Assembly (NCBI RefSeq): GCF_029168945.1
Contig: NC_083609.1
Span: forward strand, 21,697,501-21,761,500
Reading direction: 5' to 3'
Origin: Cannabis sativa
Lineage: Eukaryota > Streptophyta > Magnoliopsida > Rosales > Cannabaceae
Length of the DNA stretch: 64,000 nt
Position 1 is the first letter of the stretch. The number at the start of each line of letters is the position of its first letter. Shown here piece after piece: positions 1 to 64,000 of the stretch. Position numbers and translations under genes: made by a program. The notes under the pieces are model-generated. The model was not told the DNA's origin, did no database searches, and saw nothing but the letters and a program-made list of their open reading frames with translations.

Positions 1-978
1 CCTAGGCAAAACTACCTTAGTAAAACTGAACCAAGAGGCAAAGCCCACAAAAATGACTCAAAGTCAAAGTCACAAAGGATAAGGTGGTAGAACACCATTA
101 TTGCAACAACAAAAACAAAAAAAACAAAATAAAACAAAACAAAAGAGAACAAACAACAAAACAACAACCCATGATTGAAAAAAGCCATTAACTAGAGCAA
201 CAAACAACACAACAAAGAGAAGAGTCACCTGAGAAAAAAGACGAGAAACTTCAACGAGTCTTACCATCGCCAAGCAACATCAACTATCAAACCAAAGCCA
301 TCCAAACTTCCCTCCCACAAACCAAGGACCCAGAATACCAAAGATAGACCACTGGAGCACTCAAAATAGAGGCCCAACTCTGTCATCAACAGAACCTAAC
401 CACCCTAGGACCCTCATCGCACCATATCAAAGCAATGGCACCCCCAAAACTCACCCTCACACAACCCCGAGCAATGTAAGTGCAAACCCAAGCTCCTCAA
501 CCACCAACCAACATCAATGGAGTATTGACATTACCACCCACACCTACCAAAAATGAATTCTTTCCCAATCCCAACACCCGTAGCCAACCTCCACCAAGAT
601 TAGGTCCTTTTTTTTCGAGAATTTCGAATTAGGATTTCTCAGGAATTGTAACATTAGGCTATACTTATGACTACAACAAATTAATTATCATTTTTGAATT
701 TGCCAATACCATCCAAGATTATAAAATTTATTCCCAATATCACATCAAGTATAAGGCCATCTTTCACCTCAATGTTACAACTTTCTATAAAGTGTTGATT
801 ACAATGCCAATGATTTCAACCTCCTAACATTTATGGACTTTGGTTAAGCAACACTCTCAATGTTTATTTGTCAAAATAATCCGATCCTTTATGCTTCATA
901 TGTTAAAAACAAACCGAAGACAAAAAGATTAGAGTGCAGAGGAGATGATGAGGAAGAAAAACAAAATAGAACTTTACC
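1..978. other. Intergenic sequence with probable repeat relic, no gene seen
   Basis: No supportable coding exon is visible here. Positions 1-600 are relatively GC-rich for the window and end in a T-rich run (about 607-616). On the minus strand this reads as a G/T-rich text with stops in every frame, which is what an old retroposon fragment looks like, but I cannot assign a family. Positions 620-970 are AT-rich spacer containing the 3' flank of the MIA40 gene. Confidence 0.4.
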
Positions 979-3528
979 CTAAAGCTTTGACTTGGGACTT
1001 TGAGGTTCTTTGGCCCATTTGGGTGGGTAAATTTTGTAGTCTTGGACTGGTTCTTCCACTTTCTTGACTTCATCTTCATCTTCCTCTAAAATGCCTTTAG
1101 AAAAGGCATCTGGATGAGATTTGATACAGTTTTGCAGTGCCACAAATGGATGCACACAATCTGAACCCTGCAGAAAAGGAAGTGATTATATAGGAAAAAT
1201 TTTAATGGGCTGCACCAAATTGGCCAACCAGATCATTATTCCCTTAAATTGTCAGCAACATCCAACAAATTAACCACAAACAGCAAATAAAGGGTAGATA
1301 TTTGTAACCAGTCAAAAGAAGCAGGTCGAAAAATCTTATAGTGTATCAATTGGATGCAAGAAACAGAAGGAAAATAAATATTGAAAACATAAACTAACAG
1401 CAAATGTAACAGTAATATTGCCTCTTGACTTCCAGTTTCCCAGGAAGCAAGTTAGTTAATTAAGGAAAACAAAAAGAAAAGGAGGAAATGCTTTTCCTTC
1501 AAAAGAACTGGAACTTAAAGTAGAAGAAGAAGAAGGTGAATTATATTTTAAAATAGATAGTCTCCATACTAGCTCAAGTTTTTTGTTTTGTAAAGAAACT
1601 TGTTAATGCTAGCTCAAGTTAATGCATATATTTTATCCCTGTTAAATTATTGAGGCTAAGTGATTGGGTGGTGAAGTGTGTGTAGTAAGAGATTTCTAAG
1701 TCCCTAAAAAATGTTTAAAAGCATATCAACATAATTAAAGGACAATTAACTAACGTACTCAATGTTTCTCAATTGCTTGCCAGAAAGGGTAGTAATTATA
1801 ATTGTGATCAGTTACCTTTTCTTCAGCAGTACTCTTTAGAAAACAAAGGAAGGCCTCAGAAAATTGATCCCCACATGAACCGGTTCGCAAATCAGCTATG
1901 CAAGGACATTCCAATGCTTTCTGAGCTTTCGCATCAAGAGACTGGAGGGAAAAATGTTAAATTAATCTTAAGAATGTATCCTTTTCCAACAGTAAGACGA
2001 AAGAAAATCTTTTACAAAAATGAGGCTTAATTCTTTTGCATAGACTAACCTCCTCATCACCTTCTTCACCGTATGCAGCAGCTTCTGTTAGAGCAGACAA
2101 TAGAAGTGTTAAATAATCACACCAGTTTCTAATTTAGTTTTCATCCAAATAAAAGAATGCACATATTTGCTTATCTTTTTTATTAAAAACATAAAAAATC
2201 ATCCAGAGCATCCTTTGGACATTTACAGAATATAATAAGCACTTGCCACACATAGACAACTTCCTTCATCCCAGTGAAATCCACGTGTATTTTTGGCTCC
2301 ATTTAAGAGCTTGTTTTCCTAACATCAATGGTTTCAAAGTAAAAACCAAGCATACGTCAACAGCCAAGAACATGTGTTCGCAACATTTTCTGAAAAGTGG
2401 CTAGACTGGTGAATAGAGCCCCATGTCCCAGAGAAATGGAATGTAAAATCTCCTCAAAGATCTTACAATTCAGCTCTATAACATCTTGTTCACAAAAGCC
2501 GTTATTTCCTCAACCATCTAATCCTTTTTGTTCATTAATCCAAGGGAATAAGCGAAAACGCAAATGTGTAGATTTCTATAGCTTTAGACACAAAAGCTTT
2601 GCACTCAGTTCTTATCAAGTTTCAGACAACGGCCAATGAAAGTTCCATACATGAAAAAAATCACACCTATTTATGACATGAACTAAACTGAAGCAACTAA
2701 CATTTTATTTTGGGAGAACAATCTATATTTTAGCAACTAAAATACTTAAATTATTAGGTTTGTAAATTATTATATTTGTAGCAATTGAGTATCCATTTTT
2801 TTTGCCTCCATGTTTTGGTGCATTATGGTGTAGATATCGGCTCCACTATTAAGTTGCCTATGTGGTGTCAAATTTGCTTATAACTAAATATTTTTGCAGC
2901 TTAAATATAATATAGATATTAAGTGCTAAAAAGAAAAATCGGTGTCCATAATTTGGTGTAGTTTAGTGCATTCCCTCGCCAAAAATATAACTTTGAGACT
3001 TTGAGTACTTAATTGTTATAAATATTTTAGCTGCTAAACATGTAATTTAGATACTTAAGTACGACGAGTATAAATATTTGTAAATCATGCTGAATACATA
3101 CTACAAACTTGATATTATAATATTTCAGGCACTTTTGGTTAGTGCAAAATTACAACCACCTGACCCAACTACTCTTAGAGTTACTTAACTACCTACACAG
3201 TCTTCGTAAAATTTCTCGTAGGCATTTTCACAAACAACTGAGCCGCACAATCTTATGAGCAGAGATCAAATAAAAGATGAACTACATTAACTCAAACCAT
3301 TACAATTCTAATCAAAGAATACAATCAGATAAGAACGAAATCAGGTCACTGAATTGTTATTGAATACGAAGGAAAAGAAGAAAGAACTGTACCTGCAAGA
3401 AGAGACTCCATAGACGGAGAAGATGATGATGATGAGGTCGGTTTTGGAGCAGACGACACCGTTTGATCGCGGCCTTGAACCTGAGTAGTCGCCGTTTCTG
3501 AAGCGACGTCGCTTTGAGCTTGACCCAT
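979..3528 (-). CDS. MIA40: MIA40, intermembrane-space import and assembly protein (CHCH oxidoreductase)
   Basis: Four exons on the minus strand, all with GT-AG borders: 3528-3393, 2084-2050, 1941-1816 and 1167-979. They join in frame to 161 aa starting MGQAQSD. The core holds the redox C-P-C motif (residues 69-71) and the twin CX9C motifs C80/C90 and C103/C113 of the CHCH fold. In this family the CPC pair oxidises cysteines of small proteins entering the mitochondrial intermembrane space, in relay with Erv1. The N-terminal 45 residues are polar and Ser/Thr-rich with no membrane anchor, as in plant rather than fungal Mia40. The protein ends in S-K-L, a canonical peroxisomal PTS1; Arabidopsis MIA40 is also reported in both mitochondria and peroxisomes. 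The first exon starts 318 bp from the divergent DUF639 gene. Family identification is firm. Exon borders are inferred from splice sites, reading frame and remembered homologues. Confidence 0.95.
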
Positions 3529-3846
3529 TGCTAGTTCAGATTCAGAGAGAATAGGCAAGAAAGCGATTAAAATATATGGGAATGAAGCTGGCGCGACCGA
3601 GCGAAAGATCAAAAGACAGTTACTGGTCAACAAGTCAACCAAAATCACAAACGGGCTTGATTGGACATGTTAGGCCCAAATTTAATGGGCTTTAAAAAAT
3701 AATGAGCCCAGCCCATACAAATTGCCTTTGCCTTGGCATTGCAGTTAAGTTAAAAAAAGGGAAGAATTTTGGTTTTCGTGCTGTACCGTGTAAGAATATA
3801 ACAGAAAAAGAGAAAGAAGTGACCGAGTGGAGTGAAATCGGAGAAA
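3529..3846. promoter_or_regulatory. Shared (bidirectional) promoter region of MIA40 and the DUF639 gene
   Basis: This 318-bp stretch separates two divergent start codons, so both 5' UTRs and promoters must lie in it. It carries four site II type motifs (TGGGCY or its complement): GGCCCA at 3673-3678, TGGGCT at 3686-3691, and AGCCCA at 3705-3710 and 3710-3715. Clustered site II elements, bound by TCP factors, are common in promoters of nuclear genes for mitochondrial and growth-related proteins, which fits MIA40. No clear TATA box was found, also usual for such promoters. That it drives both genes is inferred from the layout. Confidence 0.7.
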
Positions 3847-6800
3847 ATGGAGGTTGCCAAAGTCGGAGTGTGGGAAGGGCTGATGAAAACCCATCAAAAG
3901 TCGCTTAAAGCTTTATTCAGTCGCAAGAGCAGTAATGGAGACCCGAACGAATCCCAAGAGTTTCGCATTCCTCATTTTTCTCCGCTCGCCAACTCTGTTG
4001 TCTCTCGCTCTTCCAGGTTTATTACCAAAAAAAATGCACTTCTTGTCTTTATATGTTATGGGTGATGCTGAAGATTTGAAATTTACAGTACCAATCATTT
4101 TGCGGGGAGCAACATCGACTTTTGTTAGCATAGCTCACATTATGAACTAGCTATGTAATAATATTGATCGGTGTATAGTTTCAGGGAAGTAAAATGTTTA
4201 GGATCGGATTTTCTAAGAGCTTGATCTCGGGAGATTTTCCCATTAAGAGTAGGTGTAAGGTGGACTGTTTAAGCTAGATATGTTCAGTTTGATTTTTATA
4301 GTAACTTACCTAGATATGTTCAGTTTCATATGTGAGGTTGTGTTTATCGGGTGGACTAGTATACAATAAAATGAACTCTCTCAAATCAACTTGGTTTAAA
4401 AAGATTGAGAATGTACATTTTGGTTTCATGTGTATGTTTGGTAATTTTTGGTGAATCTTGAATTATAATTTGCTATAATATAATTGGAGTGGAATCGAGG
4501 GGAGGAAATTGGGGGATCATGAGAGTTGGGATATAATTTTGGGTGAATCTTGAATTATAATTTGCATTCACTTCATTCACGTGTTTAGTCGATGGCAAGA
4601 TTGATAGCTCTAGCAAGATTTTAAGTTGGTAAATCGATTAGTTTAGTTGGCGTAGATGAGAGAGATTAATTTTGAGATGGAGTGGAATTGTGTTGGCAAA
4701 TTTTCGTGATTTTTCAAGAATAAAAAATGTTCATACTGCATATTAATTAACTGCTTAAACAATGTACTTCTAGTAAGTTTCATGGCTTCTCAAATGTGTT
4801 CTTGTGGTGTTTCAGAATACTTCAAATTCCTACTGAAGAATTACAGCATCATTTTGGAACAGAGCCACCTGAGAATGCTAAAGAACTTCAGACTTATGCA
4901 AGACATTTTTTAGAATTTTGCTCTTACCAAGCTTTACAGATAGTGAGTAAGCGCTCAGATTACTTAAGCGATAAGGAGTTCCGTCGTTTGACTTTTGACA
5001 TGATGCTTGCATGGGAGGATCCTGTAGTTAAGAGTAAACCGGTACAGAAAGTGAGACAGCCAAATATATCTTTTCCTTTTGATTTTGTAACATAATAGTA
5101 GTGTTTTATGTTAATGTTAAATTTAAAAAATTAACAGGACTCTTTAATACATTTCTGATTTTATTTTTCTTCGGATTAAAGATGATGCATTAATTTTTCT
5201 TTGACTGCAGGTGATTGAATCCAGCATTAATCAGGAAGTAGAGGATGAAAGTGGGTGGTCACTTTTCTATTCAAGTTCTACAAACATGGCTGTTCAGGTT
5301 CTGTTCATATACTTTTCCCCCTGTATGCATGTTGTGGCTTGGCAAGTCTACCTTCCAAGAATTATTGATGGCTATATTGCTTCTTTTTGTTTCTCCTTTA
5401 GGTCGATGAGGAGAAAACTGTTGGACCTGAGGCTTTTGCACGGATAGCTCCTGCTTGTGCAGCTGTTGCTGATATAATCACGGTGCACAATCTTTTTGAT
5501 GCACTGGCAGCTTCTACTGGTCATCGACTTCATTTTCTTGTATATGACAAATACATAAGAAACCTTGACAAGTAAGACGTTACATCTTGATTATGTTACT
5601 TTCTAGATTCCAGACTTCTTAAGAAGAATTTATCTTAACTTCTTAAATTTGTTACCATTTTTGCCCTATTATTATTATTAACTCTTTAAGATAAATTCTT
5701 TTGTTGAAGTTCCTGGCATTTAATGGACATATTAAAAAAGACAAGTTGATTAAGTTAATATCTACAATTTGGTCCTTTCATCTCAATATGAAAATACAAT
5801 AAGATGGTGATTCTCTCTGCTCAAGAAAACTGTTTAAATATTCAAGTCAGAAAGTTCATATATTTTTTTTTACTATTATGATACTTTTTCTGTTGTTGTT
5901 AGGCTTCTAGTGCTGGGACTTTAATATACTTCCAAAAACTAACATCCAGAGATCCAATGTAACTCACTTAACTGTAAAAGTTATAACTGGACCTCCTTCG
6001 CCCACCCCAAAACAAAATTTAAAAGGGGATGAAGAGGGCACCATAATTGTTGGAATGTTAGATATTATTAGCTGTACAGTAGAATTACAAGTACATTTAC
6101 CTTGCCCCCAGGCCATTGGTGTAGAGACAAGAGGGGACTCGAGTATGCCTGACTGTGGCGGGCATCTCAAGGTCAATTCCTAGTAGCTGCAGAATTGTGT
6201 GGGGTAACCCCTTGGTCGATAAGTGGCGGTGTGGCCCACATGTCCTCAGTTATTAAAAAATCTTCAATGTCATTGTTGTTTTTCTCTTATTTTATTTTTC
6301 TCTTTGGTGGTGGTGGTGGTGTGGGGGGTAAAATTTCTTGTTTCTTGATTTAGTTAATCATTGTGAGTGAAGGTTATCATACTAAGGTTTTTTTGTAGGA
6401 TTATTAAGGCTGCGAAAAATGCATTGGTCTCTTCTATCGGAAATCTCAAGCTTGCTGAGGGAGAAATTGTCCTTGATGTTGATGGTTCAGTTCCTACACA
6501 ACCAGTTTTGCAACATATCGGTATCTCTGCATGGCCTGGTGAGTGATTTTATTCTTCTATATGACTTTCCATTTTACTCCAATAAATAAAGCAGAAATAG
6601 GGTTCATGATTTCATTTGCAACTAAAATTTGCTTACTAAATAGTTCTTTAGCAAGATAAATACCACTAATACATAATTGAAAGGAAAAAAAACTATACCA
6701 CTATGTCATGAGATGAAATGGACATTACTGCTGGCTTAGCTTTTTAGGTTAGTTACTTCTCTTGCCTAAATAATGATTCTAGAAACCCTCGTGAAAGTGC

Positions 6801-9800
6801 AATGCCACAAAATGTGGAGTTGATGTGGTTTCCTTACGGTGGTGATGTAACCCCAGCCCCCAGCCTAGGGGCATCTATGAATTACAGAGATAATAGGCAA
6901 AATTGTAGAGAAACTTGGGAAGAATGCAATAGAAACAACTTGGGAAAAATTGTATTTAATATTTAATTATATAAAGACAAGAAAACACAAGAACAATGAG
7001 GTGTTTGAGAGACCTCAACTCTCCAAAGGGTTACTGCTCAATTACAAAAAATACTGACCTTCCTCACGTTTTCATCTCATCCCCTTCTATTTTCCTAACT
7101 TACCCAAAACAAAACATAAACCAAACAGAAGCAAAAGCCAAAACAGAAACCAAGCAAGTAAATAAAATCATAAATTTACTAAACTTACATAAATATCCCC
7201 TCCCCCGAATCTACTCACTAATTGGTGGTCTATCTTTCAAGGTTTCATCAGTTTGAACTTGTGTGTTTTGTTTGATGACCTAATGCAAGATAATTTTAAT
7301 TTTGATGTGTCTGCTAAATTTTCATCACAATTTTTTCTTATTCAAGTTATGGTTTTTTGTAGGGCGGCTGACACTGACTAATTATGCTCTGTACTTTGAA
7401 TCACTGGGAGTTGGGTTGTATGATAAAGCTGTTAGATATGATCTCGCAACCGATATGAAGCAGGTCATAAAACCTGAAATGACTGGACCATTGGGTGCAA
7501 GAATTTTTGATAAAGCGGTTATGTACAAATCAACATCTATGTATGTTATCGTCAATGATGCATATTTTGTGACTAGCATATCTTTGTGAATTTGCAACGT
7601 ACTGTCATCTTCTTTTTCTTTTCTTTTCTTTTTATTGTTTATTTATTTATCGCTGTTGTTGAGTTTGTTCTGCATTTTCTTATGCAGAGCAGACCCTGTT
7701 TATTTTGAATTTCCTGAATTCAAAGGGAGTTCTCGCCGGGATTATTGGTTGGATATTGGTCTGGAGATCTTTTATGCACACCGGTTTATCAGGAAAAATA
7801 ACCTGAAAGGAACTCAAAAATCAGAAGCTCTTTCACGGGCTATTCTGGGAATCTTTCGGTATCATGCAATTAGGGAAGCGTTCCGCTTTTCCTCATCACA
7901 ATACAAGACCTTACTTCCTTATAACCTCGCTGAAAGTCTACCAAGGGGAGATTTTATATTGGAAACTCTGTTAAGTAGATTGATCCTTATAAATGCTGAT
8001 ACTACCCATCGTGATGTTTCTGGTGGGAGTTCATCAGCAAAACAGGTGCCAAAAGCATCTCCAGTTTCACTTCTGGCACTTCTGCATCTCGGATTCATAT
8101 TGCAAAAAGAGGTAATGCTTGATGAAAAAGCAATAATAGTTGGGGACATTTGTGTTGGTGAGACCAATCCCTTAGAAACAGCGGTGAAACAGTCAGTGTC
8201 AGACACAAGTAGTGCTGAAGCTGCTCAGGCAACTATAGACCAAGTGAAGGTTGAAGGAATCGATACAAATGTTGCAGTGATGAAGGTTAATCATGAACTT
8301 AACCTGCTCAGTTTTCTTTTCCTATTAAAATAACTTAATACTCCATTTTCACTGGTTTGATTATCCTGCTTTAATGATTGGAGCAAGGTGGGTGATTTTT
8401 TTATCTCTGAATAAGAGATAAAGCTCTTGATATTATTGCTTACCCAATTCCAAAAAAGGATTGAATTTAGTGTAACTCATGGTGTAAACTAGTCTGTATG
8501 TTGTTTGCATATTTTGCTGTTTTGCACCTGGGCCAAATCGTTAGTTGGAAATATATATAATAGGATAATAGGATACGCATAGACTGTAATAGATTTCAGT
8601 GGCTGTCTTTCTGTAAAAATTATTCGCATTGTAGTCTGCTTGTCACTCACCAAATTACTGTGTTTGGCCTCTATTTTTTTTTTCAGGAACTACTGTTTCC
8701 GGTTATTGCAATAGCTAGCCGGCTCCAACTTTTGGCTTCATGGGAAGAGTCTTATAAATCAATAATGTTTATGTTGCTCACCTGCTACTGTATTTTCAGG
8801 TTTGTCATATTTAGCCTCCACACCAGTGTATGTTAACATAAAGACATTGCTTTGGGTTGTTTTGTTTGTGGGTGGTGAACCCAGAATAAACTGCTTATAT
8901 GCCATGGAAACGCTACCATAAAAGCTTTATAATACTCATATTATTATTCTCAAATTAATAAATTGTCTAAATTATTAGATAAAGATAGGATTTGATTCTT
9001 CAAGGTTATAATAACTAGCGCCAGTGCATATTATCCTTGAATGCTGATTAACTTTCCAATTTTTTCTGCTAAATCTTACTTTCATTTTTGGAATCGAAAT
9101 GTGAACATTGCTGCCAATAGCTTAAATGAAGAGAACTAATGTTAGTTGGTTTTCAATTTTGATGTACAGGGGTTGGATTAGATATATATTGCCATTCCTT
9201 TTTCTATTTGTTGCGGTTATCATGCTCTGGCGAAGGCATTTTAACAAAGGGAAGCCCTTAGAACCCTTCAGAGTTACAGCGCCCCCAAATCGAAATACTG
9301 TTGAACAGCTACTGACATTACAAGAAATTATTTCTCAAGTTGAAGCCTTGATTCAAAGTGGGAATATCGTTCTCTTGAAGATTAGAGCTCTCATGTTTGC
9401 CGTACTACCACGGGTACAGAAATTCTTGCAACTAATTAAAATATTAAAATTTTATAAATGAGTAATTAAAATATTAAGATTTTATAAATGATCTTGCATG
9501 CATTTTGAACCAATCAAATTTATTAAAGTAGAACTACAATAATTTTATGTGGTTTAGTTTACTTGTAAATTTGAGTTATAGGTATTTGTTTAATATTACT
9601 CCGTGTAAATTTGAGTAATAAGTATTAGTGATATTACTGATCTAGCCTCAGTAACTATTTTCCTCACAATTTAATTAGACTAGGAAACAACTCGGTTGTT
9701 AGAAATTTTTAAAATTTTTACTGTATATAATATTAATATTATGTACATAATTTTTAAATTCCAATTAATTATTATTTATATGTAGAATAAAAAAATTATA

Positions 9801-10162
9801 AAAATGAAAGAATTAAAGTGAGAATAAATAGAGGTATTTAAAGCTACTTTAGACATTGTTTTATACTTCAGCTATATATATAGCTTCAGATTTAGACTTT
9901 CTAATGTTATATATATTTTGTTTGGGTGCAGGCGACGGACGGAGTGGTTCTATTGCTTGTTTTCTTGGCTGGAGTCTTCGCATTTGTACCTTTCAAATAC
10001 ATCATTATGGTAATTTTCCTTGAGGCTTACACTAGGGAAATGCCTTACAGGAAAGAAAGCAGTGACAAGATATTTAGAAGAGCTAGAGAATGGTGGGTCC
10101 GGATACCAGCTGCTCCTGTTCAGCTTATTAAACCCGAAAGTGACAAGAAAAAGAAGTCGTAG
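3847..10162 (+). CDS. DUF639 family membrane protein (At5g23390-like)
   Basis: Ten exons with GT-AG borders: 3847-4016, 4816-5050, 5211-5297, 5402-5571, 6399-6538, 7363-7540, 7688-8285, 8687-8799, 9170-9413 and 9932-10162. They join without a frame break to 721 aa. I chose the ATG at 3847 (MEVAKVGVWEG); an upstream in-frame GTG at 3832 is not needed. The protein has the layout of the plant-specific DUF639 family: a long soluble part (1 to about 545), two hydrophobic segments near 551-567 and 569-584, a polar stretch, a third near 650-674, and a basic tail ending KKKKS. The biochemical function of the family is not established, and I do not assign one. In Arabidopsis the DUF639 gene At5g23390 sits next to MIA40 (At5g23395), so the linkage supports orthology. 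Introns 4 and 5 are long and hold repeat-like sequence. Confidence 0.92.
5936..6250. repeat. Repeat-like insert in intron 4 of the DUF639 gene
   Basis: Within intron 4 (5572-6398) this segment is markedly more GC-rich than its surroundings and is not open in any useful frame. Its composition and a box-B-like stretch near 6168-6182 suggest a SINE or other short retroposon, but no poly(A) tail or target duplication could be fixed. Tentative. Confidence 0.25.
6835..7262. repeat. Repeat-like insert in intron 5 of the DUF639 gene
   Basis: Intron 5 (6539-7362) contains a C- and A-rich block of about 420 bp that does not look like typical T-rich plant intron sequence. It reads like a piece of a transposon UTR or LTR. 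I found no terminal repeats or target duplication. It does not disturb the splice sites at 6539 and 7362. Confidence 0.25.
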
Positions 10163-10582
10163 TTCTATATGTAATATAACCAAGACTTCAGTTTCAAACT
10201 TCCATCTTCTTCCATTTGTTCTATGTATATAAAAATTTTAGCTTGCAACTGTTTGTTCCTTTTGGCAGGAGATAAAGGTTAATGCAAAATATCATACACT
10301 TAATTTTTTTTTTCATCACTTGGGTATGATAGATATATTAAATTGAACATACGAAATCATAATATGTACACTTCTACGAAACTGTGTATAAAAGAATGCA
10401 TAGTATAATTTGTGATGCAAAGAACACACTTTCATTTACTATTTTACAGCATGATGATCAACTACCAAAAAAGAGGGGAAAAAAGTGTTAAGATCTGTAC
10501 AAAATTAGATGATAAAAACTAATAAGGGCAGGGGCCGCACATGATTTAATGTGAAGAAATGATCTCTACCTTCCGTGAATGA
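10163..10582. other. Convergent intergenic region between the DUF639 and G-patch genes
   Basis: 420 bp between two stop codons facing each other. It must contain both 3' UTRs and polyadenylation sites. It is AT-rich, with AATATA- and TATAAA-like stretches on both strands, but no single signal stands out and no further gene is seen. Confidence 0.6.
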
Positions 10583-12324
10583 TCAAACGTTATCTGGCCA
10601 AAATTCCCTGAAAAAAGCCCTTTCAAATTCCTTCTCTTGTAATTTTCTTTCAAATTCCTGCATCTTCCTCATCTTTTTGGAGAGTGACTTCGACTTTTTT
10701 GAGGGCGGATCCTAAAATGAAAGAAATATTAGACTCATTACCAATGTACAAGCAAATGCATGAACAAAACATACATACAAGGAAAAAAGAGAGACCAGAT
10801 TGCACTGTTTACTTAGAAAAAATAAAGGTTAGCAGATAATTAACTGCCGAACAACGCTATCCCATAGAAATCTCCTTGACATTATGGCATTTTTTTTAAT
10901 CCTAAAACGTTCTCTAATTCAAGTTGCTTCACATCAATTCTGTTAGTAAATTTGGTTCTAGATCCATGTATCTCTTTATTCAAAAAAAAAAAAAAGATCC
11001 ATGAATGTCTATGTGTTAGAAACATTGAGACAAATGCAACTTCCATTTATAACCTGGGTTTGTTATCTATCTTTTCATGGTTGTGATATTTACTTGATAG
11101 TAGAAGATTTCATATAGGAAAATATTCTGCAAGTATAACAGCTAATGAAAACCACCTGATCATTTTCACTGTGAGAGTTAGTAGCGTCCTTAGCATCATG
11201 AGGCTTTAGCACCTTTTTCTTTCCTTTGTCAGCTCCTAATCCGCACTTGTTATTTTTCAAACAGGCTTCGACAGGTTCCAGTCTTCCCTGTTCAAAACAA
11301 TAAAGATATTAGTTAGATTTGATAGTCTGTGCAACCTTGTCCATGAAACAATCAGTCCAACTGCCCCTCTTCATAAGCTCAAGCCCGCCAGCTTAGAGTC
11401 TATGGTACTCTAGGCTGTTTTTATGTGACAAGGCAAATAAATTGAAGTTTATTACGAGGACAATGATTATTTAATGTTTTACCATTTGGAAAATGGCTTG
11501 AATCCATCAATTTTTTTGTTTTTAAGTGGCTATAATTTGTCCATATTTTATTCTCATTAGTAGTTTCAGTCCACTCAAATTACTTCAATATGTAATTTAA
11601 TGACTTATCATGTTGTGAATTTGCTTATGACAGATACAGATTCACTTTCCTATACAATCAATGCAAGTACAACAGTGTTCAAAATATAAAGAGGATGGAG
11701 AGTAGTACAGGGAATGAAGAAGAAGAGAGAAACAGAATAAAAAATTACAATAAATAATCAGCATTTAAAGGACATAGTTCTAATCATATTTCCTTATTAT
11801 AGTAATTTTGTTCCTTTTTGGCAATTACATGTCAGCTTTGGGGATTTTTAGTTCATAGTGTATAAAATGATTTAAACCCAGATAAAATTGAGAAGAAGAA
11901 CAACAGCCTGTTTATGCCAAGATGTTTACACCACAAATAACTAAACAACATTAAAAGAAAAAAACTAATTGTATGAATGCAGGTAAAAAGAAAATCATGA
12001 TAAGATTTCTCCTACAACATCATACAAACAAGAGAGAAGAATTAAGAAATGATATATCGCTCACCTGCTCAGAAATCCCAAGACCAGTTCCTTCTTTCCA
12101 GCCATGTTTCTTTAAAAGCTACAAAATATTAGAACCCATAACTAAGCGAAAGATCAAACCCAAATATGCATTTAGCTGGAAAAAAAAAAAATCAAAATAG
12201 ACAGAAAATTCAACAAGTCAAATTTAACAAAATTTAGTGGGAAAAAAGATACCTTAAAACCAATATTGGAGGGATCAATTGCCCCTGATGAACCACTACT
12301 GTAAGCCTCCGAGTCTTTCATCAT
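10583..12324 (-). CDS. Small D111/G-patch domain protein
   Basis: Four coding exons on the minus strand with GT-AG borders: 12324-12253, 12118-12065, 11287-11156 and 10711-10583, giving 128 aa. Residues 22-61 form a G-patch: IGFKLLKKHGWKEGTGLG near the start, a Q-G turn after it, and a closing CGLG. G-patch proteins bind RNA or act as activating cofactors of DEAH-box helicases in splicing and ribosome assembly, so a nuclear RNA-related role is likely by family, not shown here. The C-terminal 42 residues are basic, then rich in K/E/F/R, and end in FREFWPDNV, a tail I recall from plant G-patch proteins. Two ATGs are adjacent (12324 and 12321); I used the first. The start exon begins a few bases downstream of a 3' splice site, so the 5' UTR contains an intron. 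The gene converges on the DUF639 gene. Confidence 0.88.
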
Positions 12325-12771
12325 GGTACCTCCTAACCAGAATAAGATCATAATTATTTCCAATAAAAAATTGTAAAACAAAAAAAATTAATTTTGCAAA
12401 TTTAATTACGAACACTCCATTAGGTTCTTCTCAAACAGCTTGACTACGTCATTTGGACTAGTTTCAAATCATGCATAAACATAACGTGAAAGAAATCAAT
12501 TAATCCTGAATTTCAAAACAAGAAAAAAAATAATAATTCATAAACTTGGAAGACAATCTATACTTTTCTACAGCCAATGAATTGTGATTTTATAACAAAG
12601 TTTGCGAAAACAAAGACAATCTTTAATATTTATTTGACAAATGAACTCTGCCATAAAAAAAATGCGAAAAGTGAACGTAGATATCAAATTCACTTACAAC
12701 AATTTAGGCTCAGAATTACAGTTCTAAAATTTATAATCAAAGTGTGCGTGTTCGTATACAACATAGCATAC

Positions 12772-12960
12772 CTGATAGGGATGAACCGGAAAGTGCGTAG
12801 GCTGGAGGTTACAATTGTTGCGGCGGAAGAGATAGAATTTAGGGCTTCTGTGTGAATTTGCGAATGAAAAGATTTGCCGGCGGAGGCACTGCCTGGTATT
12901 ATGGTTTACGTGATGATCGAATCGGAATTGGAATCGGAATCGGTAATGAAACTCCATCAA
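12772..12960 (-). other. Non-coding 5' UTR exon of the G-patch gene
   Basis: On the minus strand the sequence upstream of the coding start has a consensus donor (CAG, then GTATG) with exon end at 12772, and acceptors just before the start codon near 12330. This makes a roughly 440-bp 5' UTR intron. The transcription start is placed near 12950 only by composition. Confidence 0.55.
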
Positions 12961-13052
12961 TTTATACATTGGGATATTTAGCTAAATTACCTTAAAAGTT
13001 TTTTTATTACATGTAACTTTCATTTTTAAAAATTTAAAAATTTAACTATACT

Positions 13053-13298
13053 TGCTATAAATATTAATAATTATGTGATGTCCAAATCTTTTATTTATTA
13101 CCATGAATTGTAATGAACATTCTTTTTTTCCTTAGTTTCTCTTTTTTCTTAGTTTCTTAATATCTGTATTTGTATAAATAGGGGTTCATCCCATTGGAAT
13201 AAACAACTCAGAAATTCTCATTCTCTTTCTCTTTCTCTCTTCATCTTCTTCTTCTTTCTTCTCATCTACTTTATATTATGTTATATTATTTTATAACA
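13053..13298 (+). repeat. 5' LTR of element A
   Basis: 246 bp, TG...CA ends. It contains a TATAAATA box at 13173-13180 followed about 30 bp later by a CT-rich transcribed-leader-like stretch (TCTTTCTC repeats). The same order is present in the 3' LTR. The box sets the expected plus-strand transcription start. Confidence 0.9.
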
Positions 13299-13628
13299 CG
13301 TTATCAGCACGAGTCTCTGCCCAAGCTTCAAGCATGAGTCTCTGCCTAAGATCCAATGTAAGTATTTTGTTAAAGTTCTTGAATTGTTTCAAAGTCACGA
13401 TACACTAAATATATATTTATATATATACTCATCTGACTGAAACAATTTCAATGATCTTTTTTTTTTTATTTTATTTTTATCTATATATCTATATATTATA
13501 TATGTATGTATATGTTTTTATATATTTATTATTGATTTCATATATATATATATAATGTTCTTATCATTCATAATATTTACAATATATGTGTGCCTATGAT
13601 ATGATAGAGAAAATCTATATAAATTATA

Positions 13629-13845
13629 CATATATCCAAAAGATTATATATTATCGATAAAATATTGCATATATCCTAAAGATTATGCATCATCGATAAA
13701 ATATTGCATATATCCTGAAGATTATGCATCATCGATAAAAAATAATATATATCCTGAAGATTATGCATCCTCGATAAAATATTGCATATATCCTGATGAT
13801 TATGCGTCCTCAATAAAATCTTGCATATATCCTGAAGATTATGCA
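13629..13845 (+). repeat. 39-bp tandem array (about 5.5 copies) in element A
   Basis: Unit of 39 bp with the core ATATCCTGAAGATTATGCAT followed by a CATCGATAAAATATTG-like part. Copies differ by a few bases. Each full unit holds an inverted repeat GCATA ... TATGC around TATCCTGAAGAT (for example 13706-13727), which ties the array to the hairpins dispersed through the rest of the interior. Confidence 0.9.
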
Positions 13846-13970
13846 AACGTAATATTCATTATATAGTTGATGGATATATAATGAAAGAGATGAATACATA
13901 TTTATATATATGTTCTTGTATTCTTTGAGGACAATGAAAAGTAATCTAATATCGATATAGATTTTGACAA

Positions 13971-16900
13971 ACATTTCCTGAAGTAAATGTTTTATATTTG
14001 TAAAAAAAAAAATGATTGTATTTATGTGAATACAACTAAAGAATCATTAAAAATGATTATTATTGATGCAATTTTATAGTAGGTTTTGAATATCCAAAAA
14101 GAATGTTAAGAAAATTATATTGAAACATCAAAGTATAAGAATAACAATGAGCATGACTAATGTTATTTAAATACATGAGGCATGTATTTATTGTTCATCA
14201 TTCCCTGCAGAGAATGATACGAATTGAAGTCAATTACTTTTAAAGATTCCTCGTATTAGTCATGTTATTATACATTGTTATTACTTGCAATGTTGGAAAT
14301 TATTGAATCTGACATATATTAAAGATTAAATTTTGCATACATCTTGGAGACTATGCAAAAATTACATTCATATATTCTTTGAAATATCGTAAAAGAAATT
14401 GTTGAATAATTTCTTATATTTTTTATGGATGAACAAGTTAAATTTTTAAGAAATTTATAATAATGTTCTACTTGTTCAACGTCATTCCCCGAAGTGAATG
14501 TAATGATTTTAAATAATCAATGACATTATTTACTAATCAAATATTTCCAGAAAAAATAGAAACAACTAAAAGATGAGATACCACACATAATCAAAGTGCA
14601 TGAAATTTATATATCATGTGTGAAATTGAATAATAGTGGTCGCGTACCTGTAGTACGGACATACTTATAATCAAGATAAAAGTATACTTGATTATTGAAT
14701 AGAAAGTGAATTGTACAAATTTATTGTACATTTAGAATATTTAAATATCATTCCCTAAAGAGAATGAATAGACATGAAATTCTATTTCAAAGAATATAAA
14801 TTTCACATATATTGGCAATGCCAAAAGCAAATTAATATATACATATTTTATTATTTCTTGAAATCAATAGTTTCAAACTATTGTTAGTACAGGATATGTA
14901 TATATATATAGTTACTATATAATTCAGTTTGCATATTCCCAGAAGTGAATATATAACCTACTAACATTTGTTAGTGATCCAATATAATCAAAGTGATAAA
15001 GAATCACAAAATGGTTATTTGAAAAGCTTCCTGAAGAAGTCTTACATACAATTTCTACTTGGAGTAGTAAAATATATTTATATGTACCTAGATGTATAAC
15101 TTTTATCTAGTTATAAAAATGATAGGAAATAACTTATTATATGTACTGGTTGTACATTTAAATATATAATATATCAAGTCATGATAATTAGACTGATGAA
15201 TAGTCTATTAATAAATTAGACGACTTGTTAAAAAGATACCAGGAAAAATGAATGATATATTATGGTTATATCTATTTGACCATTACAATAACATGATAAA
15301 GTTGTCATGTATCTTTTAAATTATACACATCATTGAATTGATGATAGTGATTCCTGAAGAAATATAAAGTTTGATAAACATAATAGTGACTCCTGAAGAG
15401 TGTATATGTTTTAGAGAATAATATAATTATATTATTCGTGTATATAAAAATGAAACTTTTTATGATTACTTATATGTTGTAGTGATTTTACATTACCTTG
15501 TGAAAGTTTCATTGAAATACAAATTATAGTGAACCTGAAGTTCATGAATTGAATTATTTTGACATGATCAATCATATGCAATAAATTGTCAAAGAATTTG
15601 ACTAAATTTTGTTGAAGAACCAGAAGATTCTTCTCATTGTTAATTTATAAGGCTCAAAAGAAGAATGTGCATATATTTGCACATAGAAAATATTTAAATT
15701 ATATTTCCTTAACAATCTTGAGCTATTGTTAGATTTTTATTGCATAATTTCTTATCGATGTGATAAGATTATATAATCATGCATTTACAAAATGTGTAAA
15801 TTTATGTATTTCTAATTATACACGTATGACTCATTCTTAGAAATGAATTAAGTTCATAAGGATTGAACTTGAAACTAAAGTTTATTGAACCTAAAATTCA
15901 ATGTCATATAGTATATATGAGTTTAAACAAATATTGATTCATTGTGATATATTGAAATCCCTACAGGTGTATTAATATTATTAGATATCACAATTTTTAA
16001 AAAATCTCTCGATCAGGGGGAGAGAAGCAGTTGGGATCGATGATAATTTTTGAAAAATGATCCTTGCACAAAGTATATAAGAACAATATAGTTCAAAATG
16101 ATATATACCAACTGCAAATCAATATTATTCATAGTTGAGATAGAATGAGTTGAAAACGCCTGAAGCGTAAATGAACAATGTAGAAATTATTAATAAATGT
16201 TCATTTGATTTGCCCTGAAGTTGTTAAATCTAGAGGTACTCATGGAGATACCTTAATGTTATAAAGTATTAAAATGATAACCGTGATGAAAACAGTACTC
16301 GAAAAGACTCCCAAGAGAAGTTAGACATAACACATTTCATCATAATTGAATCCCTGAAGTGATTCGTTATAGGTACCTATAAATGATAAACATATTTGAA
16401 AAATATGTAATTTAAAGAGATCTCTATAAGTTATGTCAATATGGGAGGAAATTATCATTTATTAAAATTTTTGTCGACAATAAATATTGAATGTTTGCAT
16501 ATGCAATAAACTAACATGAGATAGCAAGGATCATGGTATTAGATTTGTCGAGAATCATTGACTTACATTTTGATTTTTGGCCAAAATATTATGACGCAAT
16601 CCAGGCAAATTTACTCACATAAAGTGAAGTAAGACCTGTAGGGTGTGCAAATAAATATTTCTAATGAGAAATTTGCATATATGTATTTGTACATAATGAA
16701 TTGTTGTACAAAGTTTGCATAGACATGAGATTGATTGAAGTAAGGCTTAAATATTGAGAAAATATAATCATTATTTGATTATAGCCTGGAATATATTTTA
16801 TGAGGATTTATAAGCGTCACATAAATGTTGCAACAAAAGATTATTTATTTGGAGCTCCTAATATAGTGAGAATTTGAAATAAGCCTTATCTAAAAATTCT

Positions 16901-17174
16901 AGAAGAATTTAATACATGTCTTAAGTGATATAAATTCTAAGTCGTGCGCACTATATGACAAAGATCTTTGTATGAAATAAAGACATGTAAGTAAATTATT
17001 GTTTGAAAAATACGTATGGTTGTCTATGCAGTATAAATACGTAAATTATACGTTGTGATAGACTCTTGAAGAGTTTTTGATTAATTGAAGAACAAACTTT
17101 TATTTCTTTTGTATATCGAGAAATATTAAATGTATAAAGTTTGTTCATTAGTATTGAAGTCCTGAAGTACTTCA
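13971..17174 (+). repeat. Dispersed hairpin family with conserved CCTGAAGT loop
   Basis: Eight sites have a perfect 5-7 bp stem around an 8-nt loop: 13971-13990 (stem ACATTT, loop CCTGAAGT), 14197-14218 (ATCATTC, CCTGCAGA), 14483-14500 (CATTC, CCCGAAGT), 14748-14767 (TCATTC, CCTAAAGA), 14933-14952 (ATATTC, CCAGAAGT), 15614-15633 (GAAGAA, CCAGAAGA), 16348-16365 (GAATC, CCTGAAGT) and 17155-17174 (TGAAGT, CCTGAAGT). Stems differ between sites but always pair; the loop is nearly constant. Related short forms with a CTGAA-like loop occur at 14643-14657, 15530-15544, 16156-16168, 16894-16910 and 17062-17074. A longer relative sits at 14331-14360: a 9-bp stem TTTTGCATA around a CATCTTGGAGAC loop. 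Confidence 0.85.
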
Positions 17175-17567
17175 TATGTATTAAGAATTATAGATATATG
17201 ATCATTTGATATGAAAATTAAGATCATACAACAAGATGGAACAAATATATGGTATTGGAGTACCATCATTGTCACAAATGAAATTTATATTATCATTAAT
17301 GTGTTATGTTCATATCTACTTGAAATGTTAAATTTTAGTATGAACAAGATTGTATATACACATGAATGATACAATTAGTTGGATAAATATTAATGTTCCA
17401 CGAACCCCTCATCTATAATTTAGAAGTCCATACATACTCTGGAAGAGTTATAGAAAATATATGATCAAAGATTATATATGGTGATATTTTAAAAGTGATA
17501 ACAATAATCTTATGAGATATATTATCACCAAAAGAATTATGGATCATATGTGCATGAGGGGGAGACA

Positions 17568-17750
17568 TATTCATGTTGCACTCTTTTTCCCTTAGTTCAG
17601 GTTTTGTCCCAATGGGTTTTCCTGGCAAGGTTTTTAACGAGGCAACTTACAAATAGTTATGAATATGAAATATATATTGTACTCCTTTTCCCTAGCTCAG
17701 ATTTTGTCCCACTGGGTTTTTCTGGCAACGTTTTTAACGAGGCAACTATA
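17568..17750 (+). repeat. Duplicated Copia 3'-region motif (two copies)
   Basis: Two copies, about 17,568-17,646 and 17,672-17,750, share the order: TACTCTTTTTCCCT-like, TTTTGTCCCA(C/A)TGGGTTTT, CTGGCAA, GTTTTTAACGAGGCAACT. This block is familiar from the region upstream of the 3' LTR in several plant Copia families. A third, decayed copy lies after the RNase H remnant at about 18,138-18,192. Confidence 0.75.
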
Positions 17751-17827
17751 AATCATGTTAACATACTTGCATTTTATGAAGCAAGTAGAGAATGTGTGTG
17801 AGTGAGATCATTGACATAGCATATTCG

Positions 17828-18120
17828 GGAAACATATGGATTGCACTCAATAAAGAAGTATCAACCCAAGCAATTCTCTATGGATAATACTGCTTGCATC
17901 GTTCAACTAAAAGGAGGTACATTGAAGGAGATAGAGTTAGAACACATTTCACGAAATTCTTCTTTATACGCTTCAAGAAAATGCATATTGGTGTTCAACA
18001 TATTCAATCAAGTGTCAATCTTACAAACTTATTCACAAAGTTATTACCAACATCAACATTTGAGAAGACGGCAGACAAGATCGAAATTCGTCGATTAGAA
18101 GATCTCCACAAATGCCTAAA
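17828..18120 (+). pseudogene. Copia RNase H C-terminal remnant
   Basis: The end of a Copia polyprotein is spread over two frames: MDNTACIVQLKGG in one, then a frame change and residues matching KHI..KFFF, NLTNLFTKLLPTSTFEK and RRLEDL in the next. These are the usual closing motifs of the Copia RNase H domain. At least one frameshift and in-frame stops make it non-functional. No reverse transcriptase or integrase could be recognised upstream. Confidence 0.8.
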
Positions 18121-18214
18121 TGAGGGGGAGTTAGTTTACACTACTCTTTTTCCTTTGATCAAGTTTTCAGCAAGATTTTTTATAAGGCAGTTATTATGGA
18201 CATCCAAGGGGGAG

Positions 18215-18476
18215 TGTTATAAATATTAATAATTATGTGGATGTCCAAATCTTTTATTTATTACCATGAATTGTAATAACATTCCTCTTTTCCTTAGTTT
18301 CCCTTTTTCTTAGTTTCTTAATATCTCACTCTTGTATTTGTATAAATAGGGGTTCAACCCATTGGAATAAACAACTCAGAAATTCTCATTCACTTTCTCT
18401 TTCTCTCTTCATCTTCTTCTTCTTTCTTCTCATCTACTTTATATTATGTTATATTATTTTATAACAATACTAACAT
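18215..18476 (+). repeat. 3' LTR of element A
   Basis: 262 bp, starting TGTTATAAATATT and ending TTATAACA. It is nearly collinear with 13,053-13,298, with small indels that make it 16 bp longer. It is followed directly by the ATACT duplication. Confidence 0.9.
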
Positions 18477-18481
18477 TCTCT

Positions 18482-18900
18482 TAATGAAACTTTTATATCT
18501 CAATAATACATTTTATTATTTTATATTTATTTTTAATTAAACATTAAAAACCCATATTATAAAATAATAATAAAAAAAAATCTCTCCCCTCACATGGTGC
18601 TTTCATGCTCTTCTTTTATTTTTCTAAAAATCTCTCAAAATCTTATGAAATCTCTTTAAATCTGTAGATAAGATCAACATTGTTGTCAAAAGAGCAATTA
18701 CATTCAAGAGGTAAGTAAATGAACCCTAATTTTTTAATTTTTTATTTAGAATGTAAAAAAAAAAAAAATGTATTTTTTTAGCTTGATTCTTATTTTTTCA
18801 TATATATATGATAGAAACAACAATAAAAATATCATACTAGCCATATTATTACTATTTTGTAGTTTTTTTTTTCTTTTGAAAATTCCGTTTTTGCGAAGTG
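18482..18900. other. AT-rich spacer, no gene seen
   Basis: AT-rich sequence with homopolymer runs. Nothing in it could be assigned to a gene or a defined element; it may include the left end of the MULE described next. Confidence 0.5.
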
Positions 18901-18930
18901 AACCCAAGGTGGAAGATGAATCGCAGAAGG

Positions 18931-19044
18931 CTCGACTATTAATGGTTGAGCTCGACTATGTCAGTTGAGATGGTGATTTTAGTAGAGCTCAACTATGTTA
19001 GTTGAGATTACAATTTTAGTAGAGCTCGACTGTTGTCAGTCGAG
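18931..19044. repeat. Left sub-terminal hairpin repeats of the MULE
   Basis: Tandem units of about 37-41 bp, each carrying an inverted repeat with a 6-7 bp stem: CTCGAC/GTTGAG at 18931-18950 (one G-T pair), CTCGACT/AGTTGAG at 18951-18969 (one G-T pair), CTCAACT/AGTTGAG at 18988-19006 (perfect) and CTCGACT/AGTCGAG at 19025-19044 (perfect). The fourth stem base changes together on both arms. Matching repeats lie at 26,105-26,186. Confidence 0.8.
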
Positions 19045-20135
19045 ATGGTAGACATAACGGTAGAGCTCAACTAGATTTGATCCCGATTTATATTTTTAAT
19101 TATTAAACTTTTTTCATCGATGTTTGATAAAAGAGTGACATTCAATAGATATGATCATTCTAATAGAGCTCAACTAGCTCGACCAAACATGGTCAAGATA
19201 GTGTTAATACTCAGCTGTTGTTAAACTCTTTGATGGACACATTGATAACACTTACTTGAATTTAGTTGAAAATTGAACTTGTTAATTATAATTTTGACAT
19301 CAATATATTTTAGCTATTTTTTAATATCAACCATCTATGTTTCATACACGAATGACTCGAATAGTAATCTATGTTCAGTACGATGGGGAGTGGAAGGATG
19401 AACAGGGGTTATATAAGTGGTCGCCAAAAAATAAGGAAGTTATATCTATAATTGTCGATGATTCGAGCACTACATTTGAGATGTTATTGGATAAATTGTA
19501 TAAGAAGATTGAAGCCAATCAAAATGACATCGAATTAAAAATAAGTTACTTACCCGTAACACTTGGAGAAAACATCACTACTACAAAAATTGCATGAGAG
19601 GTCGGTTAAAAACCGACCTACGATCGTTCATAAGTCGGTTGGGAACCGACATCCCATGCAGTGACTTGTCATGTAAAACATGAGAAGTCGGTTGACATCT
19701 AACTGACTTCTAGTGTGCAATAATAGAATCTGGTGTAAAATATGAGAGGTCGGTTGCAACCAACCTCTAATGTACAACATGGGAGGTCGGTTGTAAAACC
19801 CACCTATGGTGTGTAACAAGAGAGGTTGGCTATTTAACTGAATTTGTGGCTTTTGTATCGAAATTCGGTTTCCATGCAACAAATTTACGGATTTTTTTTC
19901 TTCATAAAAGCCTATAGTTTGCCAAAAGAAAATCATGCTTTTAATACAAATAATCCAAAACATAACAAATATTAATCTAAATACTTAAATTTCATTTAAT
20001 TATCTAAAAACGTCTATATTAACTCATATCAAATGAATCTATTTTTTTAAACATTGTAACTATATACATATACTTTTGAGAAACAAAAAATGAGAGTAAA
20101 TATACTGTCCATTTATTTATCAAAAGTGAATAGAC

Positions 20136-21435
20136 CTATGTAGATTTCATAAACTCAGTGATGTATTGTGCCCATTCATCTCGTACTTCATTGATCTCAT
20201 CCTTTGTGTAAGAGGTCTTTCCACCACACTAAAACAAAAATAAATATTGCACAAATTAATTACACTACATAACATTAGAACTTAAATAATAAACATATTA
20301 TATGGACTTACATTAGAAGTTAACCATCGCATTGAATCTTCATTTATGACGAAGTCTTTCATCATCCTCAAAACATAGAATCCACATTGTAATGATCCTA
20401 ATGGTTGACGAGGACACTTAATTGTTTTCCTCATGACTTCCTTAGCTTTTGTATTATTGGTGCGCAAATATCGAAAGAGATTACGCAATAAAAATACAAA
20501 CAGTAAAACATTGTTAACTTTAAATTATTTAAGAGTATATATAATAAATAAATTAAATTACCGAGAAATGAGGGATTTAATAGCCTCTGGTGGAAGATTG
20601 GCAAGAAAATCCAAATAATAGCATATTTGATGATCAAAATCAATAATTATAAGCATCCAGTCTTCACTAACATAAACACAAAAATTAAGTTATTAAAATG
20701 ATATATACTCCCAACTTAATTAGAGAAATACAAAACTTACTCCAAATGGTATGGTAGTAACCATAGTTGACCTGGATTTGAATCAACCATTCGTTGTGAT
20801 ACCCATTCAACCCGTTCCTCTTCAGTGGATCCCAAATTTGATAACCAAATTGGCTCAACAAAACGAAAAAAATGGTCAAGCTCTCTTTGCACCAATTGAA
20901 AGTACAGAAACCTACATAAAAATAGTATTAACTCTGTTAACTTCAAGAAATGAGTTCTTACAAACTTTTAATTACTTTAAATCTTTGATACCTGATGTAT
21001 AATGAAATACATGGTCTTCCAATCTTGTCCAATAAGCCAAACGGAACAATATCGTCTTGTGCGATGTGTAAAATATGTTCATGACCTAATATCTCAAAAT
21101 CCATAGGAATTTTGATAGTGAAACCTTGCTCCACATATTTCACAACAGTTAATAGAGACTTAAGAGAGCGAGGAATCCCATCAGGAATCTTGAATTGAAT
21201 TGGGGCTCTAATTTGAGTTGAGACTCCATCATTTTTACTAGTTATTGGTGAACTAGTTCTTTATTGCTTCTTTGTCTTCTTAGGTGGCTTCAACATGAAA
21301 GTAAAAGGTGTTAGTTAGGAAAAATAATTTAAACTAAATATAATTGTTTGTGTCCATTACTTACCGAATCTATATTATAAGGAATGGTCAGATGAGATGG
21401 CCACTCAACGAAATTACCGATAGCGTGCCATACAA
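20136..21435 (-). pseudogene. Ulp1-like (C48) cysteine protease relic inside the CACTA element
   Basis: Minus-strand exons with plausible splice sites: about 21435-21367 (WHAIGNFVEWPSHL), about 21290-20992 (ending DKIGRPCISLYIR), 20911-20741 (FLYFQLVQRELDHFF...), 20666-20572 (DWMLIIIDFDHQICYYLD), about 20480-20312 (PRQPLGSLQCGFYVLRMMKD) and 20228-20136 (GGKTSYTKDEINEVRDEW, stop). Ulp1-type proteases of plant transposons use a His-Asp-Cys triad in the contexts HW, YYLD and QCG. Here the Asp and Cys contexts are present, but the His position reads D-W, so the catalytic His appears lost. There is also an in-frame stop in the segment near 21,260. Family recognition is fair; the exon model is approximate. 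A further possible exon lies at 21,496-21,620. Confidence 0.65.
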
Positions 21436-23983
21436 AAATTAATTCATCCTTATTTATAAAATTACATTAAATTATACATAAGATAGCTTACATACCTCTT
21501 CTAATTGGCAGAACAATTGAGATCAAGACCAGAAATCAAATAAAACCACTGAAGATACCTGAGACCACTATTTCTCAATTGTTGTCTTGTCTCTCTTGAT
21601 GCTCTTAGTTTAATCGCTTCTACCTGGAGGTAAAATAAGAATTATTTACAATTAGTGCCAAACAATATAAAAAAAATATTTATTCTAGTCAACTCATAAT
21701 ATGACCAATTAATTAATAGTGTCATAATAATTACATTCTCATATCTTAACTTTGTTAAGACCATGTGAAGAGTTAATTCAATTATAAAAATAAGACTAAA
21801 GAGTATAAAGCAGGCACGAAACGAAAAATTATAAGTATTGGTTATGCAACAAAAATTTTCATTTATACTTTATGTGATGGAGTGCCTCTTTGAGCAGTGG
21901 ACTTATCATTACATTAATAGTACATATGCTCTTAAGAACACAAATTGAGACACAATTAATAATAATATTGGCTAATAAATATTTTTTGAAAATATGCAAG
22001 ATACAGAGAAACAACATATAGCAATATAAAACTCTACTTACAAAATACAATACGATTCATAATCAAACTGTTACTGGTTTTGATAAAAACTTGTACAAAA
22101 AGGTATTCTCATCCTCAAAAGTTATGAGTTGTTGCCTTCACACCTTATTTAAAGTCCTATATAACTTACGCTTCCTAAAAAATAGAAAATAATTGTACTA
22201 AAGAGAAGTTATGAGGAACTTTAATGACTTATTCCACTAGCTTTAAACTTACAGTAGCTTAATTATTTTATTTCTTTAGAGCATAGAGCAAAGAAACAGT
22301 CCACCCAAGTCCCTTAAGAATGTTAAAAACAAATTCTGGTTTATAATAAGTTTCTTAAACTTTTTTATACAAATGGACCACTTTATGTTAAATGTTAAAA
22401 AGGAAAATTATTGAAGTAATCAAGTAATCAAAAAAAATCTTTCAAAACATGAGCTATTCAAAAATATTAAAGATACAACTAAAATGGTTAAAAGATGAAT
22501 AATTTTCATGAAATTCAATTGAGAATCATATAGAAAGCAAGCTAACAACCATTTGCAAATTAAAATTCAAAATAAAAAATAAAATGGACAATTTCTAACA
22601 CTTAAATAAAATTAAGACTTAACCTTTCAAGAGACCATGATTATATAATTTGACCTTGTTGCTCATATAATATATGTAAGTATTTGTTCAGTGATATCCT
22701 AATATATAGATCACACGGCACAATTCATAAATTATTAATCTAATTTTAATCAAGTGGTCCTTTTGCATGTGTTCGATATTTTAATCCATTATCATCAGTA
22801 GAGAAAATAACTTTCATGTTGACCTCAATCTTGTCACTAGTGGCTTAAGAGCTAAATTTAAACAAGTGAAAAAGATTGATGTATGCCTATTGAAATCAAG
22901 AAGTCAGCAAACAACACTAGTTTTAAAAATATTACTACTCAAACTACAATAAACTAGGGGGGTGAAAATAGTTGCGCAATTGAAAAAGTGGGTTACTATT
23001 GTTGTGTTACCCATTTCTTTCCCATTTGTCTTCGCCTTATACACTGTTACTAAACTCTTTGTTTTATTACTCAAGAGAAAGGAAAAATCTTGTTCGATTA
23101 GTCAAAACTAGATTGTAATTTGGTAAAATACATGGATTTTGTGAGGCATAATTATCAATTCAATGAAAAAAGAAAGATTCTACTACTGTTGAAATAGTCT
23201 AAAAATAACATAAGAGTATCCTCAAACTACAATATCAACTATTTCTAACTACATATTTCTTTTAGACATTTTATCAAATAGATTTGTTGCAATATAAAAT
23301 CAACGATTATTTATTGTAATTGAGTAGCTTTTTTTTTTGATAACAATTGTAATTGTGTAGCTTGATACAAAAGAATAAAGATTAGTGGATTAATCTCTTT
23401 AGTCTCATATAAACACTGTAATTTTAAGTACACTTGGGAATCACTGACCTGAAGCTTAGTAATTAGGCTTTGTATTTTGCTAATGAAGGAACGCCAAAAA
23501 AAAATTGTAAACGATGATCAATGCTGCCCAGAAAGAAGGGAGGAACCGAACACTGATAACTAGAGCCGCCTTGGATGAAGATGAGAAACAAAAATCAACG
23601 GGAGGGGTCGACGAGAAACGGGCAAGTTTGGGTTGAGCGAAAACTGAATTTCTCTTACTGGGTTGCTGGAAGCTTGAATTTACAAACTGAGAAGAGGTGA
23701 GGACCTATAAATTCGGACAAATGGTTGTATCTAACGCAACTGAGTTTCTAATTTAATTAATAAATGAATTAATATTTTTCTTTCCTATTTGAAATGCTAA
23801 TATTCTATAAGCGAAAAGAAGAAGAAAAAAAAATAATTAATATTTATATCTATATACAAAAAGTTTCTTTATTAATACAAAAAGACTTTCTAATTAATAA
23901 GAAAATTTTATTGCAAGAAAAAGACTTTCTATTAAATTAAATATAATCATTTTTTTTTAAAAAAAAATATATAATTATTCTTT

Positions 23984-24269
23984 AAAACTATACAGGGTGT
24001 TCCAGATGGGTGTAGGGATGTTGATGGCTTGGTCTATGCGGTCAAGCAGTTGATTAGCTCAACTCATGTTGCTGGTTTGAGTTTTATTTATAGGGAGGCA
24101 AATCAATTTGCTCATAGTTTAGCCAATTATGCATTGTGTAACGATGTTAGTGTTATGTGGATTGGGGTTACACCCCCTTGTGCTCGACATGCCGTGAGGC
24201 ATGACTTGCCATTTCCTTGTAATGTTGTTTGATGAATGAAGGCTTTCTGTTCAAAAAAAAAAAACTATA
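23984..24269 (+). mobile_element. 5'-truncated LINE tail with poly(A) and target duplication
   Basis: Insert 23993-24260, flanked by a 9-bp duplication AAAACTATA (23984-23992 and 24261-24269) and ending in a run of A. It encodes the end of a LINE-associated RNase H-like domain: SFIYREANQFAHSLANYA followed by about 30 residues and a stop at 24232. It lies inside the CACTA element, so it inserted after, or was carried by, that element. Confidence 0.85.
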
Positions 24270-25837
24270 AATAATTTATTTACTTATTTATATAAAATAA
24301 TATGGTAAGTCGGTTAAGTAGGAAACGACTTAACATATCACGTGAAAAGTCATTTCCTATGCAACTGACCTTTCATGAAACATGATATGTCATTTTCCAT
24401 ACAACTGACCTCACATGTCATTTATAGAAATCATAAAAAATAATACCTAAGTTTTGTATTAACAATATTTTTTTTATTTATTGCTTTTTATAAATTATAA
24501 TACATATAATATTAATAATTATATATTTTTAATTATTTTATAAATAGAGTAATAATATATCAAATTAAAATACTATTTTTTTTATTTATTTGAATTTTAA
24601 AAACTGAAACATATATAATTAATTACTTTTTTAAATGATTAATAATTAATTTATTTATATACATTAAATAACATGGGAGGTCAGTTACCTGGGAGGCGAC
24701 CTACCATGTCACATGAGAAGACATTTTTCAAGCAACCGACATCCCATGTTTCCTAAATACAAAAGAGGTCGGTTTTGTGTATACCGACCTCCCATGTATA
24801 CATGGGAGGTCAATTTTTGCGTAACCGACCTCCCATGCTTACTATTTACATACATGAGAGGTCGGTTTTGTATAAACTGACTTATGAACGTGTGTTAGGT
24901 CCGTTTAAATAAAACCAACCTCTCATGACCGACTTCTCATGTTAAAATTGTAGTAGTGCATACCGCCACTTATTTTACGAGGGGATGAATGTCTTGCAGC
25001 TTATCTTTTGGATTGTGGAGAGAACAACCGCAGAACTGCACTACGTGTGGAGCTTATAAAAAAGACAGAGGTGAAAAGGATATTGAAAGTTACACAAAAG
25101 AAATTGAGCACCCCTTAGTAGATAACTACTTTGATCGTGAATTCTACTTTGAAGAAAATGTTTGTGATATTGCTTCTACACCAGGTGAAAGTGGTGTTAA
25201 TCTCGGTTGTGAATTTTTGGATTATCTTAACAAAAACACAACAGGATCATCTCCAACTCCAAACCATTCACAGGAAGAATTGATGACTGAAAATCACATC
25301 GACCCATTTGACTATCCGTTGGAGCACTCAGACCAACAAAATCAACTCATAAGTGAAGATACATTTAGTTTCACAGATGGGTCGAATTTGGCAATTGGTC
25401 AAGAATTCAAGATGAGGTGAAGTTTACGTTGAAAGATATTGCGATGAAGGCTTGCTTTGAGATGAAAATTGCAAAATCTACCAAGTCATTATATGTGACA
25501 AAATGCATTGACAAGTCATGCAAAAAGGCAGTGTGTGTAGCAAAAAGGCAGTGTATGTAGCAAAAGTTTCTCAATACGAACCTATTGTAACACTCACACT
25601 TGCTCCTTTATCAGCCGAAAGAGAAAGCATCGTCAAGCAAGTGCAGAAGTAGTTGCTAATGTGGTGAGGTCAAGTTTTGACGGTCAGAAAGAGACAACGA
25701 AACCTAAAGCAATAATGACAATTATGCAAAACAATCACATGTCGATCACATATTGGAAAGCTTGGAAAGGGAAAAAGATTGCAAAGAAATTCAAAAAATA
25801 CCGGATGTGTTTTGTCTCGTGACACTGATGAAGGCTC

Positions 25838-25975
25838 TAATTGTTCTTCTCCATCAAATTCTTCTTGCTCTTCTCCATCGGATTCTACTTGTTCATCTCC
25901 ATTAGATTCTGCTTCTTCTTCTCCATCCAATTTTGCTTGTTCTTCTCCATCCGATTCTGTTTCTTCTTGTCCACT
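25838..25975. repeat. 24-bp minisatellite, about six copies
   Basis: Unit ATTCTGCTTCTTCTTCTCCA plus four bases, with substitutions but no frame-breaking indels across this stretch. On the plus strand it would encode Ser-rich octads (SSPSDSxC); on the minus strand it encodes acidic octads. The minus reading is more protein-like and continues upstream in the same frame. Confidence 0.8.
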
Positions 25976-26104
25976 AATTATGATTTTTCTTCTCCATTTG
26001 TTTCTGATTGTTCTTCAAAACTTCCCATTAACTAATTTAAATAAAGAAAGGTAATATTATATTAATCGAGTACAAACATAATAGTCAAGCTTTACCCACA
26101 AACG

Positions 26105-26186
26105 GTTGAGCTCAACTCAAGATAGTTGAGCTTTATACTAACATTACAAGAATTTAGAGATTACATCTCGACCATAAATGGTCGAG
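26105..26186. repeat. Right sub-terminal hairpin repeats of the MULE
   Basis: Perfect 7-bp stems with 6-nt loops: CTCAACT/AGTTGAG at 26111-26130 and CTCGACC/GGTCGAG at 26167-26186, plus a 12-nt palindrome GTTGAGCTCAAC at 26105-26116. They match the family at 18,931-19,044, supporting one element that spans about 18.9-26.4 kb. Confidence 0.75.
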
Positions 26187-26552
26187 CTCTACTCCGTATA
26201 GTCAAGCTATACACTAATATTTTAAGACTTTTGAGACTACATTGGTCGAACTCTACTAAAAGCAGTCAAGATTATAATCTCGACCATTTATGTTGGATCT
26301 CTACTAACACTAATCAAGTTATATAATATATCAAATAGACTTTGAAAATCTCAAACATATTTGGTGAAGTTCTACCCATTTACCTCATTATTTGATTGAG
26401 TTGTTGTTGTGCATGCAGGAGGAGTAAGTTCGTTCAAAATCAATTGTCGTTGGATTGGTTGTTTTGAATCTATAATGCTTGGTCTTTTGCTTTGTGCTAT
26501 TGAATTACTAACATATAATATGTTAGCTTGGATGATTGAGCAATTGCACAAC

Positions 26553-27353
26553 CTGAAAATGCTAATTATAAGTAAATATGCATAAAAGTTAATTGTTGCA
26601 AAAATAAGAAAACATCACTTTTGCCTAAAAAATCACAATATAATCTTTAATTTTAACCGTTAATTCATAAAATAATGTGATATTAATATAGTGGTGTATT
26701 TATTTAAATTTAGATAACAAAACAAATAAAATGAGATTTCTTCATAAAATAAGAAAAAAAAATACATGAATTAGAGAACCAAAATCCAACCAAGCCAAAA
26801 CTTAACGTTAAATTTAACACAAAAAAGAATTAACTTTAAATTTAACATAAAAAAGAATGAACAAAATCTCAATTTCTATTCTATTTGTTTCACACTAATT
26901 GAAATAGAGAATGATGCTCATGAATATGTATATAATTGTTTATATAAAAAAAATATGTATATGTATTGTATTATGTGAGTATATATACATATATAATGTG
27001 ATATATTTATATAAAGGGGATTTAACACAATTATACAACAATATGTACTTAATTACAAAAATATCTTAGAAAAAATATTATAACATAATGATAAACTTTA
27101 TTATATATATACCTAATCTTTCAGATTTGTAACTGACATTCTCATCAAATTTATACTTACTCCCAATCACATCTTGTGGCTTTATAAATAGGTCCCATTA
27201 ACTGAAAATAGTAGAACAAAGATCAAGTTTAATTGGTCAAAACAAACCAAATATCTAAATCACAAGAATGTTTATTAATAAACATGCCAAGTAAAAACCA
27301 TAAAGTATAAAATGTACTATCAAGATAAGCTATTACCTTTAATTTGGTAGGAA
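26553..27353. other. AT-rich spacer, no gene seen
   Basis: About 800 bp of very AT-rich sequence with homopolymer runs and TATATA stretches. No open frame, terminal repeat or RNA gene can be supported. Confidence 0.5.
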
Positions 27354-29305
27354 TATGTTGTTGGAATTAATTTTACCAGGATCTTAGATCTACTCACAAG
27401 TATGTTGATTTAACAACCTAAATATGAACTTCTAAAACGATAAATAAAAACATGTAAAAGTTAAGAAACCTTACAGTGATGGCAGTGGAATTAAGTGTCT
27501 CATTCCACTCAGATCTCTAACCCTTGATTCCTGTCTGTAGCAGAGTATAATCAAGATCTGAGCACGAATGTCCTTCAGTTGGATGTGATCCTTCACAGTC
27601 TTCCAAACTATGATTGAGGTACTGTATGTTGTGTGTGGGCACTTCTCTCTCACAAGGAATTCGAAATTCTCTCTCTTTTCTCCTCAATTTCGTGTGGTAC
27701 AATAACTTGAATACCAATAGCATACATAAACATATCAAGAGAAGAGAGGGGGCGACATTATATAGGAAAAAGGGAGAGCTCAACTTTCCAAATAAAACAG
27801 TTTCCTCTTTTACTGTGTAATTGATTAACTGCCTTATTTAGTGTGATCCACCACTTTCCTATTATTGCTAGGTTTTGATTAGCAATTACTTGGCAATTAA
27901 AATTGAAAATAATAATTGGGAAATTCAAAGCATGTGGCCGGCCATGGTGTGAATGGGCCTCACATGGATTTTGCAATTTCCTCAATTTTATTTCTATTTC
28001 TCCAAAAATGCCATTTTTCCAATTCTAACCATTTAAATGCCAAAACTAATTATTTAATAACTAAAATAGATTATTAAATAATATTGTCATTTAAAATAAT
28101 TATTAATTAGACATACAAAATCTCTCAATTAATAATTTAACCTAGAAACCCTTTTATTTACAATTTCACCCTTAAACTGTGAGAATTCACAAATTAGACA
28201 TAGTCTAACTTTTAGAATTATAATTGATTAATCAAAAATCAATTATAGAGTCTTACAAACAGTATGGTCTCAACTAGAATGGGGACCATGGATTTATATT
28301 GCTGAGCTTCCAATAAGTTGAACCGAATTTACCAAGTAAATCCCTAACTTATTAATTCCTTGTTGAATCCACTCTTAGAACTTGGAATTGCACTCTCAGA
28401 CTTATATAGAGCATACTATATGTTTCACGATATATATATGCTATCTCATTTAACCAATATTATAATCTTAATGTGATTAAAAGATCCTCTATATAGATGA
28501 TTTACATCGAGATGGGATAAATTTACCGTTTCCACCCCTCAATGTATTTTGTCCCTTAAAACACTTAGTTACCTGTAAATGATGTTTTAGTGATCTAATA
28601 TGTAGTCACTGAAACAAGAGCTCATCCATTTACTTCTATTTAACTAAGCTCGAAGGGAATCATCACTTGACTTCTATACACCAGTAGAAGCTATAGATTC
28701 CATAATTATGTTCAGCACTCCCACTCAGTTATGCTATCATGTTCCCAAAATATACGTATCACCCTACCCAAAAGTAGGCTTAACTAATAAATCAAAGAAC
28801 ATGAATAACACTTCTGAGATTGAGCCTAAGCATATCAGGATTTAGATTCTTTTAATCTAAGATCAACTTCTGATATTGACTTGGATAGATACAACGGTAA
28901 GTTTATAATATCTTGACCAAGTTCAATATCGGTCCAGTCCAATGTATACTCCATACATTCGAAACTAGTATACTTTACCAATGTTATGGAAAGAACATAA
29001 CACTTACTCCAAGTGTAAGTATACTTCATCGCTGATTATCACATCAGTGTAAGTCCAAAACACTGATGAACAGGGACTTAGTCTTTTGAATCATATAATC
29101 ACAATCACATTCCACTGTATTGACAATACTGTAATTGTGAATGAATATATGTTCTGGACTTAACTGATTTTGTGCATATATTAAATATGTATATTAAACC
29201 ATAAACATGTAAAATACATGTAAACATAAATCACTTCAAAATTCTATATTAATAACTAATCAGATTGTAATGGGTTTTATTTAGGGCATAAAACCCAACA
29301 TATGT
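27354..29305 (-). mobile_element. Element B: solo LTR of the long-LTR Copia family
   Basis: 1,942-bp solo LTR (27359-29300), flanked by a 5-bp duplication TATGT on both sides (27354-27358 and 29301-29305), with no internal region. Its ends (TGTTGGAATTA ... GGGCATAAAACCCAACA, written on plus) match the LTRs of elements C, D and E. By comparison with C, the element reads on the minus strand. Solo LTRs arise by recombination between the two LTRs of a full element. It is more diverged from C, D and E than they are from one another. Confidence 0.92.
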
Positions 29306-30569
29306 GACTCATCCAATTTATGATTAGCAGAAATACACTGAAAAAAATATAAAATTGACCAAATATTAAGCATTTTTTTATTGAAAATATATGTAATTAT
29401 TACTTATTTTGTTCATATACTAAATTAGTGAAATACATACTAACAAGTAGTTATTTTAGAAAAAATTAAACACCAACAAATAGATAGTATATAGTTGAAT
29501 TTATATACTAATATAATTATTATATACCAACAAGTAGTTATACAATTAAATTTATATATTAGATACAAAAAGTATATAAAACTTTGGGAAATATATACCA
29601 AGAAGTAGTTAAGTAATAATAATTTTGATTGCACTATATAAATTATTTATATACTGAAAGGTATATACATATTTAGTATAACAATAAAAATATGATGTTG
29701 ACTCCTAGTATGCAATCATAAATTAAGATACTCTATTATGGTATATATTATTGTTCAGCTTGATATTATATAAAAATATGTTTTCATATATAGAAAAAAA
29801 TACTAAATTTTTTCTCCAAAAAGCCATCTTTAATATTATTATTATTAGTATTAGCATTTGATAAAAAAGAAAAAGTTCCCTTAAAATTGTAATTTATTGT
29901 ACATAGTGAAAAAAAAACTATAAAAACATAAGATATTATAAATTGTGATTAACATGCAAAATGCAGTAGTAAACAATAGAGTGTAGTTGTTGGCATGAGT
30001 TCTTACCTCAGAGAAATCTGCATTTATTATAATTTATAGCACAATTAAGTTATAAGCAAAATAAAAATATAGAATTTGGTACATAAATAATAATAACAAA
30101 AAATATAAGTTAAAAATGAAAGAAAATAATTATTAAGAGTTAATGTAATAAAATTATATTATATGTACTAACGTGAAATTTTTCCTTATATAAATTAGAA
30201 AATGTATATAATAAACTTACCGGAATGGTGATTAAACTAAAATAATTTATTGAGTTTTATCTATGGAGGTTGGATTGATTACATATTAGGGTTTTATTTT
30301 TAGAGACTTTAAGGGAGTAAATGATAGATTTAAGGAGAATAGAGGGAGATGAATTTATAAAAAAAAAAATTAAAAGGAAATAGTGAGGTGAAAAGAAGGC
30401 AAAATAATAGTTGAGCTTATTATTGGGGTTGGTTGAGATGAAAAGATGGAGAAGAGAAGAAGAGATAAAAAAAATAAACAAAAGAAGAAGAAGAAAACGT
30501 GAGGATTAGGGCTGGGGTTTAGGTTATGTTTAGGTGGGTATATTAGTAATTTACTTTATTAGTTAATAA
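29306..30569. other. AT-rich spacer, no gene seen
   Basis: Very AT-rich, with a purine-rich stretch at about 30,440-30,500. Short open frames on the minus strand (for example 30257-30481) are low-complexity and unsupported. It might be flank of the MULE, but nothing defines it. Confidence 0.5.
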
Positions 30570-30965
30570 AAAAAAGGGTTATTGGCGGCTAAACCACCTG
30601 AACTTTACGGTTTGTAACACTTAACCATAAAAACTGAATTTTTGGCGGCTAAACTACCTAAACTCTGGTTCTGTTTCGCTCTGCACAGCTCCGTCTAAAA
30701 ATCACAGTTAAGTGCCACGGTGGACTATCCACGTGTACGCACTTGTACACGTGGCAAATTTTTAGTGGTCCACGTAATTTTAATTTAAAAAAATAATTAT
30801 AAATATTTAAAAAAATTTTTAAAAAAACACAATTTATAAAATTTAAAAAAAAATCTTTTTTTTTTCCTTTTTTTTCTTTTTCTTTTTCTTTTTCTTTCTC
30901 TTTCTCTTTCTCTTTCTCTTTCTTCTCCAAACACCTTAGCGTAGTGGGGTCACATATGTGCAGAC

Positions 30966-31175
30966 AATCAATTGGATGGTGAGTCGAATTTGAAGACTCG
31001 GTATGCAAAACAAGGAACACTCTCGAAGTTTCCAGAGGAGGAGAAGGTTGAAGGGGTGATTAGATGTGAGATACCGAATAGGAATATATATGGGTTCCAG
31101 GAAAATTTGGAAATTGATGGGAGAAAACTTTCTTTAGGACCCTCCAATGTTCTTCTTCGAGGTTGTGAGCTCAAG
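30966..31175 (+). pseudogene. Captured fragment of a P4-type ATPase (aminophospholipid flippase) gene
   Basis: One open stretch reads DGESNLKTRYAKQ, then a conserved CEIPNRNIYGFQ.NLEIDG part, LSLGPSNVLLRGCELKNT, and then leaves the family. DGE(T/S)NLK is the actuator-domain dephosphorylation motif of P4-ATPases, and the LGPSN(I/V).LRGC.LKNT block directly follows it in plant ALA proteins. Only about 70 residues are present, with no P-type phosphorylation site or membrane helix, so it cannot work as a flippase. It lies between the inverted arms of the Pack-MULE. Confidence 0.85.
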
Positions 31176-31199
31176 AACACCGGTGGGGCTCCCAATCGA

Positions 31200-31525
31200 T
31201 CAACCCAATCCCCCCCAAAAATAAAACCCTCTCTTTCATAGCACGATAATGGCGGCCTCGGATGTCTCTGACGGACCCGTCCTTAGTCTCATCAACAATC
31301 ACATCGTCCAGTTGGCGGAGGGCATCGCCCAAGGTAAACCCATTGTCAAAGAGAAGAGGAAGTCCTCCGCTCCAAGCCTGTTGTCTCCGCGCTCATCGAT
31401 GAGCTCAAAAAGCTTCGTCAACCCCTTTCCGCTGCCGTCGACGAGGAGATTAACCTTGCTGTACAAAACCACCAGCAGGTCCTACCCTCCTCCCAACCTA
31501 TATCCTCATCCTCTGATTGTAGTAA
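31200..31525 (+). pseudogene. Captured 5' end of a second, unidentified plant gene
   Basis: GC-rich compared with its surroundings. A leader-like stretch is followed by an ATG at 31249 in good context and MAASDVSDGPVLSLIN. After a break near 31,355 the coherent frame is SKPVVSALIDELKKLRQPLS, continuing to about 31,500. It looks like the 5' UTR and first exon of a conserved plant protein whose name I cannot give. The interior is shortened and frame-shifted. It then runs into the GA-rich inner part of the right arm. Confidence 0.6.
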
Positions 31526-31727
31526 TGGCAGAAGAAGAAGAAGAAAGAGAAAGAGAAAAAAAAAAGAAAAAGAGAAAAAAAAAAGAAAAAAAAACTATTT
31601 TTTTTTAATTTTTATAAATTGTTTTTTTTTTAATTTTTTTTAAATATTTATAGTTACTTTTTAAAATTAAAATTACGTGGACCACTAAAAATTTGCTAGT
31701 TTACAAGTGCGTACACGTGGACAGTCC

Positions 31728-33615
31728 TGTTGGAATTATTTTACCAGGATCTTAGATCTACTCACAAGTATGTTTATTAATATCCTAAATAAGAACTTTC
31801 TAAAACGATAAATTAAACACATATAAAGTTTAAGAAACCTTACATTGGGTGCAGCGGAATTAAATGACTCCTTCCGTTCAGATCTCTAACCCTTGTATCC
31901 TTTCTGTAGCAGAGTATTATCAAGATCTGAACCTGGATCTCTTTCTCTGAATCCTTGATGCTGAATCTCCTTTACTGATGATCTTTCTTCACGATCTTCC
32001 TCACTATGATTGAGGTATTGCTTGCTGTGTGTGGGCACTACTCTAATCACTAAGGTAGGTTCGAAATATGAAGGAAGAAGAGAGAGAGAGAGAGTGGCAG
32101 CTAGAGAAGAGAGAGGAGGCTCAGGTTTTTCTGATGTGAAGTGTAATTTTCCTGAAGCATTCACTATCTATTTATAGCATTCCACTAGGGTTAGGTTTGA
32201 ATTATTTGGCATTAAAATAATGAAAATATCAACTTAAAAAGCCTACAAAGGTGGCCGGCCATGGCTTAGTGGATTGGGCCTTGCTTTTTGCAATTTTGTA
32301 ATTTTAACACCTTTTGTATCTGATTTCTCAAAAATGTCAATTTCCTAATTCAACCATTTAAATGCCAATTCTAACTATTTAATAACTATAAATAATTATT
32401 AAATAATATTGTCATTTATCATATTTATTAATTGAATCATACAAAGTATCATAATTAACAAATATGCCCCTATTAACTCTTTCTTTACAATTTCGCCCTT
32501 ACTTAGTGAAAATTTCACAAATAGACATAGTCTAATTTGTGAATTGTAATTGATTAATCAAAACCAATTACATGAGTCTTACAAACAATATTATCTCAAC
32601 TAGTGCGGGGACCATGGGTCTATATAACCGAGCTTCCAATAAGTAGATCAAGAATTTAGCACTAAAATTCACTAACTTATTAATTCTTCGTTGAATCCAC
32701 GCATAGAACTTAGAATTGCACTCTCAGTATATAGAATGCTCTATATGTTCCACCATATAGACACATCATTAGTTATCCATTGTTATAATCCTAATTTGAT
32801 CAATGATCCTCTATATGAATGATCTACATTGTAAAGGGATTAAATTATTGTAACACCCTACTATGTATTTTATCCTTAAAACACTTCACCCCGTATAAAT
32901 GATATTTCAGCTTATGTGAAATGAGATCTCCATCATTTATTTTCGTTTGGTCAAGCTCGAAGGAGATCATCCTTTACTTACTATTCGCCAGATAGAAACT
33001 ATAGATTCCATGTTTATGCTAGCGCTCCCACTCAATTGCACTACCGTGTTCCCAAAAAGTACGTATCACCCTGACCTAAAAGTAGGCTTAACTAACAATT
33101 GAAGGAACACGAATATCCTCTTGAGATTGAGCCTAATCATAACAGGATTAAGATCATTTGATCTAGGATCAACTTGGCGATATTGACTTGAATAGATTTT
33201 ACGGTAAGTTTAATTAAATCTAAGTCAAAGTTCAATATCGGTCCCTTCCGATGCATACTCCATGCATCCAACCTGAGCTTTACTTTAACCAATGTTCTGG
33301 AAAGAACATAGTATTTCTCCAAATACAAGTAAACTCTTGTTGTAGATTATCATATCAGTAAAACCCTGTGTCTGATAAATCTAGAAAACTTTATTCACAT
33401 AGTCATGTTTACTTTCCAATGTGATGACAACACAATAAACAGGATCAAGTATGTGAAAAGGGTTTAAGATGAATTTATAAATCAAATAGACAAGCAATTG
33501 ATAAAGTGAACCAAAACATACACAAATGAATGAAAAATACTTCTGTTTCTTTATTGATGTTGAATAAAATAGATTACATTGAAATGGAGTTTTATTTAGG
33601 GCATAAAACCCAACA
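31728..33615 (-). repeat. 3' LTR of element C
   Basis: 1,888 bp, the downstream LTR in the minus-strand sense. TG...CA ends. A GA microsatellite lies at about 32,080-32,095 and a CCGGCC-containing block at about 32,250. Short open frames inside it recur in the sister LTR and are not genes. Confidence 0.93.
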
Positions 33616-33644
33616 AACTCCCACTTGCACTAATATAAAACTAA

Positions 33645-36600
33645 TCAGTACATATCAATTAATCCTAAATTCTGACGGTGCTTTTCAAATGCTGTCACGG
33701 CCAAGACTTTGGTAAATGGATCAGCTAGGTTGTCCTCTGTGTCAACTTTCTCAACTAGTACATCCCCTCTTGCCACGTATTCTCTGATAATGTGATACTT
33801 CCTTTCAATGTGTTTGCTTCTGTTGTGGCTTCGAGGTTCTTTACTGTTTGCTATTGCTCCATTGTTATCACAAAGTAAGACGAGAGGTTTTTCCATTCCA
33901 GGAACGACACCTATACTGGTGAAGAACTTTCTTAGCCAGACAAGTTCTTTAGCAGCTTCGGCTGCAGCTATGTATTCAGCTTCCATAGTCGAGTCCGATA
34001 TCGCGGTTTGTTTTGCACTTCTCCAAACCACTGCTCCACCCCCAAGAGTAAACACCATCCCAGATGTAGATTTCCTGTCTTCAAGACTTGCCTGGAAATC
34101 TGAATCAGTGTAGCCTATGGGATTTAAAGCACCACCCTTGTAGACTAACACAAGATCCCTTGTACTCTTTCAGTATTTCAGAATATACTTAACTGCATTC
34201 CAATGTTCATGTCCTGGATTAGACTGATACCTGCTCACGATTCCAACTGCATAACAGATGTCAGGTCTAGTGCATAACATTGCATACATTAGACTTCCAA
34301 CTGCAGAGGCATAGGGAATTTTCGCCATGTCCTCTATCTCTTAAGGATCAGTCGGAGACTGTTCCTTAGATAGACGAATACCATAACTAGAAGGCATGTT
34401 TGCCCCATTGGTGTTGTTCATGGAGAATCTCTCTAAGACTTTGTCTATGTAGGTTGTTTGAGAAAGAGCAAGAGATCTGTTCTTCCGGTTTCTGATAATT
34501 TGAATACCAAGAACATAGGCTGCTTCACCCAAATCTTTCATATCGAATTGAGTGTTAAGCCATTCCTTGATGTGAGTCATTTTCTTGACATTGTTTCCAA
34601 TGATCAAAATGTCATCAACATAAAGGACCAGGAATACTACTACTTGGTCTTCCTTGAGTTGGTAAACACAAGGTTCATCTTCACTCTGAAGAAAGCCGTA
34701 GGTCTTGATGATTTCATCAAACCTTTTGTTCCATGAGCGAGAAGCTTACTTAAGTCCATAGATAGACCTATTTAATTTGCAAACTTTCTTTTCCTGCCCA
34801 GGAAGAACATAACCTTCTGGTTGCTCCATATAGATGGTTTCTTCAAGTACCCCATTAAGGAAGGTAGTCTTGACATCCATTTGCCAGATTTCATAATCGA
34901 AAGAAGCAGCTATGGAGAGAAGAATTCGGATGGATTTGAGCATGGCAACAGGACTAAAAGTTTCCTCATAGTCTACGCCTTCTCTTTGGGTATAACCCTT
35001 GGCTACAAGTCTACCTTTAAAAGTTTTGACTTCGCCTCCAGCTCCTCTTTTCTTCTTGTAAACCCACTTGCATCCTATCGGATGATAGTCGTCAGGTGCG
35101 TCTACATATTCCCAGACTTTGTTCTTTTTCATGGAATCCATTTCTGAATCCATGCCGGCCGACCATCGTTTCCGTTGCGGACTAGCCATTGCCTGTTTAT
35201 AGGTTAATGGATCGTCTTCAATACCGTCACCTACGACCATATTGATTTCACCATCCAAGCCATAACGAGCAGGTTTTGTTGAAACCCTCCCACTACGACG
35301 AGGTGCGGTGATCTTCTGAACGGAAACTTTAGTAGTAGATTTCTCAGTTGGTTCAACTGAGGGAGTGGGATTGTCCTCTTCACGTGTGGAAGAGAACGGA
35401 ACATTGGAAGAACTTATATCTGAAAGCATTTCCTCCAACACTACTTTACTTTGTGATTTGAAATTCTTAATATAGTCATCTTCAAGGAAAGTTGCATTTG
35501 TAGAAACAAACACTTTATCATCCTTGCGGCTATAAAATAGTCCACCCCTAGTCTCTTTAGAATTACCGACAAACATGCAAACTTCAGTTCGTGACTCAAG
35601 TTTGTCGTCTTTCTTTCTTAAGACATGAGCAGGGCACCCCCAGATTCTGTAATTGCGTAAACTAGGTGTACGACCAATCCATAGTTCTAAAGGTGTCTTA
35701 GGGATTGATTTAGATGGAACAACATTTAAAATGTCGGTTGCCATCTGAATTGCATATCCCCAGAAGGACGTAGGTAGAGTTGAAAAACTAAGCATGGACC
35801 TAACCATTTCCAAAAGCGTGCGATTCCGTCTTTCTGGAACTCCATTTTGCTATGGAGTGCTAGGGGCGGTTAATTGGGATTCAATTCCAAGTTCAATTAA
35901 ATGATCTTTGAACTGCATATCCATATATTCTCCACCCCTATCAGTTCGCAAGATCTTTAATGATTCACCTAATTGGTTTTGAGCCAATGCATGAAATTCT
36001 TGAAACTTTGCAAATGTTTCAGATTTCTTATGCATAAGGTAAATATGTCCATATCTAGAGTAATCGTCAATGAAAGTGACAAAGTACTCATAACCACCTC
36101 GGGCTTTGACATTCAAAGGTCCGCAAACATCGGAATGCTCTAACCCTAGGGGTTGTTTGGCACGCTCTACCTTTGCAGAGAAAGAACGTTTAGTCATTTT
36201 TCCTTCTAGGCAGGACTCGCATACTGGCAATTCACCTAAGACGACATTTTTCAATGGACCGGCTTTGGTTAGCCTATTGAGTCTATCAAAGCCTATATGA
36301 CCTAAACGTAAATGCCATAGATATTTTTCATTATCATCAACGATCTCTTGCTTTTTGTGGTTTCTAGGTTTAGTTACTTTAAAAAGTTCGTTATGTAGGG
36401 CAAATGGTGTTTCTGGTCTAAGAACATAAAGCCCCTATTCCATGGATGCAACACAAATCTGAATGTCATTTCGAGAAATGGTAGAACCAGAATCCGAAAA
36501 ATCTAATTTGTATTGTTGCAATTGTAAGCATGAAACAGAAACCAAGTTTCTACTGAAATTTGGAATGTATAAGACATTGTCTAATTCCAAAATTCTGTTT

Positions 36601-36779
36601 TGAAACTTGAGTTTGGCTTTTCCTCTAGCTCTAACCGAAACCATTTCGCCATTACCAACTTTAAGTTTCAACTCTCCGGATTTCAAATAATTCCGATTCT
36701 CAAGCAATTGCAATGGACAACTTACATGGTTTGTAGACCCAGAATCAAGAATCCAAATGGATTTATCATTCTCTAACAC
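33645..36779 (-). pseudogene. Copia pol (PR-INT-RT-RH) of element C, one frame with five stops
   Basis: A single minus-strand frame runs about 3.1 kb. The protease motif DSGSTNHV is near 36,740, the pre-integrase HLRLGH near 36,300, and integrase DDE residues include TDRGGEY near 35,940. RT follows with QMDVKTTFLNG and an intact Y-V-D-D at 34,622-34,611. RNase H follows with STMEAEYIA near 33,970 and LADPFTK near the end. In-frame stops lie at 36437-36435 (TAG), 35852-35850 (TAG), 34748-34746 (TAA), 34343-34341 (TAA) and 34172-34170 (TGA); there is no frameshift. Conserved contexts suggest that at least three of them (35850, 34746, 34341) replace Gln codons. No functional polyprotein can be made. 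The domain set alone would be complete for pol; gag is lacking. Confidence 0.92.
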
Positions 36780-39700
36780 ACATGATTCGAAGACTAAAGC
36801 ATTACTGCTTATTTGTTTGTTAATTGTTGTTCTTGCTAGTTCATTTTGTTGTGAAGTATAACTTGAGGAAGTGGAATCAGTTTCTCTTATCTTCTCAACT
36901 AAGCTTGAACTATTTGCTCTTCAGAGTGAACAATTCCCAACTTACCTGCTTTCTGGAATTTAAAGTCCATCATGAGCATATGTGAAGTATTACTCTGACA
37001 AGGAGTTTATAACTTCAAGTTCAATTGCTAAGATAAATTAGGAGTGGAATGAGAAGGGGATTATAGACACTACAACACATCAATAAAACAGAAGTAAGGT
37101 TTTGGTTCAAAATTCATACACAAGTTCAGAAAATAACAAGTAATGACATATGTTATAGAAATACTAAATCTAACATAGTTTATTTTCCAAGGTTTCCAAC
37201 ATAATGAAATACAGTGTCCCGGTAGGCGAGAGTCAAAGATAACATTAGTTGAATAGAGTTGTCAGCTCATCTAAAATTAAACATTTTAGCAACCTTTTAT
37301 TCGATCAAAATCAGAATCCAACGTTGTCCCGGTAGGCGAGAGTCAAGGTTATTCTCATTTTATGAGCTTCCACTATTGTTTCATGTGTTATGAGTTTATC
37401 TCTAAGTAGTCACCGTAGGAGAGAGTCTAAATAGAGACGAAAACTCACAAAACACTTATCAAATGAAATCTTACGGTGTTAAAAGTGTTCAACGAATAAC
37501 CATCCATAGGGGGACGAAGTCTAGCGTCTCGAGGTTATATTGAAAAAGTTTAACTATTGTAAGACCAACAATGGAGATCGAATATCTTTTGATTAAAAGC
37601 TCATTATTTAAAAAATATATTTATATGTATTTTGTATAATCATAATATTCGATATTATAATAATGAAAAATTACAAATTAAAGTTGGTTTAAATAAAAAA
37701 ATCAACTTTAATTAATTTTCAATTATTATTTAATTTGAAAAATAAATTCAAATAAATATCGAACAAGTTCCATAATATAATAATGAAAAATTACAAATCA
37801 AAGTTGATTTAAATAAAAATCAACTTTAATTAATTTTCAATTATTAATTAAATTCGAAAAATAAATTTGAATAATAAATGGAACAAGTTCCATAAAATAA
37901 TAATGAAAAATTACAAATCAAAGTTGGTTTAAATAAAAAATCAACTTTAATTAATTTTCAATTATTATTTAAATTCGAAAAAATAAATTCGAATATTTAA
38001 ATGGAACAAATTTGAAAATATCTCGCTTAAGTTGTTCTAGAAGAATCTAAAAAATCAACTTAAATATCTTTCAAATCAGATTTAATTAAATTTAAAATTA
38101 AGTTATAACCACTTAATTTGAAGATATTCCATTTTAAGTTAACATTCGAAAAGATATTAACCTAAAAAATATCTAAAATATTCCATTTTAAGTTAATATT
38201 CGAAAAGATATTAACTTAAAAAATATCTAAAGAATCTTAATAACCAATGCCTAAAATTCCTCAACTTAATTTTGAAATTTTAAATCCAAAAGATATTCAG
38301 ATTTAAGTTGGTTAGTTGTAAATAACTAAATATCAACTTAAATAGGAATATTTAATGAAAAATTTAAATTAAGCTTCAGAAAGAATCTAGATGGTTATAA
38401 TTCTATATTTAATTAAATACAAGAAAATACATATAGTTTAGCTTAGAATATAAAATTCTTTAAACTATGATTTTCTAAATTAATCTCAAAATAAATGAAA
38501 TTAATTATGTTGCTAATCAATTTTTAATTAGGTTAAACTAGTGTAATTAACCTAGTACAGTCATTCAAATCAGGCAAATGGGCCTTCACAATTGGGGTGG
38601 TTCATGTGAGGGGGTGCTGGGTTCCGTATGTCGTACCCACTTCTATGGCTCCCAACTCTCACACAAGGCCCAAAAGAGAGGAATTTAACCTTAAAATGAA
38701 CAACTGTTATTAATTGAATAGGCCCAAAAACTAAATGGGCCTAAATAAATTCTATCAAGAACTATGATAATTTATTTTAGCAACAACAACCTATATGCAT
38801 CTATAATAAAATTAAACACATAGGCTCACACAGGCACACTTTGGATGGGTCCTATCATGTTGCTAGGTCATACACAGATGAATGAAGATTGTAAATATAC
38901 CTGTTACAAATTATTATCTTGACCAAGGGAGCCATCAGATCATTAGATCTGGCAAAAAGTAACCATGGCTATTTGCAATCAAGTAATAATAGGTTTTGAA
39001 AACTTACACACAAGCTAAAACACATACTCCTGCAACAAGGTTAGTTGGATAGTTGGATGTAGGATTTATTTAATTTTAAATTAAATAATAATAAAAAAAA
39101 TTCGAAAAAAAATTTAAAAAATTTGAAAAAATTCGAAATTTAATTAAATATTTAAATTCAAAATTAAACCTACAATTTTGAAAAATTAGGTTTCAACCAA
39201 CCTAAATATCATTTCAAAAATTTGCTAACTACTTTTAAATTTTAAATATTATTTTATAAATAAAAATTAAATAAAAAATTAGAAAAGATAAATGAATATC
39301 TTTTTCAAATTTTAAATGTAATTTAAATAAATAAAATAACAAAATTTAAAAAATTAGCAAAATATCTTATATCATTTAAAAAATTACATGATTATAGTTA
39401 TCTTATTTTAAGATATAATCAAATTTTAAAAATAAGATAGATTTTAAGCAAAAAGATAGATACTAATTATATTCAAATTCAAATTACACTAATATCTTGA
39501 ATTAAATTTAAAAAATATTAAATTAATTCAAAATGATAATTAGAATTGAATTAGGAATAGTAATAGTATAAATATAGAACTACACAAAAAATCGGAAGTT
39601 AATTCCATGAAAAAGCATGAAAAATCGAAGAAAAACGAAAAAATTGTGAAATTTGTACGGACGGTTTTTTGCGATCGCGAGAAAATTTCAAAGACGGCCC

Positions 39701-39958
39701 GCTTTTTCGAATCTTCAAAAAATCATAACTAATTCAAATTAAATCGAAATTGAGTTCTGTAAAAAAGTAACTTGCTTAATTTTTTTTTCATACTATCCAA
39801 TAAAAATAATTCCAGAAACAGAATCGCAATTATTTTCCACGAAAATTTACAAACATCAATCAATCATCAAATAACACTCAATACAACATGATACTATCCA
39901 AAAACAAACAAACAATCGTTTTAAAGTCCAAATTTCTTGCAAGTAAATCAATTACCAT
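36780..39958 (-). other. Gag-less leader of element C with conserved non-coding blocks
   Basis: Between the protease frame and the primer site there are 3.2 kb without a gag-like frame or zinc knuckle. Positions about 37,150-37,560 hold a segment with two copies of GTCCCGGTAGGCGAGAGTCA and one related GTCACCGTAGGAGAGAGTCT. The same segment, nearly unchanged, is in element D at 46,790-47,200. Positions 38,500-38,700 hold another block shared with D (54,350-54,550). The remainder is AT-rich filler. A small GC-rich island lies at about 39,655-39,705. Confidence 0.75.
37648..38008. repeat. 120-bp tandem repeat, three copies, each with a hairpin
   Basis: Three tandem units of about 120 bp start near 37,648, 37,769 and 37,889. 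Each carries an inverted repeat with arms like AAAGTTGATTT and AAATCAACTTT separated by about six bases. The units lie in the non-coding leader of element C. Confidence 0.8.
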
Positions 39959-39973
39959 GGCTCTAATACCAGT

Positions 39974-41860
39974 TGTTGGAATTATTTTACCAGGATCTTA
40001 GATCTACTCACAAGTATGTTTATTAACATCCTAAATAAGAACTTTCTAAAACGATAAATTAAACACATATAAAGTTTAAGAAACCTTACATTGGGTGCAG
40101 CGGAATTAAATGACTCTTTCCGTTCAGATCTCTAACCCTTGTATCCTTTCTGTAGCAGAGTATTATCAAGATCTGAACCTGGATCTCTTTCTCTGAATCT
40201 TTGATGCTGAATCTCCTTTGCAGATGATCTTTCTTCACGATCTTCCTCACTATGATTGAGGTATTGCTTGCTGTGTGTGGGTACTACTCTAATCACTAAG
40301 GTAGGTTCGAAATATGAAGGAAGAAGAGAGAGAGAGAGTGGCGGCTAGAGAAGAGAGAGGAGGCTCAGGTTTTTCTGATGTGAAGTGTAATTTTCCTGAA
40401 GCCTTCACTATCTATTTATAGCATTCCACTAGGGTTAGGTTTGAATTATTTGGCATTAAAATAATGAAAATATCAACTTAAAAAGCCTACAAAGGTGGCC
40501 AGTTATGGCTTAGTGGATTGGGCCTTGCTTTTTGCAATTTTACAATTTTAACACCTTTTGTATCTGATTTTCTCAAAAATGCCAATTTCCTAATTCAACC
40601 ATTTAAATGCCAATTCTAACTATTTAATAACTATAAATAATTATTAAATAATATTGTCATTTATCATATTTATTAATTGAATCATACAAAGTATCATAAT
40701 TAACAAATATGCCCCTATTAACTCTTTCTTTACAATTTCGCCCTTACTTAGTGAAAATTTCACAAATAGACATATTCTAATTTTTGAATTATAATTGATT
40801 AATCAAAACCAATTACATGAGTCTTACAAACAATATTATCTCAACTAGTGCGGGGACCATGGGTCTATATAACCGAGCTTCCAATAAGTAGATCAAGAAT
40901 TTAGCACTAAAATTCACTAACTTATTAATTCTTCGTTGAATCCACGCATAGAACATAGAATTGCACTCTCAGTATATAGAATGCTCTATATGTTACACCA
41001 TATAGACACATCATTAGTTATCCATTGTTATAATCCTAATTTGATCAATGATCCTCTATATGAATGATCTACATTGTAAAGGGATTAAATTATTGTAACA
41101 CCCTACTATGTATTTTATCCTTAAAACACTTGACCCCGTATAAATGATATTTCAGCTTATGTGAAATGAGATCTCCATCATTTATTTTTGTTTGGTCAAG
41201 CTCGAAGGAGATCATCCTTTACTTACTATTCGCCAGATAGAAACTATAGATTCCATGTTTATGCTAGCGCTCCCACTCAATTGCACTACCGTGTTCCCAA
41301 AAAGTACGTATCACCCTGACCTAAAAGTAGGCTTAACTAACAATTGAAGGAACACGAATATCCTCTTGAGATTGAGCCTAATCATAACAGGATTAAGATC
41401 ATTTGATCTAGGATCAACTTGGCGATATTGACTTGAATAGATTTTACGGTAAGTTTAATTAAATCTAAGTCAAAGTTCAATATCGGTCCCTTCCGATGCA
41501 TACTCCATGCATCCAACCTGAGCTTTACTTTAACCAATGTTCTGGAAAGAACATAGTATTTCTCCAAATACAAGTAAACTCTTGTTGTAGATTATCATAT
41601 CAGTAAAACCCTGTGTCTGATAAATCTAGGAAACTTTATTCACATAGTCATGTTTACTTTCCAATGTGATGACAGCACAATAAACATGATCAAGTATGTG
41701 AAAAGGGTTTAAGATGAATTTATAAATCAAATAGACAAGCAATTGATAAAGTGAACCAAAACACACACAAATGAATGAAAAATACTTTTGTTTCTTTATT
41801 GATGTTGAATAAAATAGATTACATTGAAATGGAGTTTTATTTAGGGCATAAAACCTAACA
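39974..41860 (-). repeat. 5' LTR of element C
   Basis: 1,887 bp, upstream LTR in the minus-strand sense. It starts in that sense with TGTTAGGTTTTATGCCC; the first G run differs from the sister LTR by one base. It should contain the promoter, but no TATA box was singled out. Confidence 0.93.
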
Positions 41861-41965
41861 AGTCCATCGTGGCACTTAACTGTGATTTTTGGACGGAGGT
41901 GTGCAGAGCAAAACGGAACCAGGGTTTAGGTAGTTTAGCCACCAAAAATATATGGTTATGGCTCT

Positions 41966-42171
41966 CAATTTCAAGGTCACAGTTGGAAAGCATGTTTCGG
42001 CATGTTTAGGCCATTCCAAATCGCCCCTACTACTGGGAACTCCCTCGGCTTCAGCATACTGTTATACAGCTTGCTGGTTTTGAATTTTTCTCTTCCCGCT
42101 GCCAGAAAATCAGCTTTGCTATATGTTGTTCGCAACCTACAAAGTTTCCTCCAATACCAACTAGTGTCCAT
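41966..42171 (-). pseudogene. LINE reverse-transcriptase C-terminal part (zf-RVT), left of element D
   Basis: Minus-strand frame SWYWRKLCRLRTTYSKADFL ... VVGAIWNGLNMPKHAFQL, typical of the zf-RVT domain after the LINE reverse transcriptase. It is cut by element D at 42,172. Upstream coding continues at 58,593 on the far side of D. It breaks off near 41,990, close to the Pack-MULE end. Confidence 0.82.
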
Positions 42172-42172
42172 G

Positions 42173-44061
42173 TGTTGGAAATATTTTACCAGGATCTAGA
42201 TTTACTATCATGTATGTTTCATTAACATCCTAATATGAATTCTAAAACAATGAAATAAACACATAAGGATTTAAAGAAACCTTACATTGGTTGTAGCGGA
42301 ATGTAATGACTCATTCCGTTCAGATCTCTAGCCCTTGATTCCTTTTAGTAGCAGAACATAATCAAGATCTGAACCTGGATCTCTTTCTCTCCTTCCTTTG
42401 ATGTTGATTCTCCTTCTTGTTGTTTGGAATCTCCTACAGTCTTACACACTATGATTGAGATACCACTTGATGTGTGTGGGCACTCACTCATTCACTAATG
42501 GCTGAAAAATATTTGTGAAGATAGGCTATAGTGTTTTCGAAATTGAAGAAGAAAGAAGAAGGAAGAGGTCTCATCAAAAGCTAGGTTATTAGCTTTGGAG
42601 GCATTAGTTGGATAATGAGACCATAACCTTCCTTTTATACTATTCTTCAATAGGGTTAGGGTTGAATTAAATGGATTAAAAAAGAATAAAATATGGGGCA
42701 AAAATACCTCTTGGCCGTACACAATAAGTGGACCAATCTCTAGTTACAATTTTGCCACTTTATTTCAACCACTTATTCTTCTTTTCAATAATACCATATT
42801 TTTCAATTCAACCTTATAAATGCCAAACTATTTATTTAATAATTAAAATAACTATCAAATAAAATTGTCATTTATAATATTTATTAATTAGACTCCATAA
42901 AGTCTCTTAATTAACAAAAAAACCCCAAAACACTATTTCTTCACAATCAAGGCATAACATAGTGAAAATTCATAAACTAGACATAGTCTAATTTTAGAAT
43001 TATAATTGATTAATCAAAATCAATTAACTGAGTCTTACAAGTAGTATGGTCTCAACTAGTATGGGGACCATGGGTCTACATATCCAAGCTTCCAATAAGC
43101 AGATCAAGAGTTTATATCTTAAACTCACTGACTTATTAATTCTTCGTTGAATCCACGCATAGAACTTAGAATTGCACTCTCAGTATATAGAACGCTCTAT
43201 ATGTTCCACGATATAGATACGTTAGTAGTTATCCATTGTTATAATCCTAATTTGATCAATGACCCTCTAATAGATGATCTACATTGAATAGGCACTAAAT
43301 TACCGTTACACCTTCAATGTATTTTATCCTTAAAACACTTAGCTCCGTATAAATGATATTTCAGCGAAGTGAAATGAGATCTCCACCATTTATTACTGTT
43401 TAGCCAAGCTCGAAGGATATCATCGTTTCACTTCTAAATTCCTATAGAAGTTATAGATTCTATATTTATGTTGACGCTCCCACTCAATTATACTATCATG
43501 TTCCCAAAATGTACATATCACCCTGACCCAAAAGTAGGCTTAACTAACAAATCAAAGAACATGTATAATACTCTTGAGATCGAACCTAAACATATCAGGA
43601 TTAAGATCATTTGATCTAGGATCAACAGGTGATATTGAATTGAATAGCTATTACGGTAAATTTTAACATATCTAATCAAAGTTCAATATCGGTCCCTTCC
43701 GATGTATACTCCATACATCCGATGCTGGTAAACTTTGCCAATGCCCTGGAAAGGACATAACACTTATCCAAGGTGTAAGAATACCTATTGCTGATTATCA
43801 TGTCAGTCTAAATCCAGTGAACTGACAAATCAGGGAATAAACTTTCGAACATATAATCAAGATTATATTCCACTGTGCTGACAACACTATAATCATTAAC
43901 AAATTGATATGTTCTGGACTTAAATAGAATTCATACATTATGTAAATAATCATGAAATAAATCATGTGAACCATGGAACATTAAATGTTATTTCTGATCT
44001 TTATTAATAAGTAAATCTCATTATATTGAAATGAGTTTTATTTAGGGCGTAAAACCCAACA
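42173..44061 (-). repeat. 3' LTR of element D
   Basis: 1,889 bp. Same overall plan as the C LTRs but a distinct subfamily, most evident in the last 140 bp before 44,061 and in the 42,480-42,730 block. It is very similar to 56,324-58,191. Confidence 0.93.
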
Positions 44062-46780
44062 AACTCCCACTTGCACTAATATAAAACATAATGTGCATTT
44101 CAAATAATCTCAACACCTTGATATTCAAATCAAGTGTAGTAGTATTAAACTCCTCGTAATAGGATCTGACAGGTTGAATTAACCACAACCTTTCCTCCAC
44201 CATTACTCTTCCTTAATCACAAAATCATTGATAATGTGAAATTCCTCTCTGTATGTCTACTCTCTTGGGATATTGGATTCTATACGTTTGGCAACTACTT
44301 TTGGTTAATCAGGAAATTAACACTAGTAGTTAAGACAGGTTGGAACGGTGCCACAATTGTATAGAACTTTCCTTAGACTGAATAAGTACCTTTCCTGCAA
44401 CTTTAACATTCAGTCTCTCTCTAGTAGACTAAGAGACTTCAGATAGGTTTTTACACTTCTCCGAAATCACTACTCCACCCCCAGAGTAATCACCATCTTA
44501 TCAGCAGACTTTCTAGCACAAAGGCAAGTCTCGAAATCTGATGTGGTGTAGTCGAAGAGTTTTAAATATACCCTTATTGACTAACATATTGTTCCTCTTC
44601 TTAATCTTAAGATTTACTTGATTGTCTTCCAATGTTCCTCTCCTGGATTAATCTGATACCTACTCTTTACTCCCACTCAACAACAGGTGTCTGGTCTAAG
44701 GCATACAAAAGCCTATCTGAGACCTCTCACTGTTGATTTAAGAAATTCTTTTATGGCTTTATCTTTTCTGGAATAGTTGAGACTTTTCCTTAGATAAATA
44801 AAATCTATGCCTAGAAGTCGAGAAGCTTCTATAGATTGCTATTAGAAAGAAAATGCTTCAGCATCTTACTAAAGTAAGTTGCTTGCATTAGAGTAAGTAA
44901 TTACCAGGTATACCATAGGCCATAGGTTTAGATAAACTCAAACCTATAATACTAGGAACAAGAAGTCTTGTTAAGTCCATTGAATAGACTTATAAACGAA
45001 AATTTCCTTTCATGTCCTTGTAATAGAAAACTTTAGGTTATTCCATGTGAATGGATCAAACCATAATTCTATTGGCTTTTCTTCTTAGTTTCTTATCTTG
45101 ACAATCCATTACTTGTTTAAACTCACAATGGATTTTAATCACTAGTGTCTTCCAAGTCATAAGAAGTGAAGTTCCTTGAAACTCTCCCACTACGACAAGA
45201 TACCGTGAATTATGTCTAAGAAAACTAAATGGTATTGGCCTCTTCGGTTGTGACAAGACAACAGAGGCAGTGAGATCATCATATGTCAAATAAGATGATA
45301 GAACACTTTTGGAATCAAGAAAAATATCTCCTTTATTTGCTACTTTATTTTCAGACTTAGTCTTTTTCTTAGAAAAGTAGTATTTGTTTAAACAAACACT
45401 TTCTTATCTATTGACTATGGGATGATCCACCCCTAATCACTTAGAATAGCTAACAAACATGCAAACCATGGTTAACAGTTCTAGCTTTTCTTAAGAATTC
45501 GATTAGGTCATCCATGAATCTAGTAATGATTTACATTAAGTATACAACCATTGCATCATTCTGAAATTGTATTACCATAGAAGGATTTAGGCAACGACTA
45601 GTAACTAATCATCAATATGCAAATCGAAATTTCTGGGGAGGTAAGTTTGGATATAATTCAAAAATCAAATTAATGATCTTTGAACTGCATATCTATTAAC
45701 TATTTCTCCACCCCTATCAGTTCGCAAGATCTTTAATCACTTACCTTAATGGTTTTCCACTGTTTTAGGTAAAATCTAGAGTGATCGTTTTATGAATACA
45801 ACGAAAACTCATATCCACCCCTGAACGTACATCCATCTGCGAATGAGATGAATTACTTTCAGTGGATATAGGCATATTAACTCTTTGCAGAGATTGATCT
45901 TGTCAAAAATATTATGAACAAGACACAAATGCCATAGATTTAAAAAAATGTGGTTTTGTCTTTTTGATGATTTAGGTATAGTTACATCAAAGAGTTCTTA
46001 GAATAGTGCAAGTGGTCCTGGTCACAGAATACTTAACTCATATTTTATACAGTTTGAAACCATTGATAGAAAATGGTTATTAAACACTTGTGAAAGTGAA
46101 ACTGTATTGTTAGAATATTTGGAATCTAAAATTTAAAGTCTGAGACTTAAATTTATACCAAATATAATGAGTAATTCTTTCTTGGATCACCACTACTAAT
46201 TTAACTCTAAGTTTGATTTGCCCATACAAGTAGGAGATTTCTAAGATTGAGGATTTATATCATTTGGGATAGAATTTCGAGAATATAATGATATGCGTCA
46301 TTTAAATTTCTTAAGAGAAATAGAATGACATGAAACGATTTATAGACCATTCATCCAATGATATGTTATTAAGCTAATTCGAAATGAATAAGCTAAGAGG
46401 AATTAGGATAATTTCGTTGTTTTAAATAAGAATCCAACGATGATTCGATTAACGAGAGTCAAAGTAATCTTATTTATACAATCTTCTTGTTTCATATTGT
46501 AAAATACTAGTCTAAGGTGTCATCAATTGATGAACAGCTAGATGTTGCATATACAATATTTATCTTTCGAGATCTAACACTATTATGTATGTTTAATGGT
46601 GAAAATCCATTAGGGATTTATCTCATTAGAAAAACAAACCAAGTTAGACCAACAATGAAGATTCGAAATTAAACTACAATTTAATAACAGAAAATAACAT
46701 GGTTCAATATAAATTCATATACAATTAAGAAATTATTAAACATATAGCAAGTAGGAATGACAAGTGAAAATACTAAAACA
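44062..46780 (-). pseudogene. Collapsed Copia pol region of element D
   Basis: Short islands of clear identity with the pol of element C (for example the integrase stretch around 45,680-45,750, matching C at 35,900-35,960) are separated by deletions and rearrangements, with stops in all frames. The longest residual frame (45289-45056) corresponds to the integrase-RT hinge. Element E (62,254 onward) carries the same lesions. Confidence 0.8.
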
Positions 46781-46789
46781 TACAATCCT

Positions 46790-47200
46790 AAATAATTTCC
46801 AAGGTTTCCAACAAACTGATACAGTGTCCCGGTAGGCGAGAGTCAAAGTATCATTCATTGAATAGAGTTGTCAGCTCATCTAAAATGCAAACCATTCTAG
46901 CAACCTTTTATTCGATCAAAATAAGAATCCAACGTTGTCCCGGTAGGCGAGAGTCAAGGTTATTCTCATTTTATGAGCTTCTACCATTGTTTCATGTTTT
47001 ATAAGTTTATCTCTAAGTAGTCACCGTAGGGGAGAGTCTAATAGAGACGAAAACTTACAAAACACTTATCAAATGAGATCTTACGGTGTTAAGTGCGTTC
47101 AACGAATAACCATCCATAAGGGGGACGAAGTCTAGCGTCTCGAGGTTACATTGAGAACATTTAACTATTGTAAGACTAACAATGGAGATCGAATGTCCTA
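46790..47200 (-). other. Conserved non-coding block of element D
   Basis: Nearly the same sequence as 37,150-37,560 in element C, including two GTCCCGGTAGGCGAGAGTCA units, although flanking pol has decayed. Conservation of a non-coding block suggests a cis role such as RNA packaging or dimerisation. That is inference. Confidence 0.7.
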
Positions 47201-48090
47201 ATAATAATAAAGCTCATTATTTTAAAAAAATATGTATTTTCTTCTGATATTTATTTTAATCAATTTATTTTAAATATATATTTATTTAATTAAAATTTCC
47301 AATTTAGAATGAAAAATTCTAAATATAAATTTTAATTTAATATTTATAAATTATACTTAGATGGATATGAAAACAGAATGAATTATTTCCATCTTAGTAA
47401 TAATTTCAAATAAATATTTAGAAAAATATTAAATTTAAGTTGTTACAAAATTAAATTAAATTCATTTACAACTCAAATTTAATTTTCTATAAATATATAT
47501 TGCATTTCAAAAAATTAAAGTATTTAAGAATACAATTTTCAAAATTGCTTGTTAAAATAAAATAAAAATAAATCCTAGAAAAAATTATTCTAATTTAATG
47601 TTGGCCCAAAATTAATTAATAAAATTAATTTACAACAAAAAAAATATAATTTTCCTATTTAATTAAATATATAAGAAAATTTTCAAATATTTAAGTATCA
47701 TGATGAAAATCAACTTAAATATTAATTTTCTATTTAATTAAATACACTAGAAAAATACTTCAAGCAAAACAGATAGTATCTATCTAGACTTTTATTGACT
47801 AATTAATTCATTTTCTAATTAAATATAAAGTTTTTTTCTATTATACCTTTATTACATCTAAACTTTACTTTTTTATCTCCAGGTACAAAAATAAACAAAA
47901 ATAGAAAAGTAAACTTTCTTTTTTCAAAAATACGGTCTCTACATGAGACTTTCCCAAAATAGTTTCTCCCAAAAGTTTTAGATTTGAAATCAACATGAAC
48001 ATGAATCACCTCCAGAAAATCCTAGATCTCCTCCATAATCGACGTATTCTCCAAACAACACCACCAAAGATGTAGAAGTTTTTCTCGAAC

Positions 48091-50176
48091 ACCATTGTAA
48101 CGCCCTAATGCTAAGGCACACTACAGTGCTTTTTCAATTATTGTGCAATCTTTGCTAATCAAAGAAATTTCTCGAAAAACGTGTCAAATTAAAACTTTTG
48201 CATTAAATACTAAACTTTGTAATATAATAAAATATTTACAAGTTCCGAGATCCCGTTTTAAATTTTGTAAAATTTACTTTTCAAACTATACATTCCAAAA
48301 TACACAAATTTACAGGTCGCACAGCGACTTTCAAAATACAACTCCCAGATGTCCCGAGACCGAACGCTCCATGTCGCGCCGCTTGACATGTACAATCTCA
48401 CCCGAGCTCAGGTTCACTCCTGTTCAGCCTTCGCCTTTCCTTTACCTACACATGGAAGCAGAAATTGTGAGTCAACAGACTCAGTAAGAAATGCATATAA
48501 CATATCATATAATTTCCGACCTGTAAATAGGCACCCATACACCTATTTACAGAGCTTAACAGATGAGTATGAACGTTCAACACTAGGATACAACCACTAT
48601 ACCACATACACATCGTACCTCACTGTACGAGTGTTGGTAGGGTTTACCCTGAACACTGAGTAACACTGAGTGATGTACCACACACCTTAGCATTTTCGCG
48701 TGCCCGTGTTGGTATCACTGTATCGTACTCACAATGACAATAATCACTATACCAATGCACTCTGTAACTTATTCATACAAGTGTTGGTAGTGCAAAACAT
48801 AATTTAAGCATGCATATACAAACACATATACACACATTCAGATAATCACATCATACATTATACACAGTTCTTACCTGTTTTCTGAATTCAAGTGTACTGG
48901 CCGACCTGAACGGAATTCTCGTGCTAGATGGATGCCCTAATCACATATTGAAACCGGGTAAGTCACATGATTAAAACCCTAATCCCGGGAAATCCAAAAC
49001 CAAAACCCTAGGTTCTGCTATGCTCTTAAAGGGTTATTCTAACTCTGGAAATGGGGAAACACCCAACCGAGACATCAAAATGGCAAAAATTGAGAAAATG
49101 AAAGGCTCGGGAACCCAGCCAAAACCGGCTAGCCGGTTTTTGTGGCACTGCAAACCGGCTAGCCGGTTTGCACCAGTATTCCCCAAACTTTTCATTTGTT
49201 GCTCAATCTTCCACCAATTGCCATGAAACCTTCCAGAGCACCTATTCAATGCATAAACAATAAAATCCAGGCAGTATTTCACAGAACAAAACAACAAATC
49301 TCAACTTGCCATTAAAGCTCAAAGCTTTGAACTCTAAACTTAAAATTGCATAAAACCATCAACACCAATTAAAACCAGCAGCTAGGACTTAGAATCAACT
49401 CAACAAGACCCTAAAATTCGAACCCTAGGCAATTCAAACCTTAACAACCCCTAATTTACAATTTCACATATTCAAACCAAAGAAAAAGCTTAAAATCACA
49501 TCTTCAAAAGTTCTAGGGCTTTACCTTAGATGAAACCCCCTTGAATTCTAGCTAAATCCCAGAAAAACAAGATGAACAAGTTGATCCTTGCCCTGGTTTG
49601 CTTCAGCCGAAGGAAAGAGAGAGAGAGAGTTCAAGAATAATACAACTTTCCAATTTTTTTTCTTTTCTTAATTTTCCACAAATGAAAAGAGTTTTTTCCA
49701 ATAACTCTTTGCTGAAAATAAACCTAGGTTAGGTGTCAAACACCTAGGCAGCCACCTATTCCCCATTTGTCCAAATGACAAAAATGCCCTTTAAGGTATA
49801 ACTTAGGTATTTCTAAAGCTAGGGGTAAAATGGTCAAATTCCATAACCCCGCTCAACCCCGACAATTTATTTCCTCTAAAATATTTCCCACTATGAAATA
49901 AGGTTCTAAACTTACCCATGTGATCAATCTAGCCATCCATTGCATTTTCCGTTGTCGCCGAGCAAAAATTACAAAAATAACATATTACACATATAAGCTA
50001 AATAATACCCCTAGAGTTTAATAAAATCTCCGGAATTGAGAAATTATAACTCTAATATTTATTTCTAAATATTGGGGTCCACAATTAAATTAATTCACAA
50101 ATAATAATAAAATAATAAAAATTAGTGCTAATTGCCTTTACTAATCAAAAATTACTAGAGCGGTCATTACAACCAT
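48091..50176. mobile_element. Solo LTR, probably Ty3/Gypsy, 2.1 kb
   Basis: Runs from 48096 (TGTAACGCCCTAATGC) to 50171 (...GAGCGGTCATTACA), 2,076 bp, with TG...CA ends and a 5-bp duplication ACCAT on both sides (48091-48095 and 50172-50176). TGTAAC...TTACA ends are common in plant Gypsy chromovirus LTRs; the family call is tentative. It contains two strong palindromes (next entry). No internal retroelement sequence remains. Confidence 0.88.
49121..49171. repeat. Paired perfect palindromes centred on CCGGCTAGCCGG
   Basis: Two self-complementary blocks lie 9 bp apart: 49121-49140 (20 nt) and 49150-49171 (22 nt). Both share the 18-nt core AAACCGGCTAGCCGGTTT. They are strikingly GC-rich within a roughly 62% AT LTR. 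Such dyads could bind a dimeric factor or form cruciforms. Confidence 0.9.
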
Positions 50177-51290
50177 GAACGCCGGCGGAAAGCTTTTTGT
50201 CGATCACCATTAACACCGGTAAGAAATTTTGATTCGATATTCAGTTATGGCAGCGCGACCAACGATCAGAGATCTCTATGAGAAGCCAACGAAAAAAGAT
50301 CAACAACTGAGAGGAGATGCCCATGAACATTTACCCAAAAAGATTGGGTTTTTCTTTACTTTCTTTTTTTCTTTTTAGAAAAATAATAAATCTGATATTA
50401 TTAATTGTGTTTACTTTAATTTGTTTTCTGATCTATTATTATTAACGTTATTGAGTTGATTCACATATATTAGTTATTTTTGTTAATATATTGTTATTGT
50501 TTTCGGTGTTTTTTAAAAATCTAGAATGAAAACCATGTAAATTGATTTTTTTAGGTAGTATAATGAGAATATTGAGTTTGTGTTAAAATTTCAAAATAAA
50601 ATTATGTTGTTTTAGCGTTGTTTTTTATGTTTTCTTTTTGTTGTTGTCCATGATCGTGAAATAACAAATGTATAAATAACACAATAACAATAATAAAATA
50701 ATGACGAATATAACTTTATTATTTAGAACAATAAATAATGAAATAAAGAAATAATTAATTTTAACAGTATGATCAACTTTTCCTAAATTTTCAACGAAAA
50801 ATTAAAAATAACTCGGAAGAATTTGACAAATAAACATACAAGGGACCAATATTTTAAATATTTTTTTCGTAATCAGGTTGTAATTTAGTATTTCTGAACT
50901 ATTTCAAAGCAAATTCATACTGAAAATTAGTTGATCTGAATAAATTGGTGCAAATAATTTAAATTTGAAAAAAAAAAAAATAGTGATTCATTTAAGGTCA
51001 TTTACTGAAAACTGTCATATAATAGTTGTTTATAAGTTGTTCTCATGTATTAAATTGGTTGCTTAACAATATAGAAAAATTAATACGCTAGTTTCAGGCT
51101 TGAAACGTTTGTAAATTTGAGTACAGAGCAATGATCATTGGGATGACAACAACCACTATGCTGATTACGAATTAAGTGGAGAATTAATATCAAGAGATTG
51201 CACTTTTGCTAAACTAGTGCATATAATGATGGAGAAACTAAAATGAAACCATAAAACAACTCAAATATAACTGAAATACCAACTGAAGGA

Positions 51291-51850
51291 AGGCTGCCAA
51301 CCACTCCAAATCAAGGATGACAAAAATATGTTGTTTTACATAAAGTTATTAACCAATGAAACCGATTTCACACAGTATCCGTTGTGTGTGAACACATTCA
51401 ACAACACAGAAATACAATCCTTTTTGGCAACTACCCAAACAATAGTGTGCAACAATGTGATAATGAAAAAAAGTGACAATCACTCAGTACACTCAGATGT
51501 GCAACAACCCGACAACAACACAACAACAACAACTAAATAACTTTTATCTGCTCCAAGGAGGGAATCAGTTTCAAAAAAAAATATTTTAACATGAACATAT
51601 TTTATTTACCATACTTCAAAATCTTAGTTTCTTCTTAGGCAACCACTCTAAATTAAAGATGACAAAAGTCTGTTGTTTTATACAATCTTTTTTGGAAGCT
51701 ACCCAAACAATGGAGTGCAACAATGTGATAATGACAGAAAGTGACAATCACCAGTATACTCACAGTGCAGCAACCTGACAACAACACAACAACAACAATT
51801 AAAAAACTTTTATCTGCTTTAAGGGGGGGATTTTTTTTAAAAGATGTTAT
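51291..51850. repeat. Diverged tandem duplication
   Basis: Copy 1 (51,291-51,590) and copy 2 (51,638-51,850) share several blocks: AACCACTC..AAT.AA.GATGAC, TGTTGTTTTA, CTACCCAAACAAT, GTGCAACAATGTGATAATGA, then a GACAACAACACAACAACAAC run and CTTTTATCTGCT. Copy 1 has an extra piece of about 80 bp. Part of the unclassified insertion. Confidence 0.75.
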
Positions 51851-52199
51851 TTTGGTTGATACTATGACTTTGATAGCAGAAACAACCATAAAGCAACAAG
51901 AAAATAACCAAAAGCAAATCCCCGAAGATGTTGAATATTGAAAAATCTATAATTATTTGTTCATCAATTGATATTGTAGCTAAATATTGTTAATAGCTAA
52001 AAAAAACTACTAACAATTATTATCTTTTTTCTCTAAAAAAGAAGACAAACATAATTATATAAATACTTAATGTATAAATTAAAAATACAATAATAATTGT
52101 TTTTCACGGTACTAAAATATATAAACAACTTAAATAAAATTATAATGTTCAATATCACGTGCAAGATATATGTAAAATTAACAACAAAGCAATGTTTCT

Positions 52200-53170
52200 T
52201 AAAAAATATTACTCTTCAATGCATAACAAAATCCATGCACAATAGCTTGAACCTTCTTGGAAGATTGGAACATTTTCGTGTACACTTTCAATGTATGTAA
52301 CTCATTTCATTCTATCAAAGGAATAGAAAGAGATGACAAGCCTATTCTGATCAACATTTAAGTACATCATCACTGGAAGTCAAGTTTCTTGCATTCAACT
52401 GCAGTAGCAAAAACAACAAGATAAAAAATGAATGTATTTACAAAATAACATATAAACATCTTATAAACAACGCTAAAACAACGCTATATCAACATAATCA
52501 TTGAACGCAATTACAAAATAACATATAAACAACTTATAAACAACGTGAACACAACACTATATCAAAAAAACATTAAAAATCTATAAATAAAAATTGACTA
52601 ATTCATAAAACTAAAATGAACAAAAAAACAAAAGAATAGCAATATGAAAAGTTCAGCTTAAAGAAGAAGAAAAAATATAATTGAATATGTTCTCTTTCTT
52701 TATGTTAGTGAAACTTAGTTCTTTTGGACATTTCACCAAACACATGGCATGGGTGTTTTTACACACGCACACACACAACTATAGAGCATTTTCTTGTACA
52801 CTCTCAATGTGTTCAACTTACACACGAAAGGGATAGAGATTGTCACAAAGCCTATCCTAATCAACTTGGAAGTACTTCAACACTAGGAACTAAGGTTTTT
52901 CCTTTCTACTACAGTAGCAAAACAATACGTATAAACAACTTATAAACAACGCATAAACAACTCTGTATCAAATTTATTGATAAATTGACTAATTCATAAA
53001 ATTAGAAAGAACATAAATAACATCAGAATAACAATATAAAAATCCCAGTTTGAAGAGGAATAAAAATTACAATAGCACAATTAAAGATACCCTCTTTTTT
53101 TAGGCTAGTGATTAAGAATAACTATGTTAGGCATTTCGTCAAACACATGGAAGGTATGCCCTTATATACA
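52200..53170. repeat. Approximately 520-bp diverged repeats
   Basis: A segment near 52,250-52,470 (CATTTTCGTGTACACTTTCAATGT ..., AGAGATGACAAGCCTATTCT, ..CAGTAGCAAAA, then ATAAACAACTTATAAACAACG runs) recurs near 52,785-52,960. A weaker third echo lies near 53,090-53,170. No coding sequence is seen. Confidence 0.65.
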
Positions 53171-55905
53171 CATTAACAAAATATTCATCTTAAAGAAGAA
53201 GAAATGTACAAAATTTGAGGGCAAATGAGTAGAATCAATAATAAACAATCACACTACAACAATATTTTTATTAAACTTTCAAATCTAAACTTTTATTAAT
53301 GTAATTTGAAAAGGAAAAAAAAAAGAAGAAGAATAAGAAAAGAACAACTTACAAATCGAAGCTTCAAAAAATATTAATAGCACTAAAAATAAGTTTGAAA
53401 AAGAGGGAGATGGCTTGATCAAGAGGGAAATAAATCTGGAAAAAGTCTCTCTTTCTCCCTAGACCACAACATAGAAGGTTGAGTAGATGTTTTGCTTGAC
53501 ATCGAGGGCTGGGACAAGAGAGCTGGAGACGATCAAGAGAGGTTGGATGTGAGATGGAAATGGTGGAGATGGTTGCCTTTTGAAGTGAATCTGTGTGAAT
53601 AGGAGGAAGAAGGAAAAATAGTATAAATTGTATAATTGTAAATATCAAACTTTGTAAATAGTATTAAAGAAAAAACCCTAAAGTAAAAAAGTAAAAAAAA
53701 GATAGGGCAAGCATAAATGTTTAATATTGGAAAAAAAAAGCCACTTAGTGTATTTTACTTCCTTTATTTTAATTAATCATTAAATGAAAAAATCATTGAT
53801 TTAAGTTGGTCCAAAATTAAAATAAATAATTTACAGCTTTAATCTATTTTTCAAATAAAATTCGAAATTTCTGCATTTAAGAAATGCAATTTCGAAATTG
53901 TGGAAAAAGATTAATAAAATAAAATAAAATATATTTTGAAAATTATTCAAATTTAAGTTATATGAAATAAGATTTCAAAACTTAAAATAATTTTCAATTT
54001 TAATTAAATAACATGAAAATAATAATATTTAAGTATCATGATGAAAATCAACTTAAATATTTAAATTTTCAATTTAATTAAATGTATTAAATTCAAGAAA
54101 TAAATAATTAAGTATAGAGTAGACTTAATTATTAATTCTAGTTTAATACTAGGAAAATATACTTAACTTAGATTGTACCAAAATTAATTATTAAACAATT
54201 AATTTCACAATCTATGATATTCTCCTAATTAAATATTAGAAAAAATAACTAGTACTAGAAATAACTATCTAGAATAATTTCATTTATTAAGTATTTTTCT
54301 AAAATTAACTTTAAAATATTAAATGAAAAATTAAATTTCATATATTTTAAAAGTTAATTATGTTGCTAATTCAATTTTAATTAGGTTAGACTAATGTAAT
54401 TAACTTAATACAATTATTTAAATAAGGCAAATGGGCCTTCACAATTGGGGTAGTTCATGTGAGGGGGAGCTGGGTTCAGTATGTCGTACCCACTTCTATT
54501 GGCCCCCAACTCTCACACAAGGCCCAAAAGAGAGGAATTTAACCTTTAAATAAACAATTGTTATTCATTGAATAAGCCCAAATCTAATTGGGCCTAAATA
54601 AATTTACTTATGTCAAAATTTATTTTAGCAACCTAGTCCATTTACTTAGTAAAACTTAAATGGGCTTCCTATATGCATCTAAGCCCAATAGCAAACATAT
54701 AGGCTCATACAAGTCAAGTGATTTGGATGGGCCCTATCATGTTACTAGGTTTGCACAGATGAAAGAAATTGCAAAATTTACCTGTTACAAATTATTTATA
54801 AGATCTATTGACAATTGGACTATGATTAAAATCAGATCATTGGATCTGTCAACAAGTTAATCATAGCAATTTAGATCAAATAAATAATAGGTTTGTAAAA
54901 AAAAATTGAATACATAATAATATAATCAAACAATACAAACAATAATAATTGATCTGGAATATCTGGAAAGTAAGCTAAAATATCTCAATTTTAAAATTTA
55001 AAATAAAATTAAATTTTAAAATAAATATCTTAACTGGAATTCAAATTTAGGTTGTTAGAGAATATTTGAAAAAATTCAAAATTCAACAAACTCCTAAATT
55101 TCTTAAATTCTAACAAAAAATCAAAAATATCTAACCAATTTTTCAAATATCAAGTTTATTCAAAATTTAAATTTATTTAAAATTTCTAATAAGATAATAT
55201 AATATAATATCTTGAATTTAAATTTAGATATTTTATTATATTCTGAGTCTTATAATTTAATAAATTTGAATATTACATAAATAAACTAATTGAAAAATAA
55301 GATATTTTATATGGTTAGAATATTTTAAAAAAATAATAATAAGTTTGAAAAATTTATGGTTTGAAACCCTAAAATATCTATTCAAACTAAACTAACCAAT
55401 TTTTCAAATCTTCATGTTATTTTTCCCAAAATATAATAAAAAAAATGTCTAATAAGATAAAATGTTAAACCTAACATATTCCTAATCTTATAATTTTAAT
55501 TAATAAAATATATTTTGAAAATAAAAAATTTGAAAAAAATATGATATGGTTAGCAAATTTTGAAATTAGTACAAGATTATTTTTAAAAGATAATATTTTA
55601 ATATCAAAGTAAGATCATTTAAAAAATAATATCTGATCTTATAATTAAAATAAATAAAATAATCTAAAATTTCAAAAATAACCATAAGGCTCCTTTGTGA
55701 GAAATCAAATTTTCAAAATTCAAAGCCTACTAATATCAGAAACTAATTTTAATTAATTAAAAAATTAATAAAAATTAATTTTATTCTGAAAATTATTTTT
55801 TTTAATTTAAAATTCAGATTCTACACAAAATTCTACCAAAAATTGGCTTTTGTTTCAATGAAAAACGGTTTTTGAATCAAAAGTTATGACGAAAACAAGT
55901 TTAAG

Positions 55906-56065
55906 GCACAGGGGTATGCAATGCATACCCCTGTGCGCACGGAAAGGGAAGTCTGGCCGAGCTTAGAGGCTGCAAGCAGCCCCATTTGACCGAGGATCTT
56001 GGGCGCGAGCTGCCCTTCAGACAGCAGCGTGTCCGAGCGGATCCGAGGCTCGTGCGCGCGCGTGT
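55906..56065. other. GC-rich island with a 15-bp hairpin in the leader of element D
   Basis: About 160 bp of high GC inside AT-rich leader, close to the primer site. It opens with a perfect inverted repeat, arm GCACAGGGGTATGCA (55906-55920), one base, then the complementary arm (55922-55936). The flanks align with the leader of element C, but C has a different, shorter GC-rich patch there (about 39,655-39,705). Confidence 0.85.
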
Positions 56066-56323
56066 GACATTTAAATCCCGATATTTTTGTTCAAATTCAA
56101 AAAATCATAACTAATTTAGGTTCTGTAAAAGCCTAAATTTATTAATTTTTCGTCTAATTTCTAGAAAAAATAATTCCAGATCGAAATAAAAAATATTTTA
56201 GTAACATATATAACTATCATCAAATAAGCACATAAACTACATGAAACCATCCAAATCAACACATAACATCGTTTTAATTCATATTTCATGAAAGTAAATC
56301 ATTACCATGGCTCTGAGGCCAAT

Positions 56324-58191
56324 TGTTGGAAATATTTTACCAGGATCTAGATTTACTACCATGTATGTTTCATTAACATCCTAATATGAATTCTAAAACA
56401 ATGAAATAAACACATAAGGGTTTAAAGAAACCTTACATTGGTTGCAGCGAAATATAATGACTCCTTCCGTTCAGATCTCTAGCCCTTGATTCCTTTCTGT
56501 AGCAGAACATAATCAAGATCTGAACCTGGATCTCTTTCTCTCCTTCCTTTGATGCTAATTCTCCTACAGTCTTACACACTATGATTGAGATACCACTTGA
56601 TGTGTGTGGGCACTCACTCATTCACTAATGGCTGAAAAATATTTGTGAAGATAGGCTATAGTGTTTTAGAAATTGAAGAAGAAAGAAGAAGGAAGAGGTC
56701 TCATCAAAAGCTAGGTTATTAGTTTTGGAGGCATTAGTTGGATAATGAGACCATAACCTTCCTTTTATACTATTCTTCAATAGGGTTAGGGTTGAATTAA
56801 ATGGATTAAAATAGAATAAAATATGTGGGAAAAATACCTCTTGGCCGTACACAATAAGTGAACCAATCTCTAGTTACAATTTTTCCACTTTATTTCAACC
56901 ACTTATTCTTCCTTTCAATAATACCATATTTTTCAATTCAACCTTATAAATGCCAAACTATTTATTTAATAATTAAAATAACTATCAAATAAAATTGTCA
57001 TTTATAATATTTATTAATTAGACTCCATAAAGTCTCTTAATTAACAAATAAACCCCAAAACACTATTTCTTCACAATCAAGCCATAACATAGTGAAAATT
57101 CATAAACTAGACATAGTCTAATTTTAGAATTATAATTGATTAATCAAAATCAATTAACTGAGTCTTACAAGTAGTATGGTCTCAACTAGTATGGGGACCA
57201 TGGGTCTATATATCCGAGCTTCCAATAAGCAGATCAAGAGTTTATATCTTAAACTCACTGACTTATTAATTCTTCGTTGAATCCACGCATAGAACTTAGA
57301 ATTGCACTCTCAGTATATAGAACGCTCTATATGTTCCACGATATAGATACGTCACTAGTTATCCATTGTTATAATCCTAATTTGATCAATGACCCTCTAA
57401 TAGATGATCTACATTAAATAGGCACTAAATTACCGTTACACCTTCAATGTATTTTATCCTTAAAACACTTAGCTCCATATAAATGATATTTCAGCGAAGT
57501 GAAATGAGATCTCCACCATTTATCTCTGTTTAGCCAAGCTCGAAGGATATCATTGTTTCACTTCTAAATTCCTATAGAAGTTATAGATTCCATATTTATG
57601 TTAGCGCTCCCACTCAATTATACTATCGTGTTCCTAAAATGTATGTATCACCCTGACCCAAAAGTAGGCTTAACTAACAAATCAAAGAACATGTATAATA
57701 CTCTTGAGATCGAACCTAAACATATCAGGATTAAGATCATTTGATATAGGATCAACAGGTGATATTGAATTGAATAGATATTACGGTAAATTTTAACATA
57801 TCTAATCAAAGTTCAATATCGGTCCCTTCCGATGTATACTCCATACATCTGATGCTGGTAAACTTTGCCAATGCCCTGGAAAGGACATAACACTTATCCA
57901 AGGTGTAAGAATACCTATCGCTGATTATCATGTCAGTCTAAATCCAGTGAACTGACAAATCAGGGAATAAACTTTCGAACATATAATCAAGATTATATTC
58001 CACTGTGCTGACAATACTATAATCATTAACAAATTGATATGTTCTGGACTTAAATAGAATTCATACATTATGTAAATAATCATGAAATAAATCATGTGAA
58101 CCATGGAACATTAAATGTTATTTCTGATCTTTATTAATAAGTAAATCTGATTATATTGAAATGAGTTTTATTTAGGGCATAAAACCCAACA
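56324..58191 (-). repeat. 5' LTR of element D
   Basis: 1,868 bp, upstream LTR in the minus-strand sense. It lacks about 21 bp relative to 42173-44061 near 56,565; otherwise the two are highly similar by eye. Confidence 0.93.
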
Positions 58192-58196
58192 CCATG

Positions 58197-58966
58197 CTCA
58201 TCTTATAAGACCAAAAATCACTCCCTTTGAGATAAATTGAGTTAATCCACTTAACCCAAAGGAGATCTTTTTGTTCATCAAATCCCAAATAAATCTAGCT
58301 AAAGAAGCTTTGTTCCATTTAGTTCCATCCTTGAAACCAAGACCACCAAAGGATTTAGGAAGGCAAACCTTTTCCCAACTAATCAAATGAACTCTAGCAC
58401 GATTATCCTTTAAACCCCAAAGGAAGCCCCTGCAAAGTTTCTCAATCTCCTTTATCACACTTTGAGGCAAAAGGAAGACTCTCATCCAATAGTTCCTTAA
58501 TCCTATCAATGTAGAATGGATTAATTGAACTCTGCCAGCATAGGATAGATATTTATTAGCCCAAGAATGAAGCTTGAGTTTCATCTTCTTCAATATCGAC
58601 CCACAATCCTCAAGCCTCCATTTAGTTGGTCTAAGAGGGATCCCAAGGTACTTGAGAGGGAAATCTCCTAAAGAGAGATTTATTTTCTGAGCAAGCAGTG
58701 TCAGTTGAGCAACACCCCCAAAATAAACATGAGATGTAGCAAAATTAATGGAAAGGCCCGAGGTCTTGCTAAATTCTTCAAGCAGATTTTTAATGCAGCG
58801 AGTGAACCCTCATTCCCTTTACAAAAGATCACTAAATCATCCGCAAAACAAAGATTAGTGAGTTTCAATTTTTTGCACAAGGGATGGTACCTGAAATTCT
58901 TATCTCTGGCCGCTTTTTGTATGCTTCGAGTCAGGTAATCCATAACAAGGACTATGGTACCTGAGG
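58197..58966 (-). pseudogene. LINE reverse-transcriptase part, right of element D
   Basis: Minus-strand frames 58943-58701 (YLTRSIQ..., with the RT catalytic motif F-A-D-D) and 58593-58198 (LHSWANKYLSYAGRVQLIHS, then ISWEKVCLPKSFGGLGFKD, both standard LINE RT thumb-region motifs). Frameshifts lie between them and near the D junction. With 41,966-42,171 this forms one LINE split by element D. Its 5' side is cut at about 58,966 by an LTR fragment. Confidence 0.88.
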
Positions 58967-59812
58967 GTTGATTTATTTAGAATAAAAAAATGATAAAAAT
59001 AGAGCAAAAATAGGCACTAGTGGCCGGCCGTGAAGTGGGCTCAACACTAGTTAGATTTTTGCCATTTTTCTCAATTATTTATTTATTTTTCACAAATACC
59101 ACTTTTTGTACTTTCAACCCTATAAAATGCCAAAACTATTATTTAATAATTAAAATTAATTATCAAATAAAATTGCCATTTAACATATTTATTAATTAGA
59201 CTTAATAAAGTCTCTTAATTAACAAATAAACCCTAAAATTATATTTCTTCACAATCAAGCCACATCTTAGTGAAAATTCATAAACTAGACATACTCTAAT
59301 TTTAGAATTATAATTGATTAATTAAAATCAATTAACTAAGTCTTACAAGTAGTATTGTCTCAACTAGTGTGGGGACCATGGGACTATATAACCGAGCTTC
59401 CAATAAGTAGATCTATAATTTACCAAGTAAATTCCCTAACTTATTAATTCCTCATTGCACCACTATAGAACGTGGAATTGCACTCTCAGTTATATAGAAC
59501 GCTCTATTATTTAACCATCGTTCTAATTCCAATAATCAAAGATCCTCTATAGATGATTTACACCGAGTAGATACAAATTTTCCGTTTCACCCCTTAATGT
59601 ATTGTATCCTTAAAAGACTTAGCTTCCTATAAATGATATTTCAGTAAACTAATATAATCACTGAAATAAGAGCTCTTCCATTTATCTCTATTAAGCCAAG
59701 CTCGAAGGAAATCATCATTTCACTACTATGTCCAGATAGAAGTTATAGATTCCATATCTATGTTTAGCGCTCCCACTCAATTGTACTATCATGTTCCCAA
59801 AATATACGTTCG
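58967..59812 (-). repeat. Truncated LTR fragment of the long-LTR Copia family
   Basis: Matches the middle of the family LTRs (from the TAGGGTT..GAATTA block through the GGCCGGCC block to TGTTCCCAAAATATACGT) but lacks both LTR ends and any target duplication. Older than elements C-E by divergence. Confidence 0.8.
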
Positions 59813-60363
59813 ACCCAGATCAAATGTGTAAAGACTGCTTAGCTTTAATTTGGAAATTAGTAGATAATTAGGGTTTAATTATGGAAATTATTATTAATTC
59901 TAAATTATTAATTTATGGTGATTTATTTGAATTTAGAATGCACTTTGTATGTCATATATAGAAATTTCATAATTTTCCATATTCAGTGCCCGACAACATT
60001 GGAACGCGGTGTTTGGCTATTAGAATCACATCCTAGTATTTTAGTATAGCGGGGCAATAGTTTAGAATTTCCCAAAATACCCTTAAGTACCCTTTTATGT
60101 TGTTTTATTGTAGGAGGGGCAAAAAGGTCATTTTTCCACATGTGTATTTTGTCCTTTAGTTGACTTAGTTATATTTAATAAACTGATTTTTATGAGTTAT
60201 ATGTTGATATTAATGTGTTAATAAATCATCTTTTATCCATTTCATTTAAAAAAAAAAAGAAAATGAAGAGAAAAGATTTTCTCTCTTAAACTCACTCTCT
60301 CTTTTTCGCCCCCCTAGAGCAGCTAGGGTTTGGCTGTGTTTTTCTGCATTTCAAGCAAGTTTC
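59813..60363. repeat. Remnant of an unrelated LTR or transposon flank
   Basis: No open frame. The order AGGGGCAAAAAGGTCATTTT, GCGGGGCAATAG and a CT-rich tract ending in AGCAGCTAGGGTTTGG resembles, in opposite orientation, the right half of the solo LTR at 48,096-50,171. Probably a related Gypsy LTR fragment into which element E inserted. Tentative. Confidence 0.4.
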
Positions 60364-62253
60364 TGTTGGAAATTATTTTACCAGGATCTTAGATCTACTC
60401 ACAAGTATGTTGATTAACACCCTAAATATGAACTTTCTAAACCGATGAAATAAACACATATAAAGTTTAGGAAACCTTACATTGGGTGTAGCGGAATTAA
60501 ATGACTCCTTCCGTTCAGATATCTAGCCCTTGATTCGTTTCTGTAGCAGAGCATTATCAATATCTGAACCTGGATCTCTTTCTCTGATTCTTTAGTGCTG
60601 AAACTCCTTCTTGTTGAATGTCTTTCTTCACGATCTTCCTCACTGTGATTGAGGTATCACTTGCTGTGTGTGGGCACTACTCTAACATTAAGTAATTTTC
60701 GAAATTGAAGAGGAAGAATAAAGAGAAAGGGTCGGCCAAAGATAGGGAGAGAGAAAGGCTCAGTTTTTTCTGAATGAAAAGTCAGAAGAAAAGTGTAATT
60801 TTCCTGAAGCCTTCATCTATTTATAGCATTCCACTAGGGTTAGGTTTGAATTATTTGGCATTAAAATAATGAAAATATCAGAGGGAAAACCCTACAAAAG
60901 TGGCCGGCCATACAATGTGGATTTGGGCCTCACTTTTTGCAATTTTGCAGTTTTATCTTTTCTGCATCTGATTTTCTCAAAAACGCCAATTTTCAAATTC
61001 AACCATTTAAATGCCAATTCTAACTATTTAATAACTATAAATAATTATTAAATAATATTGTCATTTATCATATTTCTTAATTGAACCATACAAAGTATCA
61101 TAATTAACAAATATGCCCCTAAAAATCTTTCTTTACAATTTCGCCCTTACTTAGTGAAAAATTCACAAATAGACATAGTTTAATTTGAGAATTATAATTG
61201 ATTAATCAAAACCAATTACATGAGTCTTACAAGCAATATTATCTCAACTAGTGTGGGGACCATGGGTCTATATAACCAAGCTTCCAATAAGCAGATCAAG
61301 AATTTATTACTAAAATTCACTAACTTATTAATTCTTCGTTGAATCCACGCATAGAACTTAGAATTGCACTCTCAGTATATAGAATGCTCTATATGTTCCA
61401 CCATATAGACACATCATTAGTTATCCATTGTTATAATCCTAATTTGATCAATGATCCTCTATATGAATGATCTACACTGTAAAGGGACTAGATTACCGTT
61501 ACACCCTACAATGTATTTAATGCTTAAAACACTTAACCCCATATAAATGATATTTCAGCTTATGTGAAATGAGATCTCCACCATTTATTTTCGTTTGGTC
61601 AAGCTCGAAGGAGATCATCCTTTACTTACTATTCGCCAGATAGAAGCTGTAGATTCCATGTTTATGTTAGCGCTCCCACTCAATTGCACTACCGTGTTCC
61701 CAAAATGTACGTATCACCCTGACCTAAAAGTAGGCTTAACTAACAAATCAAAGAACACGAATAGCCTCTTGATATTGAGCCTAATCATAACAGGATTAAG
61801 ATCATTTGATCTAGGATCAACTAGGCGATATTGACTTGAATAGATATTACGGTAAGTTTAATAAATCTAAGTCAAAGTTCAATATCGGTCCCTTCCGATG
61901 CATACTCCATGCATCCAACCTGAGCTTTACTTTAACCAATGCTCTGGAAAGAACATAGCAATTCTCCAAATGCAAGTAAACTTTGTTGTAGATTATCATA
62001 TCAGTAAAACCCTGTGTCTGATAAATCTAGGAAACTTTATTCACATAGTCATGTTTACTTTCCAATGTGTTGACAACACAATAAACAGGATCAAGTATGT
62101 GAAAAGGGTTTCAGATGAATTTATACATTATGTACATATAATCATGAAATAAATCATGTGAACCATGCAACATTAAATGTTATTTCTGATCTATATTAAT
62201 AAGTAAATCTGATTATATTGAAATGAGTTTTATTTAGGGCATAAAACCCAACA
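60364..62253 (-). repeat. 3' LTR of element E (mosaic of C and D types)
   Basis: TGTTGGAAATTATTTTACC ... AAAACCCAACA. Positions 60,364-62,105 resemble the C LTR (for example CCATGCATCCAACCTGAGCT near 61,907). Positions 62,115-62,253 match the end of the D LTR (CATGAAATAAATCATGTGAA) and not C. In the minus sense this is a D-type U3 start on a C-type body. Confidence 0.85.
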
Positions 62254-64000
62254 AACTCCCACTTGCACTAATATAAAACAAAATGTGCATTTCAAATAAT
62301 CTCAACACCTTGATATACAAATCAAGTGTAGTAGTAGTAAACTCCTCGTAATAGGATCTGAAAGGTTGAATTAAACACAACCTTTTCTCCACCATTACTC
62401 TTCCTTAATCACAAAATCATTGATAATGTGAAATTCCTCTCTCTATATGTCTACTCTCTTGGGATACTGGATTCTATACCTTTGGCAACTACTTTTTGGT
62501 TATTCAGGAAGTAACACTAGTAGTTAAGGTAATTTGGAATGGTGCCAAAAATGTATAGAACTTTCCTTAGACTGAATAAGTACCTTGCCTGCAACTTTAA
62601 CATTCAGTCTCTCTCTGGTAGACCTAGAGACTTCAGATAGGTTTTTACACTTCTCCAAAATCACTATTCCACCCCCAGAGTAATCACCATCTTATCAAAA
62701 AGATTTACTAGCACAAAGGCAAATTTCGAAATCTGATGTGGTGTAGTCTAAGAGTTTTAAACACACCCTTATAGACTAACATATAGTTCCTCTTCTTAAT
62801 CTTAAGATTTACTTGATTGTCTTCCAATGTTCTTCTCCTGGATTAATCTGATACCTACTCATTACTCCCACTCAACAGCAGGTGTCTGGTCTAAGGCATA
62901 CAAAAGCATATCTAAGACCTCTCACTGTTGATTTAAGAAATTCTTTCATGGCTTTATCTTTTCTGGAATAGTTGAGACTTTTCCTTAGATAAATAAAATC
63001 TATGCCTAAGAAGTTGTGAAGCTTCCATAGATTGCCATTAGAAAGAAAATGCTTCAGCATCTTACTAAAGTAAGTTGCTTGCATTAGAGTAAGTAATTAC
63101 CAGGTATGCCACAAGCCATAGGTTTAGATAAACTCAAACCTATAATACTAGGAATAGGAAGTTTTGTTAATTCCATTGAATAGACTTATAAACGAAAATT
63201 TCCTTTTATGTCCTTGTAATAGAAAACTTTAGGTTACTCCATGTGAATGGATCAAACTATAGTTCTTTTGGCTTTCTTCTTAGTTTCTTATCTTGACAAT
63301 CCATTACTTGTTTAAACTCACAATGGATTTTAATCACTAGTGTCTCCCAAGTCATAAGAAGGTGAGTTCCTAGAAACTCTCCCACTACGACAAGGTACCG
63401 TGAATTATGTCTAAGAAAACTAAATGGTATTAATCTCTTCGGTTGTGACAGGACAACAGAGGCAGTGGGATCATCATAAATAAGATGATACAACACTTTT
63501 GGAATCAAGAAATAAATATCTCCTTTATTTGCTACTTTATTTTCAGACTTAGTCATTATCTTAGAAAAGTAGTATTTATTTGAACAAACACTTTCTTGAC
63601 TATGGGATGGTCCACCCCTAATCACTTAGAATAGCTAACAAACCATGGTTAACAGTTCTAGATTTTCTTAAGATTTTGATTAGGTCATCCATGAATCTAG
63701 TAATGATTTACATTAAGTATACAACCATTACATCATTCTGAAATTGTATTACCATAGAAGGATTTAGGCAACGACTAGTAACTAATCACCAATATGCAAA
63801 TCAAAATTTCTGGGGAGGTAAGTTTGAATATAATTCAAAAATCAATTTAATGATCTTTGAACTGCATATCTACTAACTATTTCTCCACCCCTATCAGTTC
63901 GCAAGATCTTTAACCACTTACCTTAATGGTTTTAACCATTGCTAGAAATTAATGAAATTTTTCAGACATTTCAAATTTCTTTGCATAAGGTATAATCTAG
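62254..64000 (-). pseudogene. Collapsed Copia pol region of element E (partial)
   Basis: Collinear with 44,062-45,790 of element D at high identity, sharing its deletions and stops. The longest frame (63625-63257) covers the same integrase-RT hinge remnant. Cut off by the end of the window. Confidence 0.82.

What the first reader, a model, noticed from the sequence alone, without database searches (positions are those of the whole stretch)
13971..17174. Family of covarying mini-hairpins with a constant CCTGAAGT-like loop inside a Copia element
Seen directly: at least eight sites share an 8-nt core (CCTGAAGT, CCTGCAGA, CCCGAAGT, CCTAAAGA, CCAGAAGT, CCAGAAGA) flanked by perfectly complementary 5-7 bp arms. 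The arm sequence is different at almost every site (ACATTT, ATCATTC, TCATTC, ATATTC, GAAGAA, GAATC, TGAAGT). Different stems with a fixed loop is the pattern of compensatory change, or of repeated placement of a loop module. At about 75% AT, a 5-bp stem at one fixed spacing arises by chance at roughly 0.3% per site (my estimate), so eight such sites among some fifteen core occurrences is far from random. Inference: a structured RNA (packaging, protection from silencing, translation control) or a DNA mechanism that builds inverted repeats around a short seed.
Basis: partly seen in the sequence, partly recalled or inferred. Interest (0 to 1): 0.9.

Follow-up and report, generated by a model that had tools for sequence, protein, structure and literature searches.

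The report
Repeated RNA hairpins in a retrotransposon
A young, protein-less jumping element in this plant-like genome carries about twenty small RNA hairpins with almost the same loop but different stems, and similar hairpins lie inside the protein-coding genes of its coding relative, which suggests a repeated RNA tag, perhaps for loading the element's RNA into its particles.

Summary
In window 13851-17560 the sense strand has 17 sites within one mismatch of CCTGAAG (antisense 1; shuffles mean 2.2). Fifteen have perfect arms of at least 3 bp around a 7- or 8-nt loop; eight have at least 5 bp (shuffles 0.007). Permuting arms between sites lowers the summed pairing from 69 to 17.3, maximum 41 in 5000. 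The host is a 5.4-kb non-coding Copia element; LTR pairs differ by 0-3 substitutions in the 14 fetched copies with both LTRs.

A coding sister Copia family aligns with parts of it in order, and its gag-pol reading frames carry the same hairpins: 8 against 0.52 in synonymous-codon shuffles (0 of 2000); CCTGAAG and CCAGAAG tie as its commonest loop among all 7-mers. Two other Copias have none.

Best explanation: dispersed sense-RNA hairpins read in trans, most likely Gag-binding packaging signals, kept after coding was lost. Hairpin family: near certain. RNA function: about 0.8. Packaging: about 0.45; binding is untested.

The parts
13048..13052 (.). target-site duplication ATACT (left)
   Evidence: read, matches 18467-18471; 8 of 14 other copies show exact 5-bp flanking repeats
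13053..13298 (+). 5' LTR
13299..13587 (+). primer-binding region and leader; LTR plus leader 13048-13587 is 71% identical to the coding sister family
13629..13845 (+). 39-nt tandem array, 5.6 copies, five CCTGAAG-like cores; the 13821-13846 unit folds as TTGCATA(T)ATC-CTGAA-GATTATGCAA
13969..13992 (+). hairpin, 8-bp arms, loop CCTGAAGT
14197..14218 (+). hairpin, 7-bp arms, loop CCTGCAGA
14483..14500 (+). hairpin CATTC-CCCGAAGT-GAATG; 17 of 20 identical to sister gag hairpin L076 511, inside a 62% segment (14380-14519); L076 511 also resembles 14204
14643..14657 (+). hairpin, 4-bp arms, 7-nt loop CCTGTAG
14748..14767 (+). hairpin, 6-bp arms, loop CCTAAAGA
14933..14952 (+). hairpin, 6-bp arms, loop CCAGAAGT; some copies have G.U in the stem
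15027..15039 (+). hairpin CTT-CCTGAAG-AAG; possibly homologous to L075 2684 (register only)
15389..15401 (+). hairpin ACT-CCTGAAG-AGT; next to a 39-nt duplication (15352-15390) absent in 4 rows listed
15530..15544 (+). hairpin TGAA-CCTGAAG-TTCA; aligned with L075 2955 (15 of 20 identical)
15614..15633 (+). hairpin GAAGAA-CCAGAAGA-TTCTTC; aligned with L075 3072 (18 of 20 identical)
15884..15902 (+). hairpin ATTGAA-CCTAAAA-TTCAAT; other copies have CCTGAAG or CCTAAAG; perhaps homologous to L074 614
16156..16168 (+). hairpin ACG-CCTGAAG-CGT
16348..16365 (+). hairpin GAATC-CCTGAAGT-GATTC; aligned with L074 902 beside a shared AGGTACCT; weak in local context
16894..16910 (+). hairpin AAATT-CTAGAAG-AATTT; aligned with L074 1454 and L071 start; innermost pair C-G in both sisters, U-A here
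17062..17074 (+). hairpin ACT-CTTGAAG-AGT
17155..17174 (+). hairpin TGAAGT-CCTGAAGT-ACTTCA
17436..17448 (+). weak member ACT-CTGGAAG-AGT
15401..17990 (+). decayed pol with insertions: segments of 61-78% identity, in order, to sister PR-INT, RT and RNase H coding sequence
14380..14658 (+). decayed gag: segments of 62% and 68% identity to sister gag coding sequence (L076)
18215..18466 (+). 3' LTR, preceded by a purine-rich tract
18467..18471 (.). target-site duplication ATACT (right)

Best explanation
The element is a recently active, non-coding Copia derivative. Its genomic RNA presents about twenty short hairpins whose loop is close to CCUGAAG(U/A) and whose stems are free to vary as long as they pair. 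Similar hairpins are written into gag and pol of the coding sister family. Shown: the hairpins, their one orientation, their presence in both families, homology of several sites, stronger constraint at core sites in transposing lineages once methylation hotspots are set aside. Inferred: they are read as RNA by a trans-acting protein that sees the loop on any stable stem, most likely the nucleocapsid part of the family's Gag, so that many weak sites together mark the RNA for packaging. A derivative that lost all coding needs only this mark plus LTRs and primer site, so selection kept and probably multiplied the hairpins while the rest decayed.
For: Loop and arm statistics. Non-coding interior, young copies. 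Interior aligned in order with sister gag-pol. Sister reading frames: 8 hairpins vs 0.52 by codon shuffle, 0 of 2000; CCTGAAG ties for first of 16,384 7-mers as loop; 12 sense sites within 1 mismatch, arm sum 38 vs 11.9 permuted, 0 of 3000; antisense 6 sites, arm sum 2 vs 2.5. The sister hairpins start at all three codon positions (coordinates), so no single peptide motif explains them. Second sister copies: L077 shows the four gag hairpins of L076; L078 shows 2684, 2955, 3072 and L079 shows 902. Two other Copias: 0 hits, no arm >=4 and no excess. Model R1, trained on window sites only, finds L076 505 and L077 327 (2.6e-5) and L075 3066 (0.002). Islands: 4 of 12 sister hairpins lie at or under the top 3.4% of background matches (p 0.0005). 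Three-family site with C-G to U-A exchange. Constraint: core 7-mer +-6 nt, shared vs private 8:78 against 118:408, OR 0.35, p 0.004, hotspots excluded; nine site definitions gave p 0.0025-0.040. Sense G.U vs antisense-type wobble among stem variants shared by >=3: 8:1 against 29:35 private, p 0.03.
Against: No binding or packaging data. Folding energy is no better on the sense than the antisense strand (z -1.2 vs -1.4); in 210-nt context 9 of 17 sense hairpins have mean pair probability >=0.8 but 16353, 15392 and 14488 have 0.02, 0.00 and 0.18, and the antisense value is higher at 12 of 17. Stems with G.U are not in excess. Without excluding CG/CHG transitions the core constraint is not significant (OR 0.66, p 0.14; core arms plus loop OR 0.90, p 0.88); 8 of 150 control 7-mers were as low. 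With those transitions excluded the effect over all stems weakens (OR 0.77, 0.67, 0.48; p 0.31, 0.17, 0.015). Variants shared by exactly two copies show no wobble bias (9:7 or 6:5). Eight of 12 sister hairpins show no ungapped island in the window element. By the fixed rule the antisense of L074 has 2 hits (10 of 300 shuffles reach that) and the old relative L071 1-1100 has none (its one candidate lies in the unscanned first bases). R1 found none of the L074 hairpins. Dispersed packaging signals proposed for STNV-1 had no discernible role in vivo (PMC6475782, abstract). [quoted passage not shown]
Confidence: 0.45

Rival explanations
1. The hairpins are functional sense RNA elements but for another step: binding of a host RNA-binding protein (export, stability, protection from silencing), pausing or jumping of reverse transcriptase, or translation control in the coding sister.
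For: All sequence evidence for RNA function applies equally. No test here separates partners.
Against: Translation control would not explain retention in an element with no coding capacity (inference). Many dispersed sites with one loop fit multivalent recognition better than a single regulatory switch (inference).
Confidence: 0.33
2. Mutational origin: template switching in replication or reverse transcription makes and repairs perfect palindromes; loops look alike because they descend from a few copies or from a frequent PEG-type codon string.
For: Stems are mostly perfect Watson-Crick, wobble stems not in excess; perfect hairpins of any loop are in excess in other tiles of the window too; template switching is reported to create and repair hairpins (PMC8794818, abstract and opening text). 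Some sister loops do fall on PEG-type codons.
Against: It does not predict a fixed loop in one orientation (17 vs 1), sister hairpins at all three codon positions, or reduced fixed change at cores. Flanks of the sites are unrelated, so recent copying of larger modules is unlikely.
Confidence: 0.12
3. The functional molecule is the minus-strand cDNA, where the same sites are DNA hairpins with loop ACTTCAGG, for example guiding reverse transcription or recombination.
For: Loop orientation alone cannot tell sense RNA from its complement; antisense folds as well or better.
Against: Wobble asymmetry among variants shared by >=3 copies favours the sense RNA (8:1), on small numbers.
Confidence: 0.07
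4. Relics: hairpins existed by chance in the coding ancestor and persist only by descent.
For: Several window sites align with sister hairpins.
Against: The sister hairpins themselves exceed codon shuffles (0 of 2000); the window element has sites without any seen counterpart; the innermost pair at 16894-16910 differs on both sides between families.
Confidence: 0.03

Closest known systems
Dispersed packaging signals of single-stranded RNA viruses and hepatitis B virus (PMC6281560, passages; PMC7612645, start of abstract in a search listing)
   Same: Many stem-loops along one RNA, shared short recognition motif, variable sequence around it
   Different: Here in an LTR retrotransposon and in a non-coding derivative; no protein binding shown
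LARD and TRIM non-autonomous plant LTR elements (PMC7215508, passages)
   Same: LTRs, no coding capacity, assumed mobilisation in trans, reported conserved RNA folds
   Different: The passages read do not describe a repeated hairpin with one loop; here homology to a coding sister is shown
Ty1 packaging and dimerisation region (PMC8396678 and PMC9503155, passages; PMC5454406, start of abstract in a listing)
   Same: Copia-type element whose RNA has cis-acting structures linked to Gag
   Different: The Ty1 signals described there are near the 5' end; here sites are spread over the interior
Template-switch hairpins (PMC8794818, abstract and opening text)
   Same: Perfect stems, compensatory-looking arms
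   Different: No conserved loop expected (my reading)

Membership tests
Ty1/Copia LTR retrotransposon | Terminal repeats with short target-site duplication | tested here: met
   ATACT in the window
Ty1/Copia LTR retrotransposon | Domain order integrase before reverse transcriptase and RNase H | tested here: met
   sister family: gag_pre-integrs and Pol_BBD (L075), SH3_retrovirus then RVT_2 (L074); the window element is its decayed relative. The RNase H piece had no Pfam match; its identity is recalled
Non-autonomous LARD-type element | No protein-coding capacity | tested here: met
   longest ORF (ATG/GTG/TTG start) overlapping the element 111 aa
Non-autonomous LARD-type element | Mobilised in trans by an autonomous partner | not testable with these tools
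   a coding sister with 71% identity in LTR and leader exists; partnership not shown
Dispersed packaging signals | Multiple stem-loops with a common motif | tested here: met
Dispersed packaging signals | Motif binds the capsid or Gag protein | not testable with these tools
   no binding data
Dispersed packaging signals | Sites alter packaging or assembly | not testable with these tools
   no particle data
Template-switch hairpins | Excess of perfect stems without excess of wobble stems | tested here: met
Template-switch hairpins | No preference for a loop sequence (my reading of the mechanism) | tested here: not met
Any Rfam family | Match at gathering score | tested here: not met
   0 matches in the window

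The most novel reading that the evidence does not exclude
A plant Copia lineage uses a multivalent RNA code, many copies of one loop on interchangeable stems spread through gag and pol, to have its RNA packaged; a parasite derivative discarded every gene but kept and amplified the code, so its sequence is a natural readout of what packaging needs.
Probability: 0.4. Interest if true: 0.9.

Novelty: new variant of a known kind. Interest (0 to 1): 0.8.

Why it matters
In my judgement it is still open how plant LTR retrotransposon RNAs are chosen for packaging and how protein-less elements are mobilised. A non-coding element freed from codon constraint that keeps one hairpin type turns this into a short binding experiment with a defined motif and natural variants, and gives an LTR-element parallel to the debated dispersed packaging signals of RNA viruses. 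My literature searches (rows listed: 20 of 291, 10 of 14, 9 of 9, 7 of 7, 10 of 15, 10 of 33; open-access papers only) showed no title or abstract start describing such hairpins in an LTR retrotransposon.

Tried and rejected
Rfam: nothing. L050's 768-aa open gag-pol frame was first taken for the autonomous partner; it belongs to a different Copia nested in a family copy. L039 is a family copy interrupted by another element. Two hairpin patterns in IMG/VR gave one contig each; neither contig has a comparable set of hairpins. Whole-region folding energy: weak, not strand-specific. Copying of larger modules: flanks of sites unrelated. RNase H relic protein search: 5 fragments resembling the same family, no organism given. 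Window 15534 was first aligned with L074 614 (E 1e-4), later with L075 2955, which is in order with 15620/L075 3072; both sister sites have the hairpin, and a second L075 stretch fits window 15400-15532 almost as well (E 4e-4), so this segment is the least certain. Homology of 15030/L075 2684 and 15890/L074 614 rests on register only. The reversed-sequence control was run for L074 only, not for L075 or L076.

Limits: the sister was read from pieces of three copies (L074/L075, L076/L078/L079, L077), one lacking part of gag; none was shown intact. Only the best 40 candidates are scored per genome search, so copy numbers are candidate counts.

Full report
Observation. On the sense strand of 13851-17560 there are 17 sites within one mismatch of CCTGAAG, one on the other strand; 1000 dinucleotide shuffles give 2.2 on average and at most 8. 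Fifteen of 17 carry perfect arms of at least 3 bp directly around a 7- or 8-nt core, eight of them at least 5 bp around the 8-nt core (shuffle mean 0.007). When right arms are permuted among the 17 sites the summed pairing falls from 69 to 17.3, at most 41 in 5000 trials: arms match their own partner, although three sites share TCATTC. Counted on sites chosen for their arms, the 8-nt set pairs in 97.9% of cells against 61% after shuffling and the 7-nt set in 82% against 51%. The 39-nt tandem array at 13629-13845 adds five core-like units. Flanks of the sites are not alike beyond the hairpin.

What carries it. The element runs 13053-18466 with LTRs, a 5-bp duplication ATACT, and no reading frame over 111 aa. 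The genome holds many close copies: for a 1.1-kb interior query 40 were scored of 991 candidates, 39 of them at 97-98% and one the window itself. Of 20 copies fetched, 14 had both LTRs in the stretch and differ at 0-3 of 244-254 positions; the window copy is older, 6 of 244. Among 21 copies (L051-L070 and the window) the median is 17 core sites, 14 with arms, on the sense strand and 1 and 0 on the other.

Origin of the interior. A pattern search gave a decayed relative, L071, and its 3' end led to a second family, 40 scored of 1867 candidates, L071 itself among them. Pieces of that family encode gag with a zinc knuckle, pre-integrase, integrase-associated and reverse transcriptase domains (the zinc-knuckle matches lie just under their curated cut-offs). 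LTR and leader are 71% identical to ours over 13048-13587, and its coding sequence aligns in order with parts of our interior: gag at 14380-14519 and 14587-14658 (62 and 68%), PR-INT at 15401-15544 (61%, the least certain), the RT reading frame at 16400-16612 and 16822-16981 (63%), RNase H end at 17750-17983 (78%). A reversed-sequence control for the L074 piece gave nothing better than E 0.27. So the non-coding interior is best read as a decayed gag-pol with insertions.

The sister carries the hairpins. With a rule fixed before L076 was seen (loop within 2 mismatches, arm at least 4 for 7-nt or 5 for 8-nt loops), its sense strand has three in L074 and three in L075, and L076 adds three. Over six reading-frame pieces 8 are found against 0.52 in 2000 synonymous-codon shuffles, maximum 4; over all 16,384 7-mers CCTGAAG and CCAGAAG tie as best loop with 9 of 38 hairpins. 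In the window element itself CCTGAAG has 14 of 75 and two neighbours of it have 15. Arms permuted among the sister's 12 close sense sites fall from 38 to 11.9; its 6 close antisense sites have an arm sum of 2 against 2.5. At the looser 2-mismatch cut the antisense strand shows a mild excess (42 vs 27.6, reached by 28 of 3000), and by the rule the antisense of L074 has 2 hits. Two other Copias in this genome have none; the old relative L071 1-1100 also has none by the scan, which skips its first bases, where AAATC-CCTAAAG-GATTT lies. Model R1, built only from window sites, finds L076 505, its copy L077 327 and L075 3066, but none in L074. Second copies have the same sites where read.

Homologous sites. 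L076 511 matches 14482 at 17 of 20 positions, L075 3072 matches 15614 at 18, L075 2955 matches 15528 at 15, L074 1454 matches 16893 at 15, where 476 background 20-mers average 12.6; 4 of 12 at or under the 3.4% tail has p 0.0005; the other 8 are nearer background by this ungapped measure. L074 902 and 16353 align beside a shared AGGTACCT with a one-base gap. L074 1163 is a strong hairpin whose window counterpart 16635 has no arms. At 16894-16910 the innermost pair is U-A here and C-G in L074 and L071, and the pair fourth from the loop is A-U, G.U and A-U.

Selection inside the family. Private variants stand for neutral decay, variants shared by at least 3 of 45 rows for change in transposing lineages. 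Stem columns have fewer shared variants than unpaired ones (OR 0.45-0.68, p 0.004-0.098 by hairpin threshold); with CG and CHG transitions left out this weakens (OR 0.48-0.77, p 0.015-0.31). At core sites the effect shows only when those transitions, to which the second C of the core is prone, are left out: 8:78 vs 118:408, OR 0.35, p 0.004, range over nine definitions 0.0025-0.040; with them OR 0.66, p 0.14. Shared stem changes keep sense-strand G.U rather than the antisense kind, 10:2 vs 38:48 private (p 0.014), 8:1 vs 29:35 with hotspots out (p 0.028); in a strict set 7:1 vs 35:36 (p 0.06). Variants shared by exactly two copies show no such bias. The evidence is consistent but modest.

Against. 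Folding energy is not sense-specific, some hairpins are predicted weak in context and the antisense value is higher at 12 of 17, wobble-containing stems are not in excess, and perfect hairpins of any loop are over-represented elsewhere in this window. The last two fit a template-switch origin of stems (PMC8794818). That mechanism does not by itself supply a fixed loop in one orientation, at all three codon positions, in two families.

Mechanism. The simplest reading is a loop-reading protein in trans. For an LTR element whose derivative keeps LTRs, primer site and these hairpins, Gag is the natural candidate, with many weak sites acting together as in the dispersed packaging-signal model (PMC6281560). 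This step is inferred. The absence of an in vivo role for such signals in STNV-1 (PMC6475782) and the low specificity of Ty1 Gag (PMC8396678) are reasons for caution.

Verdict. Hairpin family: near certain. Functional RNA: about 0.8. Packaging: about 0.45.

Noticed in passing
window 17551-17760: A block like ctctttttccc...ggttttgtccc(a/c)atgggtttt...aacgaggcaac occurs twice; similar motifs before the 3' LTR of other Copias are recalled, function unknown.
   Followed up: partly
window 27-33, 38-45, 56-63 kb: Another repeat family in several copies; an element like it interrupts a family member in L039. Several of these tiles also have an excess of perfect hairpins.
   Followed up: partly
L050: A different Copia with a 768-aa open gag-pol frame sits inside the leader of a family copy.
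   Followed up: partly
window 15352-15390: A 39-nt stretch between two core sites, of the same length as the leader array unit, is absent in 4 of the rows listed.
   Followed up: no
second C of CCTGAAG sites: Recurrent C-to-T and C-to-A changes at this CHG position across sites and copies; the C-to-T ones fit methylation decay.
   Followed up: partly
L075 2146-2479: This sister copy lacks the first part of gag that L076 and L077 have.
   Followed up: no
L012: A solo-like older LTR of the family (86%) lies beside a gene that looks like a cytochrome P450 (recalled, not searched).
   Followed up: no
window 33645-36254 (-): Copia pol reading frames of another element without these hairpins.
   Followed up: yes
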